Shown: positions 1 to 64,000 of the stretch, piece after piece
How positions within the stretch are numbered: position 1 is the first letter of the stretch
Layout: each line of letters opens with the position of its first letter
From: Rhodoplanes sp. Z2-YC6860
Lineage (GTDB): Bacteria > Pseudomonadota > Alphaproteobacteria > Rhizobiales > Xanthobacteraceae
NCBI RefSeq assembly: GCF_001579845.1
Contig: NZ_CP007440.1
Location: 4,982,029 to 5,046,028, forward strand
Direction of reading: 5' to 3'
DNA: 64,000 bases
Notes under the pieces: generated by a model
Seen by the model: the letters and a program-made list of their open reading frames with translations, nothing else
Databases searched by the model: none
Told to the model about the DNA's origin: nothing
Made by a program: the position numbers and the translations under genes

Positions 1-306
1 TTTGTAGAGATGATGGCTGATCGCGATCTCGCCGGACGTTGCCATCAGAAGGGTGCGCCCGTCGGGCGCGGCCTTGGCCACGGTGCTGGCCGCAATCATG
101 CCGGCGGCGCCGGTGCGGTTCTCGACGATGGTCGGCGCGCCGAACGCGTCTTTGATCGGATCGACCAAAAGCCTCGCCGAAACGTCAATGCCGCCGCCGG
201 CGGGAAAGCCTGCAATGATCCGGATGGTCCGATCGGACTGCGCCAGCGCCGGCCCAGCGTACAGCGCGGCTCCTGCGCCCGTCACCATCGTGCGCCGTGT
301 CAGCAT
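1..306 (-). CDS. Bug-family (TctC) solute receptor, N-terminal part
   Basis: The gene runs off the left edge, so only about 102 N-terminal codons are present. The start is the ATG whose complement lies at 304-306. The protein opens with MLTRRTMVTGAGAALYAGPA and an ALAQ-type cleavage site, a Tat-like or Sec signal peptide. The mature part shows the Bug signature: RIIAGFPAGGGIDVSARLL, then IVENRTGAAGMIA and APDGRTLLM. Bug proteins are periplasmic receptors for carboxylates or other small organic solutes of the tripartite tricarboxylate transporter type. No TctA/TctB membrane genes are visible on this side; they may lie outside the window or be absent, as is common for orphan Bug receptors. Ligand unknown. 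Confidence 0.85.
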   Translation of the reverse strand, partial: MLTRRTMVTGAGAALYAGPALAQSDRTIRIIAGFPAGGGIDVSARLLVDPIKDAFGAPTIVENRTGAAGMIAASTVAKAAPDGRTLLMATSGEIAISHHLYK

Positions 307-337
307 CGTACCCTCCCGTGATCTTTGTTTCTTGTAT

Positions 338-841
338 TTACGCGCCGCCCTCGCGGATCGGCGGCAGGAACGCGAGCCCCGTATCCCAGGGGAAGTAGAT
401 CCAGGTGTCCTGCGACACCTCGGTGATGAACGTGTCGACCATCGGCCGGCCCATCGGCTTCGCATAGACGGTTGCGAAATGCGCCTCGGGCAGCAGTTCG
501 CGAGCCACTTTCGCGGTCTTGCCGGTATCGACTAGGTCGTCGACGATCAGCACACCCTTGCCGCGGTTCGCCATGATGTCGGGCGCGACAGGCTTGATCA
601 GCCGCAACTCGCCCTGCTTGGTGTATTCCTGATAGCTCTCGATACAGACTGTCTCGATCAGCCGCACGTTCAATTCACGCGCCACGATCGCGGCCGGCAC
701 CAAGCCGCCGCGGGTGATGGCGACAATCGCGGTAAACGGCCCGGCGGCGTGAAGCCGCCAAGCGAGCGCGCGGGCGTCGCGGTGAAACTGGTCCCACGAC
801 ACCGGAAATGCCTTGTCCGGGAAGGCTTGCGGTTGCGCCAT
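338..841 (-). CDS. gpt: Xanthine phosphoribosyltransferase
   Basis: About 167 residues, the usual length for bacterial XGPRT. It transfers a phosphoribosyl group from PRPP to xanthine or guanine in purine salvage. The PRPP-binding loop is clear ([19 protein letters not shown]), preceded by [19 protein letters not shown], the hood and PPi-loop region, and ending with the aromatic base-binding segment [14 protein letters not shown]. Two adjacent ATG codons lie at 844 and 841; the second fits better with the GGGG upstream. A longer reading frame extends upstream to 1090 but is only the antisense of the neighbouring gene. It follows the molybdopterin-binding-domain gene on the same strand with a 38-base gap, so they may be cotranscribed. 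Confidence 0.9.
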
Positions 842-879
842 CATTGCCCCAGCCCCGCCATACGCTTCAGCATCATAGG

Positions 880-1641
880 CTAGGCGGTCTGCTTCAGCGT
901 GGTGTGCACGCGCGCCAGCATGTCTTCCACTGCGGCCTTGGCGGCGGCGAGCTTCTGCGGATCGCGCGAACGCACTACAAGATTGGTGTTGGGCCGGCCG
1001 TCGTCCTGGAACGGGTAGCTGCCGATCATCACGTCCGGATGAGCCTTGGCGACCTCGCCCAACGGACCGCCGATGTCGCCCTCCCGGCAATTGGCGCGGA
1101 TCGTCTCGGACAGCATTTTCACGCCGGTCTTGAGCGTCGGCGCCACCTCGTCGAGCATGGCCTGCATGATCGAGGGCACGCCCGCCATCACATGCACATT
1201 GCCGATGCGAAAGCCCGGCGCCGCCGACACCTTGTTGAGAATGAGATCGGCGCCCTTGGGGATGCGCGCCATGCGCAGCCGCGCCTCGTTCAGGTCCTTC
1301 TCGGCGATGCGGGTGAGCAGCAGCGCGCGGGCGCGCGGGTCCACGTCGATCGAAACGCCGAACGCCTTGGCGACGCAGTCGGCCGTGATGTCGTCATGGG
1401 TCGGGCCGATGCCGCCGGTGGTGAACACGTAGGTGTAGCGGTGGCGCAGCGCGTTCAGCGCGTTGACGATCTCTTCCTCGATATCGGGCACCACGCGGAC
1501 CTCGCGCAGGTCGACGCCGATATTGGTCAGATATTCGGCGATGTAGCCGATGTTCTTGTCCTTGGTCCGGCCGGACAGGATTTCGTCGCCAATCACCAGG
1601 ATCGCCGCGGTGATGACGGCTGTGCCCGACGTGTCGTTCAT
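880..1641 (-). CDS. Molybdopterin-binding domain protein (MoaB/CinA-N family)
   Basis: A protein of 253 residues with a single MoaB/Mog-like fold, the family that also forms the N-terminal half of CinA. It opens with [20 protein letters not shown] and carries the nucleotide/pterin motif [15 protein letters not shown], both hallmarks of the family. Stand-alone proteins of this kind are common in Rhizobiales; their substrate is not established, and the C-terminal CinA deamidase domain is absent. The start at 1641 is supported by GGGAGG ten bases upstream; the frame stays open further upstream but without coding character. It is divergent from the Anbu gene and heads a likely two-gene unit with gpt. 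Confidence 0.85.
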
Positions 1642-1765
1642 TTCTGACCTCCCGCGGGCCTGGATTCGCGCTCGGCACCGCCTCAAAATCCTGTACCCCG
1701 GCAGCCGGGGCCGCTCAAGCGAGCGGACGGCCTCCAAACAGGCATTTTCTCTGGCTTTTGCGCCG

Positions 1766-1794
1766 TTGCCGAGCCCGCGCGGGCATCGCTATAA
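1766..1794 (+). promoter_or_regulatory. Predicted sigma70-type promoter of the Anbu gene
   Basis: TTGCCG at 1766-1771 and CTATAA at 1789-1794 are separated by exactly 17 bases. Transcription would begin near 1801, giving a leader of about 18 bases before the GGAGGA ribosome-binding site and the ATG at 1819. It is assigned from motif match and position only. Confidence 0.5.
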
Positions 1795-1818
1795 CCGGTC
1801 CCCGGGCGGAGGACTTTC

Positions 1819-2565
1819 ATGACCTATTGCTGTGGCATCCTGGTGCGCGACGGACTCGTGATGGTCGCCGACACCCGCACCAATGCGGGCCTCGACAACA
1901 TTTCGACGTTCCGCAAGCTGCACGTGATCCGGGAGCCCGGCCAGCGGGTGATGGCGCTGTCGTCGTCCGGCAATCTGTCGATCAGCCAGTCGGTGATGGC
2001 GCTGCTCAACGAGGGCATCGAGAACCCCGCGACCGGGGAACTCGACACCCTGACGAACGCGCCCACCATGTTCCAGGCGGCCCAGCGCATCGGTCATGCC
2101 ATCCGGCGCGTCCACGATATCGAAGGCCACGCGCTCGAAGCCTCCGACGTCAGGTTCGACGTGTCGTTCCTGTTCGGCGGCCAGATCAAGGGCGACAAGC
2201 TTCGCCTCTACATGATCTATGCCGCGGGCAACTTCATCGAATGCACCGTCGACACGCCCTATCTGCAGATCGGCGAGCACAAATACGGCAAGCCGATCCT
2301 CGACCGTGCCGTGCGCTACGGCATCGACATCTATGACGGGCTGAAGATCGCCCTGCTCTCGATGGACTCGACGCTGCGCTCCAACCTCGGCGTCGGCATG
2401 CCGCTCGACGTCGCCGTGGTGCGGCGCGATGCCTGCGACGCCGAGTTGGCGTACCGGATCGAGCCGGGCGACCCTTATTTCCACGACCTCAGCGAGCGCT
2501 GGTCGGCGGCGTTGCGGGCCGCCCATATCGCGATTCCGCGGCCGCCTTACGTCACTCAGCGCTGA
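1819..2565 (+). CDS. Proteasome-like peptidase Anbu (bacterial proteasome homologue)
   Basis: A protein of 248 residues that begins MTYCCGILVRDGLVMVADTR; after removal of the initiator Met the next residue is the predicted N-terminal nucleophile Thr2. This is the Anbu family, an Ntn-hydrolase related to HslV and 20S beta subunits. Other landmarks are TNAGLDNISTFRKLH, SSSGNLSISQSVM and SFLFGGQIKGD. In many proteobacteria Anbu sits beside a transglutaminase, an alpha-E-domain protein and a circularly permuted ATP-grasp ligase; none of these is here, so this copy is solitary. A strong GGAGGA lies nine bases before the ATG. Its cellular substrate is unknown, and no ATPase partner is encoded nearby. 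Confidence 0.9.
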   Translation: MTYCCGILVRDGLVMVADTRTNAGLDNISTFRKLHVIREPGQRVMALSSSGNLSISQSVMALLNEGIENPATGELDTLTNAPTMFQAAQRIGHAIRRVHDIEGHALEASDVRFDVSFLFGGQIKGDKLRLYMIYAAGNFIECTVDTPYLQIGEHKYGKPILDRAVRYGIDIYDGLKIALLSMDSTLRSNLGVGMPLDVAVVRRDACDAELAYRIEPGDPYFHDLSERWSAALRAAHIAIPRPPYVTQR

Positions 2566-2626
2566 CCCAGACCCGAACGCTGACCTTTCGTCTTCGACCT
2601 CGTTAACCGGCCGTTTACGCAGCACG

Positions 2627-2657
2627 GCGATTTGCGATCATTAAAAGCGCAAATCGC
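2627..2657. terminator. Perfect inverted repeat downstream of the Anbu gene
   Basis: The 10-base arms gcgatttgcg (2627-2636) and cgcaaatcgc (2648-2657) are exact inverse complements around an 11-base loop, followed by aactttt. It lies 62 bases after the Anbu stop and 80 before the preferred start of the next gene. A weak intrinsic terminator is the simplest reading; the short T run makes this uncertain, and an operator is possible. Confidence 0.4.
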
Positions 2658-2736
2658 AACTTTTGAGCGGTGCGCAAGCCATTTCGCAAGCATTCTGCCG
2701 CTAAGGTCCAATCTCGAGAATGGGTGGAGCGCCAGG

Positions 2737-5010
2737 GTGGCGGACGATAAAAATCCGCAAGCAGGCAGCGCAGGTCAGCGCGCCAACCTTTCCGGCTGGG
2801 ACCGGACGCGCCTTGGCGTATTGGCCCCGCTGGGTGTCGTCGTTGCCATCGCCATCGTCTGCATCGTGGTGGCGACGCTGTTGTCGGCGAACCGCGCCGA
2901 CGACGTGGCGCTGGACCGTGAACGCCAGCTCCTTGCTCGCGCCATCTCCACGCAGGGCAGTTGGAGCTTCGGGCGGCTGAAGGGCCTGATCGAATCCCCG
3001 GCATCCGTCAGCGCCGAGGACATCGAGCAGTCTCCCTCGCTGGTGCAGCAGCGGCTCGCCAACTGGCTGAGCGCGCTGTCGGACCACAATCTGGTCCTGG
3101 TGCTCAATTCCCAGAACGAAATCGCGTTCACGCAGCGCGGCCATGATCTGGATGACGGCAAGCTCAGCAAGGCGGTGTTCGCGCGGCTGCAGTCGCTCGC
3201 AGAGTCGATCCGCGGCCGCGAGCCGGACCTGCCGGCCGGCGTCAAACGCCTGCTCTGGCATCCGGACGGCGGCGTGCTCCTGCTGAACATCGACGGACAG
3301 TTGGCGGTTGCGGTCGCCATACCGGTCGGCAATCCCGGCGTTCCGGGGGACCAGATGTCCGGCCCGCCGCTCCTGATGGCGCTGCGGGTGATCACGCCGC
3401 GGACGCTCGATGGCATCAGCGCGAGGCTGCAGCTCAAAGACCTGACCATGGTCAAGAGCGGTGACAAGCCGGTCGACTACAACAGCTACGAATTCCTCGA
3501 CGATCAGAACCGGTCGGTGGCGCGCTTTTCCTGGATACCGCAGAAGCCCGGTGCGGAAATTCTGGAATCGGTGTTCCCGTTCATCGGCATCGCGCTGTCG
3601 GGTTTCGCGCTGCTCGCCGCCCTTGTGCTGCGCTATGTGCGCCACACCGCAGCGACCATTACGGCCGGCGAGAACCGGCTGCGCTATCTCGCGATGCACG
3701 ATGCGCTGAGCGGCCTGCCGAACCGCGCTTCGTTCACCGAGCGGCTCCAAACCGTCATTGCCGATGTGCGGCGCGGCGGCAAGACCGCCGCGGTGTTCTG
3801 CATCGACCTGGACCATTTCAAGGACGTCAACGACACGCTCGGCCACCCGGTCGGTGATGAACTGATCCGGCTCGTCACCATGCGGCTGTCGCACCTGATG
3901 CGCGGTGACGACATGGTGGCGCGCCTCGGCGGCGACGAGTTCGCCGTGATCACCGTTGCGGGCAGCGACCATACCATGCTCGATGGGATCGCGGCGCGGA
4001 TGATCAGCGCGCTGTGCGCCCCCTACGCGATCAGCGGCCACACCATCGTGATCGGCGCCAGCATCGGCATCGCCGTGATCGATGGCGGCGCCGCAACCGA
4101 TGGCGCTGACATCATGCGCTATGCCGACATGGCGCTCTACCGCGCCAAGAACGAGGGCCGCAATCGCGCCTGCATCTACGACCAGGCGATGGATGCCGAC
4201 CTGTCGCTGCGCAAGGCGATCGAGCAGGAGTTGCGCGAGACCATCGAGAGCGGCGGACTGAAGGTCGCCTACCAGCCGGTCTTCAACGCCGCCGGGGACA
4301 AAATCGTGGGCGTCGAGGCGCTGTCGCGCTGGACCCACCCGGTGCGCGGCGCGATGCCGCCAGACTTGTTTATCCCGATCGCCGAATATTCCGGCCTGAT
4401 CATCCCACTCGGCGAGTTCGTACTGCGCCAAGCCTGCATCGACGGCCTCGCCTGGCCGGGCATCACGGTGTCAGTCAACGTCTCGGCGCTGCAGTTCCGG
4501 CGGCTCGATTTCGTCGGCATGGTCGAGCGCACACTCGCCGAAACCGGCTTCGATCCGACGCGGCTCGAACTCGAGATCACCGAAAGCACGCTCCTCGGCA
4601 ATCTCGACAGCGCCGAGGGCGCGATGCGGCGGCTGAAGGCGCTCGGCGTCAAGCTGGCACTCGACGACTTCGGCACCGGATATTCCAGCCTGCTCTATCT
4701 GCGGCGATTCCCGTTCGACCGGCTCAAGATCGACCGAAGCTTCGTGCTCTCGATCGAAAAGGCTGCGGACGCAGCCGCAATCGTGCACGCCGTGGTGGGC
4801 CTTGGCCGCGGTCTTGGCATGAAGGTCACGGCCGAAGGCGTGGAGACCGCCGAGCAGCACCTGTTCCTGCGCGCCGCGGGCGTGCACTGCATGCAGGGGT
4901 ACCGCTTCGGACGGCCGATGGAGCGGGCCGAAATCTCGGCGCGGCTCATGGTGCCTGGCACCTATCGCACGATCGAGGGCGACGCCCGGGAAGCGGCGCT
5001 CGCGAGCTGA
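2737..5010 (+). CDS. Membrane-anchored GGDEF-EAL protein (c-di-GMP turnover)
   Basis: About 757 residues from the GTG at 2737. A transmembrane segment near residues 24-45 (LGVVVAIAIVCIVVATLL) and a second near 275-300 (FPFIGIALSGFALLAALVLR) bracket a periplasmic sensor region. Then follow a GGDEF domain (GGDEF at 398-402, with an intact inhibitory RxxD site, RGDD) and an EAL domain (EAL at 527-529, with LDDFGTGYSS, LKIDRSF and AEGVET). All EAL metal and catalytic residues I could check are present, so both cyclase and phosphodiesterase activity are possible. An in-frame ATG at 2632 would add 35 residues, but it overlaps the hairpin at 2627-2657 and has no coding character, so GTG is preferred. 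Confidence 0.85.
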   Translation: MADDKNPQAGSAGQRANLSGWDRTRLGVLAPLGVVVAIAIVCIVVATLLSANRADDVALDRERQLLARAISTQGSWSFGRLKGLIESPASVSAEDIEQSPSLVQQRLANWLSALSDHNLVLVLNSQNEIAFTQRGHDLDDGKLSKAVFARLQSLAESIRGREPDLPAGVKRLLWHPDGGVLLLNIDGQLAVAVAIPVGNPGVPGDQMSGPPLLMALRVITPRTLDGISARLQLKDLTMVKSGDKPVDYNSYEFLDDQNRSVARFSWIPQKPGAEILESVFPFIGIALSGFALLAALVLRYVRHTAATITAGENRLRYLAMHDALSGLPNRASFTERLQTVIADVRRGGKTAAVFCIDLDHFKDVNDTLGHPVGDELIRLVTMRLSHLMRGDDMVARLGGDEFAVITVAGSDHTMLDGIAARMISALCAPYAISGHTIVIGASIGIAVIDGGAATDGADIMRYADMALYRAKNEGRNRACIYDQAMDADLSLRKAIEQELRETIESGGLKVAYQPVFNAAGDKIVGVEALSRWTHPVRGAMPPDLFIPIAEYSGLIIPLGEFVLRQACIDGLAWPGITVSVNVSALQFRRLDFVGMVERTLAETGFDPTRLELEITESTLLGNLDSAEGAMRRLKALGVKLALDDFGTGYSSLLYLRRFPFDRLKIDRSFVLSIEKAADAAAIVHAVVGLGRGLGMKVTAEGVETAEQHLFLRAAGVHCMQGYRFGRPMERAEISARLMVPGTYRTIEGDAREAALAS

Positions 5011-5141
5011 AGCCTTTCCGGCTGAACTCTCCTCCCCAAATCGCTCCCGGCCCTTCTCGCTGATCCGTCAAGCTGCAGTAAGCCGTTGCAGACACCGCAC
5101 CGCGCTTTAGGATGCGGCCGCAAACTTAAGCGGAGGAAGCG

Positions 5142-5897
5142 ATGGCTGGTCAGAAGGTGGCGGTGGTGACGGGCGCGGGCACGGGCATCGGCAAGGCTGT
5201 GTCGCTGGCGCTTGCCAAGGAAGGCTACGCCGTGGTGCTGGCCGGCCGCCGCGCCGACAAACTCGACGAGACCGCCAAGGAAGCCGGCAACGCCAAGACC
5301 GTCTCGGTCCCGACCGACGTCAGCGATCCGGAGTCGATCAAGGCGCTGTTCGCTCGCGTGAAGTCGGAATTCGGCCGGCTCGACGTCTTGTTCAACAATG
5401 CCGGCATCGGCGCTCCCGCCGTTCCGATGGAAGAGCTGCCGCTGGAGACCTGGAAGAAGGTCGTCGACACGAACCTCACCGGCATGTTCGTCTGCACCCA
5501 GGAAGCCATCAAGATCATGAAGGCGCAGAATCCGAAGGGCGGCCGCATCATCAACAACGGCTCGATCTCGGCGCACACGCCGCGGCCGCGGGCGGCCGCC
5601 TACACGGCGACCAAGCACGCCGTGACCGGCCTCACCAAGCAGACCGCGCTCGATTGCCGCAACGACATGATCCTGTGCAGCCAGATCGACATCGGCAATG
5701 CGGCCACTCCCCTCACCGAACGCATGGTGCAAGGCCAGGGGGTGCTGCAGCCCGACGGCAAGACCATGATCGAGGCGCGCATGAACGCCGACGATGTCGG
5801 CCGCGCCGTGGCCTATATCGCGAGCCTGCCGCTCGACACCAACGTGCTGTTCATGACCGTCATGGCGAACGGCATGCCGTTCGTGGGGCGCGGATAG
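5142..5897 (+). CDS. SDR-family NAD(P)-dependent oxidoreductase
   Basis: A classical short-chain dehydrogenase of 251 residues. The N terminus has the cofactor loop [20 protein letters not shown], followed by LAGRR (an arginine pattern often linked to NADP), then [10 protein letters not shown] and the active-site region [20 protein letters not shown] with the YxxxK motif as YTATK. The substrate cannot be told from sequence. A strong GGAGGA lies before the ATG. The gene sits between two c-di-GMP proteins: the upstream one ends 131 bases before it on the same strand, and the downstream one converges with only three bases between stops. Confidence 0.88.
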
Positions 5898-5900
5898 CTG

Positions 5901-8402
5901 TTACGCCACCGAACGTGCCAGCGGCCGATCCGACAGCATATGGGCCAGCTCGTTCGCGGGCTTGGGCTTGCTGAACAGGTAGCCCTGCATCTCGGTGCAG
6001 CCGAGCGCGCGCAGAAGCTCGAGCTGATCCTTGGTCTCAACGCCCTCGGCGGTCGTGGCGATATCGCGTGACTTGGCGATGCTGATGACGGCCTGCACGA
6101 TCGCAAGCGAGCTCGCGTCGCTTGCAATGTGCTCGATGAACGAGCGGTCGATCTTGACCTTGTCGAAGGGGAAACGCCGCAGATAGTTCAGGGACGAGTA
6201 GCCGGTGCCGAAATCGTCCATCGAGATCCGTACGCCAAGCTTCTTGAGCTGGTGCAGCACGCGCATCGTCGTCTCGTTGTCGTGCAGCAGCACCGATTCC
6301 GTGATCTCGAGCTCAAGACGTCGCGGCGGCAGGCCCGACTCCGACAGCGCATCCATCACGAGCTGCACCAGGCTGTCGTTCTTGAACTGCACCGACGAGA
6401 CATTGACGGTGACGATGATGTCGTCACGCCACTGCGCCGCGTCCATGCAAGCCGTCCGCAGCGCCCATTCGCCGAGCTGATTGACGATGCCCGCGTCCTC
6501 GGCCACCGGAATGAACTCGGACGGCGGCACCATCCCGCGCGTGGGGTGACGCCAGCGCATCAGCGCCTCGCAACCCGCGATCCTCTTGTCGCGAATGTTG
6601 ACCAGCGGCTGGTAGTGCAGCTCGAACTCGCCGCACATGATGGCCTGACGCAGGTCGAATTCGAGCGCGCGGCGCGCCTTCATGGCGGCGTCCATGTTCG
6701 GTTCGAAGAAGCGGTAGGTGGCGCGGCCGTCCGCCTTGGCACCGTACATCGCCAGGTCGGCGTTTTTCAGGAGCTGATCGGCCTCGGTGCCATCCTGCGG
6801 CGCCATGGCGATGCCGATGCTCGCGTCCATCGAAAACCGGTTGCCCTCGAGCTCGCAAAATTGCCGCAACACGCCGTGGATGCGCTCGGCAAGATCAATG
6901 ACCGCAGTGGCATCCGGCACATCGGTTTGCACGATGGCAAATTCGTCGCCGCCAAGCCGTGAGACGATGTCAGTTTCCCGGACGCAGCTTCGCAGCCGCC
7001 CGGCCACGGTCTTGAGCAGTTCATCGCCGCCTTGATGACCGAGCGTGTCGTTGACCTCCTTGAACTTGTCGAGGTCGAGGAACAGCAGGGCAAGCTTCTC
7101 GCCGCGCTTGACCCGTCTGAGCGCCTGATCGAGTTGTTCGCGAAAAAACACCCTGTTGGGCAGGCCCGTCAGTGCGTCGTAATGGGCGAGCCGCGCGATA
7201 CGCTCCTCCGACTGCTTGCGGGCCGTGACATCCTCGATCACGCCAATCACGAATTGCGGCTCGTCGGCGCTGTCCCGTACGATCAGCTTTTTCACTGCAA
7301 TGACGCGCCCAACGCCGCCAGGCGTCTCGATCGCGTAGTCCTTGAACGACATGCTGCCGCCGGAGCGGAGCAGTTCAGCGTCGTGCTGCTCGATGATGTC
7401 TGCGTGTGCCTTGTTAAAGACCTCGTGGGCGGTCTTACCCACGATCCCTTCGCGAGGGATGCCGAAATGCTCCACCGCCGCCTGGTTGACCAGGACGTAA
7501 CGCCGGGTGCGAACGTCCTTCACGACGATGGTGGTTGGAACGTTGTCGACGATCTGGTTGAGAAACATGCGGTCGCGGCCGAGTTCCTGCTCAAGCCGCA
7601 CCAGCTCGGTGACATTCTCGATGACGCTGACCAAGTAGCGCGGCTTGCCGTCGGCGTCGCGCACCGCATGACGCCTGGTGGTGACCAGGTGACCGTCAAT
7701 CGGAGCGATGGCGCTGTTATGCACCTCAGGGGCGATGCCGACGCCGCTTGCGAGTGCTTCGACATCGAGGCGATCAATAGTATCCGTGCTTCGCCCCGGA
7801 AAGACCTCGTGAAGGGTTTTGCCGATCACCTCCGTCCGCGAGAAACCCCAGAACGTCTCGGCCGCGCGGTTGGCGTGCAAGAACTTCCGATCAATGGGGT
7901 CCTTGACCACCACCATCACCGGCACGTTGTCGAGCACCTCATTGAGAAATTGGCGCTGCCGCTCGCGCTCTGCTTCGAACGCTTTCAGCTCGGTCATGTC
8001 CTCGATCGTCGCCACCCAGCCGCCGCCTGAAACCGGCCGGTTGGTCACGCGCAACGCGCGGCCATCGCAGGACTCGACCGTATGTGTCATCGCATTGCCG
8101 GCCGCGACATAGCTGCGAACCTTGGCGAAGATTTCGTCAGGGTCATGGTCGAACCTGCCGGCGGTCTTACGCAGGCGGAACAGATCGGGCAGCGACATGC
8201 CGAGAAGATCGCGCGCCGGCAGCGCCATGAGTTCGATGTAGCGCTTGTTGAATGCAGCGATCCGGCCACCGGCGTCGAACATGCACACGCCGTGCTGCAC
8301 GCCATCGAGCGTGGCTTGAAGCAAGGAAACCCGGGCAGCATCGACACTGCCGCTGAATCGCTGCGGCTCCTGCCGTCTTGCGAAGTCGTTCTCGCCGCTC
8401 AT
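5901..8402 (-). CDS. PAS-PAS-PAS-GGDEF-EAL protein (c-di-GMP turnover)
   Basis: A protein of 833 residues with no membrane segment. Three PAS-type sensor domains lie at about 27-140, 150-270 and 280-400; the second and third share the phrase LDNVPVMVVVKDP / VDNVPTTIVVKDV, a repeated PAS unit. GGDEF is at 484-488 with the inhibitory RETD site intact, and EAL at 612-614 with DDFGTGYSSLNYLRRFPFDK and AEGVET conserved. It is a cytosolic sensor with potential for both synthesis and breakdown of c-di-GMP. The ATG at 8402 has GGGGAGC immediately upstream. It converges on the SDR gene and is in the opposite direction to the membrane-bound GGDEF-EAL gene. Confidence 0.9.
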   Translation of the reverse strand: MSGENDFARRQEPQRFSGSVDAARVSLLQATLDGVQHGVCMFDAGGRIAAFNKRYIELMALPARDLLGMSLPDLFRLRKTAGRFDHDPDEIFAKVRSYVAAGNAMTHTVESCDGRALRVTNRPVSGGGWVATIEDMTELKAFEAERERQRQFLNEVLDNVPVMVVVKDPIDRKFLHANRAAETFWGFSRTEVIGKTLHEVFPGRSTDTIDRLDVEALASGVGIAPEVHNSAIAPIDGHLVTTRRHAVRDADGKPRYLVSVIENVTELVRLEQELGRDRMFLNQIVDNVPTTIVVKDVRTRRYVLVNQAAVEHFGIPREGIVGKTAHEVFNKAHADIIEQHDAELLRSGGSMSFKDYAIETPGGVGRVIAVKKLIVRDSADEPQFVIGVIEDVTARKQSEERIARLAHYDALTGLPNRVFFREQLDQALRRVKRGEKLALLFLDLDKFKEVNDTLGHQGGDELLKTVAGRLRSCVRETDIVSRLGGDEFAIVQTDVPDATAVIDLAERIHGVLRQFCELEGNRFSMDASIGIAMAPQDGTEADQLLKNADLAMYGAKADGRATYRFFEPNMDAAMKARRALEFDLRQAIMCGEFELHYQPLVNIRDKRIAGCEALMRWRHPTRGMVPPSEFIPVAEDAGIVNQLGEWALRTACMDAAQWRDDIIVTVNVSSVQFKNDSLVQLVMDALSESGLPPRRLELEITESVLLHDNETTMRVLHQLKKLGVRISMDDFGTGYSSLNYLRRFPFDKVKIDRSFIEHIASDASSLAIVQAVISIAKSRDIATTAEGVETKDQLELLRALGCTEMQGYLFSKPKPANELAHMLSDRPLARSVA

Positions 8403-8561
8403 GCTCCCCGTCCTTGCCTAAAAGCTAGACGACGTGAGTGGAGGCGGCGTTAGGAATTCCAGTTAACGGCCTCTAAAAATGACATCCAGGATTCCAGGCG
8501 ATTTGCCGCAGCGGCGTTGATTATCCGGACTCGGCCATTGGCTTGAGGCCGGTGGGACGGG

Positions 8562-8966
8562 TCAGTCGACAGCGGTGACGTTAATGCGAGACCCGGCTCG
8601 CACCTTCGCCAGCGCCTTCACGTCGCCCAAGGCCTTGGCGAAGATATTGCATGGGCTCGCCAGCCTGCATTCGTCACCTTTGCTGATCGGCGTGCGGCCA
8701 AACCCGATCGCAATCGCCGGACCCTCGGGCCAGAAAGCGATCTCGCCCGGCGTCACCACGGCCCGGGCGTCAGCCTCGCGCTTCACTCGCACCGGCACAT
8801 CGAAATAGACCTCCTCGCCCCAGGTCAAAGCCTCGGCCCGCAATGGCAGTGACGCCGCGATGGCTTTTGCGGTCGGCGTGTCGAGCAGTTCTGCGTCGAG
8901 CGCGAAGGAACCGAAGTCGAAGCGGATGCGGGGCATAGTCTGATCCATGGGTTGTGGCGCGCCCAT
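8562..8966 (-). CDS. Cyclophilin-like fold protein (Cyclophil_like family)
   Basis: A small protein of up to 134 residues. The core ([20 protein letters not shown], then [38 protein letters not shown] and [14 protein letters not shown]) matches the small bacterial family with a cyclophilin-like barrel typified by TM1367. Members lack the peptidyl-prolyl isomerase active site, and no function is established. The start at 8966 has GGGGAAA a few bases upstream; internal ATGs at 8948 and 8936 are alternatives. It is divergent from the NupC-like gene, with about 98 bases between them. Confidence 0.75.
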
Positions 8967-9064
8967 ATTTTCCCCGTGAAAGGATTTTCACAACTCCGAC
9001 TGCGCGACGTCATTGCCTCCCCGCCCGGCTGCGATCAAACTTCGACCGGGGATTCGGGGACATC

Positions 9065-10312
9065 ATGCTACAACTGCAATCGGCCTTGGGCGTCGTTGCC
9101 ATCATCGCCTTCGCCTGGGCGGTCAGCGAAGACCGCGGTGCTGTGTCGCCGCGGCGGATCGTCGTCGGCGTCGCCGTCAGCTTCGTGCTGGCGCTGCTGC
9201 TTCTCAAGGTGCCGCCCGTCACTCATGCCTTCGCCTCTCTCAACGGCGCGATCGACGCCATCGCCAATGCGAGCCGCGCCGGCACCTCCTTCGTGTTCGG
9301 CTATATCGGCGGCGGGGCCCTGCCCTACGAGTTGAAGAATCCCGGCAAGGATTTCGTCCTGGCCTTCACGGCGCTGCCGATCGTTCTGGTGATGAGCGTG
9401 CTCACGACGCTCCTGTTCTACTGGGGCATCCTCCCTCCGATCGTGAAGGGCTTCGCCTTTGCGCTCAACCGCACCATGGGCGTCGGCGGCGCAGTCGGGC
9501 TCTCGACCGCCGCCAACATCTTCGTCGGCCATGTCGAGGCGCCGCTCTTCATCCGGCCCTATCTCGCGAAGCTTTCGCGCAGCGAACTGTTCGTGGTGAT
9601 GACCGGCGGCATGGCCGGCATCGCCGGCACCGTCCTGGTGCTCTATGCGCAGTTCCTGAAGAACGCCGTGCCGGAGGCCGCGGGCCATCTGGTGATCGCC
9701 TCGGTGCTTGGCGCGCCGATCGCAGTCATGATCGGACAGATCATGGTGCCGGACGAAGAGGACGTGCGGACCAACTCGCTCGAGATCGAGGAGGCGGTCG
9801 CCGAAAGCACCATGGACGCCATCGCCAAGGGCGCCACCATGGGCCTGACGCTTCTGCTCAACATGATCGCCATGCTGATCGTGTTCGTGGCGCTGGTCGC
9901 GCTCGTCAACCAGATGCTGGGGGTGCTGCCGCCGGTCGGCGGCGATCCCATCACGCTCGAAAGGATGCTCGGCTTTGTCATGGCGCCGGTATGCTGGCTG
10001 ATCGGCATTCCCTGGGATCAGGCCGTCCACGCCGGCACTCTGATGGGCATCAAGACCGTGCTCAATGAACTGATCGCCTATTTGCAGATGTCGCGGCTGC
10101 CGCCCGACGCGCTCGATCCGCGCTCGCGGCTGATCATGCTCTACGCGATGTGCGGCTTCGCCAACTTCGGCAGCGTCGGCATCATGATCGCGGGCCTCAC
10201 CACCATGGCGCCGGAGCGGCGCAGCGACGTGATCTCGCTCGGCATGAAGTCGATCGTGTCGGGCACCCTCTCGACATTACTGATGGGCGCGATTGTGGGG
10301 GTGCTGAACTGA
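9065..10312 (+). CDS. nupC: NupC-type concentrative nucleoside transporter
   Basis: About 415 residues with nine or ten hydrophobic segments. The start is the ATG at 9065, preceded by GGGGA; the frame is open upstream to 8954 but without sense. Diagnostic stretches are VGGAVGLSTAANIFVGHVEAP (matching the GxxxxSxAxNxFxGQxEAP region of concentrative transporters), FVVMTGGMAGIAGTVLVLY, and MLYAMCGFANFGSVGIMIAG near the C terminus. CNT proteins take up nucleosides driven by H+ or Na+. The usual NxFxGxxEAP Gln is His here (GHVEAP), which is seen in some family branches and may alter specificity. The purine salvage enzyme Gpt lies 8 kb away, so no operon link can be claimed. Confidence 0.85.
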   Translation: MLQLQSALGVVAIIAFAWAVSEDRGAVSPRRIVVGVAVSFVLALLLLKVPPVTHAFASLNGAIDAIANASRAGTSFVFGYIGGGALPYELKNPGKDFVLAFTALPIVLVMSVLTTLLFYWGILPPIVKGFAFALNRTMGVGGAVGLSTAANIFVGHVEAPLFIRPYLAKLSRSELFVVMTGGMAGIAGTVLVLYAQFLKNAVPEAAGHLVIASVLGAPIAVMIGQIMVPDEEDVRTNSLEIEEAVAESTMDAIAKGATMGLTLLLNMIAMLIVFVALVALVNQMLGVLPPVGGDPITLERMLGFVMAPVCWLIGIPWDQAVHAGTLMGIKTVLNELIAYLQMSRLPPDALDPRSRLIMLYAMCGFANFGSVGIMIAGLTTMAPERRSDVISLGMKSIVSGTLSTLLMGAIVGVLN

Positions 10313-10326
10313 TCACGGCCGCCGCC

Positions 10327-10465
10327 GTCATTCCGGAGGGCGCCGTACCAGCGCGTTTACGCGCGTCTTCGACGCGCTATGCCCGCGAACCCGGAATCCA
10401 GGCGCATCGGCGGTCCCTGCTTTGCTGGATTCCGGGTTCGCCACTTCGTGGCGCCCCGGAATGAC
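10327..10465. repeat. Intergenic palindromic repeat (REP/BIME-like)
   Basis: A nested inverted repeat fills the gap between nupC and ubiD. The inner 16-base arms cgaacccggaatccag (10386-10401) and ctggattccgggttcg (10425-10440) are perfect. Outer arms gtcattccgg (10327-10336) and ccggaatgac (10456-10465) are also perfect. Sequences of this type, with CATTCCGG and CCGGAATCC cores, are abundant between genes in Bradyrhizobium-like genomes. It may terminate nupC transcription. Confidence 0.75.
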
Positions 10466-10509
10466 CGCCGATGGTGTAAGATCGCGCCACAAAATTCGCA
10501 GGGGTCAAC

Positions 10510-12045
10510 ATGGAACACCGCATCGCCGAGCCCTCACCGTCCGTCGCGCCGGCCAAGGACGGCCCGCAAGCGAGCTGGCGCGATCTGCGCGAATGGCTCG
10601 CGCTGGTCGAGCGCAACAACGAGCTGCAGCGCATCGGCAAGCCGGTCGACCCCAACGAGGAGCTTGGCGCCATCACCTACATGGCGACGCGCAGCGAGAA
10701 GACGCAGGCGTTGCTGTTCGAGAACCTCACCGGCGACAAAAGCAGCTCGCGGATCCTCGCCAACATGCTGGGCTCGAGCAAGGAGCGTTACGCGCTCGCG
10801 GTCGGCCTCGATCCGGACCTTTCCATTGCCGAAATGATCGCCGAGACCCGCGGTATCATGAACCGGCGCATCCCGCCGAAGCATGTTCCGAAATCGCAGG
10901 CGTCGGTGAACGAGATCGTGCTGCGCGGCGACGATATCGATCTCACGCAACTCCCCACACCGAAGTTCTGGCCGGGCGATGGCGGCCGCTACATCGGCAC
11001 CGGCGACATCACGCTCACATCCTCGCCTGACACCGGACGGATCAACGTCGGCTGCTACCGGCAGATGCTGCATGGCCCGCGCCGCGTCGGGCTCTATTGC
11101 TCGCCCGGCAAGCACGGCCTGCTCGACCGCGAAGCCTGGTGGCGGCGGGGCAAGCCGCTCGAGGTCGTGGTCGCCTACGGCATCGACCCGGTGCTGTTCA
11201 TGCTCGCGGCACAGGTTTTCGGCGTGAAGGAATCCGAATTCGACGTGGCCGGCGGCATCATGGGCCGTGGCATCGAGCTCACCGACGGCGAAACCGGCAG
11301 CCTGCCGATCCCGGCGCAGGCCGAGCTCGTGATCGAAGGCACCGTCACGCAGGGCGACGTCGAAGTCGAAGGTCCGCTCGGTGAGTTTACCGGCTATTAC
11401 GGCCGGGAGCGCTCGCCGCAGCCGGTGATCGACGTCAAGGCGCTGCACATGCGGCGAAACCCGATCCTCACCGCGGCGCTGATGGCGAAGTATCCGTCGT
11501 GCGAGATCGGCGCCTATTACGCGATCATGCGCTCGGCGCGCATCCTCGACGACCTCGAACGCATCGGCGTTCCGGGCGTGGTCGGCGCCTATGCGCATCC
11601 GGCCGCAGCATCCGGCTGGGGCATCGTGGTGGTGTCGCTGCAGCAGCAATATGCCGGACACGCCGCGCAGGTGCTGGCGCTGACGGCGCAGTGTCCGGCC
11701 GCGTCCTACTACACCAAGTGGATCATCGCGGTGGACGAGGATGTCGATCCGACCGACTTCAACGAGGTGATGTGGGCTCTGTCGACGCGCTGCCATCCGG
11801 CGGAAGACATCGACATCCTGAAGAAGACCTGGTCGACCGGGCTCGATCCGAGCCAGTTCGAGATGGAGTTGCGCCCTTACGGTTCGAAAGCTCTGATCGA
11901 TGCCTGCAAGCCGCACCGGCATCTGAAGCAGTTCCCGCAGACCACGCTTCTGCGCCGCGAGGTCTACGACAAGGTGGCGGCGCGCTGGGCCGAGTTGGGC
12001 TTCAACGGCCCGCCGCCGCGGCTGACCACGTTCCACAAGGACTGA
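10510..12045 (+). CDS. UbiD-family (de)carboxylase
   Basis: A protein of 511 residues of the prenylated-FMN-dependent UbiD family. Recognisable parts are the N-terminal SWRDLREWLALVERNNELQR, GRYIGTGDITLTSSPDTGRINVGCYR, the glycine-rich VEVEGPLGEFTGYYG with the family's conserved Glu/Arg neighbourhood, and SGWGIVVVSLQQQYAGHAAQ. Family members decarboxylate aromatic or unsaturated acids, including ubiquinone precursors and catabolic substrates such as 4-hydroxybenzoate derivatives. No UbiX-like prFMN synthase is in the window. It converges on a PobA-like hydroxylase, which hints at aromatic acid catabolism rather than ubiquinone synthesis; that is inference. AGGGG precedes the ATG. Confidence 0.88.
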   Translation: MEHRIAEPSPSVAPAKDGPQASWRDLREWLALVERNNELQRIGKPVDPNEELGAITYMATRSEKTQALLFENLTGDKSSSRILANMLGSSKERYALAVGLDPDLSIAEMIAETRGIMNRRIPPKHVPKSQASVNEIVLRGDDIDLTQLPTPKFWPGDGGRYIGTGDITLTSSPDTGRINVGCYRQMLHGPRRVGLYCSPGKHGLLDREAWWRRGKPLEVVVAYGIDPVLFMLAAQVFGVKESEFDVAGGIMGRGIELTDGETGSLPIPAQAELVIEGTVTQGDVEVEGPLGEFTGYYGRERSPQPVIDVKALHMRRNPILTAALMAKYPSCEIGAYYAIMRSARILDDLERIGVPGVVGAYAHPAAASGWGIVVVSLQQQYAGHAAQVLALTAQCPAASYYTKWIIAVDEDVDPTDFNEVMWALSTRCHPAEDIDILKKTWSTGLDPSQFEMELRPYGSKALIDACKPHRHLKQFPQTTLLRREVYDKVAARWAELGFNGPPPRLTTFHKD

Positions 12046-12063
12046 GGTGACAGCGAGTTCCGG

Positions 12064-13230
12064 TCAATCGATCGGCAGGCCTGCATAGTTCTCCGCAAGC
12101 GAAGTCATGGCTGCGTCCGAGCCGGTGACGTAGTCGATCTCGGCGATCTGGCGCTTGGTGTCGAAGTCCATCTCGGTGCTGTGACGGTGGAGGAGCTGCG
12201 TCATCCACCACGAGAAGCGCTGGCCCTTCCACACGCGGCTCAAGCACGTCGCCGAATAGTTTGTGAGCAGGTCCTCGCGGCCGGACTTGTAATGCGCGGC
12301 AATCGCGCGCGACAACACCCGCACATCGGCCATCGCCAGATTCATGCCTTTCGCGCCGGTGGGCGGCACGATATGCGCCGCGTCACCCGCCAGGAACAGC
12401 CGGCCCGACTGCATCGGCTCGGTGACGTAGCTCCGCATCGGCGTGATGCCCTTTTGCAGAATCTTGCCACGCGGCAGCGGCCGCACACCGCCGAGCCGTG
12501 TCTCAAGCTCATCCCAGATGCGCTGATCCGACCATTTGTCGATGTCTTCGTCGGGCGCGCATTGCAGGTAGAGCCGCGACACATCGGGTCCGCGCATCGA
12601 GAACAGCGCGAAGCCGCGCTCGTTGAAGCAGTAGATCAGCTCTTTATCGGGCGGCGGCGAATCCGTGAGGATGCCGAGCCAGCCGAACGGATAGACCCGG
12701 TCGTAGCCCTTGAGCTGGTCCGTCGGAATGCTCGGCCTGCAGACGCCGTGGAAGCCATCGCAGCCGCCGATGAAGTCGCACTCGATCTCGTGCTGCTTGC
12801 CGTCGTGCTTGAAGCGAATTTTCGGATGGCGGCCGTCGAAGTCGTGGACGCTCGTGTCCGACACCTCGAAGTAGATTTGCCCGCCGTCGGCGAGCCGCTT
12901 GCCGATGAGGTCGGTCACGACCTCCTTCTGATCGTAGATGAAGACATGCTTGCCGATCAGCCGGCTGAAATCGATGTGCCGCGCCTCGCCGCGGAACGAG
13001 ATGTAGATGCCGTCGTGCACCATCGCTTCGCGCTGGAGGCGTTCGCCCACGCCGGTCTCGATCAGCATGCGCGAGACCCAGTTCTCCATCAGCCCGGCGC
13101 GCACGCGCGCCTCGCAATAGGCTCGGCTGCGGTCCTCGATGATGATGCTCGAGATGCCGGCCAGGTGCAGCAGATGCGACAGCATCAAGCCTGCCGGCCC
13201 GGCGCCGACAATGCCGACTTGGGTTCGCAT
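12064..13230 (-). CDS. pobA: 4-hydroxybenzoate 3-monooxygenase
   Basis: A protein of 388 residues, close to the typical PobA length of about 390-394. It hydroxylates 4-hydroxybenzoate to protocatechuate with FAD and NAD(P)H. The FAD-binding GxGxxG is QVGIVGAGPAGLMLSHLLHL; the characteristic RSRAYCEARVRAGLMENW and the conserved DG motif IGGCDGFHGVCR are present, as is the second FAD motif LFLAGDAAHIVPPTGAKGMN. A strong GGGAGGA precedes the ATG. No PobR regulator or protocatechuate ring-cleavage gene is adjacent, so the rest of the beta-ketoadipate route must lie elsewhere. It is divergent from the heme-propeller gene pair, 210 bases apart. Confidence 0.92.
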   Translation of the reverse strand: MRTQVGIVGAGPAGLMLSHLLHLAGISSIIIEDRSRAYCEARVRAGLMENWVSRMLIETGVGERLQREAMVHDGIYISFRGEARHIDFSRLIGKHVFIYDQKEVVTDLIGKRLADGGQIYFEVSDTSVHDFDGRHPKIRFKHDGKQHEIECDFIGGCDGFHGVCRPSIPTDQLKGYDRVYPFGWLGILTDSPPPDKELIYCFNERGFALFSMRGPDVSRLYLQCAPDEDIDKWSDQRIWDELETRLGGVRPLPRGKILQKGITPMRSYVTEPMQSGRLFLAGDAAHIVPPTGAKGMNLAMADVRVLSRAIAAHYKSGREDLLTNYSATCLSRVWKGQRFSWWMTQLLHRHSTEMDFDTKRQIAEIDYVTGSDAAMTSLAENYAGLPID

Positions 13231-13440
13231 GGTTCCTCCCTATTCAGACACGAAAGTGCAGCGGTTCATTCCGAGCGCCAAGGGACGGTTGCCGGATTCG
13301 GTGGCATTTTTGGCCGGCATTGGTCCGGGATAGTCCGCAACGTGGCGTTGCCGCTCCCCTCGCCCGGCCTTATGCTCGCACCAACCATAAAAACATCGGC
13401 GCGAAACCGCGCCTGTTGAACTGTCTAGGGAGCGACAAAG

Positions 13441-15096
13441 ATGCGACGCATGCCGCTGTTCGCGGGCTTTAGCTTGCTTGCCACCATTCTGCTTTCGACG
13501 ACTGCGCTAGCGCAAAACGCCGCGCTCTCCGGCAATGTCTCCTCTGACGAAGAAGGCGCGATGGAAGGCGTTCTGGTGAGCGCCAAGAAGAGCGGCTCCA
13601 ACATCACGGTCACGGTCGTCACCGACCGCGCCGGTCACTTCAGCTTCCCGGCGGGTCGGATCGAACCCGGCGAATACGGGCTGCGCATCCGCGCGATCGG
13701 CTACGACCTCGATACGCCAAAGACCATCCAGGTTGCGGCGCAGGGTACGACGCAGAACCTCAAGCTCCGCAAGACCGAAGACCTCGCGTCGCAGATGTCC
13801 AACGCCGAATGGATCAACAGCATCTCCGGCAACGATCCGCGCAAGGGCATCCTGCTCAATTGCGTCGGCTGCCACACCGTGGAGCGCATCTTCCGCTCCA
13901 AGCACGATGCCGAGGAATTCCTCGAGATCACGCTGCCGCGGATGCAGAGCTACGTGAACCAGAGCATCCCGCAGCACTTCCAGGTCCGCCGCGCCGAACG
14001 GATGATGGAGGAGCGCGGCGATTCCCGCGTGCAGGTCTACAAGACCACCGCCGAGTATCTCGCCAGCATCAATCTCAGCTCGCGTCCGCAGTGGAATTTC
14101 CAGCTCGAACCGATGCCGCGGCCGGGCGGCCGCGCGACGCACGTGATCTACACCGAATACGATCTGCCGCGCGACACCATCGAGCCGCACGACGTGATCG
14201 TCGATAAGGACGGCTTCGCCTGGTACTCGAATTTCGGCGAGCAGAACCTCGGCAAGGTCGATCCCAAGACCGGCAAGGTCACCGAATATCAGGTGCCCGA
14301 GCACAAGCCGGGATTCCCGACCGGCTTCCTCGCGCTGCGCACCGATCGTGACGGCGATCTGTGGCTCGGCAACATGTACCAGGCCACGATCACCAAGTTC
14401 GATCGGAAGACCGAGAAGTTCTCCTATTGGCAGTTGCCGAAGGAGCAGAACGTCGATGCGGCGCAGCTCAACATGGTGAGCCCGCAAAGCTCCCACGTCG
14501 ACGGCAAGGTCTGGGCGCAGAACAACGGCTTCGCCGGTGTGCACCGTCTCGATGTTGCCAGCGGCAAGATCGAGACCTGGGAGCCGTTCAAGGGCGCCAA
14601 GGAACCGCACAACATCTATGACGTGATCCCCGACTCCAAGAACAATGTCTACTTCACCGACTTCCGGCTGCGCCACATCGGCCGGATCGATGCCAAGACC
14701 GGCGAGTTCAAGCTGTTCGAGGTGCCGACCGCGGCATCGGCGCCGCGCCGCGGCCAGATGGACTCGCAGGACCGGCTGTGGTTTGCGCAGTATCGCGGCG
14801 ACCGGGTCGCGATGTTCGACACCAAGACCGAGGAGTTCAAGGAGTGGCGCATCCCGCCACGCTGGTCGGCGCCCTACGACGCCGTCCTCGACAAGAACGA
14901 CGAGGTCTGGACCGGCTCGATGCTGACCGACCAGGTCACGCGGCTCAACACCAAGACCAACGAGATGGTGCAGTATTTGCTGCCCCGCTCCACCAACATC
15001 CGCCGCGTGTTCGTCGACAACACAACCACGCCGGTGACGTTCTGGGTCGGCTCCAACCACGGCGCCTCCATCGTAAAAGTCGAACCGCTCGATTAG
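13441..15096 (+). CDS. Secreted CarboxypepD-reg / c-heme / Vgb-propeller protein (copy 1)
   Basis: A protein of 551 residues. A Sec signal peptide (about 1-25, ending TTALAQ) is followed by an Ig-like carboxypeptidase-regulatory-type domain (about 28-110; VLVSAKKSGSNITVTVVTD, then GRIEPGEYGLRIRAIGY). Next is a short domain with one c-type heme motif, CVGCH at 141-145, ending in AEYLASINL like the last helix of a monoheme cytochrome. From about 230 on there are seven repeats of the type D-xx-G-xxW-x(10)-DxKTGKxxEYxxP, as in the seven-bladed propeller of streptogramin lyase Vgb. Periplasmic, redox-active by prediction. The substrate is unknown. The next gene, 19 bases downstream, is a paralogue. 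I would not call it an antibiotic lyase. Confidence 0.8.
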   Translation: MRRMPLFAGFSLLATILLSTTALAQNAALSGNVSSDEEGAMEGVLVSAKKSGSNITVTVVTDRAGHFSFPAGRIEPGEYGLRIRAIGYDLDTPKTIQVAAQGTTQNLKLRKTEDLASQMSNAEWINSISGNDPRKGILLNCVGCHTVERIFRSKHDAEEFLEITLPRMQSYVNQSIPQHFQVRRAERMMEERGDSRVQVYKTTAEYLASINLSSRPQWNFQLEPMPRPGGRATHVIYTEYDLPRDTIEPHDVIVDKDGFAWYSNFGEQNLGKVDPKTGKVTEYQVPEHKPGFPTGFLALRTDRDGDLWLGNMYQATITKFDRKTEKFSYWQLPKEQNVDAAQLNMVSPQSSHVDGKVWAQNNGFAGVHRLDVASGKIETWEPFKGAKEPHNIYDVIPDSKNNVYFTDFRLRHIGRIDAKTGEFKLFEVPTAASAPRRGQMDSQDRLWFAQYRGDRVAMFDTKTEEFKEWRIPPRWSAPYDAVLDKNDEVWTGSMLTDQVTRLNTKTNEMVQYLLPRSTNIRRVFVDNTTTPVTFWVGSNHGASIVKVEPLD

Positions 15097-15115
15097 ACAT
15101 CGTCAGGAGGCGATC

Positions 15116-16753
15116 ATGGCGACCAAGCATCTTGCGCTGATCGCGGGCGCGCTGGCGCTTGCCGTTTCAACCGGAACGGCCCGTGCCGAAGGGCTCGCGG
15201 GCACAGTGTCGTCGGCCCAGGAAGGCCTGATGGAAGGCGTTGTGGTCAGCGCGAAGAAAGTCGGCTCGACCATCACGACAAGCGTTGCGACCGACGACAA
15301 AGGCCGCTTCAGCTTCCCGGCCGGGCGACTCGAGCCCGGCCAGTATGCGCTCAGCATCCGCGCCATCGGCTACGACCTCGAAGGCCCGCGCAGCGCTGAC
15401 GTCGCGACCGGCAAGACCGAGAGCGTCGAGATCAAGCTTGCGCCGACCAGGAATCTTGCCAAGCAGATGTCGAACGCCGAGTGGCTCGCGAGCTTTCCCG
15501 GCACCGACAACGAGAAGAAAGCACTGCTCAACTGCGTGAGCTGTCACGATCTCGATCGCATCGTGCGCTCGCAATATGACGGCGAGCAGTTCGTCGACAT
15601 CTTCAACCGCATGGTCGGCTACTATCCGGGCAGCACGCCGCAGCACCCGCAGCGTCTCGTCGGCAACGCCCAGCGCACGCTCGGCCAAGGCCCGAACATG
15701 CGGACGGTGGCGGAATATCTCGCCTCGGTGAATCTCAGCAAGGAGACCTGGAGCTATCCGCTGAAGACGCTGCCGCGGCTCACCGGGCGCTCCAACCGCT
15801 TCATCATCACCGAATACGCCCTGCCCCGTCCGCTCATACAACCGCATGATGTGATCCTCGACGAGCAAGGCACCGTCTGGTTCACGCATTTCGCCGAGCA
15901 GTTCCTCGGCAGGATGGACCCGAAGACCGGCAAGGTTTCGGAGTATCCGATTCCGGTGCTGAAGCCCGGCTATCCGACCGGCACGCTCGATCTCGGTATC
16001 GACAAGGCCGGCAATCTCTGGATCGGCATGATGTACCAGGGCGGCGTCGCGCGCTTCGACAAGAAGACCGAGACGTTCAAGACCTGGTCGATCCCGAAGG
16101 AATGGCAGGCCGATGCCACGCAGTCCGGCCATCTCGAACCGGCCTTCACGCACGTCGACGGCAAGGTCTGGGTCAAGAACTCCGACGGCTCGCAGATCCT
16201 GCGGCTCGATGTCGAGAGCGGCCAGTGGGAAAATGTCGGCTCGTTCAGTGCGGGCGGCAAGCGCATGGGCGTCTACGGCATCCGCGCCGACAGCCGGAAC
16301 AATCTCTATCTGCTCGACTTCCAATCGTCGGCGATAGGCATCATTGATGCCAAGACCGGCAAATTTACCGCCTATAGCGGCGAGATCGCGAACTCGCGGC
16401 CGCGTCGCGGCGCGGTCGATGAGCAAGACCGGCTCTGGTACGCCGAATATGCCGGCAATGCGATCGGCATGTTCGATCCCAAGACCAAAGCGATCAAGGA
16501 ATGGGTCGTGCCGACGCCCTGGGCGCAGCCCTATGACGTCGTCACCGACAAGAACGGCGAGGCCTGGACCGGCTCGATGATGAGCGACCGCGTGTCGCGG
16601 CTCGATCCGAAGACCGGGCAATATGTCGAGTATCAGTTGCCCAAAACCACGAACATCCGCCGCGTGTTCGTCGACAACTCGACCACGCCGGTGACGTTCT
16701 GGACCGGCTCCAACCACGGTGCAGCGATCATCAAGCTCGAACCGCTGGATTGA
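15116..16753 (+). CDS. Secreted CarboxypepD-reg / c-heme / Vgb-propeller protein (copy 2)
   Basis: Tandem paralogue of the gene just upstream, 545 residues, with the same order of parts: signal peptide (about 1-24, ending GTARAE), regulatory-like beta domain with GRLEPGQYALSIRAIGYDLE, heme motif CVSCH at 140-144, and seven propeller repeats (for example KTGKVSEYPIPVLKPGYPTG). The closing segment TNIRRVFVDNSTTPVTFW is nearly the same in both copies, whereas the stretch after the heme motif differs most. This suggests a duplication followed by divergence in the heme region, perhaps giving a heterodimer or two substrates. A GGAGG site precedes the ATG, and an intrinsic terminator follows the stop. 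Confidence 0.8.
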   Translation: MATKHLALIAGALALAVSTGTARAEGLAGTVSSAQEGLMEGVVVSAKKVGSTITTSVATDDKGRFSFPAGRLEPGQYALSIRAIGYDLEGPRSADVATGKTESVEIKLAPTRNLAKQMSNAEWLASFPGTDNEKKALLNCVSCHDLDRIVRSQYDGEQFVDIFNRMVGYYPGSTPQHPQRLVGNAQRTLGQGPNMRTVAEYLASVNLSKETWSYPLKTLPRLTGRSNRFIITEYALPRPLIQPHDVILDEQGTVWFTHFAEQFLGRMDPKTGKVSEYPIPVLKPGYPTGTLDLGIDKAGNLWIGMMYQGGVARFDKKTETFKTWSIPKEWQADATQSGHLEPAFTHVDGKVWVKNSDGSQILRLDVESGQWENVGSFSAGGKRMGVYGIRADSRNNLYLLDFQSSAIGIIDAKTGKFTAYSGEIANSRPRRGAVDEQDRLWYAEYAGNAIGMFDPKTKAIKEWVVPTPWAQPYDVVTDKNGEAWTGSMMSDRVSRLDPKTGQYVEYQLPKTTNIRRVFVDNSTTPVTFWTGSNHGAAIIKLEPLD

Positions 16754-16777
16754 AGCCGCGGCTCATCGCCAAAAAAA

Positions 16778-16811
16778 CTCAAGCCCCGCATTGCGGGGCT
16801 TGAGCGTTTTT
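16778..16811. terminator. Bidirectional intrinsic terminator
   Basis: Perfect 12-base arms ctcaagccccgc (16778-16789) and gcggggcttgag (16793-16804) enclose a three-base loop. On the + strand it is followed by gcgttttt; on the - strand the seven A at 16771-16777 give a T run. It serves both the heme-propeller pair from the left and the Bug receptor gene from the right. Confidence 0.9.
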
Positions 16812-16827
16812 AAGAGTACGACGAAGC

Positions 16828-17814
16828 TCAGTTCTCGAACTTCAAGTTCGCCGCCTTGATCACCTCGGAGATCATCTTGATGTCGCTGTCGATCATGGCG
16901 CTGAATTCCGAGCCCGGCTGACCGCCCGGCGTCACCGCCATGCCCTTGAGCTTCGAACTGACATCAGGATCGGTCACAGCCTTGCGCAATGCCGCTTCGA
17001 GCTTGGCGACGATCTCCGGCGGCGTGCCCTTCGAAACGAAGTAGCCGCTGAACAGCTTGATGTTGACCTCGGGAAAGCCCGCTTCCTTCATGCTCGGCAC
17101 GTCGGGCACCTCCTCCGATCGAACGGAGTCGGTGACGGCGAGCGCGCGGACCTTCCCGGCCTTGATCTGCGGAATGGCCGGCGGCCCGTCGGAGATCGCA
17201 AACAGCGTCTGCCCCTGGATGACGCTCAGGATCATCTCGTTGCTGCTCTTGTAGGGGATCATCTGCCCCGGCATGCCGCTCTTGAGTTTCAAAAGCTCGC
17301 TCGCGGTGGTGAAGGCCGGCGAGGTCGAAGCATAGTTCGCCTTGTCGGGATGCTGCTTCGCCCACTCGACCAATTCCTTGACGTTCTTCGCCGGATGGTC
17401 GGGCGGCACCACGAGGATCAATGGAAAGTTCGCGATCATCGTCAGCGGGATGAAGGTTTTCGTCGGATGGTATGACAGGTTCGGATAGGCCGCGGCCGCG
17501 ATCGACATCACGCCGCTCGCGCCGATGAACAGCGTGTAGCCATCATGGGGCTGGTTCATGACGTATTCGGCGGCGATGCGGCCGCCTGCGCCCGGCTTGT
17601 TCTCGTTGATCACCGGCTGGCCGAGAATTTCGGAAACCTTGTTACCGACCAGCCGCGCGAAGATGTCGTTTCCGCCGCCTGCCGCGAACGGCACGATCAC
17701 CCGGACCGGCTTGTTTGGAAAACCCGCTGCTGCGTCCTGGGCCTGCGCCCCCGCAACCGTGGCCGCAATCGCGACCATCGCGCCAACCAGCGCGCCGCCC
17801 AGTCTGCCCATCAT
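16828..17814 (-). CDS. Bug-family (TctC) solute receptor
   Basis: About 328 residues from the ATG at 17814 (a second ATG follows at 17811), with GGGAGGAAGC upstream. A Sec signal peptide runs through VAIAATVAGAQAQ. The mature protein shows the family pattern: FPNKPVRVIVPFAAGGGNDI, ARLVGNKVSEILGQPVINEN, then PHDGYTLFIGASG and the hinge SFSG-like ending KLFSGYFVSKGTPPEIV. Bug receptors bind carboxylates, amino acids or aromatic acids in the periplasm. The membrane components TctA and TctB are not nearby, so it is an orphan receptor. Position opposite the heme-propeller genes, sharing their terminator, does not imply a common role. Confidence 0.88.
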   Translation of the reverse strand: MMGRLGGALVGAMVAIAATVAGAQAQDAAAGFPNKPVRVIVPFAAGGGNDIFARLVGNKVSEILGQPVINENKPGAGGRIAAEYVMNQPHDGYTLFIGASGVMSIAAAAYPNLSYHPTKTFIPLTMIANFPLILVVPPDHPAKNVKELVEWAKQHPDKANYASTSPAFTTASELLKLKSGMPGQMIPYKSSNEMILSVIQGQTLFAISDGPPAIPQIKAGKVRALAVTDSVRSEEVPDVPSMKEAGFPEVNIKLFSGYFVSKGTPPEIVAKLEAALRKAVTDPDVSSKLKGMAVTPGGQPGSEFSAMIDSDIKMISEVIKAANLKFEN

Positions 17815-18132
17815 CGCTTCCTCCCGTACGAGCTCGTTGATCACGTCTTTGGCCCCACCGGGGCGCGGCCAAAGTAGCGAAATTTGCATCAAAGTCGATT
17901 GTCGGCTGCCCGCATGGCGGGCAATGCGCCCACATGACGCTCCAATGACGGGAAAACGCCAAAAAACGCAGATATTATTTTAACTTAAGGACCGTCCCAT
18001 CATTGACTTTCACGGTTTGGTCCCTATGTTCCGGCGCAACGGTACGAATGGAAGATTCGACCGCCGCTCCCGCGCACTACCGTATTCATCGTATATCCGG
18101 CGCGGCTCCGGGCGGTCCTTGATTGAGGCTTC
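17815..18132. other. Divergent intergenic region between Bug receptor and RhlE-like gene
   Basis: This 318-base gap carries the leaders of both flanking genes. It includes a patch richer in A and T than its surroundings at about 17950-18000 and a promoter-like pair at 18003-18030. I see no open reading frame with a ribosome-binding site and no strong hairpin. Confidence 0.6.
18003..18030 (+). promoter_or_regulatory. Predicted promoter of the RhlE-like helicase gene
   Basis: TTGACT at 18003-18008 and TATGTT at 18025-18030 are 16 bases apart, about 100 bases before the helicase ATG. A leader of that length is common for cold-shock-type RNA helicases, but no test of regulation is possible from sequence. 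Confidence 0.4.
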
Positions 18133-19593
<1,461 letters not shown>

Positions 19594-19597
19594 AATA

Positions 19598-19620
19598 CGG
19601 CCGCTCAACGGCCGCCCTTT
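19598..19620 (+). terminator. Weak candidate terminator after the helicase gene
   Basis: Self-complementary cggccg at 19598-19603 and 19609-19614 can form a six-pair stem with a five-base loop, followed by cccttt. It starts four bases after the helicase stop. The short stem and poor T run make it tentative. Confidence 0.3.
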
Positions 19621-19731
19621 ACCGCACTTTTACTTCTCTGTGGCCAATTTGCCTGCGGAACTTCGTGTTTCCGCGATGGCTTGCCATTACGGCGCCGGCA
19701 TTATTTCAGGCGCGGTTCGGGGAAGATTTGA

Positions 19732-20802
19732 ATGTCGGAGTCTGCCGGAGAACACGAACGCACGCTCGCGTTCGCTGAAATCGCTCTTGGCCAGATCAAG
19801 GCGCTGCGTCAGGCGTCGACCCCCCGCAATTACGAAGTCTGGTACACCTACGCGACGGGCTACAACTCCGCGCTCAATCAGACCATCAACGAGTTGCTCG
19901 CCCAGAACGGCACGCTGACCGACGCCGATCTCGACCATATCTACGCGACCTTCATCTCATCGACCCGCTTCGGCGAGAAGATCGACAATGTCGGCGCTCG
20001 CGTCATGGATGAGATCGATCAGGTCATGGCGATGATCGACGCCGCGGCGGGCTCGGCCAGCACCTACAGCGCGAACCTGAACAACGTCACCCACGAACTC
20101 ATCGCCACCAAAGACCGTGACGGTCTGCGCCAGATCGTCGAGAGCCTGGTCGCGACTGCCAACGAGATGAAGCACAACAACGAGGCATTGGAGCAGCGCC
20201 TCACCGCTTCAAAGGAAGAGATCAACCAGCTTCAAGAACACCTCGCGGTGGTGCGCACCGAGAGCCTGACCGATCCGCTGACCAGCCTCGCCAACCGCAA
20301 GCACTTCGACGAACGCCTCGCGCACGCGATTGAGGAAGCGACCGAGCGCAGCGAGGCGCTGTCGCTGGTGATGACCGACATCGACCACTTCAAGGCGTTC
20401 AACGACACCTGGGGCCATCTCACCGGCGATCAGGTGCTGCGCCTCGTCGCGATGTCGCTGAAGCAGAACGTCAAAGGCCAGGACACTGCGGCGCGCTACG
20501 GCGGCGAGGAATTCGGCGTGATCCTGCCGAACACCGTGTTGCGCGCGGCGCTCACCGTCGCCGACCATGTCCGCCGCGCCGTGATGTCGAAGGAACTGAT
20601 GAAACGCTCGACCGGCCAGAACCTCGGCCGGGTCACGATCTCGCTCGGCGTCGCCACGCTGCACAAGGGCGACACCGTGCAGAGCCTGATCGCGCGCGCC
20701 GACGCCTGTCTCTACGCGGCCAAGCGCAACGGCCGCAACCGGGTGATCTGCGAGACCGATCCGGAATTCTCGACGGATTCCGCCCAGTTCAAGGTCGCCT
20801 GA
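19732..20802 (+). CDS. Diguanylate cyclase (GGDEF protein, no EAL)
   Basis: A soluble protein of 356 residues. Residues 1-165 form a helical N-terminal domain (FAEIALGQIKALRQASTPRN and YEVWYTYATGYNSALNQ are typical of a cyclase group in Rhizobiales), with a coiled coil at about 140-175 (EALEQRLTASKEEINQLQEH). The GGDEF domain follows: SLTDPLTSLANRKHFDE, DIDHFKAFNDTWGH, and the active site as GGEEF at 257-261, which is a functional variant. The inhibitory site reads KGQD in place of RxxD, so product inhibition may be lost. GGGGAAG precedes the ATG. It likely makes c-di-GMP; no input domain of known ligand is visible. Confidence 0.88.
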   Translation: MSESAGEHERTLAFAEIALGQIKALRQASTPRNYEVWYTYATGYNSALNQTINELLAQNGTLTDADLDHIYATFISSTRFGEKIDNVGARVMDEIDQVMAMIDAAAGSASTYSANLNNVTHELIATKDRDGLRQIVESLVATANEMKHNNEALEQRLTASKEEINQLQEHLAVVRTESLTDPLTSLANRKHFDERLAHAIEEATERSEALSLVMTDIDHFKAFNDTWGHLTGDQVLRLVAMSLKQNVKGQDTAARYGGEEFGVILPNTVLRAALTVADHVRRAVMSKELMKRSTGQNLGRVTISLGVATLHKGDTVQSLIARADACLYAAKRNGRNRVICETDPEFSTDSAQFKVA

Positions 20803-20830
20803 AGCTTGGTGTCGAGGCCCGGCGGGATTG

Positions 20831-21442
20831 CTACGCTGCCGCACTTGGCTCTTCAGCCCCCTGCTCCTGAACTCCCGGCGCTTCGGGCTTCAGATAGACG
20901 GCCAGGCAACAGCAGCACATTCCAAGCCCGACCAGCGGATACTTCATCGCGACAGCCGCTGCGGCACCAAACACGCACAACGTGATAATCGCGCGGAAGC
21001 GCATGATCCTGCGCTCTTTGAGCGTAACCTCTTCGACCGGCCTCCGCTCGACCAATTCCCAGATCAAACAGATGTAGGTCGCATTCACGAGGAAGAAGAC
21101 CGCGGCATAGAAGGCCACCGGCTGCGGCGCCAGCTTGCTCACGGCCATCCAAGCCGTCGACAGTGGAAGCAGTGACACGGAAAACAGGTGCGCGAAGTTG
21201 AACCACATCAGCCGCGGCGTGGCTTCGGCGGCATAGTGCATGAGATGGTGGTGGTTGGCCCAGACGATCGCAATGAACACGTAGCTCACCGCATAGCCGA
21301 GCCAGGAGGGCCAGTGTGAAAGGAGGTCTACAAACGTAGGCAGTTCCGGAGGCCGCAACTCTAGAACCAGCACCGTGATCAGGACCGCGAACACTCCGTC
21401 GGAAAATATGCTCAGCCGCTCCGGGCTCCTTTTCGCGTGCAA
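20831..21442 (-). CDS. TMEM175-family potassium channel protein (DUF1211)
   Basis: A protein of 203 residues with six hydrophobic segments. The first carries the family hallmark RLSIFSDGVFAVLITVLVLEL, in which FSDG is the signature. Bacterial members have one six-helix repeat and assemble as tetrameric K+-leak channels. The start appears to be TTG at 21442, with AGGAGG 11 bases upstream; an ATA three codons before it cannot be excluded. The C-terminal tail carries a run of cysteines (MCCCCLA) at the end of the last helix. It is 31 bases after the SDR gene on the same strand, so it is probably the last gene of the four-gene operon that starts at 23841. Confidence 0.8.
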   Translation of the reverse strand: MHAKRSPERLSIFSDGVFAVLITVLVLELRPPELPTFVDLLSHWPSWLGYAVSYVFIAIVWANHHHLMHYAAEATPRLMWFNFAHLFSVSLLPLSTAWMAVSKLAPQPVAFYAAVFFLVNATYICLIWELVERRPVEEVTLKERRIMRFRAIITLCVFGAAAAVAMKYPLVGLGMCCCCLAVYLKPEAPGVQEQGAEEPSAAA

Positions 21443-21473
21443 TATGATCGTCGCCTCCTCTTCATCGAATCTC

Positions 21474-22244
21474 TCAGACCGATTTCACCTCGCCGCCGTC
21501 CATCCGAAGCACCGTGCCGGTCATCCAGCGTGCCTGCGGCGATACGGCGAACGCCATGACGTCCGCGATCTCTCCGGCTTCGCCGAAACGGCTGATACCG
21601 ACCTGCTTGAGGAAATGCTGCTTGGCATCGTCGAGCGTGATCTTCCTGGCGGCCGCCGCCTTCTCCAGCATGGCGAGCCGGCGTCCCGTCATGATTGCGC
21701 CCGGAGAAACACTGTTCACCTGAACGCCATCTTCAATGCCACGTTCCGCGAAAGCCTTGGCCAGCGCCTCGATGGCCGCGTTGATCGCGCCAACCGCCGC
21801 CGCACCCGCCTTCGGAATGACGGCCGCATTGCCTGAAATGAACACAACGGCACCCTTCGCCTGCATCAGCGCGTCCCAGGCGCGAATGGTCAGCCGGCGC
21901 GCGCCGTGAAATTTGAGCTCCATGCCGGCATTCCACTGTTCATCGCTCATCTGAAACACGTCGAGCCCGGCAACGGCGCCGGCGACATTGATCAGCGCGT
22001 CGATGCGGCCAAAGCGCGCGAGCGTGCCGGCAACCACGACATCGGCCGCGCCTAGTGCCATCAGGTCGACCTCGAGCGCGAGAGATTCGGCGCCGATCGC
22101 TTGGACCTCCCGGCCAGCCATGGCCAGCTTCTCGCCGCTGCGGGCGACAAGGACAATGGCGCCGAAGTCGCGCGCCAGCCGCAACGCCGTCGCCTTTCCG
22201 ATACCCGAGCTCGCGCCGGTGACGATCGCGACGGATTTCGACAT
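21474..22244 (-). CDS. SDR-family oxidoreductase
   Basis: A protein of 256 residues starting at the ATG at 22244, with AAGGAG nine bases upstream; the open frame extends to 22700 only as antisense of the neighbour. The cofactor loop is VAIVTGASSGIGKATALRLA, and LINVAGAVAG replaces the usual NNAG. The catalytic serine region reads VVFISGNAAVIPKAGAAAVGAINAAI: where YxxxK is expected there is no obvious tyrosine (AAVGAINAA), so it may be catalytically altered or a divergent member. The C terminus carries the SDR pattern GSGRF-like ISRFGEAGEIADVMAFAVSP. Third gene of the operon with two alpha/beta hydrolases. Confidence 0.82.
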   Translation of the reverse strand: MSKSVAIVTGASSGIGKATALRLARDFGAIVLVARSGEKLAMAGREVQAIGAESLALEVDLMALGAADVVVAGTLARFGRIDALINVAGAVAGLDVFQMSDEQWNAGMELKFHGARRLTIRAWDALMQAKGAVVFISGNAAVIPKAGAAAVGAINAAIEALAKAFAERGIEDGVQVNSVSPGAIMTGRRLAMLEKAAAARKITLDDAKQHFLKQVGISRFGEAGEIADVMAFAVSPQARWMTGTVLRMDGGEVKSV

Positions 22245-22261
22245 ATTCCGGGCTCCTTCGA

Positions 22262-23113
22262 TCACTTCAGGAAATCGCGAATGCTGTCGGCGATTTCGCG
22301 GGCGTGCGTCTCGAGCGCAAAGTGGCCTGTGTCGAAGAAGCGAACGACCGCTTTGGGATTGTCGCGCTTGAACGCCTCGGCGCCCGGCGGCAGGAAGAAT
22401 GGATCGTTCTTGCCCCACACCGCCAGAAACGGCGGCTTGTGAGTGCGGAAGTACTCCTGGAATGCGGGATACATCGCGATGTTGCTCTTGTAGTCGCCGA
22501 ACAGATCGAGCTGCACCTCGTCCGCCCCGGGTCGAGCCAAATAGAAATTGTCGAGGTTCTGGCCATCTGGCGACACGCGCGTCGGATCGGACACGCCGTG
22601 GGTGTACTGCCAGCGCGTGGTTTCCGGCGTCAGGAAAGCGCGGAGCGCCTTGCGATTTGCCTCGGATGGCTCCTTCCAATACGCCCGGATCGGATTCCAA
22701 CCGTCGCTCAAGCCTTCCAGATACGCGTTGCCGTTCTGCGAAATGATCGCGGAGATCCGTTCAGGATGACGGACGGCGAGCCTGAAACCCGTCGGCGCGC
22801 CGTAGTCGAAGACGTAGACCGCGAAGCGGTCGAAGCCGATGACTTCGGTCAAGCGCTCGATCGTGCGGGCAATGTTGTCGAACGTGTAATTGAATGTCCC
22901 TCGCGGCGGCATATCGGACTGGCCAAATCCCGGCAGGTCCGGCGCGACAATGTGAAATCTGTCGGCCAAGAGCGGGATCAGGTCCCGGAACATGTGACCC
23001 GCACTCGGGAAGCCGTGCAGAAGCAAAAGCTTCGGTGCGCCGGCTTGCCCTGCCTCGCGATAGAAAATCCTGAAGCCATCGACATCGGCTGTTCGATATT
23101 GAATCGGAGCCAT
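22262..23113 (-). CDS. Alpha/beta hydrolase, dehalogenase/epoxide-hydrolase type
   Basis: About 283 residues from the ATG at 23113, preceded by GAGAGG; the frame extends 13 codons further but without a ribosome site. The oxyanion-hole motif is LLLHGFPSAGHMFRDLIPLL, and the next segment FHIVAPDLPGFGQSD is typical of haloalkane dehalogenases and epoxide hydrolases. The nucleophile elbow reads YVFDYGAPTG, so the nucleophile is aspartate, as in those two groups, not serine. The catalytic histidine is in FFDTGHFALETH. Likely acts on a halogenated or epoxide substrate in the cytosol; the substrate is not known. It lies 17 bases before the SDR gene and 35 after the first hydrolase of the operon. Confidence 0.85.
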   Translation of the reverse strand: MAPIQYRTADVDGFRIFYREAGQAGAPKLLLLHGFPSAGHMFRDLIPLLADRFHIVAPDLPGFGQSDMPPRGTFNYTFDNIARTIERLTEVIGFDRFAVYVFDYGAPTGFRLAVRHPERISAIISQNGNAYLEGLSDGWNPIRAYWKEPSEANRKALRAFLTPETTRWQYTHGVSDPTRVSPDGQNLDNFYLARPGADEVQLDLFGDYKSNIAMYPAFQEYFRTHKPPFLAVWGKNDPFFLPPGAEAFKRDNPKAVVRFFDTGHFALETHAREIADSIRDFLK

Positions 23114-23148
23114 CGACCTCTCCTCTGTTCGTAACCGGTTTTCACTAC

Positions 23149-23841
23149 TCAAACAGTCACCGCGCGGATCGCGTCGCGGATGATGTCGACGACCACCGCG
23201 GGCGCGGTGACGCTCGGCGTGTGATCGACGTCATGCGCCTTCACCGTCGCCTTCATGCGCGCGGCCATAAAGCGCTGTGTCTCAGGCACGATCATCCGGT
23301 CGTGCTCGGCAACCAGAAACCAGCTCGGGACGTCTTTCCAAAGCGGACGCCCCACCGGAACGGTGATGCAGTTCAGCGAAATCGGCCGCTGCACGGCCGC
23401 GAGCACCGCGCGATCTTCGGCGGATGCGTTCTGCGCAAACGCCGTCGCGAAGGCATTCTCGGGCAGCCAGATCAACCCATTGCCGTCCGGCGCAAGCTTC
23501 GGCGCCTGTGGATGGGGCGTTGTGCGATAGAACACATCGGCGACCTTCTCGCCCTGATCCGGCGCGAGCGCAGTGACGTAGACCAGCGCTTTGATGCGCG
23601 CGGGACGCGCGAGCGCAATGACCGCGCCGGCGTAGGCATGTCCCGCCAGCACGATCGGGCCCTCGGTCCGATCCAGGCTGCGGTTGAGGGCGGCCACGTC
23701 GTCGGCCAGAGACGTCAGCGGCAGTGGCGCCGCCAACACCGTCGCCCCTTCCGCCTTCAAAGCGGTGAGGACCCGCGCCCAGCTCGATCCATCCGCCCAG
23801 GCGCCATGGGCCAGCACCACGCTCACGTCCTTAATTGCCAT
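23149..23841 (-). CDS. Alpha/beta hydrolase-fold protein with altered nucleophile
   Basis: A protein of 230 residues, start ATG at 23841. It resembles small plant-esterase-like hydrolases of the EstC/salicylate-esterase type: VVLAHGAWADGSSWARVL, then LADDVAALNRSLDRTEGP. At the nucleophile elbow the usual GHSYGG is GHAYAG, the serine codon being GCC (Ala); I checked the bases directly. The other acid/base residues remain recognisable (AEHDRMI and HDVDHTP). It may be a non-hydrolytic member, a lyase-like or binding protein, or use another residue. First gene of the leftward four-gene operon, reading from the symmetric promoter at 23895-23931. Confidence 0.82.
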   Translation of the reverse strand: MAIKDVSVVLAHGAWADGSSWARVLTALKAEGATVLAAPLPLTSLADDVAALNRSLDRTEGPIVLAGHAYAGAVIALARPARIKALVYVTALAPDQGEKVADVFYRTTPHPQAPKLAPDGNGLIWLPENAFATAFAQNASAEDRAVLAAVQRPISLNCITVPVGRPLWKDVPSWFLVAEHDRMIVPETQRFMAARMKATVKAHDVDHTPSVTAPAVVVDIIRDAIRAVTV

Positions 23842-23875
23842 TTGCAGCTCTCGCGATCTCGAACGCCGCCCCTTA

Positions 23876-23950
23876 GTAACCTGCAAAATACATTTTGACA
23901 GGTTATGACCAGAGAAGCCATAACTTGTCAACGGTCTTCCGGCAGGTTAC
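23876..23950. promoter_or_regulatory. Symmetric divergent promoter/operator with four half-sites
   Basis: Both strands carry TTGACA, an 18-base spacer and CATAAC, occupying the same 37 bases (rightward -35 at 23895-23900 and -10 at 23919-23924; leftward -35 at 23931-23926 and -10 at 23907-23902). The reason is a 13-base inverted repeat, ttgacaggttatg / cataacttgtcaa, with one mismatch. Two outer half-sites, gtaacctg (23876-23883) and caggttac (23943-23950), form a perfect pair. The repeated CAGGTTA core is a plausible operator, most simply for the CGNR protein encoded to the right. Confidence 0.7.
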
Positions 23951-23973
23951 GTGCTTGTGTTAGGGGCCGACCT

Positions 23974-24606
23974 TTGGAACACAAACCGCCTGCAATCTTC
24001 GTGGCCGATGCGCTCGGCCTCGATTTCCTGAACTCCGTCGCGACACCAGTCGACACGCCGGTGGATTGGATCGACAGCGGCGACAGCCTGTTGGAGTGGC
24101 TGGCTCAGGCCAAGCTCGTGCCGGCGGATGCACTCGATGAATTGAAGGCACGTGCGATGCCGGGAGAGTTGGACAAGGTGGCGGATCAGGCACGCGCCCT
24201 GCGCGAGTGGTTCCGTGGCTTTGTCCGTAAGCATATGGGCCGGCCGCTCACCGCCAGGGCCCTCAGCGAACTCGCCCCCCTGAACGAGCTCCTGGAGCGC
24301 GACGAGACGTTCAGCCGGATATTGCGGCATCGGCACCGCGATGGCGATCGCCTCGAACTGCAGGTCGTGCGGCGCTGGCGATCACCGGAGTCCCTGCTGC
24401 TGCCGATCGGCGAAGCGCTGGCGAAATTCGTCTGCGAAGAAGACTTCACCCACGTCAAAGCGTGCGAGGGATATGGCTGCACGCTGATGTTCGCGGACCA
24501 TACGCGGCGGCGGGCGCGGCGATGGTGCAGCATGGCGATCTGCGGCAATCGCGCGAAGCAGGCCGCGCACCGCAACCGACTGAAAAATAAATCGCTGACA
24601 GGCTGA
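23974..24606 (+). CDS. CGNR zinc-finger (ABATE-domain) regulator
   Basis: About 210 residues from the TTG at 23974, with AGGGG seven bases upstream. An ATG at 23905 in the same frame is inside the promoter palindrome and upstream of the expected transcription start, so it is rejected. The N-terminal ABATE-type domain (about 1-150; LGLDFLNSVATPVD, then WLAQAKLV) leads to the C-terminal zinc finger with CEGYGC and CSMAICGNRAKQAAHRNR; CGNR gives the family its name. These are presumed stress or xenobiotic-responsive transcription factors. The adjacent palindromes suggest it controls both its own operon and the leftward hydrolase operon. Confidence 0.85.
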   Translation: MEHKPPAIFVADALGLDFLNSVATPVDTPVDWIDSGDSLLEWLAQAKLVPADALDELKARAMPGELDKVADQARALREWFRGFVRKHMGRPLTARALSELAPLNELLERDETFSRILRHRHRDGDRLELQVVRRWRSPESLLLPIGEALAKFVCEEDFTHVKACEGYGCTLMFADHTRRRARRWCSMAICGNRAKQAAHRNRLKNKSLTG

Positions 24607-24635
24607 GGGGCGACAACATCCAGGAGTCCAAGACC

Positions 24636-25316
24636 ATGGCTGCCCTCCCCCTGATCGTCTTCGACGTCAACGAAACACTGCTCGATCTTGCAACGATGGA
24701 GCCTATCTTCGAGCGCATCTTCGGCGAGAAAAGCGCGATGCGCTTGTGGTTTGCCAACTTCATCATGTATTCGGCGGCGCTGACCGTGGCCGGCTGCTAC
24801 GTGCCCTTCACCGATATCGGAGCCGCGGTGATGAAAATGCTGGCGGACACACGCGGCATCAGAATCGGAGACACGGACAAGAAGGAGCTGACGGATAAAT
24901 TCTCGACGATGCCGCCGCATCCCGAGGTGCCGGCGGCGCTTCGCAGGCTGCGTGATGCTGGTTTCCGCCTCTTCACCCTCACCGACAATCTGCTGGAAGT
25001 GCAAACCCGCCAGCTCGAGCATGGCGGCATCGTCGATCTGTTCGAACGGCGTTTCAGCGCGGATGGCGTAAAGCACCACAAGCCGTCGCGTGAGGCTTAC
25101 GCTTACGTCGAGAAAGAACTCGGAGCCAAGCCTTCGGAGTTCTGCCTCATCGCCTGCCACACCTGGGACACCCTGGGCGCCGTCGCGGCGGGCTGGGAGG
25201 CTGCGCTGATCAAACGCGTCGGCAACGATGTCCTGGGCGTGGGCCCGCAGCCACAGATTATCGGCAACGACCTCAATGACGTTGCCCGGCAACTCATCGC
25301 GCGACACGGAACGTAG
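24636..25316 (+). CDS. Haloacid dehalogenase, type II (2-haloacid dehalogenase family)
   Basis: A protein of 226 residues of the HAD superfamily. The nucleophile motif is IVFDVNETLLDL, with Asp10 expected to attack; the phrase FDVNETL is typical of type II haloacid dehalogenases. Motif II is LFTLTDN, the Lys motif is GVKHHKPSREAYAYV, and the last motif is LIACHTWDTLGAVAAGW. Members replace halogen at carbon 2 of haloacids, though some have other phosphatase-like activity. AGGAG precedes the ATG. It is 29 bases behind the regulator gene and almost certainly cotranscribed with it, which links it to the Asp-nucleophile hydrolase on the other side of the promoter. Confidence 0.85.
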   Translation: MAALPLIVFDVNETLLDLATMEPIFERIFGEKSAMRLWFANFIMYSAALTVAGCYVPFTDIGAAVMKMLADTRGIRIGDTDKKELTDKFSTMPPHPEVPAALRRLRDAGFRLFTLTDNLLEVQTRQLEHGGIVDLFERRFSADGVKHHKPSREAYAYVEKELGAKPSEFCLIACHTWDTLGAVAAGWEAALIKRVGNDVLGVGPQPQIIGNDLNDVARQLIARHGT

Positions 25317-25321
25317 AAACG

Positions 25322-25747
25322 TTATCGCCGTTTCCGAGTTGGTTTCCTGGCTGACTTTTTAGCGGCCGATTTCTTCTTGAGAGCTGGTTTCTTGAGAATG
25401 GATTTCGGCCGCCTGGCCTTCGCGCCGCTTCGCTGCGCCACCGCCATCGAACGGCGCGCCCAAACCGCAAGCTCGTCGGGATCGTCGTACAGCCGCTCCG
25501 GCATCCGCCAGTACGACATGATGGTGCGCCGGCCGCCCTTGCGCTGGTAGCTGAACGGCGACTGTCCCTCGCCTTCGAACTGAGGGATGGTCTCTTCGTC
25601 GGCCTTGAGAAAGATCACGCCATCGACCACGAGCGCGATCATCAGCCCGTCGGCAAAGACGCCGGCACCGCTGAACATACGGCGCACCGAGACCGGCCCA
25701 AAGCCGGCGAACAATTCAGCGAGGTATTCGGAATCGGCGCCGCTCAC
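25322..25747 (-). CDS. TfoX N-terminal-domain protein with basic tail
   Basis: A protein of 141 residues starting at GTG (25747). The first 100 residues match the TfoX/Sxy N-terminal domain: VSVRRMFSGAGVFADGLMIA, then FLKADEETIPQFE and MSYWRMPERLYDDPDEL. In enterobacteria Sxy promotes CRP-dependent competence genes; single-domain members in Rhizobiales have no established role. The last 35 residues are Lys- and Arg-rich (LKKPALKKKSAAKKSARK), resembling histone-like or nucleic-acid-binding tails. It lies 25 bases after sufA on the same strand and converges on the haloacid dehalogenase gene with five bases between stops. Confidence 0.82.
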   Translation of the reverse strand: MSGADSEYLAELFAGFGPVSVRRMFSGAGVFADGLMIALVVDGVIFLKADEETIPQFEGEGQSPFSYQRKGGRRTIMSYWRMPERLYDDPDELAVWARRSMAVAQRSGAKARRPKSILKKPALKKKSAAKKSARKPTRKRR

Positions 25748-25772
25748 GACTCCGCTCGACTGGCCACGCTGG

Positions 25773-26150
25773 CTAATGCGCCTCGGCGCCCTCGGGCTTG
25801 GCCGGTGTCAGCAGCACGGACTCGCCGCAACCGCAGGCCGAGGTCTGGTTCGGATTGTTGAACACGAACTGCGACGACAGCTTGCCGACCTTCCAATCCA
25901 TCTCGGTGCCGAGCAGGAACAACACTGCCTTGGGATCGACCACGAGCTTGACACCCTTGTCCTCGACCACTTCGTCGGCGGGTGCGATCTGCTCGATATA
26001 TTCCATGGTGTATTCCATGCCGGCGCAGCCGCCGTTCTTCACGCCGACGCGGAGACCTGCAATCGGGCGGTCGGACTTGGCCATCAGTTCCTTGATCCGC
26101 GCAGCAGCGGCCTCGGAAAGGCGCATCACCTGGGGTCTTGGCCGGGCCAT
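25773..26150 (-). CDS. sufA: Fe-S cluster A-type carrier
   Basis: About 125 residues from the ATG at 26150, which is correctly spaced from GGAG; an ATG at 26159 is too close to that site. It belongs to the HesB/IscA/SufA family: MRLSEAAAARIKELM, VKNGGCAGMEYTMEY, and the C-terminal SACGCGESV. The three conserved cysteines (GGC...CGC) that carry an iron-sulfur cluster are present. It would take nascent clusters from the SufBCD scaffold to target proteins. It follows sufT on the same strand after a 121-base gap, so it may be read through from the suf operon or have its own promoter there. Confidence 0.9.
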   Translation of the reverse strand: MARPRPQVMRLSEAAAARIKELMAKSDRPIAGLRVGVKNGGCAGMEYTMEYIEQIAPADEVVEDKGVKLVVDPKAVLFLLGTEMDWKVGKLSSQFVFNNPNQTSACGCGESVLLTPAKPEGAEAH

Positions 26151-26271
26151 AACATCCATCTCCTGCTTCAAGCCACGAAGCACATCTCGTACCAAACTTG
26201 AGAATTGCAATAACTCAAATCAATCAATCGCTTGCCCAATATATGTAAGTCGCCTTCGAGAGTCGCGCAAC

Positions 26272-26652
26272 TCACCACATGTTGAGAACGAGCCGCGCTT
26301 CGTCGGACATCCGGCTCTGATCCCACGGCGGATCCCACACCACGTTGCATTTGGCGCTGCTGACGCCCGGCACGGCCGCAACGGCATTTTCGACCATCTG
26401 CGGCAATTCCGCCGCCGACGGGCAGTTCGGCGTGGTCAGCGTCATGTCGACCTTCACCGAGCGGTCGTCTTCGATATCGACCCGGTAGATCAGGCCAAGC
26501 TCGTAGATGTCGGCCGGGATTTCCGGGTCGTAGACGGTCTTCAGCGCCGCGACGATGTCGTCGCTCATGCGCGCAAGCTCGCCTTCGGGCAGCGAAGTCG
26601 CCTTGCTCTCGATCTCGACGTCCTCGCGTTGGCGGATCGGTTCGTCGCTCAT
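26272..26652 (-). CDS. sufT: SufT-type Fe-S maturation protein (DUF59)
   Basis: A protein of 126 residues with a MIP18/DUF59 domain: DIVAALKTVYDPEIPADIYE, LGLIYRVDIEDDRSVKV and MTLTTPNCPSAAELPQMVE, including the conserved cysteine of TPNCP. SufT assists Fe-S cluster maturation in bacteria whose suf operon includes it. The N-terminal 30 residues are charged and likely flexible. The ATG overlaps the stop of sufS by four bases, indicating translational coupling. The end of the gene is followed by 121 bases before sufA. Confidence 0.9.
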   Translation of the reverse strand: MSDEPIRQREDVEIESKATSLPEGELARMSDDIVAALKTVYDPEIPADIYELGLIYRVDIEDDRSVKVDMTLTTPNCPSAAELPQMVENAVAAVPGVSSAKCNVVWDPPWDQSRMSDEARLVLNMW

Positions 26653-27905
26653 GCGAATATCTCCTGCGCTTTAACCAGCGCGCGGGCGAGGCTGTCGACC
26701 TCGTCCTTGGTGTTGTAGAGCCCGAACGACGCGCGGCAGGTCGCCGTCACGCCGTAACGATGCAGCAGCGGCATCACGCAATGCGTGCCGGCCCGCACCG
26801 CGACGCCGGCGCGGTCGATGATGGTCGCAACATCGTGCGGATGCGCGCCCTTCATCTCGAAGGACAGGATCGGACCCTTGTCCCTCGCGTTGCCGAAAAT
26901 CTTGATCGAGTTGATCTCGCGAAGCTTCTCGTGGGCGTAGGTCGACACCGCATGCTCGTGAGCACGAATGCGCGCCTTGCCGATCGAGTTCATGTAATCG
27001 ATCGCGGCGCCGAGCCCGATCGCCTGCACGATCGGGGGCGTTCCGGCCTCGAAGCGGTGCGGCGGATCGCCATAGGTGACACGATCCTCGAACACGTCGC
27101 GGATCATCTCGCCGCCACCATTGAACGGCGGCATCTCGGCCAGCAGATCGTAGCGGCCGTACAGCGCGCCGATGCCCGAGGGGCCGTAAACCTTGTGGCC
27201 GGTGAAGACGTAAAAATCGCAACCGATGTCCTGCACGTCCACGTCGAGATGGACCGCGCCCTGGCTGCCGTCGACCAGCACCGGAATGCCGCGCGCCTTG
27301 CAGAGCTTCACCACGTCCTTTACTGGCACCACGGTGCCGAGCATGTTGGACATGTGGGTGATCGCAACCAGCTTGGTGCGCGGGCTCAGGAGCTTCTCGA
27401 ACTCGTCGATGAGGAAATTGCCCTCCTCGTCGACAGGCGCCCACTTCAGCACTGCGCCCTGCCGCTCGCGCAGAAAGTGCCACGGCACCACGTTGGAATG
27501 GTGCTCCATGATCGAAAGCACGATCTCGTCGCCGGCCTTCACGCGTTCTTTCGCGAACGTGTAGGCGACCAGATTGATGGCTTCGGTGGCATTGCGGGTG
27601 AAGATGATCTCTTCCGGCCGCGCGGCGTTGAGGAACGCCCGCACCGTCTCACGCGCGCCCTCGTAGCCCTCGGTCGCAGCGTTGGCGAGATAATGCAGCC
27701 CGCGATGCACGTTGGCGTATTCGGACGTGTAGGCCTGCTGGATGCGATCGAGCACGGCCTTGGGCTTCTGCGCCGACGCGGCGTTGTCGAGATAGACGAG
27801 CGGCTTGCCATAGACCTGCATGCCGAGGATCGGGAAATCCTCGCGGATGCGGTTCACGTCATAAGCGCCGTTGCTGACTGCCGGATGCAATGCTTCGGAA
27901 GACAT
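26649..27905 (-). CDS. sufS: Cysteine desulfurase, SufS type
   Basis: A PLP enzyme of 418 residues that takes sulfur from cysteine for cluster assembly. The fold is group II: IREDFPILGMQVYGKPLVYL at the start, the PLP-lysine in FTGHKVYGPSGIGALYG, and the catalytic cysteine in VTATCRASFGLYNTKDEVD, with the short SufS-type loop RAS. SufS usually needs a SufE or SufU partner; neither is in this operon. It sits between sufD (three-base gap) and sufT (four-base overlap), as expected for a tightly packed operon. The alternative IscS-like desulfurase at the head of the operon belongs to a different subfamily. Confidence 0.95.
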   Translation of the reverse strand: MSSEALHPAVSNGAYDVNRIREDFPILGMQVYGKPLVYLDNAASAQKPKAVLDRIQQAYTSEYANVHRGLHYLANAATEGYEGARETVRAFLNAARPEEIIFTRNATEAINLVAYTFAKERVKAGDEIVLSIMEHHSNVVPWHFLRERQGAVLKWAPVDEEGNFLIDEFEKLLSPRTKLVAITHMSNMLGTVVPVKDVVKLCKARGIPVLVDGSQGAVHLDVDVQDIGCDFYVFTGHKVYGPSGIGALYGRYDLLAEMPPFNGGGEMIRDVFEDRVTYGDPPHRFEAGTPPIVQAIGLGAAIDYMNSIGKARIRAHEHAVSTYAHEKLREINSIKIFGNARDKGPILSFEMKGAHPHDVATIIDRAGVAVRAGTHCVMPLLHRYGVTATCRASFGLYNTKDEVDSLARALVKAQEIFA

Positions 27906-27908
27906 GGT

Positions 27909-29236
27909 TCACGTCCCTCGCGCCCGGAGCCAGGCCACGACCTGCTCCATCAGCGCGTCGCGCAGACCGGCATGCTCGATGCCTTCGACGGCTTCGCCGA
28001 TGAAGGCCTGGACCAGAAGCGACTCCGCTTCGGTCTCGGGGATGCCGCGCGCCATCAGATAGAATTTGAGGTCCTCGTCGAGCGCGCCGGCCGTGGCGCC
28101 GTGGCCGCACTGCACGTCGTCGGCGAAGATTTCGAGCTCGGGCTTGCTATCGGCCTCGGCGGTTTCCGAGAGCAGCAGCGAGCGCGTCATCATCTTGGCG
28201 TCGGTCTGCTGGGCGCGCGGCTGCACGACGATCTTGCCCTGGAACACGCCACGGCTGTCGCCGTCGAGCACCGAGGCGAACATCTCGCGGCTCTGGCAGC
28301 CCTTGGCCTTGTGATCGGCGAGCAGTGTCGTGTCGGCGTGCTGCTTGCCCTTGAGCAGGCTCGCGCCGCGGAGGTTTGCCACCGTGCCCTCGCCATCGAA
28401 GCGAACGAACAGCTGGTTGCGGACAAGCCCGCCGCCGATGTTGAAGGTGAAGTCGTTGAGCCGCGCGTGTGCACCGACCGCAGCCATCAGCGAGGCCACA
28501 TGGACGAGATCGTCCGGCCCCGCCGTGATCTTGATGTGGTCGACATGGGCGTTGTCGCCGACCACGAGTTCGATGGCGGTGTTGATCTGATGCGCCGCGG
28601 TGGCTTCGTGGCTCTCCACGATCATGGCGCGAGCGCCCTGCTCGATCACCACCAGAGACCGGGTGAACACCGACGATGGCTTGGCCCCGGTCGCGGCGAA
28701 CACGAGGTGGATCGGATGCTCGACCGTCGCGCCCTTCGCGACGTGAATGAGCACGCCGTCGCGCATCAGCGCGGTGTTGAGCGCGATCACGCCCTCACGC
28801 TCGGCCGGCACGACCTTGCCAAGATTGGCAGCGATCAGCGGATCACCTGCGGCGAGCGCCTCGCCCATCGGCCGGATGGTCAGCCCAGGCGAGAGCTTGT
28901 CCATGTCCGACAGTTCCGGCGCAAAGGCGCCGTCGACGAACACGATGCGCTGCACGTCGATATCGCCGACGAGACGTCCGGCATCCTTGGCGCGCGCCAT
29001 CGCTGCCGCGTCAGGCGCGCCGGCCAGCGGCCGCGCCTCGCGGAGAAGCCCACGCAGGTCGGTGTAGTGCCACTGCTCGACACGCCAGCTCGGCAGGCCC
29101 GCCGCGTCGAATTGCTTGAATGCGGCCTCACGGAGCGCGGCGACCTTGCCGTCGCCGGGAAGCCTGGCCTTCGCGGCCGCATAGGCGTCCGCGAGCGCCA
29201 GCTCGGCACCGGTCTTCATGGAGAGGACTTCGGCAT

Positions 29237-29240
<4 letters not shown>
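27909..29240 (-). CDS. sufD: Fe-S cluster scaffold subunit SufD
   Basis: A protein of 443 residues with the SufBD beta-helix core. Recognisable are WRVEQWHYTDLRGLLREA near the start, and the C-terminal DVQCGHGATAGALDEDLKFY, with the conserved Cys-Gly-His-Gly-Ala segment, followed by the QAFIGEAVEGIEH region. SufD pairs with SufB in the SufB-C2-D scaffold. Its ATG overlaps the sufC stop by four bases (ATGA), so the two are translationally coupled. Confidence 0.93.
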
Positions 29241-29995
<755 letters not shown>

Positions 29996-30016
29996 CGGCA
30001 CTTCGTTTATCCTTAC

Positions 30017-30370
30017 CTACAAGCTGAAATGCGAGATGATCTCAACAATCAGCTCATTCTTCTTCGTCACCTTGTCGGCTGTTCCGACCGGACCGAGCGA
30101 ACGCCCGTTCACATCGATCTCGCCCTGCTCGCCGACCACGATCATCATGCCTTCCGCGTAGACGCCTTCTTCGGGCCTCTGCAGAAGGATCCTTTTGCCG
30201 TCGAAAACCGCCTGCACGCCGTTGTCCTTGAGTTTCGTGGACGGCACGAGATCGGCCTCGAAGAACTCCTTCAGAAATGCGCTGGCCGCGTCCTGTCGGG
30301 CGCGACGAGCGTCCTCGTCCTTGGCGCGCTTGGCCTCGAGCTCCGCGACCGCTTTATCGAGCGCCGACAT
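30017..30370 (-). CDS. Small conserved-looking protein inside the suf operon
   Basis: A protein of 117 residues between sufB and sufC, with gaps of only 27 and 21 bases. Residues 1-40 are a charged helix (LEAKRAKDEDARRARQDAAS); the rest looks like a small beta domain (VQAVFDGKRILLQRPEEGVY, then IVVGEQGEIDVNGRSLGPVG). I do not recognise a family with certainty. No cysteines are present, so it is unlikely to hold a cluster itself. Its position and codon use match its neighbours, so it is probably a real and Suf-linked protein; a partner or stability factor for SufBCD is possible. Confidence 0.8.
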   Translation of the reverse strand: MSALDKAVAELEAKRAKDEDARRARQDAASAFLKEFFEADLVPSTKLKDNGVQAVFDGKRILLQRPEEGVYAEGMMIVVGEQGEIDVNGRSLGPVGTADKVTKKNELIVEIISHFSL

Positions 30371-30397
30371 CGAACCGTCCCCGACCCGACATCGCGC

Positions 30398-31921
<1,524 letters not shown>

Positions 31922-32004
31922 TTTTCCCTCCGCTCACGGGGTCAAGGCCCGTGGGTTGGATTGTCGGTTATGGTCGGTTCGTTTTCCGGTTGGCGACCCC
32001 CGCC

Positions 32005-33141
32005 TTAGGCGGCGATTTCCTGATGGTTTCCCGCCTTATATAGGCGGTTCGCGAGTTTCTCCCAAGCATTTAGAATGGTCCCAACATGCTCACCGGAGGT
32101 TGCATACCCGAGACTTACCCGGATTGCGCCACGCGCAAACTCCGGTTCGACACCCATGGCGGCCAAAACGTGCGACGGGGCGACCTTTCCGGATGAACAG
32201 GCCGAGCCGGACGAGACCGCGACGCCTTCCAGATCGAAGGCGATCACAGCGGTTTCGGCCTTCATACCCGGCGCCGAAAACAGAGTGGTGTTGGGGAGCC
32301 TGGGGGCTTCGGCGCCAAAGATCACGGCCTTCGGCACCACGGCCTTGATTCCGGCCTCGATTTCGTCGCGCAAGGCCGCCATGCGGGCAGCCTCGGCCGC
32401 CCAGCCCTGCCGGACCGCCTCGGCGGCCGCGCCAAAGCCCGCGATGCCCGCCACATTCTCGGTGCCGGCCCGGGCCCCACGCTCCTGGCCGCCGCCCTTC
32501 AGGAGCGCATCCACCGCCAGATCGTCGCGGACAATCAGCGCGCCCGCCCCCTGCGGACCACCGATCTTGTGCGAAGACAGCGTCATAAGATCGGCGCCCA
32601 GCGCCTTGAAGTCGCAGGCAATCCGCCCCGGTCCCTGGACGGCGTCGACGTGCAGGAGCCCTCCCGCAGCATGAATGAGGGCGGCGGCTTCCGCGACCGG
32701 CTGGATGACGCCGGTTTCGTTGTTGGCGAGCATCAGGGACAGCAGCGGCCGGTTGCGGCCCTGCAACAGTCCTTCCAGCGCCGCGAGGTCGACCACACCA
32801 ATGCCAGTCACGGGCACATCCTCGACCGTGGCAAACCGCCCGCCGCTTCGGACCGACGGATGCTCGATTGTCGAAACCAGCAGCGTGTCGCCCAGTGCCG
32901 GCGATAGCGCCAGTGCGTTGGCCTCCGTGCCGCCCGACGTGAACACCACCTCGCGGGGCGTCGCCCCGACCAGGGCCGCGACCTGCTCGCGTGCCTCCTC
33001 AACGAGCCGCCGCGCCGCCCGGCCTGCGGCGTGGACCGACGATGGGTTGCCGGTCACCTCAAGCGCAGCCACGACCGCGGCCTTCGCTTCCGGGCGGAGC
33101 GGCGCGGTCGCGTTCCAGTCGAAGTAAGCGTGGCTCGGCAT
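32005..33141 (-). CDS. Cysteine desulfurase, IscS/NifS type
   Basis: About 378 residues from the ATG at 33141. Group I desulfurase: it begins SHAYFDWNATAPLRPEAKAA, shows TSGGTEANALAL, HVDAVQGPGRI, the PLP-lysine in LSSHKIGGPQGAGAL, and the catalytic cysteine on the longer loop VSSGSACSSGKVAPSHVL. It heads the suf gene string, a layout seen in alphaproteobacteria, giving two desulfurases of different subfamilies in one operon. It may supply sulfur to tRNA thiolation or to the Suf scaffold. No IscR or RirA regulator gene lies next to it, and I found no complete Fur/Irr/IscR box in the 280 bases upstream. Confidence 0.9.
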   Translation of the reverse strand: MPSHAYFDWNATAPLRPEAKAAVVAALEVTGNPSSVHAAGRAARRLVEEAREQVAALVGATPREVVFTSGGTEANALALSPALGDTLLVSTIEHPSVRSGGRFATVEDVPVTGIGVVDLAALEGLLQGRNRPLLSLMLANNETGVIQPVAEAAALIHAAGGLLHVDAVQGPGRIACDFKALGADLMTLSSHKIGGPQGAGALIVRDDLAVDALLKGGGQERGARAGTENVAGIAGFGAAAEAVRQGWAAEAARMAALRDEIEAGIKAVVPKAVIFGAEAPRLPNTTLFSAPGMKAETAVIAFDLEGVAVSSGSACSSGKVAPSHVLAAMGVEPEFARGAIRVSLGYATSGEHVGTILNAWEKLANRLYKAGNHQEIAA

Positions 33142-33421
33142 CAATCGGAGTTCCTAACGTCGTGTCTGATGAGCCGCAGGAGCCAAGTCCCTGACCGCGC
33201 TCATTTTACTTGCTTTTTGCACCCTGGATCGTGTTAGAACCCGCCGCCCGACTGGGCGGTTATCCTTCCGCCCGGTGCGCCGAACAGCGAAACGCCCCGA
33301 GTTTCAGCAATAGTTTCGGTGAGTTACGTGCGCACGCCACCGGCGTCAAGCGCGCGCCCTGAAGTCACATCCGAGCGCGGCCCAAGTGCCGCCGCCGGAC
33401 CAGCGCGGATCGAGGTTTGCC

Positions 33422-34084
33422 ATGCCCGAGGTCATCTTCACCGGACCCGCCGGCCGTATCGAAGCCCGCTATCACCCGGCCCCGAAGAAGAATGCGCCGA
33501 TCGCCATCGTGCTGCATCCGCATCCGCAGTTCGGCGGTACGATGAACCATCAGATCATCTACCAACTCTACTACGCCTTCGTGCATCGCGGATTCGCCGC
33601 CATCCGCTTCAACTTCCGCGGTGTCGGACGCAGCCAAGGCTCGTTCGACCACGGTCAGGGCGAATTGTCGGACGCGGCGTCGGCGCTCGACTGGGCGCAG
33701 TCGATCAACCCCGAGGCGCGCTCGTGCTGGATCGCGGGCTTCTCGTTCGGCGCCTGGATCGGCATGCAGCTCCTGATGCGGCGGCCCGAGATCGAGGGCT
33801 TCATCTCGATCGCGCCGCCCGCCAACCTTTATGACTTCTCGTTCCTCGCCCCCTGCCCGTCGTCCGGCCTGATCGTGCACGGCGACAAGGACGCCGTGGT
33901 CCCGCACAAGGACGTCACCGGCCTCGTCGAGAAGCTCAAGACGCAAAAGGGCATCGTCATCGAGCAGAAGGTGATCCCCGGCGCCAACCACTTCTTCGAC
34001 AGCCGCGTCGAACCGCTGATGCAGTCGGTCAGCGAATATCTCGACAAGCGCCTGAACATCGAGCGCAAGGTCGAGACGACCTGA
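33422..34084 (+). CDS. Alpha/beta hydrolase (serine esterase type)
   Basis: About 220 residues from the ATG at 33422, preceded by GAGGT; an upstream ATG at 33386 adds 12 unconvincing residues. The N-terminal segment is FTGPAGRIEARYHPAP, then IAIVLHPHPQFGGTMNHQII with the HPHP motif seen in a small bacterial hydrolase family. The nucleophile is in WIAGFSFGAWIGMQLL (GFSFG), the acid in VHGDKDAVVP and the base in GANHFFDS, so the catalytic triad is complete. The substrate is unknown. It is divergent from the suf operon with a 280-base gap that includes GC-rich short inverted repeats. Confidence 0.85.
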   Translation: MPEVIFTGPAGRIEARYHPAPKKNAPIAIVLHPHPQFGGTMNHQIIYQLYYAFVHRGFAAIRFNFRGVGRSQGSFDHGQGELSDAASALDWAQSINPEARSCWIAGFSFGAWIGMQLLMRRPEIEGFISIAPPANLYDFSFLAPCPSSGLIVHGDKDAVVPHKDVTGLVEKLKTQKGIVIEQKVIPGANHFFDSRVEPLMQSVSEYLDKRLNIERKVETT

Positions 34085-34099
34085 GGCGTTGCGCCAAGG

Positions 34100-35110
34100 C
34101 TATTCGATGATCGGCAGGCCCGCCGCCTTCATGGCCTGACGGTTGGCGACACGCGACGACGCGATCACGTTGCGAAATTCGCCCGGTGTCGTACCGAACG
34201 GCAGAATCGCAAGATTGTTCAGCCGCTCGACGATCGCTGGCTCCTTGGCCGCGGCTGTTGTCTCACGCGCCACGATATCGACGATCTGCTGCGATGTGCC
34301 GGTCGGTGCGAAGAAGCCGTTCCATGACGATGTGTCGAAGCCTGGATAGCTCTCTGCCACTGTCGGCACATTGGGGAGTTGCGGCAGCCGCTGCAAGGTC
34401 GACACGGCGAGAATCTTGATCAGCTTGCTGTCGGCTTGCTGCATCAATTCAGACGCATTGCCGAAATACATCTCGACCTCGCCCGCGACCAGCGCAGCCA
34501 TCGCCGGCGCGCCGCTCTTGTAGGGCACGGCCACCATGTCGAGGCCGGCCCGTGAGATGAACAACGCGGTGTTGAGGTGCACATTGCCGCCGACGCCGGC
34601 GGTCGAATAGTTCAGCTTGCCCGGATTGGCTTTCACGTAAGCGATGAACTCGGCGAGCGTGTTCACCGGCAGCGATGCCTTGATGCCGAGCAGATAAGGG
34701 CCCGCGCCGAAGATGCTGATCGGCATGAGCTCCTTCTCGGGATCGTAGCTCACCTTCTGCAGCATCGGGATGTTGATGATCTGCGTCGAAGCGCCGAACA
34801 GGAGCGTGTAGCCGTCGGGTTGCGCCTTCGCGACCGCCACCGCTCCGACCGATCCGCCACCGCCGGCCCGGTTCTCCACCACGAAAGGTTGGCCGAGTTT
34901 CTCGGACATGTACTGCGAGGCGAGCCGCGCCATCATGTCGGTGTTGCCGCCTGGCGCATAAGGCACCACCACGGTGACGGCACGCGTCGGCCACGTGCCG
35001 TCGGATGCCGAAGCGGCCAAAGGCGACAGCAGTGCAGCGCCCATTCCAAGGCACGCTGCACGGCGGGTGAGCACGGGGAGCTTGGCGGTCGAACGATTGG
35101 CAGATTGCAT
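34100..35110 (-). CDS. Bug-family (TctC) solute receptor
   Basis: About 336 residues from the ATG at 35110. The long signal sequence has a pair of arginines before the hydrophobic core ([20 protein letters not shown]), so it could use the Tat route. The mature protein has [37 protein letters not shown] and the hinge region [20 protein letters not shown]. It is the third Bug receptor in the window and again has no transport membrane subunits beside it. The gene lies tail to tail with an esterase gene (15 bases between stops) and is divergent from tyrS. Confidence 0.88.
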
Positions 35111-35319
35111 GTGATATCTCGACTTTCGGATTTCCGGTCGAGCCTCGAAATGCAAAGGCCGTTCCACCGCAGCGGCGACCATGCATCGGGGGGCATGCCT
35201 GCCGGCCTGGGCACCCGGCCGGTGCTGGGACAGCCGCGGAAAGCGCCCGGTTCCAGCCGTTGAATCCTAGGCCGGACCTGTTACACCAGCCGCGCAGCAG
35301 ACATAGCCGGACCACACCG

Positions 35320-36570
35320 ATGAGCGCCTACAAGTCCGATTTCCTCAACGTCCTGGCGGAGCGTGGGTTTATTCACCAGGTCTCCGAGCCGGACGCGCTC
35401 GACCAGTTGGCGAAATCGCAGCCGATCACCGCCTATATCGGCTACGACTGCACGGCGCCCTCGCTGCACATCGGCCATCTGCTGCCGACCATGATGCTGC
35501 ATTGGCTCCAGCAGACCGGCCACCGACCGATCGCGCTGATGGGCGGCGGCACCACGCGGGTTGGCGATCCATCCGGCAAGGACGAAACCCGCCGGGTGCT
35601 GACCGATGAGGTGATCAACGCCAACCTTGCGAGCATCCGCCAGACCTTCTCCAAGTTCCTGAAGTTCGAGGGTGCGGGCGGCAACGCCATCATGGCCAAC
35701 AATGCCGATTGGCTGAACACGCTCAACTACATCGACTTCCTGCGCGACGTCGGCCGGCACTTCTCGGTCAACCGCATGCTGTCCTTCGACTCGGTGAAGC
35801 TGCGCATCGACCGTCAGCAGGAGCTGTCATTCCTCGAATTCAACTACATGATCCTGCAGGCCTATGATTTCGTCGAGCTGAATAAGCGCACTGGCTGCGT
35901 GCTGCAGATGGGCGGCTCCGACCAGTGGGGCAACATCGTCAACGGCATCGATCTCGGCCGAAGGATGCGCGAGGCGCAGCTGTTCGCGCTCACCGCGCCG
36001 CTGATCACCACCAGTTCCGGCGCAAAGATGGGTAAGACCGCGGCTGGCGCGGTGTGGCTCAACGCCGACCTGATGAGCCCGTATCAATACTGGCAGTTCT
36101 GGCGCAACACCGAGGACGGCGATGTGGCGCGCTTCCTCAAGCTGTTCACTGTGCTGCCTCTCAACGAGATCGCCCGCCTTGCCGCGCTGCAAGGTTCGGA
36201 GATCAACGAAGCCAAGAAGGTTCTCGCGACCGAAGCGACCGCAATGATGCACGGTCGTTCGGCGGCTGATGACGCGGCCAACACCGCACGCCAGACCTTC
36301 GAGGAAGGCACGCTCGCAGAGAACCTTCCGACCATCGAAGTCGCCAGCGCCGAGATGGCCAACCTCGGTGTGCTCAGCGCCTTCGTGCGTGCCGGTCTTG
36401 CAAGCTCGAACGGCGACGCGCGGCGCCAGATCAAGGGGGGCGGACTTCGCGTCAATGACGTCGCGGTCACCGACGAGAAGATGATGCTCACGGCCGGCAA
36501 TCTCACGCCGGAGGGCGTGATCAAGCTGTCGCTCGGCCGCAAGCGCCATGTGCTCATCAAGCCGATCTAG
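35320..36570 (+). CDS. tyrS: Tyrosyl-tRNA synthetase
   Basis: A class I synthetase of 416 residues that charges tRNA-Tyr. Motifs are HIGH in [12 protein letters not shown], the tyrosine-binding region around [10 protein letters not shown] and [15 protein letters not shown], and the KMSKS equivalent as KMGKT in [12 protein letters not shown]. The C-terminal S4 RNA-binding domain follows from about residue 350 ([20 protein letters not shown]). The start at 35320 is supported by homologous length rather than by a strong ribosome site; the frame is open 20 codons further upstream without coding sense. Confidence 0.95.
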
Positions 36571-36615
36571 CGGAAACGAGCTCAGCACTCGGGCGTTGTC
36601 CACCAGGACAGCGCC

Positions 36616-37531
36616 ATGGAACTCGCCTCGAAAATCTCGCCGTCGCCGCAGGCTCGCAGCGGCCATTCCTGGCTGATTGCCAGCATCCCGGTGCTGTTCG
36701 TGCTGGGCCTCGGGCTTCGTCGTGCCGCGCGCCTTCGAGCGCACCAGCGAGCCGTTGACCTTCGTTGCACTCCGTAACGCCGGCGCCCTCGTTGTGCTGG
36801 TCGCAATCGCCATTCGACACCCTTGGCCACGCAAGCCCGCCGATATTGCGGGGCTGCTGTGGAGCGGCGCGCTGCTGCAGGGCTTCTCGATCGGCCTCCT
36901 CTATTGGGCGGTGTACCACGGTCTGCCGGCCGGGATCGGGGCGCTGATCGGCGGACTTCAACCCGCAATCGTTGCTATGCTTGGCGTCTTCATGCTGGGT
37001 GAGATGCTCGGCGGCCTGCAGTGGACCGGGATCGCGATCGGCCTTGCCGGCGTCGCGTTGGTGGTGAGCCCGAAGCTTGCCGCCACGGCGGGCGCTTCGC
37101 TCGGCCTGATCGCGGCGGCCTTCGCGGGCGTGGCCTCGATGGCCTATGGCTCGCTCTATCAGAAACGCTTCGCTCACACCGGTGACGCGTGGACCCGGAC
37201 CGCACTGCTGTTTGCCGGTGCGTTCATCCCGCCGTTGATCGGCGCGTTGGCGCTGGAGCATGGCGACGTAAATTGGCAGCCTGTGCTGATCGCCGTCTAT
37301 GCCTGGTCGGTGCTAGCGCTCGCCGTCGGCGCCACGATGGCACTCCTGTTCCTCATCCAGCGCGGCGAAGCGGCGCGCGCGAGTTCGCTGATCTATCTGG
37401 TGCCGCCGGTGTCCGCGACGATGGCCTATTTCGCTTTCGGCGAGACCATCTCGGCGATCCAGATCGCGGGCTTTGTCGTGACGGCGATCGGCGTGGTGTT
37501 GGTGCAGCGCAAGGCTAAGAGCGCAAAGTGA
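36616..37531 (+). pseudogene. EamA (DMT) family transporter, frameshifted at the N terminus
   Basis: A gene for a ten-helix EamA-type permease with two reading frames. Frame 1 starts at the ATG at 36616 (AGGA upstream) and encodes MELASKISPSPQ and the start of the first helix, IPVLFVL. The sense then continues in the next frame from 36704 as WASGFVVPRAFERTSEPL and on to the stop at 37531. The break is at about 36703, where gtgctgggcc appears in place of a likely gtgctgtgggcc, a loss of two bases. The remaining frame is intact and has both EamA repeats. It may be a real inactivation or an error in the sequence. The frame-2-only ORF begins at 36677. Confidence 0.7.
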
Positions 37532-37537
37532 ACGTTA

Positions 37538-37586
37538 GGGCATGATCCCGAAAAGTGTGAAGCGGTTTTCGGAGAAGATCATGCCC
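37538..37586. repeat. Rhizobiales palindromic element-like repeat
   Basis: A 49-base palindrome: outer arms gggcatgatc (37538-37547) and gatcatgccc (37577-37586) are perfect, and inside them ccgaaaa and ttttcgg also pair. The sequence type with GCATGATC, CCGAAAA and AAGCGGTTTTCGG is a widely scattered intergenic repeat in Rhizobiales. It lies seven bases after the transporter gene. Confidence 0.8.
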
Positions 37587-37606
37587 AAACAAGAGAACAA
37601 GCGACA

Positions 37607-37635
37607 GGTCTGATTCAACGACATTGAATCAGACC
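37607..37635. terminator. Perfect inverted repeat between convergent genes
   Basis: Arms ggtctgattcaa (37607-37618) and ttgaatcagacc (37624-37635) are exact over 12 bases with a five-base loop. It abuts the stop of the AsmA-like gene. With the neighbouring palindrome it probably ends transcription from both sides, although there is no T run; it could instead be a second mobile palindrome of the same genome family. Confidence 0.55.
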
Positions 37636-40600
37636 CTAGCGCATCGATGGTTCGGCGAAAGCGCGGTCACGATCCGGCATCTCGCGGAAATCGAAGAATT
37701 TGCGCAGGATGCCCGGCGCGATGGCCGAGATCGGATTGACCATCGGACGCGGATTTGCAGTCGGACCGGTCACCTCGTAGGTGATGCCGAAAATGCCTTC
37801 GTTGCTGCCGCCGCCGAGCAGCGTCCCGATCACAGGAATCTGACCGAACATGTTGTTGAGGCCGTAGAGCGGCACCAGCGTGCCGCGCACGTTCACCTGA
37901 TCGCGGGCGTAGTCGATGGCGCCTTCGACGGTGGCGCCCAGCACCGGCCCCTTCAGCACACCGTCCCTGATGATCATGCGGCCCGACGTGCGGGTGAAAT
38001 CGGCGCGCGCCTGACCGAACTCGATGTTGTCGGGATGCTGTATGCCATTCTGCTGGCCGGCCACGACACGATCGAGCGCGCCTTCGCCACGGATCGCGAA
38101 GCTCGAAACGTTGATGATGCCCTCCTGCGGAGCGGCATCTTGCGACGGCGGGTCCATGCCGATCCACATCCGGCCGCCGATCATGCGCGGATAAACGTCG
38201 ACGAAGCGGAACAGCGCGCCGGCGTCGTTGGTCTCGAAATAGATCACCGGACGGCCGTTGGCGACGCGGGTGCGCATCTCGCCGATCAGCGGCGTATCGC
38301 GGCCGATCTTGGCGTTGAGCGTGAAGGTGCGGACGCGGCCGCCGCGGCGCGACATGCGCCAGTCGAGGCCGCGAACGGTCTCGCCGTAGTGGCCGGCGAT
38401 CACGCCGAGCTTCACGTCGAGATCGAGATCGGGATAACGCGCTTTGGCCTTCGGATCCGAAGGCCCAGCCATGGCGGTCTTGATGAAGTTGCGGCCGTCG
38501 AACACGTCGCCGCGCACCACGACGCGCAAGGCGCCGTCGGCGCTACGGTCGACCTTGACGCTGGCTTTGTCGCCGTCGGAGGTCGCGAAAACCGGCAGGT
38601 TCGCGGATTGCAGGTCGCCGTTGCCGTCGAGCTCCAGCGATCCCTTGGCCAGCACGCCCTGGCCGTCGATCAGAAGATCGTCAAACCGCATCGCGCCGTT
38701 GTTGCGGGTCAGCGTGAAGGCGAGCCGCGCCTGCTTGCCCGGAGGCTTGACCCAGCCCGGCAGCAGATTGTCGATCTTGGTCGCGGTGAGATCGGCTTCG
38801 ACGTTGTAGCGCCCGCCCTGGTCGTCCTGGCCGACGCGCCCGGTCAGCCGCATCGGCAGCGCGCCGGAGAGCGCGTTGCCGAGATCCATGCCAAGCCGAG
38901 ACCGCGCGCCCTCGTCGAGCGTCGCCTGCAGCCGCACTTCGGCATCGGGCTCGCCCTTGAGCTTGCGGTATTCGACATAGCCCGGGGCGCCGGCGACGCG
39001 CATGTCGCCCTTGATCTCGTAAGACTGGTTGTTGGCGGTCACGTGCAGCGCCTGCGCCTCGGCCTTCTGGCCAAACACCATTTTGTCGGCGCTGAAATTC
39101 GCCAGATCGACCGTGATGTCATAATCGGTCGAACCGGGCGGCAGGTCCGGCCGCAGCGGCAGCCCGAGTTGTATCTGCGCGGTCAACGTTCCACGGGTGG
39201 CCGCGGGATCGAACGGCGCGCCGGAGAATTCGCGCAACCGATCCAGCGCGAGCAGTTCCGCCGCCGCGGGCACCGAACCTTCCATGCGGAAGCCGACCCG
39301 TGCCGGTGGCGACGGTGTACGGATGTTCGGCACCTCGAAGACGCCAGATGACATCGTGAGGCGCCGCCCGGGCGAGACGTCAATGGTGCCCTTGCCGAGC
39401 GTCACCTTCGCGCTGCGGCCATTGACGCGGACATTGAGATCGGCGTCGCGAATGGCCGGCAGGCCCGCGACTGGCCGCAGCGTAATGCCGGAGCCGGCCA
39501 TCTCGATCGACAGCGCCTCCTCGGGCAGCGGCGGCGTGCCGGGACGAAACACCGAGACCGGTGCGTTCGCGGCGATGTCGACCCGGTCAACGGTGCCGCT
39601 GACCACATGTTCGACCACCCAATCGCGCACCTTCGGCGCGAGGATGGACGGCCACAGCCGCTTCAGCGCCTGAGCCGACATCGGAGTGCCGGCGAGACCG
39701 ATGGCGAACCGGGGCTCGCCCGCATAGTCGAGCTTGCCGGAAACCGCGACGGTCACGCCGTCGTTCTGGCCGCCGCCGAGTTCCTTGGTGCCGAGGTCGC
39801 CGTGTTCGAGCGTGATGCGCTGCAGGTTGGGATCGATGTTGCCGCGGATCACCACGCGCTTGAGCACGAACGGATCGTCGTCAGGCGTCAGCGGATCCAG
39901 CACGACCCAGCCGCCGCCGATCGCAAACGGCCAGGCACCGCCGGGCTGCGCCGGAGCGGCAAACTCCGAACGCAGCGTGTAACGCGCGGCGCCCGCGGTG
40001 ACCTTGAACGGCACGCGAAGCGTGCGCCGCGTGATATCCCAATCGACGCCAAACTCTGCGGTCGTGATCGGGATCTGATGCTCGGGCTCCGCCGGATCGC
40101 CGATCGAGCCGCCCTGCGCCAGGACCGACCCTGAAACGGTCTGCGGCGTGCCGTCGCGGCTGATCTCTGAATCGATCGAGGCCGAGATCAGCGTGTCGGA
40201 ACGCAGCCGCATCTCGGCCATGCGCAGCGCCAACAGATCGTCGAGCAGCACCTTGCGGGCTTCGAACTGGAAGCGCCGGTTGCCTTGCAAGCCCGGCGTC
40301 AGCGCGGCGCTCAGCGCCCAGGGACGCTCTTTGTTGTCCGACAGCACCGCGAGCACCGCGCCGCCCGATTTGGGGCGGGACAAATTGAGCGTGATTTCAC
40401 TGAGCTTCCATTCGTGACCGTCTCTGCGATCGTCGATCGAAAGGCTGCCGTTGGCGATACCGATGTCGGTGAGCGCGTTGCCATCGAAGCCGCCCTTCTC
40501 GCTGTCGAGGCCGAACACGCCAAGCCGGTCGACCCACTGCACGAGATCGGTGAAGTTGGCTGCAAGCCCACGCTCGGCCATCGTCTTCAACGTGAAGTCG

Positions 40601-41328
40601 CCCGGCTTGGGCGGGGCCGCCGGAACGCTACGGGTTTCGGCGCGCGGCGAGGCGGCCGACGGTGCTGTCATCGCCTGCGGCGCCGCGTCGGGCGTCGGCG
40701 CAATGGTGCTGAACGGCCGCTCGCCGCCGAGGATGACGTTGATCTTCCCATCAGGGTCGATGCGCACCGTCATATTGGCGTCGACCAGGCGGAAGCTCTC
40801 GACGCGAGGGCTGCCGGTCAGGAGGCTCGCCCCCGAAATGCCGATGTCGGCCTTGGAGGCGACTGCGACCGAGGCGCCCGTCGTGTCGCGCAACACGATG
40901 TCGCGGAGTCTGAGAGCGGTGCGGCCCTGGGCGTCGCGTTCCAGCACGGTGCCACCGACCTCGATGCGATAGCGATTGCCGAAATTCTGCTCCACCGCGG
41001 ATGTGAGCCAGGGCGTGGCCAGATCGAGCGCAATCGGCCCGCTGAGCAATCGCCACCACAGCAGTCCGCCGGCAGTGAAAATCACCGTCAACACGACCGC
41101 CGCCGCGATGGCGGCGCGGCGCAGGATTGGATGCTCGCGACTGAACAGAATGAATGGATCGAGCCGCGACAGCCCATATGCCATGCGCAGGCCCAAACGG
41201 CGCAGCCCCCGCCATACTCGGGCGCGGCGGCTCACGCCGGCCGGAACCCGCGTACGCTGATGCTCATCGAGGGCCGCCTCCATTTCCTGGAGCGCCGCGA
41301 TGTGCGGACTGCTATCCTTGCGTGCCAT
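37636..41328 (-). CDS. Large AsmA-like/DUF3971 envelope protein
   Basis: About 1230 residues from the ATG at 41328; other in-frame ATGs at 41397 and 41472 give longer forms without clear coding sense. A single membrane helix near residues 70-92 (AAIAAAVVLTVIFTAGGLLWW) anchors a long periplasmic beta-rich body. The C-terminal 250 residues are of the AsmA_2/DUF3971 kind (GMIIRDGVLKGP-like RMIIRDGVLKGPVLGATVEG, and the closing VRGTLVPLYGLNNMFGQIPV). The arrangement resembles YhdP/TamB-like bridge proteins that move phospholipids between membranes. A Pro- and Ala-rich linker is at about 220-245. It is convergent with the transporter gene. Confidence 0.82.
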   Translation of the reverse strand: MARKDSSPHIAALQEMEAALDEHQRTRVPAGVSRRARVWRGLRRLGLRMAYGLSRLDPFILFSREHPILRRAAIAAAVVLTVIFTAGGLLWWRLLSGPIALDLATPWLTSAVEQNFGNRYRIEVGGTVLERDAQGRTALRLRDIVLRDTTGASVAVASKADIGISGASLLTGSPRVESFRLVDANMTVRIDPDGKINVILGGERPFSTIAPTPDAAPQAMTAPSAASPRAETRSVPAAPPKPGDFTLKTMAERGLAANFTDLVQWVDRLGVFGLDSEKGGFDGNALTDIGIANGSLSIDDRRDGHEWKLSEITLNLSRPKSGGAVLAVLSDNKERPWALSAALTPGLQGNRRFQFEARKVLLDDLLALRMAEMRLRSDTLISASIDSEISRDGTPQTVSGSVLAQGGSIGDPAEPEHQIPITTAEFGVDWDITRRTLRVPFKVTAGAARYTLRSEFAAPAQPGGAWPFAIGGGWVVLDPLTPDDDPFVLKRVVIRGNIDPNLQRITLEHGDLGTKELGGGQNDGVTVAVSGKLDYAGEPRFAIGLAGTPMSAQALKRLWPSILAPKVRDWVVEHVVSGTVDRVDIAANAPVSVFRPGTPPLPEEALSIEMAGSGITLRPVAGLPAIRDADLNVRVNGRSAKVTLGKGTIDVSPGRRLTMSSGVFEVPNIRTPSPPARVGFRMEGSVPAAAELLALDRLREFSGAPFDPAATRGTLTAQIQLGLPLRPDLPPGSTDYDITVDLANFSADKMVFGQKAEAQALHVTANNQSYEIKGDMRVAGAPGYVEYRKLKGEPDAEVRLQATLDEGARSRLGMDLGNALSGALPMRLTGRVGQDDQGGRYNVEADLTATKIDNLLPGWVKPPGKQARLAFTLTRNNGAMRFDDLLIDGQGVLAKGSLELDGNGDLQSANLPVFATSDGDKASVKVDRSADGALRVVVRGDVFDGRNFIKTAMAGPSDPKAKARYPDLDLDVKLGVIAGHYGETVRGLDWRMSRRGGRVRTFTLNAKIGRDTPLIGEMRTRVANGRPVIYFETNDAGALFRFVDVYPRMIGGRMWIGMDPPSQDAAPQEGIINVSSFAIRGEGALDRVVAGQQNGIQHPDNIEFGQARADFTRTSGRMIIRDGVLKGPVLGATVEGAIDYARDQVNVRGTLVPLYGLNNMFGQIPVIGTLLGGGSNEGIFGITYEVTGPTANPRPMVNPISAIAPGILRKFFDFREMPDRDRAFAEPSMR

Positions 41329-41535
41329 GCCCGATCGGCCGTCCCCTCGTCCGCCGGATTGATTCGGAGCCCGTGCCCTTGGGCCCGCCTGTGTCATGCC
41401 TTGCCGGCTAACCGATTCCCATGGCGGCTCAAGGATTTCCTGCGAAATCCTCGTGTCCCACCAGTGCCTCAAGCCCCTATGCCCGTATCAGATTGAACCG
41501 GTGAAAACGACGAAAGGAAGGCGCAAGGTATCCTC

Positions 41536-42006
41536 ATGAGCGCAAAGATTGCCGCGGGCCGCAAGGCCCCAGATTTCAGCCTCCCCCGCGACGGGGGCGG
41601 CCAAGTTTCGCTGGCCGACTTCAAGGGCAAAAAGCTCGTCCTGTATTTCTATCCGAAAGCCGACACCCCCGGCTGCACGATCGAGGCCAAGGACTTTTCC
41701 CGGCTGGCTCCGGCCTTCGCCCGGGCCAAGACGGCGGTCCTGGGCGTGTCCGCCGATCCGGTGAAAAAGCAGGACCGCTTCAAGGCCAAGCACGACCTGG
41801 CGATCCCGCTTGCCTCCGACGAGACCCACGACATGCTCAATGCCTACGGGGTCTGGGCCGAGAAATCGATGTACGGCCGGACCTACATGGGCATCCTGCG
41901 CAACACCTACCTGATCGGACCTGACGGCAAGATCGCCCAGATCTGGGAGAAGGTGAAGGTCGCGGGTCACGCCGAAGAGGTGCTGGTGGCCGCCAAGGCC
42001 CTCTAG
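41536..42006 (+). CDS. bcp: Thioredoxin-dependent peroxiredoxin, Bcp type, one-Cys
   Basis: A protein of 156 residues that reduces peroxides. The peroxidatic motif is YFYPKADTPGCTIEAKDFS, with the conserved Pro-x3-Thr-x2-Cys. In E. coli Bcp the resolving cysteine follows five residues later; here that position is lysine (TIEAK), so this appears to be a one-Cys or differently resolved form. The downstream GVWAEKSMYGRTYMGILRNT is typical of the family. It is divergent from the AsmA-like gene, with about 200 bases between the preferred starts. AAGG precedes the ATG. Confidence 0.92.
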   Translation: MSAKIAAGRKAPDFSLPRDGGGQVSLADFKGKKLVLYFYPKADTPGCTIEAKDFSRLAPAFARAKTAVLGVSADPVKKQDRFKAKHDLAIPLASDETHDMLNAYGVWAEKSMYGRTYMGILRNTYLIGPDGKIAQIWEKVKVAGHAEEVLVAAKAL

Positions 42007-42163
42007 AACCCCCTCCAAACGCACGGAAAGGCGCGGTGCACGGTTGGTTTACCGCCCGTGCCGATTTTCCTGATTCCCTTGGGGAAATATTAACCATGAG
42101 CGGCTGAAATCGAGCCTCACGCATGCAGTTCCGGACAACGGGCCTGCGGGTTGGGGAGCGTCG

Positions 42164-43567
42164 ATGTCGCACCGCTCGAGTGGGCAGCAATACCGCGCCG
42201 ACTCCGGACACGTCATGCAGGCAGCAGCGCCGCGGGCGGCCGCCTATACGCACGCGCATCCGCAAGTTCACGCCCAAGCCCACATGCAGGCTCACGCCCC
42301 TGCCCGTCACCACGGACGCAAGGCCGACTACACGCTCGGCCATTCAGGCCGGCAGGTCCGCATCGCGCCGGTCACGTTCTGGATCGCGGTCGGCAGTCTC
42401 GTGATCATGGCCGGCTGGTCGCTCGCCACCGGCACCTACTTCACCTTTCACGACGACGTCCTGACGCGGCTCATCGCCCGGCAGAAGGAGCAGCAGTTCG
42501 CCTACGAGGACCGGATCGCGGAGCTGCGTGCCCAGGTCGATCGCATCACCAGCCGGCAATTGCTCAATCAGGAGCAGTTCGATCAGAAGCTCGACCAGAT
42601 CATGCGGCGGCAGTCGGCGCTCGAGAACCGCGCCACGACGATGTCGACGCTGCCCGACGCCATGCCGACCGGCTCGATCGGCCGCCACCGCCCGGCGCCG
42701 CTCAACGACGCTCCATCTGAGGATCGGCCGCGCCCATCGCCAATCAGCGACACCGTGATCTTCAACGCGCCGCCCGACCGCGAAGCGCGACTTGAATCTC
42801 GCGAGCCGCCGCAATCGCCGATCAAGCGCTTTGCCACCGCCCCCCGGCCCGCCTCCGGCGTCGAGGGCGTGCTCGCGCGCCTCAACGCCTCGCTCGATCG
42901 CGTCGAGGCGCGACAGACCGCTGCCCTCAACAGCCTGGAGGAACGCTACGACTCCAAGGCCAAGCGTATGCGTGGGGTGCTGGCCGACCTCGGCATGGAC
43001 GCAAAGAAGCTGGCAGCTCCCCCGTCGGGCGTCGGCGGCCCCTACATTCCCTACACGCTGCGCCGGGACGCCACGACCTTCGAGCGCCAGATCTATCGCG
43101 TGCAGGTGACGCACGCCGACGTCGAACGGCTGACGCGCACCATGGCGGCAGTGCCGGTGCGAAAGCCGATCGAAGGCGAGATCGATCTGTCGTCGGGCTT
43201 CGGCGTGCGCTCCGATCCGTTCCTCGGCAGGCCCGCGATGCACGCAGGTCTCGACTTCCGCAGTGAGACCGGCGATCCGGTGCGCGTCACCGCTAACGGC
43301 ACCGTCGAGTCCGCAGGCTGGAGCGGCGGCTATGGCAACATGATCGAGGTCGATCACGGCAACGGCTTCGCAACGCGCTACGGCCATTTGTCGAAGATCG
43401 AAGTGAAGGTCGGACAACAGGTCAAGATCGGCCAGATCATCGGCCGGGTCGGCTCGACCGGCCGCTCGACCGGCCCGCATTTGCATTATGAGACGCGCAT
43501 CGACGGCGATGCGGTCGATCCGCAGAAGTTCCTGCGAGCCGGGCTCCGTCTCGGCAACGCGCTGTAA
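42164..43567 (+). CDS. M23-family metallopeptidase, membrane-anchored
   Basis: A protein of 467 residues. A His- and Ala-rich cytosolic head (about 1-65, with HAHPQVHAQAHMQAHAPARH) is followed by one membrane helix (about 68-90, VTFWIAVGSLVIMAGWSLAT) and a coiled-coil stalk (about 105-155). The C-terminal LytM/M23 domain has HAGLDFRSETGDPVRVTANG and the HxH motif in STGPHLHYETRIDG, so the zinc site (H, D, H) is complete. Such proteins cut peptidoglycan cross-bridges or, as EnvC-like forms, activate amidases; an AmiC-type amidase lies 6 kb away. GGGGAG precedes the ATG, and a terminator follows. Confidence 0.9.
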   Translation: MSHRSSGQQYRADSGHVMQAAAPRAAAYTHAHPQVHAQAHMQAHAPARHHGRKADYTLGHSGRQVRIAPVTFWIAVGSLVIMAGWSLATGTYFTFHDDVLTRLIARQKEQQFAYEDRIAELRAQVDRITSRQLLNQEQFDQKLDQIMRRQSALENRATTMSTLPDAMPTGSIGRHRPAPLNDAPSEDRPRPSPISDTVIFNAPPDREARLESREPPQSPIKRFATAPRPASGVEGVLARLNASLDRVEARQTAALNSLEERYDSKAKRMRGVLADLGMDAKKLAAPPSGVGGPYIPYTLRRDATTFERQIYRVQVTHADVERLTRTMAAVPVRKPIEGEIDLSSGFGVRSDPFLGRPAMHAGLDFRSETGDPVRVTANGTVESAGWSGGYGNMIEVDHGNGFATRYGHLSKIEVKVGQQVKIGQIIGRVGSTGRSTGPHLHYETRIDGDAVDPQKFLRAGLRLGNAL

Positions 43568-43599
43568 ACGCGATCAGGCGGTCCAGACAAAAAAATCGA

Positions 43600-43627
43600 G
43601 CGACAGCGAGCTGTCGCCCGTATTTTT
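43600..43627. terminator. Bidirectional intrinsic terminator
   Basis: Stem gcgacag (43600-43606) and ctgtcgc (43611-43617) with a four-base loop. On the + strand ttttt follows at 43623-43627; on the - strand the A run at 43589-43595 becomes T7. It ends the M23 gene from the left and the 33-codon gene from the right. Confidence 0.85.
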
Positions 43628-43664
43628 GTCCCACGAGGGACAGTTGCTCAGTTAGGACGCAGCA

Positions 43665-43766
43665 CTAGCTACGCAATGCATCGCCTTGGCTTGCCTGAAG
43701 AACGACGGCCGCCACACTCAGGCAAATCGCAGCAGCAGCAGCGATCGAAAAGAGAGTGAACCACAT
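43665..43766 (-). CDS. Small single-helix membrane protein (33 residues)
   Basis: A short gene read directly from the bases: ATG at 43766, TAG at 43665-43667. The product starts MWFTLFSIAAAAAICLSV, continues AAVVLQASQGDALRS, and so is one hydrophobic helix of about 24 residues with a short polar tail. The support is an excellent ribosome site, GGAGGAAA, eight bases before the ATG, and an intrinsic terminator 48 bases after the stop. No family is recognised. It could be a subunit or modulator of a membrane complex, or a stress-induced small protein. Confidence 0.65.
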   Translation of the reverse strand: MWFTLFSIAAAAAICLSVAAVVLQASQGDALRS

Positions 43767-43998
43767 GGCGCCTTTCCTCCGTGGTTCCGATGCGGTCAGT
43801 GGCGAGTTCCACCGGGGCGTTCAAGTTCCACCGGTATTGTCGCTACCCAGCGCCAGATAACCCAAGCCCTGTCTCCGCGTTCCGTGGAACTCAGCTCCAA
43901 TGCAATTTTTTTTGATGCCTAGAAAAAGGGCTGAACGCGAGGTTGTGCCCGGCAGCGCAAATAGATCAAAGGCTAAGTCAAATGCGGCCGGTAGCTGA

Positions 43999-45130
43999 CT
44001 ACTCTACGTCCTCGACCGATTCCGGTCCGCCGCCGAAGGCGCGTTGCGCCAGCACCGCGGCCATGAACGGATCAAGTTCGCCGTCGAGCACGTCACTCGG
44101 TGTCGGCGAGGTGACGCCGGTGCGCAGGTCTTTCACCATCTGATACGGCTGCAACACGTAGGATCGGATCTGGTGACCCCAGCCGATATCGGACTTCGCC
44201 GCCTGATCGGCCGCGGCCTTATCTTCGCGCTTCTTCAATTCGATCTCGTAGAGCTTGGCGCGCAGCATATCCCAGGCCTGCGCGCGATTCTTGTGCTGCG
44301 AGCGCTCCTGCTGGCACACCACCGCGACGCCAGTCGGAATGTGCGTCAACCGCACCGCCGACTCCGTCTTGTTCACGTGCTGGCCGCCCGCGCCGCCCGA
44401 ACGCATGGTGTCGGTGCGCACGTCCTTCTCTTCAATCTCGATCTTGATACGGTCGTCGATGACCGGAAACACCGCGACGCTCGCAAATGAAGTGTGTCGC
44501 CGTGCGTTGGAATCGAACGGCGAAATGCGCACCAGCCGATGCACGCCGCCTTCGGTCTTCAGCCAGCCATAGGCGTTGTGGCCTTTCACCTGGATCGTCG
44601 CCGATTTGATGCCCGCGCCATCGCCTGCGGATTCGTCGAGCATCGAGACCTTATAGCCGTGCTGCTCGGCCCAGCGCGTGTACATGCGAAGCAGCATGCC
44701 GGCCCAATCCTGGCTTTCGGTGCCGCCCGCGCCCGCGTGCACTTCGAGATAGCTGTCGTTGCCGTCGGCTTCGCCCGACAGCAATGCCTCGAGTTCGCGA
44801 CGCGCGGCTTCCGCCTTGAGGCCCTTCAACGTCGCTTCGGCTTCGGCAATGACCTGCTGGTCGTTCTCGGCGTCGCCGAGCTCGATCATGCCGATCTGAT
44901 CCTCGAGGTCGCGCTCGATCCGGCCGATGGCATTGAGCTGATCTTCGAGCGCTGTGCGCTCCTGCATCACGCGCTGAGCGCGTGCGGTGTCGTTCCAGAG
45001 CGTGGGGTCTTCGGCGAGCGCATTGAGCTCGGCCAACCGGGCCTTCGACTTGTCGAAGTCAAAGATGCCTCCTCAGCAGTCCGACGGACCGCTTGATGTC
45101 TTCGACCACCGATTCGGTTTCGCTGCGCAT
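43999..45130 (-). CDS. prfB: Peptide chain release factor 2, with programmed +1 frameshift
   Basis: RF2 of about 376 residues, releasing chains at UGA and UAA. The first 23 codons (ATG at 45130, [20 protein letters not shown]) end at a UGA at 45061-45059 in the context AGGAGG CAT CTT TGA C, the classic slip site. A +1 shift at CTT gives Leu-Asp and continues [18 protein letters not shown] down to 43999. The stop-recognition tripeptide SPF is in RISPFDSNA, and the catalytic GGQ in [14 protein letters not shown]. Gene finders that ignore the shift place the start too late, at 45036. RF2 level controls its own synthesis through this site. It is followed by 231 bases before the small membrane gene. 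Confidence 0.96.
45058..45073 (-). promoter_or_regulatory. prfB: Programmed frameshift site of prfB
   Basis: On the coding strand the sequence AGGAGG, CAT, CTT, TGA, C places a Shine-Dalgarno-like stimulator three bases before the slippery CTT and an in-frame UGA whose slow recognition, when RF2 is scarce, allows the ribosome to slip forward by one. Confidence 0.93.
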
Positions 45131-45278
45131 GACCGTCCCATTGCCGCCCGCGCGGCTCACGCGCCGGGCTCGGGTTGCGATGTATCCTCTCGGCCCGACC
45201 GGCGCAATGGCACCGATCCGGCTGTGCATGATTGACCATGCCCAATGCCCCTCCGAATATGGGGCGGGAGAGCCATTC

Positions 45279-45713
45279 ATGACATCGACCAAAGAGAAGA
45301 TGATCGGCACATGGCGGCTGGTCGCAACCGTGATCGAGGATCTTTCAACCGGCGAGAAGACCAACGCCTGGGGCGGCGACGCGTCGGGCTACATCAACTA
45401 CGGACCGGACGGCCGGATGATCGTGATCAACACGCGCTCCGGCCGTGAGAAACCTCGGGGACCGGTAGCGACCGACGCGGAAGCCGCCGACCTGTTCAAG
45501 TCGATGCTGGCCTATGCCGGCACCTACACGGTCGACGGCGATGTCGTGACCCACCACGTCGACATTTCCTGGAACGAGGCCTGGAGCGGCACGCGTCAGG
45601 TGAGAAAGGCGCGCTTCGACGGCAACCGTGTCCATCTGTCCGCGGACCCGGCACTGGATGTGACAACCGGCCAGATGAGCGTCCGCACCATGACCTGGGA
45701 AAAACTCGCTTAA
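45279..45713 (+). CDS. Lipocalin-like domain protein
   Basis: A protein of 144 residues from the ATG at 45279, with GGGAG upstream. It matches the bacterial lipocalin-like domain often annotated in Rhizobiales: KMIGTWRLVATVIEDLSTGE, then GYINYGPDGRMIVINTRSGR, LAYAGTYTVDGDVVTHHVDI and TRQVRKARFDGNRVHLSADP. No signal peptide. The fold suggests a small ligand-binding barrel, but no ligand or role is known. The frame stays open upstream to 45093 only because it is antisense to the start of prfB, with which it is divergent. Confidence 0.82.
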   Translation: MTSTKEKMIGTWRLVATVIEDLSTGEKTNAWGGDASGYINYGPDGRMIVINTRSGREKPRGPVATDAEAADLFKSMLAYAGTYTVDGDVVTHHVDISWNEAWSGTRQVRKARFDGNRVHLSADPALDVTTGQMSVRTMTWEKLA

Positions 45714-45839
45714 GCGGACGACCAGTAAAGTTTTATCGAATCCGGCAACGCCGCCCTGACCACCACGAAGCGTCGTTTTGCGCCCGATACTCCGTCGCAA
45801 CCATCGCCGGGTTTGATGCGCGCGACAACGGAGGCCCTC

Positions 45840-46409
45840 GTGTCCAGATTTGCCGCTGCCGCAGCCCTCGCCTGCACCATCGTTCTCGTCAGCACCCCCA
45901 GCGAGGCCCGGCCGGGTTTACGGATCTTCTCGTCCACCTCGAAAATCATCTCGGTTAAATCGGCTGCGGCCAAGTCGGCCGCAACAGCCCGCCTCGCCCG
46001 TTACAACAAGCCTCTCTTCGTCTTGGCCGGGGGACGGCCGGCAGCCGCTGCGGCCCCGCCGCCGGCGCCCTCGCCGTTTGACCCATCGCTGGTCGGGCGG
46101 GACGCAAGCAACGCGGGTTTCAAAGCCGATCCGAACGCGTTGACCGCGGCGAGCACCGATTGCGTGATGAAGGAGCCGGCTCCCGCCGCAGATGCCGCGA
46201 AAGACAAGGAAAACGTGGCAGCCGCACCAGAACCCGCGAAAACCGAAATCGCGAAGGCAGAGCCCGCAACGAGCGAGCCGCCAAGGGCTCAATCCGCTCG
46301 ATCCCGCTCAGCCTTCCTGGTGCCGGTCGTCAATCGCCATCCGCTGGCGCCTCGACCGCGGCAGACGGTCATCTGCTACGTGCAGCGCGATGGCACCTGC
46401 GCGCCGTAG
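45840..46409 (+). CDS. Secreted Ala/Pro-rich protein of unknown function
   Basis: About 189 residues from GTG at 45840, chosen because GGAGG lies five bases before it; ATGs at 45813 and 45816 have none. A Sec signal peptide (MSRFAAAAALACTIVLVSTP, cut after PSEA) precedes a low-complexity stretch rich in Ala, Pro and Lys (about 70-150). Two cysteines near the C terminus (VICYVQRDGTCAP) and one in the middle (STDCVMKEP) could form a disulfide in the periplasm. I recognise no domain. It converges on the PBP1A gene with 28 bases between stops. Confidence 0.7.
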   Translation: MSRFAAAAALACTIVLVSTPSEARPGLRIFSSTSKIISVKSAAAKSAATARLARYNKPLFVLAGGRPAAAAAPPPAPSPFDPSLVGRDASNAGFKADPNALTAASTDCVMKEPAPAADAAKDKENVAAAPEPAKTEIAKAEPATSEPPRAQSARSRSAFLVPVVNRHPLAPRPRQTVICYVQRDGTCAP

Positions 46410-46437
46410 CGACAACTCGTTCAGAACTGGTCGAAGA

Positions 46438-48990
46438 TCAGTAGAGCCCGCCGGTGCCGCGACGGACCGCACGGTCGGCATCGGGCGACGGGCCGCCACC
46501 GCCAAAACCGCCAAAGAAGCCGCCGCCACCGCCTCCGCCGCCACTGACATAGCCCGGCTGCTCCTGCTGCGGCATCTGCTGTTGCTGCTGCTGGTCGGAG
46601 TAGCCGATCACCGAATAATTGTCCGGCGGCGCGGTGCCCGGCTTGAAGGCCTCCAGGATCACGCCACTGGTCTGGCCGGGTCCGGCGCGCAAACCGGTTT
46701 TGGCGTCGATCCGGATCAACTTGATGCCGGCCGGCACGCGGAACGGCACCGCGGGCTTGTCGGCGAGCGCAATCTTCAGGAAGTCAGCCGCCACCGGCGC
46801 GGCGACATGGCCGCCGGTCGCGCCGCGGCCGAGATGACGCGGCTTGTCGTAGCCGAGATAGACGCCAACCGTGATGTCCGGCGAGAAGCCGACGAACCAG
46901 GCATCCTTCTCGTCGTTGGTGGTGCCGGTCTTGCCGGCGATCGGCTTGCCGACCGATTTCACAATGGTGGCGGTGCCGCGCTGCACGACGCCTTCCATCA
47001 TCGAAGTGATCTGGTAGGCGGTCATTGGATCGATCACCTGCTCGCGCCGGTCGACGAGGCTCGGCTCGCTCTGGTTCTGCCATTTGTCGGCGTTGCAGCC
47101 ACGGCATTCGCGCTGGTCGTGCTTGTAGACGGTGCGGCCGTAACGGTCCTGGATGCGATCGATGAAGGTCGGAATGATGCGCTTGCCGCCGTTGTCGAAC
47201 ATCGAATAGGCGGTCACCATACGGAGCACCGTCGTTTCGCCCGAGCCAAGCGCATACGACAGGTAATTCGGCAGATTGTCGTAGACACCGAACCGCCGTG
47301 CATATTCGCCGATCAGCGGCATGCCGACGTCCTGCGCGAGCCGCACCGTCATGACGTTGCGCGACTGCTCGAGACCGAAGCGCAGCGTCTGCGGGCCGTA
47401 ATACTTGCCGGTCGAATAGTTTTCCGGACGCCACGGCGGCATGCCGGGCCCCTGATCGATCTCGATCGGCGAGTCCATCACCACCGTCGAGGGCGTATAG
47501 CCATTGTCGAGCGCGGCCGAATAGACGAACGGCTTGAACGACGATCCCGGTTGGCGCTGGGCCTGCGTGGCGCGGTTGAACTGGCTCTGGTCGTAGGAGA
47601 AGCCGCCTGCCATCGCGAGCACGCGGCCGGTCGCCGGATCCATCGCAACCATGGCGCCCGAGACTTCCGGCACCTGATGCAGCCGCCAGGTGTTGGTCTC
47701 CTTGCTGATCTGCTCGACGTAAACGACATCGCCGACGTTGAGGATCTGATTGACCTTGGCCGGCACCCGGCCTTTCAGCGGCCCTTCGGTGGGCTTCGCC
47801 CATTTGATGCCGTCGAGCTGGATAAGCCCGGTTTCTCGTTCCTTGGTCAGCACGCCGCCGGGGTCGCGCGAGGGATAAAGCCCGATGCGCGCCGACTGAT
47901 CGGTCGATTCCAGCACCACGGCGAGCCGCCATGGCGCCACGTCATTGAGCTGCTTGACGTCGGCTAGCTTCGGACCCCAGTCGCCGGCGAGTGCGATCTT
48001 GGTCACCGGGCCGCGCCAGCCCTGCGCCTCGTCGAACTTCACGAGATGATCCACCAGGGTCTTGCGCGCGGCGACCTGGAGCTTCGGATCGAGCGTGGTG
48101 CGGACCGAAAGGCCGCCCTCGTAGAGCGTCTTCTCGCCGTACTTCTCGTAGATCCAGCGGCGGACCTCTTCGGCGAAATATTCGGCAGCGAAGATATGCG
48201 CGCCGGTCGGCCGCGTCGTGACGGCAAGCGGCTCCTTCTTGGCCTTGTCGGCATCCGCCTGCTTGATCGCACCGGTGATCACCATCTGATCGATCACCCA
48301 GTTGCGGCGCGCGATCGCTTCGTCGCGCTTGCGGAACGGATTGTAGTTGTTCGGCCCCTTCGGGAGTGCCGCCAGATAGGCCGCCTCCGCGATGGAGAGT
48401 TCGTGGACCGATTTGTCGAAGTACAGCAGCGACGCCGCGGCGACGCCGTAGGCGCCGACGCCGAGATAGATTTCGTTGAGGTACAGCTCGAGAATTTTCT
48501 CTTTCGAATAGGTGCGCTCGATCTTCAGCGCCAGCAGCGCCTCCTTGATCTTGCGCTGAAACGAAACCTCGTTGGTCAGAAGGAAGTTCTTCGCGACCTG
48601 CTGGGTGATGGTCGAGGCACCCTGCGGCCTGCGGCCCGAGCCCATGCTCTGCACATACAAGAGACCGGCGCGGATAATGCCGCCGAAATCGAGACCGTTA
48701 TGCTCGTAGAAGTTCTTGTCTTCCGCCGATGTGAAGGCGCTGATCACCATCTTCGGCACGGCTTGGATCGGAAGGTAGAGCCTTCGCTGATTCGCGTATT
48801 CGGCCAGCAGCGAGCCATCCGCCGCATGAACGCGCGTCATCACCGGCGGCTCATAGTCCTGCAATTGCGAGTAGTCAGGCAGGTCCTTGGAGAAATGCCA
48901 CAGCAAGCCGGCGGCCGCGCCCACGCCGACCAGGAACACGATCGTACCGACCGCAAATACGAAGCCGCAGAAGCGCAGCAACAGTCTCAT
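46438..48990 (-). CDS. mrcA: Penicillin-binding protein 1A (bifunctional)
   Basis: About 850 residues from the ATG at 48990. A single membrane helix is near the start (FCGFVFAVGTIVFLVGVGAA). The GT51 glycosyltransferase has the catalytic Glu in TSAEDKNFYEHNGLDFGGII, plus GASTITQQVAKNFLL and KEKILELYLNEIYLG. The transpeptidase has SSFK in QPGSSFKPFVYSAAL, the SRN motif in LEQSRNVMTVRLAQ and KTG in PIAGKTGTTNDEKDAWFVG. A Cys pair (ECRGC) sits in an insert at about 640. The tail is Gln- and Gly-rich (VSGGGGGGGGFFGG). It polymerises and cross-links peptidoglycan, and follows the amidase gene on the same strand. Confidence 0.96.
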   Translation of the reverse strand: MRLLLRFCGFVFAVGTIVFLVGVGAAAGLLWHFSKDLPDYSQLQDYEPPVMTRVHAADGSLLAEYANQRRLYLPIQAVPKMVISAFTSAEDKNFYEHNGLDFGGIIRAGLLYVQSMGSGRRPQGASTITQQVAKNFLLTNEVSFQRKIKEALLALKIERTYSKEKILELYLNEIYLGVGAYGVAAASLLYFDKSVHELSIAEAAYLAALPKGPNNYNPFRKRDEAIARRNWVIDQMVITGAIKQADADKAKKEPLAVTTRPTGAHIFAAEYFAEEVRRWIYEKYGEKTLYEGGLSVRTTLDPKLQVAARKTLVDHLVKFDEAQGWRGPVTKIALAGDWGPKLADVKQLNDVAPWRLAVVLESTDQSARIGLYPSRDPGGVLTKERETGLIQLDGIKWAKPTEGPLKGRVPAKVNQILNVGDVVYVEQISKETNTWRLHQVPEVSGAMVAMDPATGRVLAMAGGFSYDQSQFNRATQAQRQPGSSFKPFVYSAALDNGYTPSTVVMDSPIEIDQGPGMPPWRPENYSTGKYYGPQTLRFGLEQSRNVMTVRLAQDVGMPLIGEYARRFGVYDNLPNYLSYALGSGETTVLRMVTAYSMFDNGGKRIIPTFIDRIQDRYGRTVYKHDQRECRGCNADKWQNQSEPSLVDRREQVIDPMTAYQITSMMEGVVQRGTATIVKSVGKPIAGKTGTTNDEKDAWFVGFSPDITVGVYLGYDKPRHLGRGATGGHVAAPVAADFLKIALADKPAVPFRVPAGIKLIRIDAKTGLRAGPGQTSGVILEAFKPGTAPPDNYSVIGYSDQQQQQQMPQQEQPGYVSGGGGGGGGFFGGFGGGGPSPDADRAVRRGTGGLY

Positions 48991-49183
48991 TGCGGAATTC
49001 CCACCTGTCCGGTTCGACCGCGCACGGCGGCACCGTGCTTCCACTCAAGAACAGCCGCGCCATTGTACGATTTTGTCCGGCACCGGCGCAAAGCGTCTCG
49101 TACGGACGCCAGGGAAACCCACAGCGCCCCGCTCCCTGAAGCGGAAAGTTGCCGGCTTTTATGTTGAAACTGAGGCTGTTCTT

Positions 49184-50488
49184 TCATCGCCCGGCCCGGC
49201 TGGGGACGGCAGCCGGCGGGGCAGCGCTTGCCGAAGGTCCAGCCCCGGCACCCGCCACCCTGGTGCCGAAAAACGCATCGACCGATTGCGCAATGGCGCC
49301 GGCCGTCTTGGCTTGCCAGGAGCCCGAAACAAGCTGCTTCAGGTCCGCCTGATCCGACACGTAGCCGAGTTCGATCAGCACGGACGGCACGTCGGGTGCT
49401 TTCAGCACCTTGAAGCCCGCCGACTTCATCGGATTCTTGTGCATCCGCGCCACCTTGCGCATGCTTCCGGCCACCGATTTGGCAAACCGCATCGAAAACG
49501 CCTTGGTTTCCCGCTGGGCGAGGTCGATCAGGATGTCGGCCACATCGGTCGATTCGTGTGACAAATCGATGCCGGCGATGACGTCGGCGCGATTCTCATT
49601 CTCGGCGAGCCGCGCCGCCTCGGCGTCGGAGGCTTTTTCCGACAGCGTATAAATTGTGGCGCCCTGGGCCTCGCCCTCGCCTTTCTTCAGCGCGTCGGCA
49701 TGGATCGAGATGAACAAGGACGCCTGGCGGATCCGTGCCATCCGAACCCGGTCGCCGAGCGGAATGAAGGTGTCGTCGGTGCGCGTCATCACCACGCGAT
49801 ATTTGCCGGAGGCTTCGAGCCGGTCGCGCAGCAGCAGCGCAAAATCCAGCACGATCTGCTTTTCCATGACGCCGGAGGCGGACACGGTGCCATTGTCGAT
49901 ACCGCCGTGACCTGGATCGATCACCACGATCGGACGCGGGTCGCCGGTCGAATGGCGCAGTTCCGGCGTCTGCTCTTCGGGCGCGCTGGTCGAGCCGGTG
50001 CGCAGCGCGGGCTTCTCGACCGATACGGTCTTCATGAAGCTGTCGCGGTCCGTTCCCGCGAGATCGATCACCACCCGTGCCGGCTGGCCGGTCTGGGCGT
50101 CCAGCGAGAACGCCTTCTCGATCCGCACCGGCTTGCCCACATCGAGCACGATGCGCGAGCCGCCCTGCATGACGAGGCCGAATCGGAACGCCTTGACCAG
50201 ACCCCGCCCGGTGTCGCCGATCTTGGGCGGCAAGTTGAAGGTGACCTGAGGCAGGTCGATCACCACCCGGTACGGGTCGGCCAGCGTGAACGCCCGCAGG
50301 TCGACCTTCCGGGAGAAATCCATGACGAATCGGGTCATTCCGTCGTCGCCGCCGACCCGGGCGTCCGTCGCGATCGGAAACGGCGCCAGCGGACGGCCGG
50401 CATCCTGCCCGGCCGAAGGGGCGGTTTCGGCCCCCAGGAGCATCACAGACAGAACCAGGATAATGAGGTCTCTCGCCCGAAATGCCAC
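49184..50488 (-). CDS. amiC: N-acetylmuramoyl-L-alanine amidase, AmiC type
   Basis: A protein of 434 residues with a Sec signal peptide (LIILVLSVMLLGAETAPSAG), an AMIN domain (about 40-150; MTRFVMDFSRKVDLRAFTLA, DPYRVVIDLPQVTF) that targets peptidoglycan or the septum, and an Amidase_3 zinc domain (about 190-410). Metal and catalytic residues are in VVIDPGHGGIDNGTV, LFISIHADALKKG and SVLIELGYVSDQ. It splits the stem peptide from muramic acid during cell separation. The PBP1A gene follows on the same strand after about 190 bases, an order common in Rhizobiales. An M23 protein that might activate it is encoded at 42164. Confidence 0.95.
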   Translation of the reverse strand: MAFRARDLIILVLSVMLLGAETAPSAGQDAGRPLAPFPIATDARVGGDDGMTRFVMDFSRKVDLRAFTLADPYRVVIDLPQVTFNLPPKIGDTGRGLVKAFRFGLVMQGGSRIVLDVGKPVRIEKAFSLDAQTGQPARVVIDLAGTDRDSFMKTVSVEKPALRTGSTSAPEEQTPELRHSTGDPRPIVVIDPGHGGIDNGTVSASGVMEKQIVLDFALLLRDRLEASGKYRVVMTRTDDTFIPLGDRVRMARIRQASLFISIHADALKKGEGEAQGATIYTLSEKASDAEAARLAENENRADVIAGIDLSHESTDVADILIDLAQRETKAFSMRFAKSVAGSMRKVARMHKNPMKSAGFKVLKAPDVPSVLIELGYVSDQADLKQLVSGSWQAKTAGAIAQSVDAFFGTRVAGAGAGPSASAAPPAAVPSRAGR

Positions 50489-51108
50489 GAATCCAGAGCC
50501 TCCGAGCCACTGTTATCCCATTAGAAGGCCCCTGGTTAACGAGAACTTAACAGGCTACCGGCATTTCCCAGGCCCCTGTGGCTTCCGGGTTGAAAGCTTG
50601 CCAACCCCAAGGTCTCGCCGTAAGTAAATGGTGCTTACGGTTTGAATCACCGGGTGTGCCGCGTTCGGGCCTCCGGCACGCCAGCCAGCGATTTTACCCC
50701 GCAGGAGACATTGGGGAACCGCTTGGTCGGCGTCATGCGACTGGTTCCTGCGCTCAGGCGCTTGGGGCTGCCGGTCGAGGCCGAGACCCTTGTTCAGGAC
50801 ACCGGAATGACGCGACCGCGGCCCGGCGAAATTTCGCCTGGACGCAGGATGGTCGCGCCAGCCGTAGGTACAAGACCGGTGGCGCGGTGCGCTGCCGCCC
50901 TCCAACGGGTCGAGGTCATGCCCGAAGCGTTTTTCAAGGTTCGTCCGCAGCACAGCTCGCTTCCGAGTGCGTGCGCTTGCCGCCGGACCAGCACCGCGCC
51001 TTGGCGTGGCTCCGTGACCCGCCCTTCCACCGACAGATCAGGCCCGTCCCTGTTCGCGCTGCCGCATGACGGCGGCTGCGAGCCGACGCGCCGTAAAGAG
51101 ACAGTTCA
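50489..51108. other. 620-base noncoding region upstream of RNase E
   Basis: No frame here has a credible ribosome site and sense. A perfect seven-pair hairpin (ccgtaag 50618-50624, cttacgg 50634-50640) and a ggcgaaatttcgcc palindrome at about 50824 are present. In other bacteria the RNase E gene has a long structured leader through which the enzyme limits its own mRNA, so this is a candidate for such a leader plus the amiC promoter. I could not place a convincing promoter. Confidence 0.5.
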
Positions 51109-54100
51109 ATGGCCAACAAAATGCTTATCGACGCGACCCATCCGGAAGAGACCCGGGTGGTCGTGCTGCGCGGCAATCGCGTCGAGGAGTTCGATTTCGA
51201 AACCGCGCATCGCCGCCAGCTTCGCGGCAACATCTATCTAGCCAAAGTCACCCGCGTCGAACCGTCGCTGCAGGCGGCATTCGTCGAGTATGGCGGCAAC
51301 CGCCACGGCTTTCTGGCGTTCTCGGAAATCCATCCGGATTATTACCAGATCCCGGTGGCCGACCGGCAGGCGCTGCTCGAGGACGAAGCGCGCGCCGCAC
51401 GCGAGAGCGACGAGGATGAAGGCGGCAACGGCCATCGCGGCGGCCGCCGCCGTCGGAGCCGCCATCGCAGCCACAACCGCAACGATGCGACGATCCACAG
51501 CGAGCCGGTGAACGGCGAAACCCACGCTGCTGAAGATCATGCGGTCCACGAGACCGGAGAGGTTTCGGGCGACGAGCACACCGAGGTCGAGCATCACCAC
51601 GCCGACGACCATGCCGAGGACGCTCCGTACGAGACGGGAGCGGACACCTTTCATGCGGCAAGCTCCGAGGAGCCTGCCGGAGAAGCCGCCAATCCGCCGG
51701 TGCCGGCCGAGATCGGAACGCCGGTCGAGCATCCGCAGCCGGAATTCGCAGCCGAGGCGCAGATCGATCCGCCCGCGGAAGCTCCGGGCCACGACGCGGC
51801 CGCGCATCACGACGAGATCGAACACCATCCACACGCCGAAGGCGGCGAATCATTCGGGGCTCACGCATCGGAAGCGAACGAGCACGACGGCAACGGCCAT
51901 GACGAGAACGGCCATGACGCGCATGCGGGCAACGGCCATGGCCCTGAAGAGCATGGCAACGAAGAGCACGGTTCCGACGAGCACGGCTCCGAAGAAGAGG
52001 AAGAGGTCGTCGAATCGGTCGGTGGCCAGGACGCCATCGAAGAGGTGATGGAGCGTGCCCCGCGCTATCGGCGGCAATACAAGATCCAAGAGGTCATCAA
52101 GCGCCGGCAAGTGATGCTGGTGCAGGTGGTCAAGGAAGAGCGCGGCACCAAGGGCGCGGCGCTGACCACGTATCTGTCGCTCGCCGGCCGCTATTGCGTG
52201 CTGATGCCCAACACCGCGCGCGGCGGCGGCATCAGCCGCAAGATCACCAGCGCCGAGGACCGCCGGAAGCTCCGCGAGATCGCCGAAGAGCTCGAGGTTC
52301 CGGAGGGCATGGGCGTGATCCTGCGCACCGCGGGCGCGGCGCGCACCAAGGCCGAGGTGAAGCGCGACTTCGAATATCTGCTGCGGCTCTGGGAGCAGGT
52401 CCGCGATCTGACACTGAAGTCGACCGCACCGAACCTGGTCTACGAGGAAGGCTCGCTCGCCAAGCGCTCGATCCGCGACCTCTACTCCAAGGACATCGAC
52501 GAGATCGTTGTGGCCGGCGAACAGGGCTACCGCGACGCCAAGGAATTCATGCGCATGCTCATGCCGAGCCATGCGAAGAACGTGAAGCTCTACCAGGACT
52601 CGCAGCCGGTCTATACGCGCTACGGCATCGAGAGCCAGCTCGATGCGATGTTCTCGCCGACCGTGCAGCTGCGCTCCGGCGGTTACATCGTCATCAACCA
52701 GACCGAGGCCCTCGTCGCGATCGACGTCAACTCCGGACGCTCGACCCGCGAACACCACATCGAGGACACCGCGCTCAAGACCAACTGCGAGGCGGCGGAA
52801 GAAGTCGCACGCCAGCTCCGCCTGCGCGACCTTGCCGGTCTCATCGTGATCGACTTCATCGACATGGACGAGAAGCGCAACAACCGCACCGTCGAGCGGC
52901 GGTTGAAGGACGCGCTGCGCAACGACCGTGCCCGCATTCAGGTCGGCCGCATCTCGCATTTCGGCCTGATGGAAATGTCGCGCCAGCGCATCCGCACCTC
53001 GGTGCTGGAAAGCTCGACCGAGAAGTGCCCGCATTGCGGCGGCACCGGCCATGTGCGCTCGGTCTCGTCGGTCGCGCTGCAGCTCCTGCGCTCGATCGAG
53101 GAGACGCTGCTCAAAGGCCCGACACACAATCTCATCGTGCGCACCCGTCCCGAGATCGCGCTCTATGTGCTCAACCACAAGCGCGCGCATCTGCGTGCTC
53201 TCGAAGAGCGCTTCCGCATCGCCATCACCGTCAACTCCGACGAAGAGGTCGCCGGCCAGGTCGGCTTTGCTGTCGACCGCGGCGAGCAGGTGATGTCGAT
53301 CGATCAGGCCAAGGCCGTGCTCGCCGAACAGGCGCAGTCCTCAGGCCCGATCCTGCTCGAGGAAGAGGAGCCGGACTTCGTCGAAGAGCACGATGAAGAG
53401 GCCGAAGCCGATCAGGAGACCGAAGGCGAGGAGCGCGAGCACTTCGAGGTGTCCGAGCACGAGCCACAGGACGGCGAAGACGCCCAGCCCATGCATGGCG
53501 ACGGCGGACGCGAAGGCTCCGAGGGACCGCGCGAAGGCAGCGGCCGCTCACGCCGCCGCCGGCGGCGGCGCGGCCGAGGTGGCCGTGGCAGTGAAGGCCG
53601 CGAAGGCGGTGACGGGTATCAACAGCCGCATCACGGCCAAGGCCACGACGAAGGCCACGACCAGTTCGGTGGACAGCAGCCGGGCGAATTCGGCGCCGAG
53701 CAGAACGGCGGCTATCAGCCGTCGAGCTTTGCTGCGTCCGACGACGGCGAGCCGATGCTGGAAGGCTCCACGGTTCAGGAGCACTTCGGCGAAGGCCATG
53801 CCGAGGGCGATGCTCCGCATGCCAATGGCGACGGCGAACACAAGAAGCGCCGGCGAGGCCGCCGCGGCGGACGCCGCAACCGGCGCGGCCGCGACGGGCA
53901 GGAAGGCCAGGACGGCTACCAGGGCAGCTCTCACGAGATGTCTCAGGGCGGCCATGAAGGGCAGCAAGGCGGCTACGAGGGCCAGCAGAGTCACGGTGAA
54001 TACGCTCCGCCCGCCCAAGGCGGGCAGCCGGACATGCAGTACGAGAGCCACTCGCGTCCGGACATGGATGAGCGTCCGCAATGGTCGCCGCCGCCCGAGA

Positions 54101-54375
54101 CGTCTGCTCCGCACGTCGAGGCGCATGCGGCTGCGGCGCCTGCTCCGCAGCCTGCGCCCGAGCCTGCAGCTCCAGCGCGCCGACGCTCGACGGTGCGCGA
54201 GGCCGCGCCTGTGTCCGGTGTCAGCGCGCCAACCATGACGACGGCGCCCGAACCTCAGCCCGCGCCACCACCGGCGCCCGCTGTCGCATCGGAGTCCGCT
54301 CCGGCCGAAGAGGCGAGCAAGCCGCGCCGCACCGGCTGGTGGGCCAAGCGTCTCCTGGGCGGAGACAAAGGCTGA
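51109..54375 (+). CDS. rne: Ribonuclease E
   Basis: A protein of 1088 residues, the endonuclease that starts mRNA decay and processes rRNA and tRNA. The S1 domain starts RGNIYLAKVTRVEPSLQAAF but is split at about residue 97 by an acidic, His-rich insertion to about 316 (with NGHDENGHDAHAGNGHGPEE), after which the core resumes at YRRQYKIQEVIKRRQVMLVQ. Catalytic Asp motifs are AIDVNSGRSTREHH and VIDFIDMDEKRNNRTVE; the Zn-link reads KCPHCGGTGHVRS. The C-terminal half is disordered, with Arg-rich patches (RSRRRRRRRGRGG) for RNA and partner binding, closing with GWWAKRLLGGDKG. The next gene starts four bases after its stop. Confidence 0.95.
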   Translation: MANKMLIDATHPEETRVVVLRGNRVEEFDFETAHRRQLRGNIYLAKVTRVEPSLQAAFVEYGGNRHGFLAFSEIHPDYYQIPVADRQALLEDEARAARESDEDEGGNGHRGGRRRRSRHRSHNRNDATIHSEPVNGETHAAEDHAVHETGEVSGDEHTEVEHHHADDHAEDAPYETGADTFHAASSEEPAGEAANPPVPAEIGTPVEHPQPEFAAEAQIDPPAEAPGHDAAAHHDEIEHHPHAEGGESFGAHASEANEHDGNGHDENGHDAHAGNGHGPEEHGNEEHGSDEHGSEEEEEVVESVGGQDAIEEVMERAPRYRRQYKIQEVIKRRQVMLVQVVKEERGTKGAALTTYLSLAGRYCVLMPNTARGGGISRKITSAEDRRKLREIAEELEVPEGMGVILRTAGAARTKAEVKRDFEYLLRLWEQVRDLTLKSTAPNLVYEEGSLAKRSIRDLYSKDIDEIVVAGEQGYRDAKEFMRMLMPSHAKNVKLYQDSQPVYTRYGIESQLDAMFSPTVQLRSGGYIVINQTEALVAIDVNSGRSTREHHIEDTALKTNCEAAEEVARQLRLRDLAGLIVIDFIDMDEKRNNRTVERRLKDALRNDRARIQVGRISHFGLMEMSRQRIRTSVLESSTEKCPHCGGTGHVRSVSSVALQLLRSIEETLLKGPTHNLIVRTRPEIALYVLNHKRAHLRALEERFRIAITVNSDEEVAGQVGFAVDRGEQVMSIDQAKAVLAEQAQSSGPILLEEEEPDFVEEHDEEAEADQETEGEEREHFEVSEHEPQDGEDAQPMHGDGGREGSEGPREGSGRSRRRRRRRGRGGRGSEGREGGDGYQQPHHGQGHDEGHDQFGGQQPGEFGAEQNGGYQPSSFAASDDGEPMLEGSTVQEHFGEGHAEGDAPHANGDGEHKKRRRGRRGGRRNRRGRDGQEGQDGYQGSSHEMSQGGHEGQQGGYEGQQSHGEYAPPAQGGQPDMQYESHSRPDMDERPQWSPPPETSAPHVEAHAAAAPAPQPAPEPAAPARRRSTVREAAPVSGVSAPTMTTAPEPQPAPPPAPAVASESAPAEEASKPRRTGWWAKRLLGGDKG

Positions 54376-54379
54376 GCTG

Positions 54380-56440
54380 ATGCAAAGCCGCTACGTCGAT
54401 CGCGACGCGGAGGCTGCGGTCGACCGCTACGCGCAGCGTGGGATCACGCGTGAATTGGCGTTGCGCGTCTACACCACGCGGCTTCTCGGCGGCGATCCGG
54501 CGCTGGTGCTGCACGGCGGCGGCAACACCTCGCTGAAGACGCGGATGCGCGACCTCGCAGGCGACGAGGTCGACGTGCTCTGCGTCAAGGGCACCGGCTC
54601 CGACATGGCGGCGATCGAGCCTTCGGGCATGGTCGCTGTCAGGCTCGACCCGCTGAGAAAACTTCGCGCGCGAGACGAGCTCTCCGATGACGATATGGCG
54701 CGCGTGCAGCGCGCCTACTTGATCGAACCCGCAGCGCCGAGCCCGTCGGTGGAACTGCTGCTGCACGCCTTCATGCCGCACGCCTTCGTCGATCACACCC
54801 ACGCCAACGCCGTGGTCAGCCTGATCGATCAGCCGGACAGCGCCAAGCTGTGTGAAGAGGTCTATGACGGCCGCGTGGGCCTCGTGCCTTACGTGCGGCC
54901 GGGCTTCGGCCTCGCCAAGGCCGCCGCGATGACCTTCGACAAGAATCCGAAGGTCGAGGGCCTCATTCTCAACAAGCACGGCATCTTCTCGTTCGGCGCG
55001 AGCGCAAGAGAATCCTACGAGCGCATGATCGAGCTGGTGAGCCGCGCCGAGGAGCGGATTGCGAAGAACCGCAAGGCGGTTTTTGTCACCGCACAGCTGC
55101 CGCAACAACCGGCGTCCACCATCGACGTCGCGCCGATCGTTCGCGGCGCCTGCAGCCTGAAGAACGACGGCGGCCAAGGCGCGCATCGCCGGGTGATCGC
55201 GGATTTCCGCACGAGCGACGCGATCATGAACTTCGTCAACGGCGTGGAGCTTTCGCGTTACGGCGCCTCTGTCGTGGTCACACCCGACTTTGCAATCCGC
55301 ACCAAGAACTGGCCGCTGATGCTGCCGGCGCCCGAAACCGGCAAGCTCGATGCGTTCAAGCGCAGTGCGCAGGATGCAGCGTCTGCGTTCGTCGAGAGAT
55401 ACAGGCAGTACTTCGCAAGCCACGACGCGCGCGTGGGCGGCGGCAAGCGGATGCTCGATCCCCTGCCCCGCGTCGCATTCGTGCCCGGGCTCGGGCTCTA
55501 CGGGCTCGGCCGCACCGCGAAGGACGCGCGCATCGCTGCCGAACTTGCCGAAGCCGCCGTCAAGGTGATCACCGATGCCGAAGCCATCGGGCGCTTTACG
55601 CCGATCACCGAAGCCGACATGTTCGACACTGAGTATTGGCCGATCGAGCAGGCCAAGCTCGGCAAGACGCCAGAGAAACCTCTCGCCGGCCAGATCGCTG
55701 TCGTTACCGGTGCTGGCGGCGCGATTGGGGCTGCGACCGCCAAGGCGTTCGCTGCGGCCGGCGCCGAAGTCGCGCTTCTCGATATTGATCCCGCCGCGGC
55801 CGGCGAAAAGGCCAAGGCCGTCGGTGGCGCGGCACTCGCGGTGAAATGCGACGTCACGGACTCGGCCTCGGTGCGCGAGGCCTTTGCGGAGGTCGTGAAA
55901 ACCTTCGGCGGCGTCGATATCGTCGTCTCCAACGCCGGCGCGGCCTGGCAGGGCCGCATCGGCGAGGTCGACGAAGCGGTGCTGCGCAAAAGCTTCGAGC
56001 TGAACTTCTTCGGCCATCAGCGCATCGCGCAGGCCGCAGTGAAGATCATGCTGGCGCAGGGCACCGGCGGGTGTCTTCTGTTCAACGTCTCCAAGCAAGC
56101 CGTGAACCCCGGCCCGAACTTCGGGCCCTACGGCCTGCCCAAGGCCGCAACGCTGCTTCTCGTCCGCCAATATGCGCTCGACTACGGCGCGGACGGCATC
56201 CGCGCCAACGCGGTGAATGCCGACCGCATCCGCTCGGGCCTGCTCACCGACGACTTCATCAAGGAGCGCTCCAACGCGCGCGGCGTCTCGGAGAAGGACT
56301 ACATGAGCGGTAATCTGCTCGGCCGCGAGGTCACCGCCGAGGACGTGGCGCAGGCCTTCCTGCACCAGGCGCTGGAGTTGAAAACCACCGGCGATGTGAC
56401 GACCGTAGACGGCGGCAACATCGCGGCGGCACTCCGGTAG
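54380..56440 (+). CDS. Bifunctional aldolase/short-chain dehydrogenase (RhaD-ADH type)
   Basis: A fusion of 686 residues. The N-terminal part (about 1-400) is a class II aldolase/adducin-type domain: DPALVLHGGGNTSLKTRMRD, and the zinc ligands in FVDHTHANAVVSL. The C-terminal part (about 430-686) is an SDR: GQIAVVTGAGGAIGAATAKA, VSNAGAAWQGR and the active-site YxxxK in FGPYGLPKAATLLL. Related fusions convert rhamnulose or rhamnulose-phosphate and oxidise the resulting lactaldehyde to lactate. It starts four bases after the RNase E stop, with only GGAG at long distance, so it could be translated by coupling. CmcJ-like and LsrF-like genes follow on the same strand. Confidence 0.88.
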   Translation: MQSRYVDRDAEAAVDRYAQRGITRELALRVYTTRLLGGDPALVLHGGGNTSLKTRMRDLAGDEVDVLCVKGTGSDMAAIEPSGMVAVRLDPLRKLRARDELSDDDMARVQRAYLIEPAAPSPSVELLLHAFMPHAFVDHTHANAVVSLIDQPDSAKLCEEVYDGRVGLVPYVRPGFGLAKAAAMTFDKNPKVEGLILNKHGIFSFGASARESYERMIELVSRAEERIAKNRKAVFVTAQLPQQPASTIDVAPIVRGACSLKNDGGQGAHRRVIADFRTSDAIMNFVNGVELSRYGASVVVTPDFAIRTKNWPLMLPAPETGKLDAFKRSAQDAASAFVERYRQYFASHDARVGGGKRMLDPLPRVAFVPGLGLYGLGRTAKDARIAAELAEAAVKVITDAEAIGRFTPITEADMFDTEYWPIEQAKLGKTPEKPLAGQIAVVTGAGGAIGAATAKAFAAAGAEVALLDIDPAAAGEKAKAVGGAALAVKCDVTDSASVREAFAEVVKTFGGVDIVVSNAGAAWQGRIGEVDEAVLRKSFELNFFGHQRIAQAAVKIMLAQGTGGCLLFNVSKQAVNPGPNFGPYGLPKAATLLLVRQYALDYGADGIRANAVNADRIRSGLLTDDFIKERSNARGVSEKDYMSGNLLGREVTAEDVAQAFLHQALELKTTGDVTTVDGGNIAAALR

Positions 56441-56522
56441 CACAAAGCTGTCGTTCGCGATTCTGTGATTGTCGGCAGGCGGCGCGGCTCCTAGATTCCC
56501 CCAACAGCCAATGGAGGCCGCC

Positions 56523-57359
56523 ATGTCCGCGTTCGCCGAAGCCGATACGATCGGGCCGCAGACCATCGAGCCCATCGTCAACTATCTCACCAATGACGGC
56601 ACCGAGGTGTTCACTTACACCGGCGGTCCCGGCTCGCTCGATGTCCGCACCGGCGGCAAGCAGGATCCGCACCAGGTCGTGATGCACAACGGCCGCCCGC
56701 ATGTGAATGAGTTCAATCTCGAGGTCGACGGCTTCCGCTTCGCGCGCCACGAAACCAAGATGCAGAACTTCCTCGACGAGGTGGAGGTGAAGCGCGTCTA
56801 CTATCCGGAGATGGAGGCGCTGATCAAAGCCGAGAGCGGCGCCAAGCGCGTCGTGGTGTTCGACCACACGCTGCGCACCGCCGACGACGCCGTCCGCGAA
56901 CAGCAGAAGATCCGCGAGGTCGTGCGCCGCGCCCACAACGACTACACCGAATGGTCCGGCCCGCAGCGGGTGCGCGATATCCTTCCCGATGAAGCCGACG
57001 AACTCCTGAAGCGCCGCTTCGCCATCATCCAGGTGTGGCGGCCGATCCGCTATCCAGTCGAGACGCATCCGCTCGCCATCGCCGACGCCCGCAGCGTGTC
57101 GTTCGACGACTTCATCATCTCGGAGCGCCGCTATCCGGACCGCATCGGCCAGACCTACGCGGTCGCCTACAATCCGAACCACAAGTGGTTCTGGTTCCCG
57201 CATCAGGCGCGCAACGAAGCGCTGGTGTTCAAGGTCTACGACTCGGCGAAGGACGGCCGCGCCCGCTGGACCGCCCACACCGCCTTCGACGACCCGACCT
57301 CGACACCGGCCTCCCGGCCGCGCGAAAGCATCGAAATCCGCACGCTGGCGTTTTTCTGA
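56523..57359 (+). CDS. CmcJ/NvfI-family oxidoreductase
   Basis: About 278 residues from the ATG at 56523, preceded by GGAGG. It has the features of the family named after CmcJ (cephamycin 7-alpha-methoxylation) and fungal NvfI, which include Fe(II)/2-oxoglutarate enzymes: VVVFDHTLRTADDAVREQQK, then RRAHNDYTEWSGPQRVRDIL with an HxD pair, IQVWRPIRYPVETHPLAIAD and the far histidine in NHKWFWFPHQARNEALVFKV. The pattern HxD...H agrees with iron binding, but the substrate is not known. It is a frequent gene in Rhizobiales far from any antibiotic cluster. It is followed by a 14-pair hairpin and the LsrF-like gene. Confidence 0.82.
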   Translation: MSAFAEADTIGPQTIEPIVNYLTNDGTEVFTYTGGPGSLDVRTGGKQDPHQVVMHNGRPHVNEFNLEVDGFRFARHETKMQNFLDEVEVKRVYYPEMEALIKAESGAKRVVVFDHTLRTADDAVREQQKIREVVRRAHNDYTEWSGPQRVRDILPDEADELLKRRFAIIQVWRPIRYPVETHPLAIADARSVSFDDFIISERRYPDRIGQTYAVAYNPNHKWFWFPHQARNEALVFKVYDSAKDGRARWTAHTAFDDPTSTPASRPRESIEIRTLAFF

Positions 57360-57374
57360 GTCTTTGCTATCAGT

Positions 57375-57407
57375 CGCGGGCTGTGACGAAAAACGTCACA
57401 GCCCGCG
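57375..57407. terminator. Long perfect hairpin between oxygenase and LsrF-like genes
   Basis: Arms cgcgggctgtgacg (57375-57388) and cgtcacagcccgcg (57394-57407) pair over 14 bases with a loop of five A. It starts 16 bases after one stop and ends 25 bases before the next ATG. The trailing atttgttt is a mediocre T run. Partial terminator, attenuator or operator are all possible. Confidence 0.6.
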
Positions 57408-57431
57408 ATTTGTTTGCACGAGGACGGAAAA

Positions 57432-58310
57432 ATGCCCGAAGCCGACAAGGAAGGTGAGCGCTATCAGGCCGGAGTGCCGCAGGCGGCACCGGGTTTCTTC
57501 CTGAAAGGCTGCCACCAGCTCGACTGGGGCATGAAGAACCGCCTCGCCCGCACCTTCAATCCGGCGTCGGGCCGCACCGTGATGCTGGCCATCGATCACG
57601 GCTACTTCCAGGGCCCGACCTCGGGGCTCGAGCGCATCGACCTTTCCATTTTGCCGCTGCTGCCGCAATGCGACGCGCTGTTCTGCACGCGCGGCGTCCT
57701 GCGCTCCATGGTGCCGGCGGATTCGCACAAGCCGATGGTGCTGCGCGCGAGCGGCGGCCCGAGCATCCTGCGCGAAGAGCTCTCCGACGAACAGATCGCC
57801 ATGGACATGGACGACGCGGTGCGGCTCAACGCGTCGGGCGTCGGCATCCAGGTGTTCATCGGCGGCGAGCACGAGACGCGTTCGATCCACAACATGACCA
57901 AGCTGGTCGATGCCGGCCTCCGCGCCGGCATGCCGGTGATGGGCGTCACCGCCGTCGGCAAGAACATGGTGCGCGACGCGAAATACTTCCGCCTCGCCTG
58001 CCGCATCATCGCCGAGCTCGGCGCCCAGTACGTGAAGACCTATTACGTCGAGGACGGCTTCGACACCGTCACCTCATCCTGCCCGGTGCCGATCGTAATG
58101 GCCGGCGGCAAGAAGCTCCCCGAGCTCGACGCGCTGACGATGGCCTACAACGCCGTGCAGCAGGGCGCGGCGGGCGTCGACATGGGCCGCAACATCTTCC
58201 AGTCGGACGCGCCGAAGGCCATGATCGCCGCGATCGGGGCCGTGGTGCACAAGAACATGAAGCCGAAGGAAGCCTTCGAGATGTTCAATTCGCTGAAGGC
58301 CAAGGGTTGA
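57432..58310 (+). CDS. LsrF-like class I aldolase/thiolase (DhnA family)
   Basis: About 292 residues from the ATG at 57432, with GGACGG upstream. It closely tracks E. coli LsrF by eye: [60 protein letters not shown] and IKTYYVE-like [20 protein letters not shown], with the Schiff-base lysine in the KTYYVE segment, and [20 protein letters not shown] at the end. LsrF breaks down the phosphorylated autoinducer-2 product. No lsrK, lsrR, lsrG or lsr transporter genes are present, so here it may serve another sugar-phosphate. It converges on the DUF1275 gene with four bases between stops. Confidence 0.85.
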
Positions 58311-58314
58311 GACT

Positions 58315-59034
58315 TTAGGCTCGCGCAGTCCGGCGCAGACACCACGCCAGCAATCCGCAGGCGCAGAGAAACGGCACGGCGACCGCGACCTTGCCCGCAA
58401 GTGGATAACACACCGCGGCGATCGCGGTGCCGAGCACAAAGCCCGCCATTGGCGGGAAATTACAGCGGCACCGCTCGCGGGCGGCGCGGTCCTGGCGCGC
58501 GTCCGCCTCGTTGGCAGGCATCCGCCCAAAGGACAGCAGCACCAGCGTCACATCGACGGCGAGCTGCGTCGTGTTGGTCGTCATGACGTTGGTCGACGGC
58601 ACGTCACGCATCATGAGCCGCACCATGGCGCTTTGCACGCCCATGGCGGCGACGCCGACGAGAGCCGCAGCCACCGCCCGCGGCTCATGCGCGTTGCCGA
58701 ACGGCGCGCCGAGCATCAGCAGAAACATGGCGGCCAGCAGCGCGCATTCGAACGCCAGCACCCAGACCAGCGGCCGTCCGCCGGTCGCAAGGCTTGCGGC
58801 AAGCACCGTCGCGGCGCAGCCCGCGAGAAAGAACGCCGGGATCGCCAGCATGGTCAGCAGGTCGCCATGATGGATCAGAAGCCACGTGCTGGCGAACACG
58901 AAGCTGCCGGTGAGCTGGGCGACGAAGATCTGGAACAGTCCGAGGAAAGCGCAGATGTCGACGAAGCCGGCAATGAAGCCGAGCAGCATCGGCACCGCAG
59001 TCGGCACGGCGATCGGACGGACGGCGTGGATCAT
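58315..59034 (-). CDS. DUF1275 (YoaK) family membrane protein
   Basis: A protein of 239 residues with six hydrophobic segments. The first shows the family motif in [21 protein letters not shown], then [20 protein letters not shown], and the third [20 protein letters not shown] with [23 protein letters not shown]1275 proteins are small inner-membrane proteins of unknown function found throughout the proteobacteria. GGGAGC precedes the ATG. It is next to the HtrA-like gene on the same strand, about 65 bases downstream of it. Confidence 0.88.
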
Positions 59035-59099
59035 GACGGGCTCCCGCGCGCCGAAACTTCGGCGTGGAGCCCAATCCTATGAGAAGCGGAACGGTTTCG

Positions 59100-60137
59100 T
59101 CAGGCAGCTTTCGCTGCCTGACGCTCGGCCGGCCGGAGCTTGAAGCTCCGCAACTGGCCGCGGCGGACCACGTCGACCTCGACGCTGCGGCCGATCCGGT
59201 CGCCGTTCAGCATCCGGATCAGGTCGTCGACCCCGGTCACCGGCTCGCCGTCGAGCCGCACCACGATGTCGTAGGACATCAGGCCGGCAGCCTGGGCCGG
59301 TCCGTTCGGGTCGGTGCCGGTGATCATCGCGCCGAAATTGTTGTCGATGCCGGCCGCGCGGGCGTGCCGCCGCGGCACCGCCACGGTCTGGGCCGCGACG
59401 CCGATGAAGCCGCGCCGCACCCGGCCGTGCTGGAGGATCTGGCTCAGCACGTATTGCGCGGTGTTGCTGGCTACCGCAAAGCAGATGCCCTGCGCGCCCG
59501 CGATCACCGCGGTGTTGATGCCGATCACCTCGCCGCGCGAGGACACCAGCGGCCCGCCGGAATTGCCCGGATTGAGCGCCGCATCGGTCTGGATCACGTC
59601 CTCGATCAGCCGCCCGGTGCGGGCGCGCAGGCTCCGGCCGAGCGCCGAGACGACGCCGGCCGTCACCGTGGACTCGAAGCCCAACGGATTGCCGATCGCG
59701 ACTGCCAACTGGCCGCGGCGGAGCTTCTTGGAGTCGCCGAGTTGCGCCGACGGCAGATGGCGCGCGGCGCCGGCCCGCACCAGCGCGAGGTCGGTGTCGG
59801 AGTCCTCGCCAATGAGCCGCGCCTCCATGCTGCGCCCTTCCGAATCGGTCAGGCGAAGCTCCTTGGCGCCCTCGACGACGTGGCTGTTGGTCAGCACCAG
59901 GCCGTCCGGCGAGATCACGACCCCGGAGCCCATGCCGCCATGGCCCTTCTGGACGACGCGCTCGACGCGCACCACCGCCGGGCCGACCAGGTCGGCGACC
60001 CTGGTGACGGCGTCCGAATAGGCGTCGAGCAGCTCGTCGTCGCGGACGATGCTGGTCTCTTGGCCGAGTTCTTGAGAGCCGGCCGCTGCCGCGGCAGGCT
60101 CGATATCTGCAATGTTTTGGGAGATGAGATCGTACAT
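59100..60137 (-). CDS. HtrA/Deg-like serine protease with PDZ, no signal peptide
   Basis: About 345 residues from the ATG at 60137 (AAGG nine bases upstream). Trypsin-like domain at about 45-235: His in LVLTNSHVVEGAKE, Asp in GEDSDTDLALVRAGA and Ser in LNPGNSGGPLVSSR, a complete triad. One PDZ domain follows at about 245-330 (GFIGVAAQTVAVPRRHARAA and GLMSYDIVVRLDGEPVTGVD). Unlike ordinary periplasmic Deg proteases there is no signal peptide or membrane helix: the N terminus is MYDLISQNIADIEPAAAAAG. It would act in the cytosol or be exported by another route. An in-frame ATG at 60161 does not add a signal either. Confidence 0.9.
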   Translation of the reverse strand: MYDLISQNIADIEPAAAAAGSQELGQETSIVRDDELLDAYSDAVTRVADLVGPAVVRVERVVQKGHGGMGSGVVISPDGLVLTNSHVVEGAKELRLTDSEGRSMEARLIGEDSDTDLALVRAGAARHLPSAQLGDSKKLRRGQLAVAIGNPLGFESTVTAGVVSALGRSLRARTGRLIEDVIQTDAALNPGNSGGPLVSSRGEVIGINTAVIAGAQGICFAVASNTAQYVLSQILQHGRVRRGFIGVAAQTVAVPRRHARAAGIDNNFGAMITGTDPNGPAQAAGLMSYDIVVRLDGEPVTGVDDLIRMLNGDRIGRSVEVDVVRRGQLRSFKLRPAERQAAKAA

Positions 60138-60197
60138 GGGAGTGCCTTTCGGTCTACCCATGTAGGAATGACTCGCAACAAACGGTAGATGGGCGGA

Positions 60198-61001
60198 TCA
60201 AGCTGGCCCTGTCTCGGCCGCCTGACCGGCCAGCCGGTTCGCAAGCGCCACGAATATTCGCGACGCCAAGGCGGCAAAGACCGCCATGGTCACTGTGTTT
60301 GTCACGCCCGAGAGGACAATCTGAATAACCTTGCCGGCCACACCGGACGGAATTGCTCGCCCAAGCCAGAAAAGCTGGAGCCACCCCACCGCAAACACCG
60401 GGACCGACGTGATGATCACCACCGACAGCACCCGCAATGTATGGCCTTTGGTGTCCAGCAAAGCGTTGCTCCAACCGGCACCCGGAGCATCCACGGCGAT
60501 CGCAGGAAACAGGATCAAAGTGCGAAGTGTCAGCAACGCCCATGCGACCAGAAAGAAGATCGGAAGCATCGCGCTCGACAGGAGGCCTAGGCCCGCGCCG
60601 AAGCCCGCAAGCGCGAGTAGCAGGACCGGGAACAACATGACCGGGACAAAGATCAGAGCTTGAATCGCAACCGCACAGAAGAAGAAACTGCTGGTGCGTG
60701 GATCGGTCACATTGAGCCGGTAGTGACTCGTCCGTTCCTGCAGGATGACGAAACGATGCACCGCAATCGCGGCCGGCGTCAGCAGCAACGCCTGCAGAAG
60801 ATTGATAGCTAAGTGCAGGATCTGGGGACCAAAATCAGTCGGACCAGCCTGGGGAACGACAAACCTGTTCAGCCCCTGAAGCACAACGACGCCCGAGAGT
60901 GCGGTACCGAACACCCACGGCATCTGCTCGATGGCTGCCAGCGCATCACACCAGGCTGTGATCGGCCAGCGAATGAACCAGGGATTGTTGTTGTCCGCCA
61001 C
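60198..61001 (-). CDS. Multi-pass membrane protein of unknown function
   Basis: A protein of 267 residues starting at GTG (61001). There are about five or six hydrophobic segments (for example ILHLAINLLQALLLTPAAIA, FFFCAVAIQALIFVPVMLFP, and LSVVIITSVPVFAVGWLQLF). A charged loop between helices two and three carries VILQERTSHYRLNVTDPRTS. I do not recognise a family with certainty; the pattern resembles small alphaproteobacterial integral membrane proteins with glycerophosphoryl-diesterase-type membrane domains. It lies 60 bases upstream of the HtrA-like gene on the same strand and 90 bases downstream of phaZ. Confidence 0.72.
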   Translation of the reverse strand: MADNNNPWFIRWPITAWCDALAAIEQMPWVFGTALSGVVVLQGLNRFVVPQAGPTDFGPQILHLAINLLQALLLTPAAIAVHRFVILQERTSHYRLNVTDPRTSSFFFCAVAIQALIFVPVMLFPVLLLALAGFGAGLGLLSSAMLPIFFLVAWALLTLRTLILFPAIAVDAPGAGWSNALLDTKGHTLRVLSVVIITSVPVFAVGWLQLFWLGRAIPSGVAGKVIQIVLSGVTNTVTMAVFAALASRIFVALANRLAGQAAETGPA

Positions 61002-61091
61002 GGCGCAGCCCGCGCTGATTCTTGCGGCGCGGTCATGCCAAAAAGGATGAACACGCGGAAGTTGTCTATCGCGGCACGGTGAACGACCGGT

Positions 61092-62309
61092 TCACTCGCT
61101 CGACAGGATGACGTTCTTCACCAGCGGATAGATCTGGCCTTCCCAGCGCTTGCCGGAGAACACGCCATAGTGGCCGACGCCGGTCTGCATGTGGTGGCGC
61201 TTGCGATAAGGCCGCAGGCCCGAGCAGAGATCGTGCGCCGCCGAGGTCTGGCCGACCGCGCAGATGTCGTCCCTCTCGCCTTCGACCGTGAGCAGCGCGG
61301 TGCGCTTGATCGCGCGCGGCTCGACCTTCTGGCCGCGCCACTCCACCGTGCCGGTGGGCAATTGGTGCTCCTGGAAGATGCGCCGCACGGTCTCCAGATA
61401 GAACTCGGCGCTGAGATCGAGCACCGCAAAATACTCGTCGTAGAAATCCTTGGTGATCTTGGCCTTCTCCCACTCGCCAAGCCGCAGGTTTTCGTAGAGT
61501 TCGCGATGCGCCTTCACGTGGCGCTCGATGTTCATGCTCATGAAGGCGGCGAGTTGCACAAAGCCCGGATAGACCTGGCGGAACGCGCCACCATAGCGGA
61601 ACGGCACCCGCGCGATCAGGTTCTGCTCGAACCACTCGATCGGCTTGGAATTGGCAAGTTCGTTGACCTTGGTCGGATTGACGCGTGTGTCGATCGGGCC
61701 TGCCATCAGCGTCATGCTGCGCGGCTGCGCCGGGTTGTTGTTCTGCGCCATGACGGCCGCCGCGATCAGCACGGCAACGCAGGGCTGGCACACCGCGACC
61801 ACGTGCGCGCCCTCGCCGATCGCCTCCAGGAACGTCACGACGTGATCGACATATTCGTCGAAGCCGAAGCGGCCGTGCCGCTTGTCGACGTCGCGCATGT
61901 TGTGCCAGTCGGTGATGTAGACGTCGTGCTCCGGCAGCATGGTCTTGACGGTACCGCGGAGCAGCGTCGCGAAATGGCCCGACAGCGGCGCGACCACCAG
62001 CACGCGCGGCTGTTCGATCTCGATATCCTTCTTGAAATGCAGCAGCGTGCCGAACGGCGTGACGTGCGCCGCTTCTTCCCGCACCTCGACGTCACGATTG
62101 CCGACCGTGACCTGATTGATGCCGAACGGCGGACGGCTGTGACTGAGCCCCGCCCGCGCGATGATCTCATAGGCCGCCGTGAGATTTCGGACCACGCCAT
62201 GGCCCGGCAAGCCGATCCCGAAATTGCCGATCGAACGGGCCGCGATGCCCGCCAATGCCCGGACCGGGCCCATGACGTCAGAATGGGCCTGATAGGCCGC
62301 GTACAGCAT
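61092..62309 (-). CDS. phaZ: Intracellular polyhydroxyalkanoate depolymerase
   Basis: A protein of 405 residues that breaks down stored PHB granules. It is of the amorphous-PHB type with a Cys nucleophile: the elbow is VVAVCQPCVAVLIAAAVM, without a lipase-box serine. Other landmarks are VLVVAPLSGHFATLLRGTVK, HDVYITDWHNMRDVDKRHGR, the acid region VEGERDDICAVGQT and the base in GVGHYGVFSGKRWEGQIYPL. AGGGG precedes the ATG. Presence of this gene indicates that the cell makes PHA, though no phaC or phaP is in the window. It is divergent from the GST gene. Confidence 0.95.
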   Translation of the reverse strand: MLYAAYQAHSDVMGPVRALAGIAARSIGNFGIGLPGHGVVRNLTAAYEIIARAGLSHSRPPFGINQVTVGNRDVEVREEAAHVTPFGTLLHFKKDIEIEQPRVLVVAPLSGHFATLLRGTVKTMLPEHDVYITDWHNMRDVDKRHGRFGFDEYVDHVVTFLEAIGEGAHVVAVCQPCVAVLIAAAVMAQNNNPAQPRSMTLMAGPIDTRVNPTKVNELANSKPIEWFEQNLIARVPFRYGGAFRQVYPGFVQLAAFMSMNIERHVKAHRELYENLRLGEWEKAKITKDFYDEYFAVLDLSAEFYLETVRRIFQEHQLPTGTVEWRGQKVEPRAIKRTALLTVEGERDDICAVGQTSAAHDLCSGLRPYRKRHHMQTGVGHYGVFSGKRWEGQIYPLVKNVILSSE

Positions 62310-62449
62310 TCAACAACCCCTGCGGTGTCGCAGCCGCCCGGCTCGGCGGACCCGCTCCCTCGCAGTGCAAAAAAGACTAGTGCATTTTCTTTTGCGCTGC
62401 GAGATAATTTCTTGGGGCACGAGCCGGTCGAAGCCCTCAGGGGGATTGA

Positions 62450-63106
62450 ATGGCGAAAGCCACGCTGGCGATTGCCAGCAAGAACTATGGCTCGTGGTCG
62501 TTGCGCGGCTGGCTGCTGTGCAAGATGGCCGGCATCGAATTCGACGAGGTTCCGGTCTCGAGCGACGACCCCTCGACCCGGGCCGAACTGCTGCTGCTGT
62601 CGCCGTCCTTCCTGGTACCGTGCCTCACCCATGACGGCGTCAAGATCTGGGACACGCTGGCGATCGCCGAGTATCTCAACGATCTCAATCCCGGCGCAGG
62701 CCTCTTGCCGACCGACCGCGCCGCGCGGGCGCGCTGCCGCTCGGTATCGGGCGAGATGCATTCCGGCTTCAGCAATCTGCGCTCGGCGCTGCCGATGAAC
62801 CTGAAAGTGCACTACAACGGCTACAAGATTTTCGCCGGCGCCCGGCCGGACATCGAGCGCATCACCGCGATCTGGCGCGAGTGCCTGAGCGAGTCCGGTG
62901 GCCCGTTCCTGTTCGGCCAGAAGCCTTGCATGGCGGATGCGATGTTCGCGCCGGTCTGCACGCGCTTTGCGACATACGACGTCAAACTCGACAATGTCAG
63001 CGCGGCCTACAACAAGACCGTGCTGGCGATGCCGCTCATGCAGGAATGGATCGACGCCGCCCGCGCCGAACCGGAGGAATTGGAAGAGCTCGACGTCGAG
63101 TTCTAG
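62450..63106 (+). CDS. Glutathione S-transferase
   Basis: A protein of 218 residues with an N-terminal thioredoxin-like domain (LAIASKNYGSWSLRGWLLCK, where the SxS motif that activates glutathione reads SWS) followed by the glutathione-binding segment around VPCLTHDGVKIWDTLAIAEY, and a C-terminal helical domain (MHSGFSNLRSALPMNLKVHY and KPCMADAMFAPVCTRFATYD). It may detoxify electrophiles or isomerise maleylacetoacetate-like compounds. GGGGG precedes the ATG. The intergenic region to phaZ is 140 bases, and each gene appears to have its own promoter there. Confidence 0.92.
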   Translation: MAKATLAIASKNYGSWSLRGWLLCKMAGIEFDEVPVSSDDPSTRAELLLLSPSFLVPCLTHDGVKIWDTLAIAEYLNDLNPGAGLLPTDRAARARCRSVSGEMHSGFSNLRSALPMNLKVHYNGYKIFAGARPDIERITAIWRECLSESGGPFLFGQKPCMADAMFAPVCTRFATYDVKLDNVSAAYNKTVLAMPLMQEWIDAARAEPEELEELDVEF

Positions 63107-63209
63107 GCCGTGTGCTCATAACTGGACACGTCCGCTTTACCCCCAATCGCGACCGAACAGCGGGCGTCGCCACTCGCCCGCTTAGCGCCACAAGCCGACT
63201 CGGCGTTCT

Positions 63210-64000
63210 TCATTTTCGCATTTCCGAAATCTTCGCGACTTCGCGCGCGCAGTCGATGAAAAGCTGCACGACAGGGCTGGGTCTGCGGCTCTTCAAGGTC
63301 ACGACTCCGTTTGGCACGCCGGCCATTGGCAGGCGAACGGGTAAGACCTTGATCTCCGGGCGCAAGGCGGGAAATTTCAATGCGGAAGCCGGGAGAACCG
63401 TGACAAAGCGGCCGCTCGCCAGCAGACTCATCCGCGCATGAGGAGAATCGGTGACCACAGTCATGCGAGGATAATCGACGCCGTTGGCGCGAAAGGCTTC
63501 CGCTGCGATCGACGCAATCTCGCTTCCGGGCGGCGGCAGGACCCATGATTCTTTCAACAGTTCGGCAAACTCGATCCTGCGCCGCCGAACCCATGGACTT
63601 TGCGCACCCGCCGCGACGACAGACGAGTCATTGAAGAGAAATTCGAAGCCCAGTCGCTCTTCAGCGATGGGGCCAAATCTCCGGGCAATCAAAAGATCGA
63701 CGTTACGCCCGATCAGTTCGCGGTGCAGCGCCTCCACATATCCGGTCACGAGATGAAAGACCATGCGCGGATAGCGCCGGGAGAGCCGATCGATAACAGC
63801 CGAAACAAAACTCGCGGCCAGCAAGGGGGTGCATCCGATCCGCACTTCTCCAGCCGCGGGGTCGGCGAGAAACTCGATAGTCTTGACTGCTTGGCGCAGG
63901 TCATCGAACACGGCTGCTCCACCATCAAGCAAGGCGCGACCGTACTTGGTCGGCTCGACCCCACGGGGGTTGCGATCGACCAGACGCACCCCGACGGTGT
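63210..64000 (-). CDS. LysR-family transcriptional regulator, C-terminal part
   Basis: The gene runs off the right edge. About 263 codons are present, from the end of the helix-turn-helix region (VGVRLVDRNPRGVEPTKYGR) through the effector-binding domain (DPAAGEVRIGCTPLLAASFV, LFIDCAREVAKISEMRK). Most of the DNA-binding domain is outside the window. LysR proteins are usually divergent from the genes they control; the partner would lie beyond the right edge. It converges on the GST gene, with about 100 bases between stops that hold a CGGGCG-rich inverted repeat (agcgggcg at 63155 and cgcccgct at 63175). Confidence 0.88.
   Translation of the reverse strand, partial: TVGVRLVDRNPRGVEPTKYGRALLDGGAAVFDDLRQAVKTIEFLADPAAGEVRIGCTPLLAASFVSAVIDRLSRRYPRMVFHLVTGYVEALHRELIGRNVDLLIARRFGPIAEERLGFEFLFNDSSVVAAGAQSPWVRRRRIEFAELLKESWVLPPPGSEIASIAAEAFRANGVDYPRMTVVTDSPHARMSLLASGRFVTVLPASALKFPALRPEIKVLPVRLPMAGVPNGVVTLKSRRPSPVVQLFIDCAREVAKISEMRK

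Follow-up and report, generated by a model that had tools for sequence, protein, structure and literature searches.

Virginiamycin B (streptogramin B) lyase, or Vgb (PF24684; structures 2z2n, 2z2p and 2qc5), is a single-domain, heme-free chain of about 300 residues whose ligand site lies in its seven-bladed propeller. The known Vgb propellers are antibiotic lyases, and the known similar propellers are a few natural-product enzymes. Quinohemoprotein amine dehydrogenase has the same kinds of parts as the two proteins described here (a c-heme, beta-sandwich domains and a seven-bladed propeller), but spreads them over several subunits, which carry two hemes as well as a quinone cofactor. Cytochrome cd1 nitrite reductase (see PMC7278500) is also a close comparison. 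This periplasmic enzyme has a c-heme domain fused to a propeller, but differs from them by an eight-bladed propeller with heme d1 instead of the seven-bladed Vgb fold. The available text on CylK, which we group with BrtB, describes an additional domain at the N-terminus of a Vgb-like propeller, the active site being located between the domains on the top face of the propeller; the N-terminal domain binds calcium and the chemistry is a non-redox alkylation (PMC8916777). CylK resembles our pair in its N-terminally extended Vgb-like propeller and differs from it by calcium binding and alkylation, heme being unmentioned in the portion of that source at hand (PMC8916777).

In the window, i.e. the whole stretch of 64,000 nucleotides analysed from Rhodoplanes sp. 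Z2-YC6860, gene 1 (13441..15096, + strand; 551 aa) and gene 2 (15116..16753, + strand; 545 aa) encode proteins that are 52% identical and share one architecture: a signal peptide (assigned by eye only in both), a CarboxypepD_reg beta-sandwich, a c-heme segment with one CxxCH and a seven-bladed Vgb-type propeller. Open reading frames, Pfam and predicted models agree on this composition, which had been read in the initial annotation. In gene 1, the CarboxypepD_reg domain covers residues 29-108 (13525..13764, +; PF13620, E 2.3e-11), the CVGCH heme attachment motif residues 141-145 (13861..13875, +) and the propeller residues 235-551 (14143..15093, +). In gene 2, the corresponding features are found at residues 27-108 (15194..15439, +; PF13620, E 2.1e-12), 140-144 (CVSCH; 15533..15547, +) and 229-545 (15800..16750, +; from the predicted model and Foldseek). 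The Pfam Vgb_lyase matches (E 2e-29 for gene 1 and 1.7e-27 for gene 2) are above the cut-off, as are those of CarboxypepD_reg. The genes are separated by a gap of 19 bp in which a Shine-Dalgarno-like AGGAGG can be read (15097..15115, +), and a terminator-like stem-loop of 12 pairs (16778..16804, both strands) lies between gene 2 and a convergent gene encoding, by eye, a TTT-type binding protein (16828-17892). The two genes share this terminator-like site, as previously suggested.

Of 56 places listed for the family, all but two partial ones were retrieved. The CxxCH motif is present in 83 of the 84 distinct family ORFs of the retrieved loci, the exception (L124) being a broken copy. Six of these ORFs, including L124, were excluded as not full length, and the 78 full-length members were selected for a similarity extending across more than 480 residues, a selection that favours members with the heme segment. 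Gene 1 and gene 2 fall into separate clades (A and B, respectively), and the six tandems found, in three genera, all have clade A followed by clade B. Since the six tandems share one gene order and the clades are separate, the pair is old, and, as old paralogues kept in a fixed order, the two proteins probably act together. No description of this architecture was found in the open-licence literature searched; the family is real, conserved and so far uncharacterised. The proposal of an undescribed, paralogous heme-propeller pair therefore holds, with a heme site and a probable pocket that are invariant in 78/78 members and a partnership that is old and ordered.

Neither protein matches a Pfam cytochrome c model at E<=1. 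Nevertheless, a profile built from 25 heme segments finds PDB cytochrome c chains (3a9f, E 0.0036), and in the heme-segment alignment the RM of the family falls opposite the RM of 3a9f. C141, C144, H145, R149, R167 and M168 (gene 1 numbering) are invariant in the 78 full-length relatives; the combination of a CxxCH and a later Met, as in a class I type cytochrome c domain, is thus found in every one of them, the Met being a putative ligand. Judging from the alignments, Met168 (13942..13944, +) is likely to be the second axial ligand, which would probably give the c-heme a His145/Met168 ligation. A His/Met heme is in itself not catalytic.

The AlphaFold2 models (pLDDT 88 for gene 1 and 86 for gene 2) both have the virginiamycin B lyase propeller as best Foldseek match (TM 0.89 to 2z2n), and PF24684 scores of 102.7 and 96.5 bits, for a cut-off of 50, place both proteins in the seven-bladed Vgb fold. 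H250, D251, Y393, R436, R437, Y479, N519 and R521 (gene 1 numbering) are also invariant in 78/78 and, as positioned from the strand starts, likely form a pocket at the propeller axis. Indeed, invariant residues gather at the starts of the inner strands (9/24 positions versus 10/297 elsewhere, p 9e-7, in a count that excludes Gly and Pro, covers six of the seven blades and uses windows picked after the residues were seen), with no excess at the starts of strands B, C or D or at the inner-strand ends. In our judgement, such a polar invariant pocket is commoner in enzymes. The initial annotation had considered that a pocket devoid of conserved residues, together with a CxxCH absent from most homologues, would make a specific redox enzyme unlikely; the opposite was observed, with the CxxCH in 78/78 members and the probable pocket invariant.

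We tentatively propose, with slightly less than even confidence, that the pair are exported monoheme redox proteins in which the propeller holds a ligand and the c-heme passes electrons to or from a soluble cytochrome c. Both proteins would be exported to the periplasm with one c-heme each. The axis of the Vgb-type propeller would accommodate, in the invariant Arg/His/Asp/Tyr pocket, an organic ligand that is small and probably anionic, at the same place as the ligand site of Vgb enzymes. The heme, held by the CxxCH and probably ligated as above, would transfer electrons in either direction between this ligand and the soluble cytochrome c, and the step between ligand and heme could be direct or could pass through a putative metal or organic cofactor. 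The two paralogues would probably act jointly, in two steps or in one complex. More generally, electron transfer with a small charged molecule in the propeller, in one direction or the other, is the probable role of the family. A bolder version, which we consider rather doubtful, would make the pair the halves of a new class of periplasmic dehydrogenases, i.e. heme-coupled Vgb-type oxidoreductases for small organic anions, working as an A/B heterodimer or as a relay between two c-hemes with a soluble cytochrome c as acceptor. A conserved group linking the Vgb fold to a c-type heme would bring this fold to respiration or redox sensing and provide a function for proteins now bearing domain names only; the invariant probable pocket could direct the search for a ligand.

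At least six Vgb-type proteins of the host genome (G000) contain a CxxCH, and the earlier remark that Vgb-type propellers are heme-free has to be amended accordingly. Among them, a 613-aa protein (4849636-4851474) represents a sister family with CarboxypepD_reg, heme and Vgb domains, and a 421-aa protein (6805933-6807195) has no CarboxypepD_reg match. Both resemble the window pair in their CxxCH segment preceding the Vgb propeller and in common PRR and PY motifs, and differ from it by an identity of about 25-28% in BLASTP segments. In 10 of the 13 places with a readable flank, the sister-family gene has a gene for a small CxxCH protein next to it and in the same orientation (9 upstream and 1 downstream; 8/9 genomes), a raw count without matched control that leaves aside three further places lacking the 5' flank. 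This association of the sister family with a cytochrome c gene favours electron transfer; the window's own family has no such excess of CxxCH neighbours (7/78 loci versus 8/120 background windows). Conversely, four of the five heme-less Vgb-like relatives read keep the pocket signature in part, and the heme-bearing L186 and L187 fail to match the PHD and PRR patterns; pocket and heme therefore need not occur together, and the heme may be an add-on. Around the heme-less relatives L041, L185, L188, L189 and L046, the 16-17 kb examined contained no called CxxCH gene. The redox role put forward initially is thus upheld in part, favoured by the invariant, likely axial Met and by the cytochrome c gene of the sister family and weakened by the partial conservation of the pocket in heme-less relatives.

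These relatives also speak for a non-redox explanation, in which the pocket of a Vgb-like lyase or lactonase carries out an elimination or a hydrolysis, with the c-heme domain as an accessory for stability, docking or regulation. We regard it as somewhat unlikely, although virginiamycin B lyase is the best structural match and the Vgb-like propeller enzyme CylK performs, according to the accessible text, quite different non-redox chemistry (PMC8916777). Indeed, the NCBIfam lyase models NF000022 and NF000096 give 54.3-73.7 bits, far under their cut-off of 600, and the heme site is invariant in 78/78. The pocket residues differ from those of Vgb as far as they can be aligned. The PDB title of 2z2p names a catalytic His270. 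Metal-binding Glu residues are its partners. When the register is shifted, H250 pairs with the His of EPHGI in 2qc5, but the Glu beside that His is E in only 27/78 members; with the N-to-C register, the residue opposite the RPHAI His is Y479, while the His270 part lies outside the alignment and R521 opposite His270 is an extrapolation. Within reach of the alignments, the Vgb catalytic residues are not kept as a set. The propeller could otherwise bind a ligand or a partner while the heme reports or tunes the redox state without turnover, as in a periplasmic sensor or assembly factor. This is unlikely in our view, even if the Foldseek matches that follow include propellers of two-component sensors, 4a2l among them, Reg_prop in gene 1 is narrowly below its Pfam cut-off (20.3 versus 20.4 bits) and the family loci have no stable pathway neighbours; a cytochrome c is also reported to stimulate calcium binding by PilY1 (PMC8833165). 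Against it, the two proteins contain no signalling domain apart from this weak Reg_prop, and their pocket is, as judged above, of a kind more typical of enzymes. A quinohemoprotein with PQQ in the Arg-rich pocket and a heme accepting its electrons is very improbable. An Arg/His/Asp pocket near a c-heme resembles quinohemoprotein logic, and the host genome has pqqC; however, pqqC occurs in 18/26 family-bearing genomes versus 124/198 overall and was not found in G008 and G078 (99% complete; 3 and 5 family copies), although a host could also take up external PQQ. At E<=1, neither protein matches a PQQ Pfam family, Cytochrom_D1 or a heme or sandwich family of quinohemoprotein amine dehydrogenase, the latter enzyme being also missing from the PDB heme-profile search at E<=10, and TIGR03606 (E 0.085 and 0.018) stays far under its cut-off.

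The last explanation, suggested initially as a link to an aromatic or polyol compound, comes from the neighbours of the pair in the window, a 4-hydroxybenzoate 3-monooxygenase relative (pobA) and a UbiD-family decarboxylase, and would make the two proteins dedicated enzymes of the 4-hydroxybenzoate pathway. Neighbourhoods were screened with 22 representative proteins as labels, several named by eye only. The screen covered 658 kb of flank, incomplete in places, at 78 family loci, and 80 background windows of 10 kb; the family loci come from many genomes and the background from two (G000 and G056), which makes the comparison a rough one. pobA adjoins the family at 4/78 loci versus 0/80 background windows (p 0.04, uncorrected), all four in one genus; the remaining 74 loci, some of them with incomplete flanks, yielded no pobA within 5 kb. 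ubiD is near 3/78 family loci versus one background window and, among the four pobA loci, was found only at that of the window. The presence of pobA is thus a shared synteny of the genus, and the proposed link is not sustained. PobA and UbiD enzymes are moreover cytoplasmic, whereas the pair carry signal peptides (by eye), and we consider this pathway role highly unlikely. No neighbour in the screen indicates a substrate. MmgE/PrpD is near the family 7 times versus 2 in the background (p 0.08), and BKACE and MobA 3 times versus 0 each (p 0.09 each), all uncorrected. SoxYZA adjoins L007, at a single locus. Finally, a link to TTT-type binding proteins was rejected. The TTT label alone gave 8 versus 2 (p 0.04), an excess that disappeared on recount after merging labels (27/78 family loci versus 28/80 background windows; 18/46 among the family loci with both flanks complete). 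The representative L018 (782 aa) turned out to join, by read-through, a xanthine-dehydrogenase-like piece to a TTT-type binding protein, and its label consequently drew most TTT hits. Their background level is consistent with the 434 TTT-type binding-protein genes reported for Rhodoplanes sp. Z2-YC6860 in the accessible part of PMC5994714.

Both genes of the pair are read as forward-strand ORFs, at 13441-15096 (gene 1) and 15116-16753 (gene 2), and their products are 52% identical over 535 columns (pairwise alignment). Each protein has a Sec-type signal peptide, judged by eye, and matches CarboxypepD_reg and Vgb_lyase over the curated Pfam cut-offs; neither matches a Pfam cytochrome model at E<=1. 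The heme motifs lie where the initial annotation had placed them, CVGCH at 141-145 in gene 1 and CVSCH at 140-144 in gene 2. The two genes are separated by 19 bp, with AGGAGG preceding the start of gene 2, and a terminator-like site of 12 pairs (16778-16804, both strands) stands between gene 2 and a convergent ORF, which by eye encodes a TTT-type binding protein and matches no NCBIfam family at E<=1e-5. The finding is real. Our search of an open-licence paper library returned no description of this heme-propeller architecture, and its novelty is that of a combination of parts on a known fold, not of a new kind.

The reading set, drawn from 36 loci of a genome collection and a survey of 198 genomes, comprises 84 distinct ORFs in 78 distinct loci; 78 of the ORFs are full length (the equal figures are coincidental). 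CxxCH is present in 83 of the 84, the sole exception (L124:6856-8049, from a draft genome) being a broken copy that has lost the heme segment and has a disturbed frame, through either decay or an assembly fault. In gene 1 numbering, C141, C144, H145, R149, R167 and M168 are invariant in all 78 full-length relatives. A profile of 25 heme segments matches the cytochrome c chain 3a9f (E 0.0036), whose RM aligns opposite that of the family, and His145 and Met168 would be the axial heme ligands.

AlphaFold2 models, computed from alignments of 38 (gene 1) and 27 (gene 2) sequences, reached mean pLDDT values of 88.3 and 86.1, respectively, with a pTM of 0.87 each. The top Foldseek match of both is virginiamycin B lyase (target-length TM 0.89 for each, with 21 and 22% identity at rmsd 2.5 and 2.6 A). 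From the order of strands, the last propeller blade would be closed by the N-terminal strand 235-241. Nine propeller residues (H250, D251, D354, Y393, R436, R437, Y479, N519 and R521) are invariant in 78/78 full-length relatives. Where inner strands start, 9 of 24 positions carry an invariant residue other than Gly and Pro, versus 10 of 297 in the rest of the propeller (p 9e-7), a count that uses six of the seven blades, with the start of blade 6 placed by hand and the windows picked after the residues had been seen. Strands B, C and D showed no such excess at their starts, nor did the inner strands at their ends. We read the invariant residues as a ring that would surround the propeller axis and form a candidate pocket.

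The likeliest reading, which we hold tentatively and at somewhat less than an even chance, casts each member of the pair as an exported redox protein with one heme: the propeller would bind a small anion, and electrons would be handed to a soluble cytochrome c. It is rather unlikely that the proteins are instead non-redox Vgb-like enzymes in which the heme is an accessory. In Vgb itself, according to PMC8916777, blades 6 and 7 supply the polar side chains near which a substrate analogue and Mg are bound. In the family, the Vgb catalytic residues are not seen as a complete set in either alignment register, one of which stops short of His270. Four of five heme-less Vgb-like proteins (L041:1402-2355, L185, L188:1492-2664 and L189:1408-2427) retain portions of the pocket signature, such as PRR together with PHD or PRD, the fifth, L046, being without them, and no CxxCH gene was called near these heme-less proteins. 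Because such proteins keep pocket parts and the heme-bearing L186 and L187 match neither the PRR nor the PHD/PRD patterns, heme and pocket are, judging from sequence, separable, which counts against the redox reading. A role as sensor is a little less probable still.

Across the 78 loci, the neighbours of the family name no substrate. A close relative of 4-hydroxybenzoate 3-monooxygenase (pobA; 12064-13230, divergent to the pair) stands beside the family at 4/78 loci, all of one genus, and ubiD lies near 3/78; a search of the three remaining loci of the genus that have pobA gave no ubiD. TTT-type matches occur near 27/78 family loci versus 28/80 background windows. The host genome is a single contig of 8,193,889 bases; for Rhodoplanes sp. 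Z2-YC6860 (8.2 Mb), probably the same strain, PMC5994714 reports 434 TTT binding proteins. No association with PQQ was seen: pqqC is present in 18 of 26 family-bearing genomes versus 124 of 198 overall, so the family does not track PQQ synthesis. In a single case (L007:6184-7807), soxY, soxZ and a SoxA-type cytochrome gene lie directly upstream of a family member. Elsewhere in the window, two large proteins encoded near each other (2632-5010 and 5901-8402) resemble, by eye, GGDEF-EAL signalling proteins.

The family is present in 26/198 genomes of the host's taxonomic family (E<=1e-80) and in 1/398 genomes of a phylum draw (E<=1e-60), namely the window's own; several of the 36 collection loci are labelled Betaproteobacteria and Beijerinckiaceae. 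In a tree of 78 proteins, gene 1 falls inside a 34-member clade (support 100/100) and gene 2 inside a 15-member clade (100/97), 13 members of which form our clade B, itself weakly supported (84/45). All six tandems found (the window, L001, L003, L014, L015 and L083), spread over three genera, place a clade A gene before a clade B gene; since this order is kept, the pair is, as far as sequence comparison can tell, old. Fifteen columns cleanly separate clades A and B, including 360, 362, 394 and 406 near the inner strands, and 172-174, 183 and 190 in the heme segment, the latter consistent with the divergence of the heme linkers noted initially.

The host genome holds four full-length family members, together with 613-aa and 421-aa Vgb proteins bearing CxxCH. 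The 613-aa CarboxypepD_reg-heme-Vgb protein (L080:4634-6475, minus strand) has 10 bp upstream a small gene (6485-6880, same strand) matching Pfam cytochrome c models. Across this sister family, 10 of 13 readable places show a small CxxCH gene next to it on the same strand (9 upstream, 1 downstream, 3 none), an uncontrolled count that leaves aside three further places without 5' flank; the 13 places represent nine genomes, and the arrangement occurs in eight of them. CxxCH neighbours are not in excess around the window's own family (7/78 loci versus 8/120 background windows). In the 421-aa protein (L081:4934-6199), CxxCH is followed by a Vgb propeller with no CarboxypepD_reg match; its relatives (E<=1e-50) occur in 7/299 phylum-draw genomes, some without the heme motif. 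Finally, just upstream of another family member (L091), a 719-aa CxxCH protein (6437-8596) matches CarboxypepD_reg under the cut-off, as weakly as does a 126-aa protein (9484-9864) likewise just upstream.
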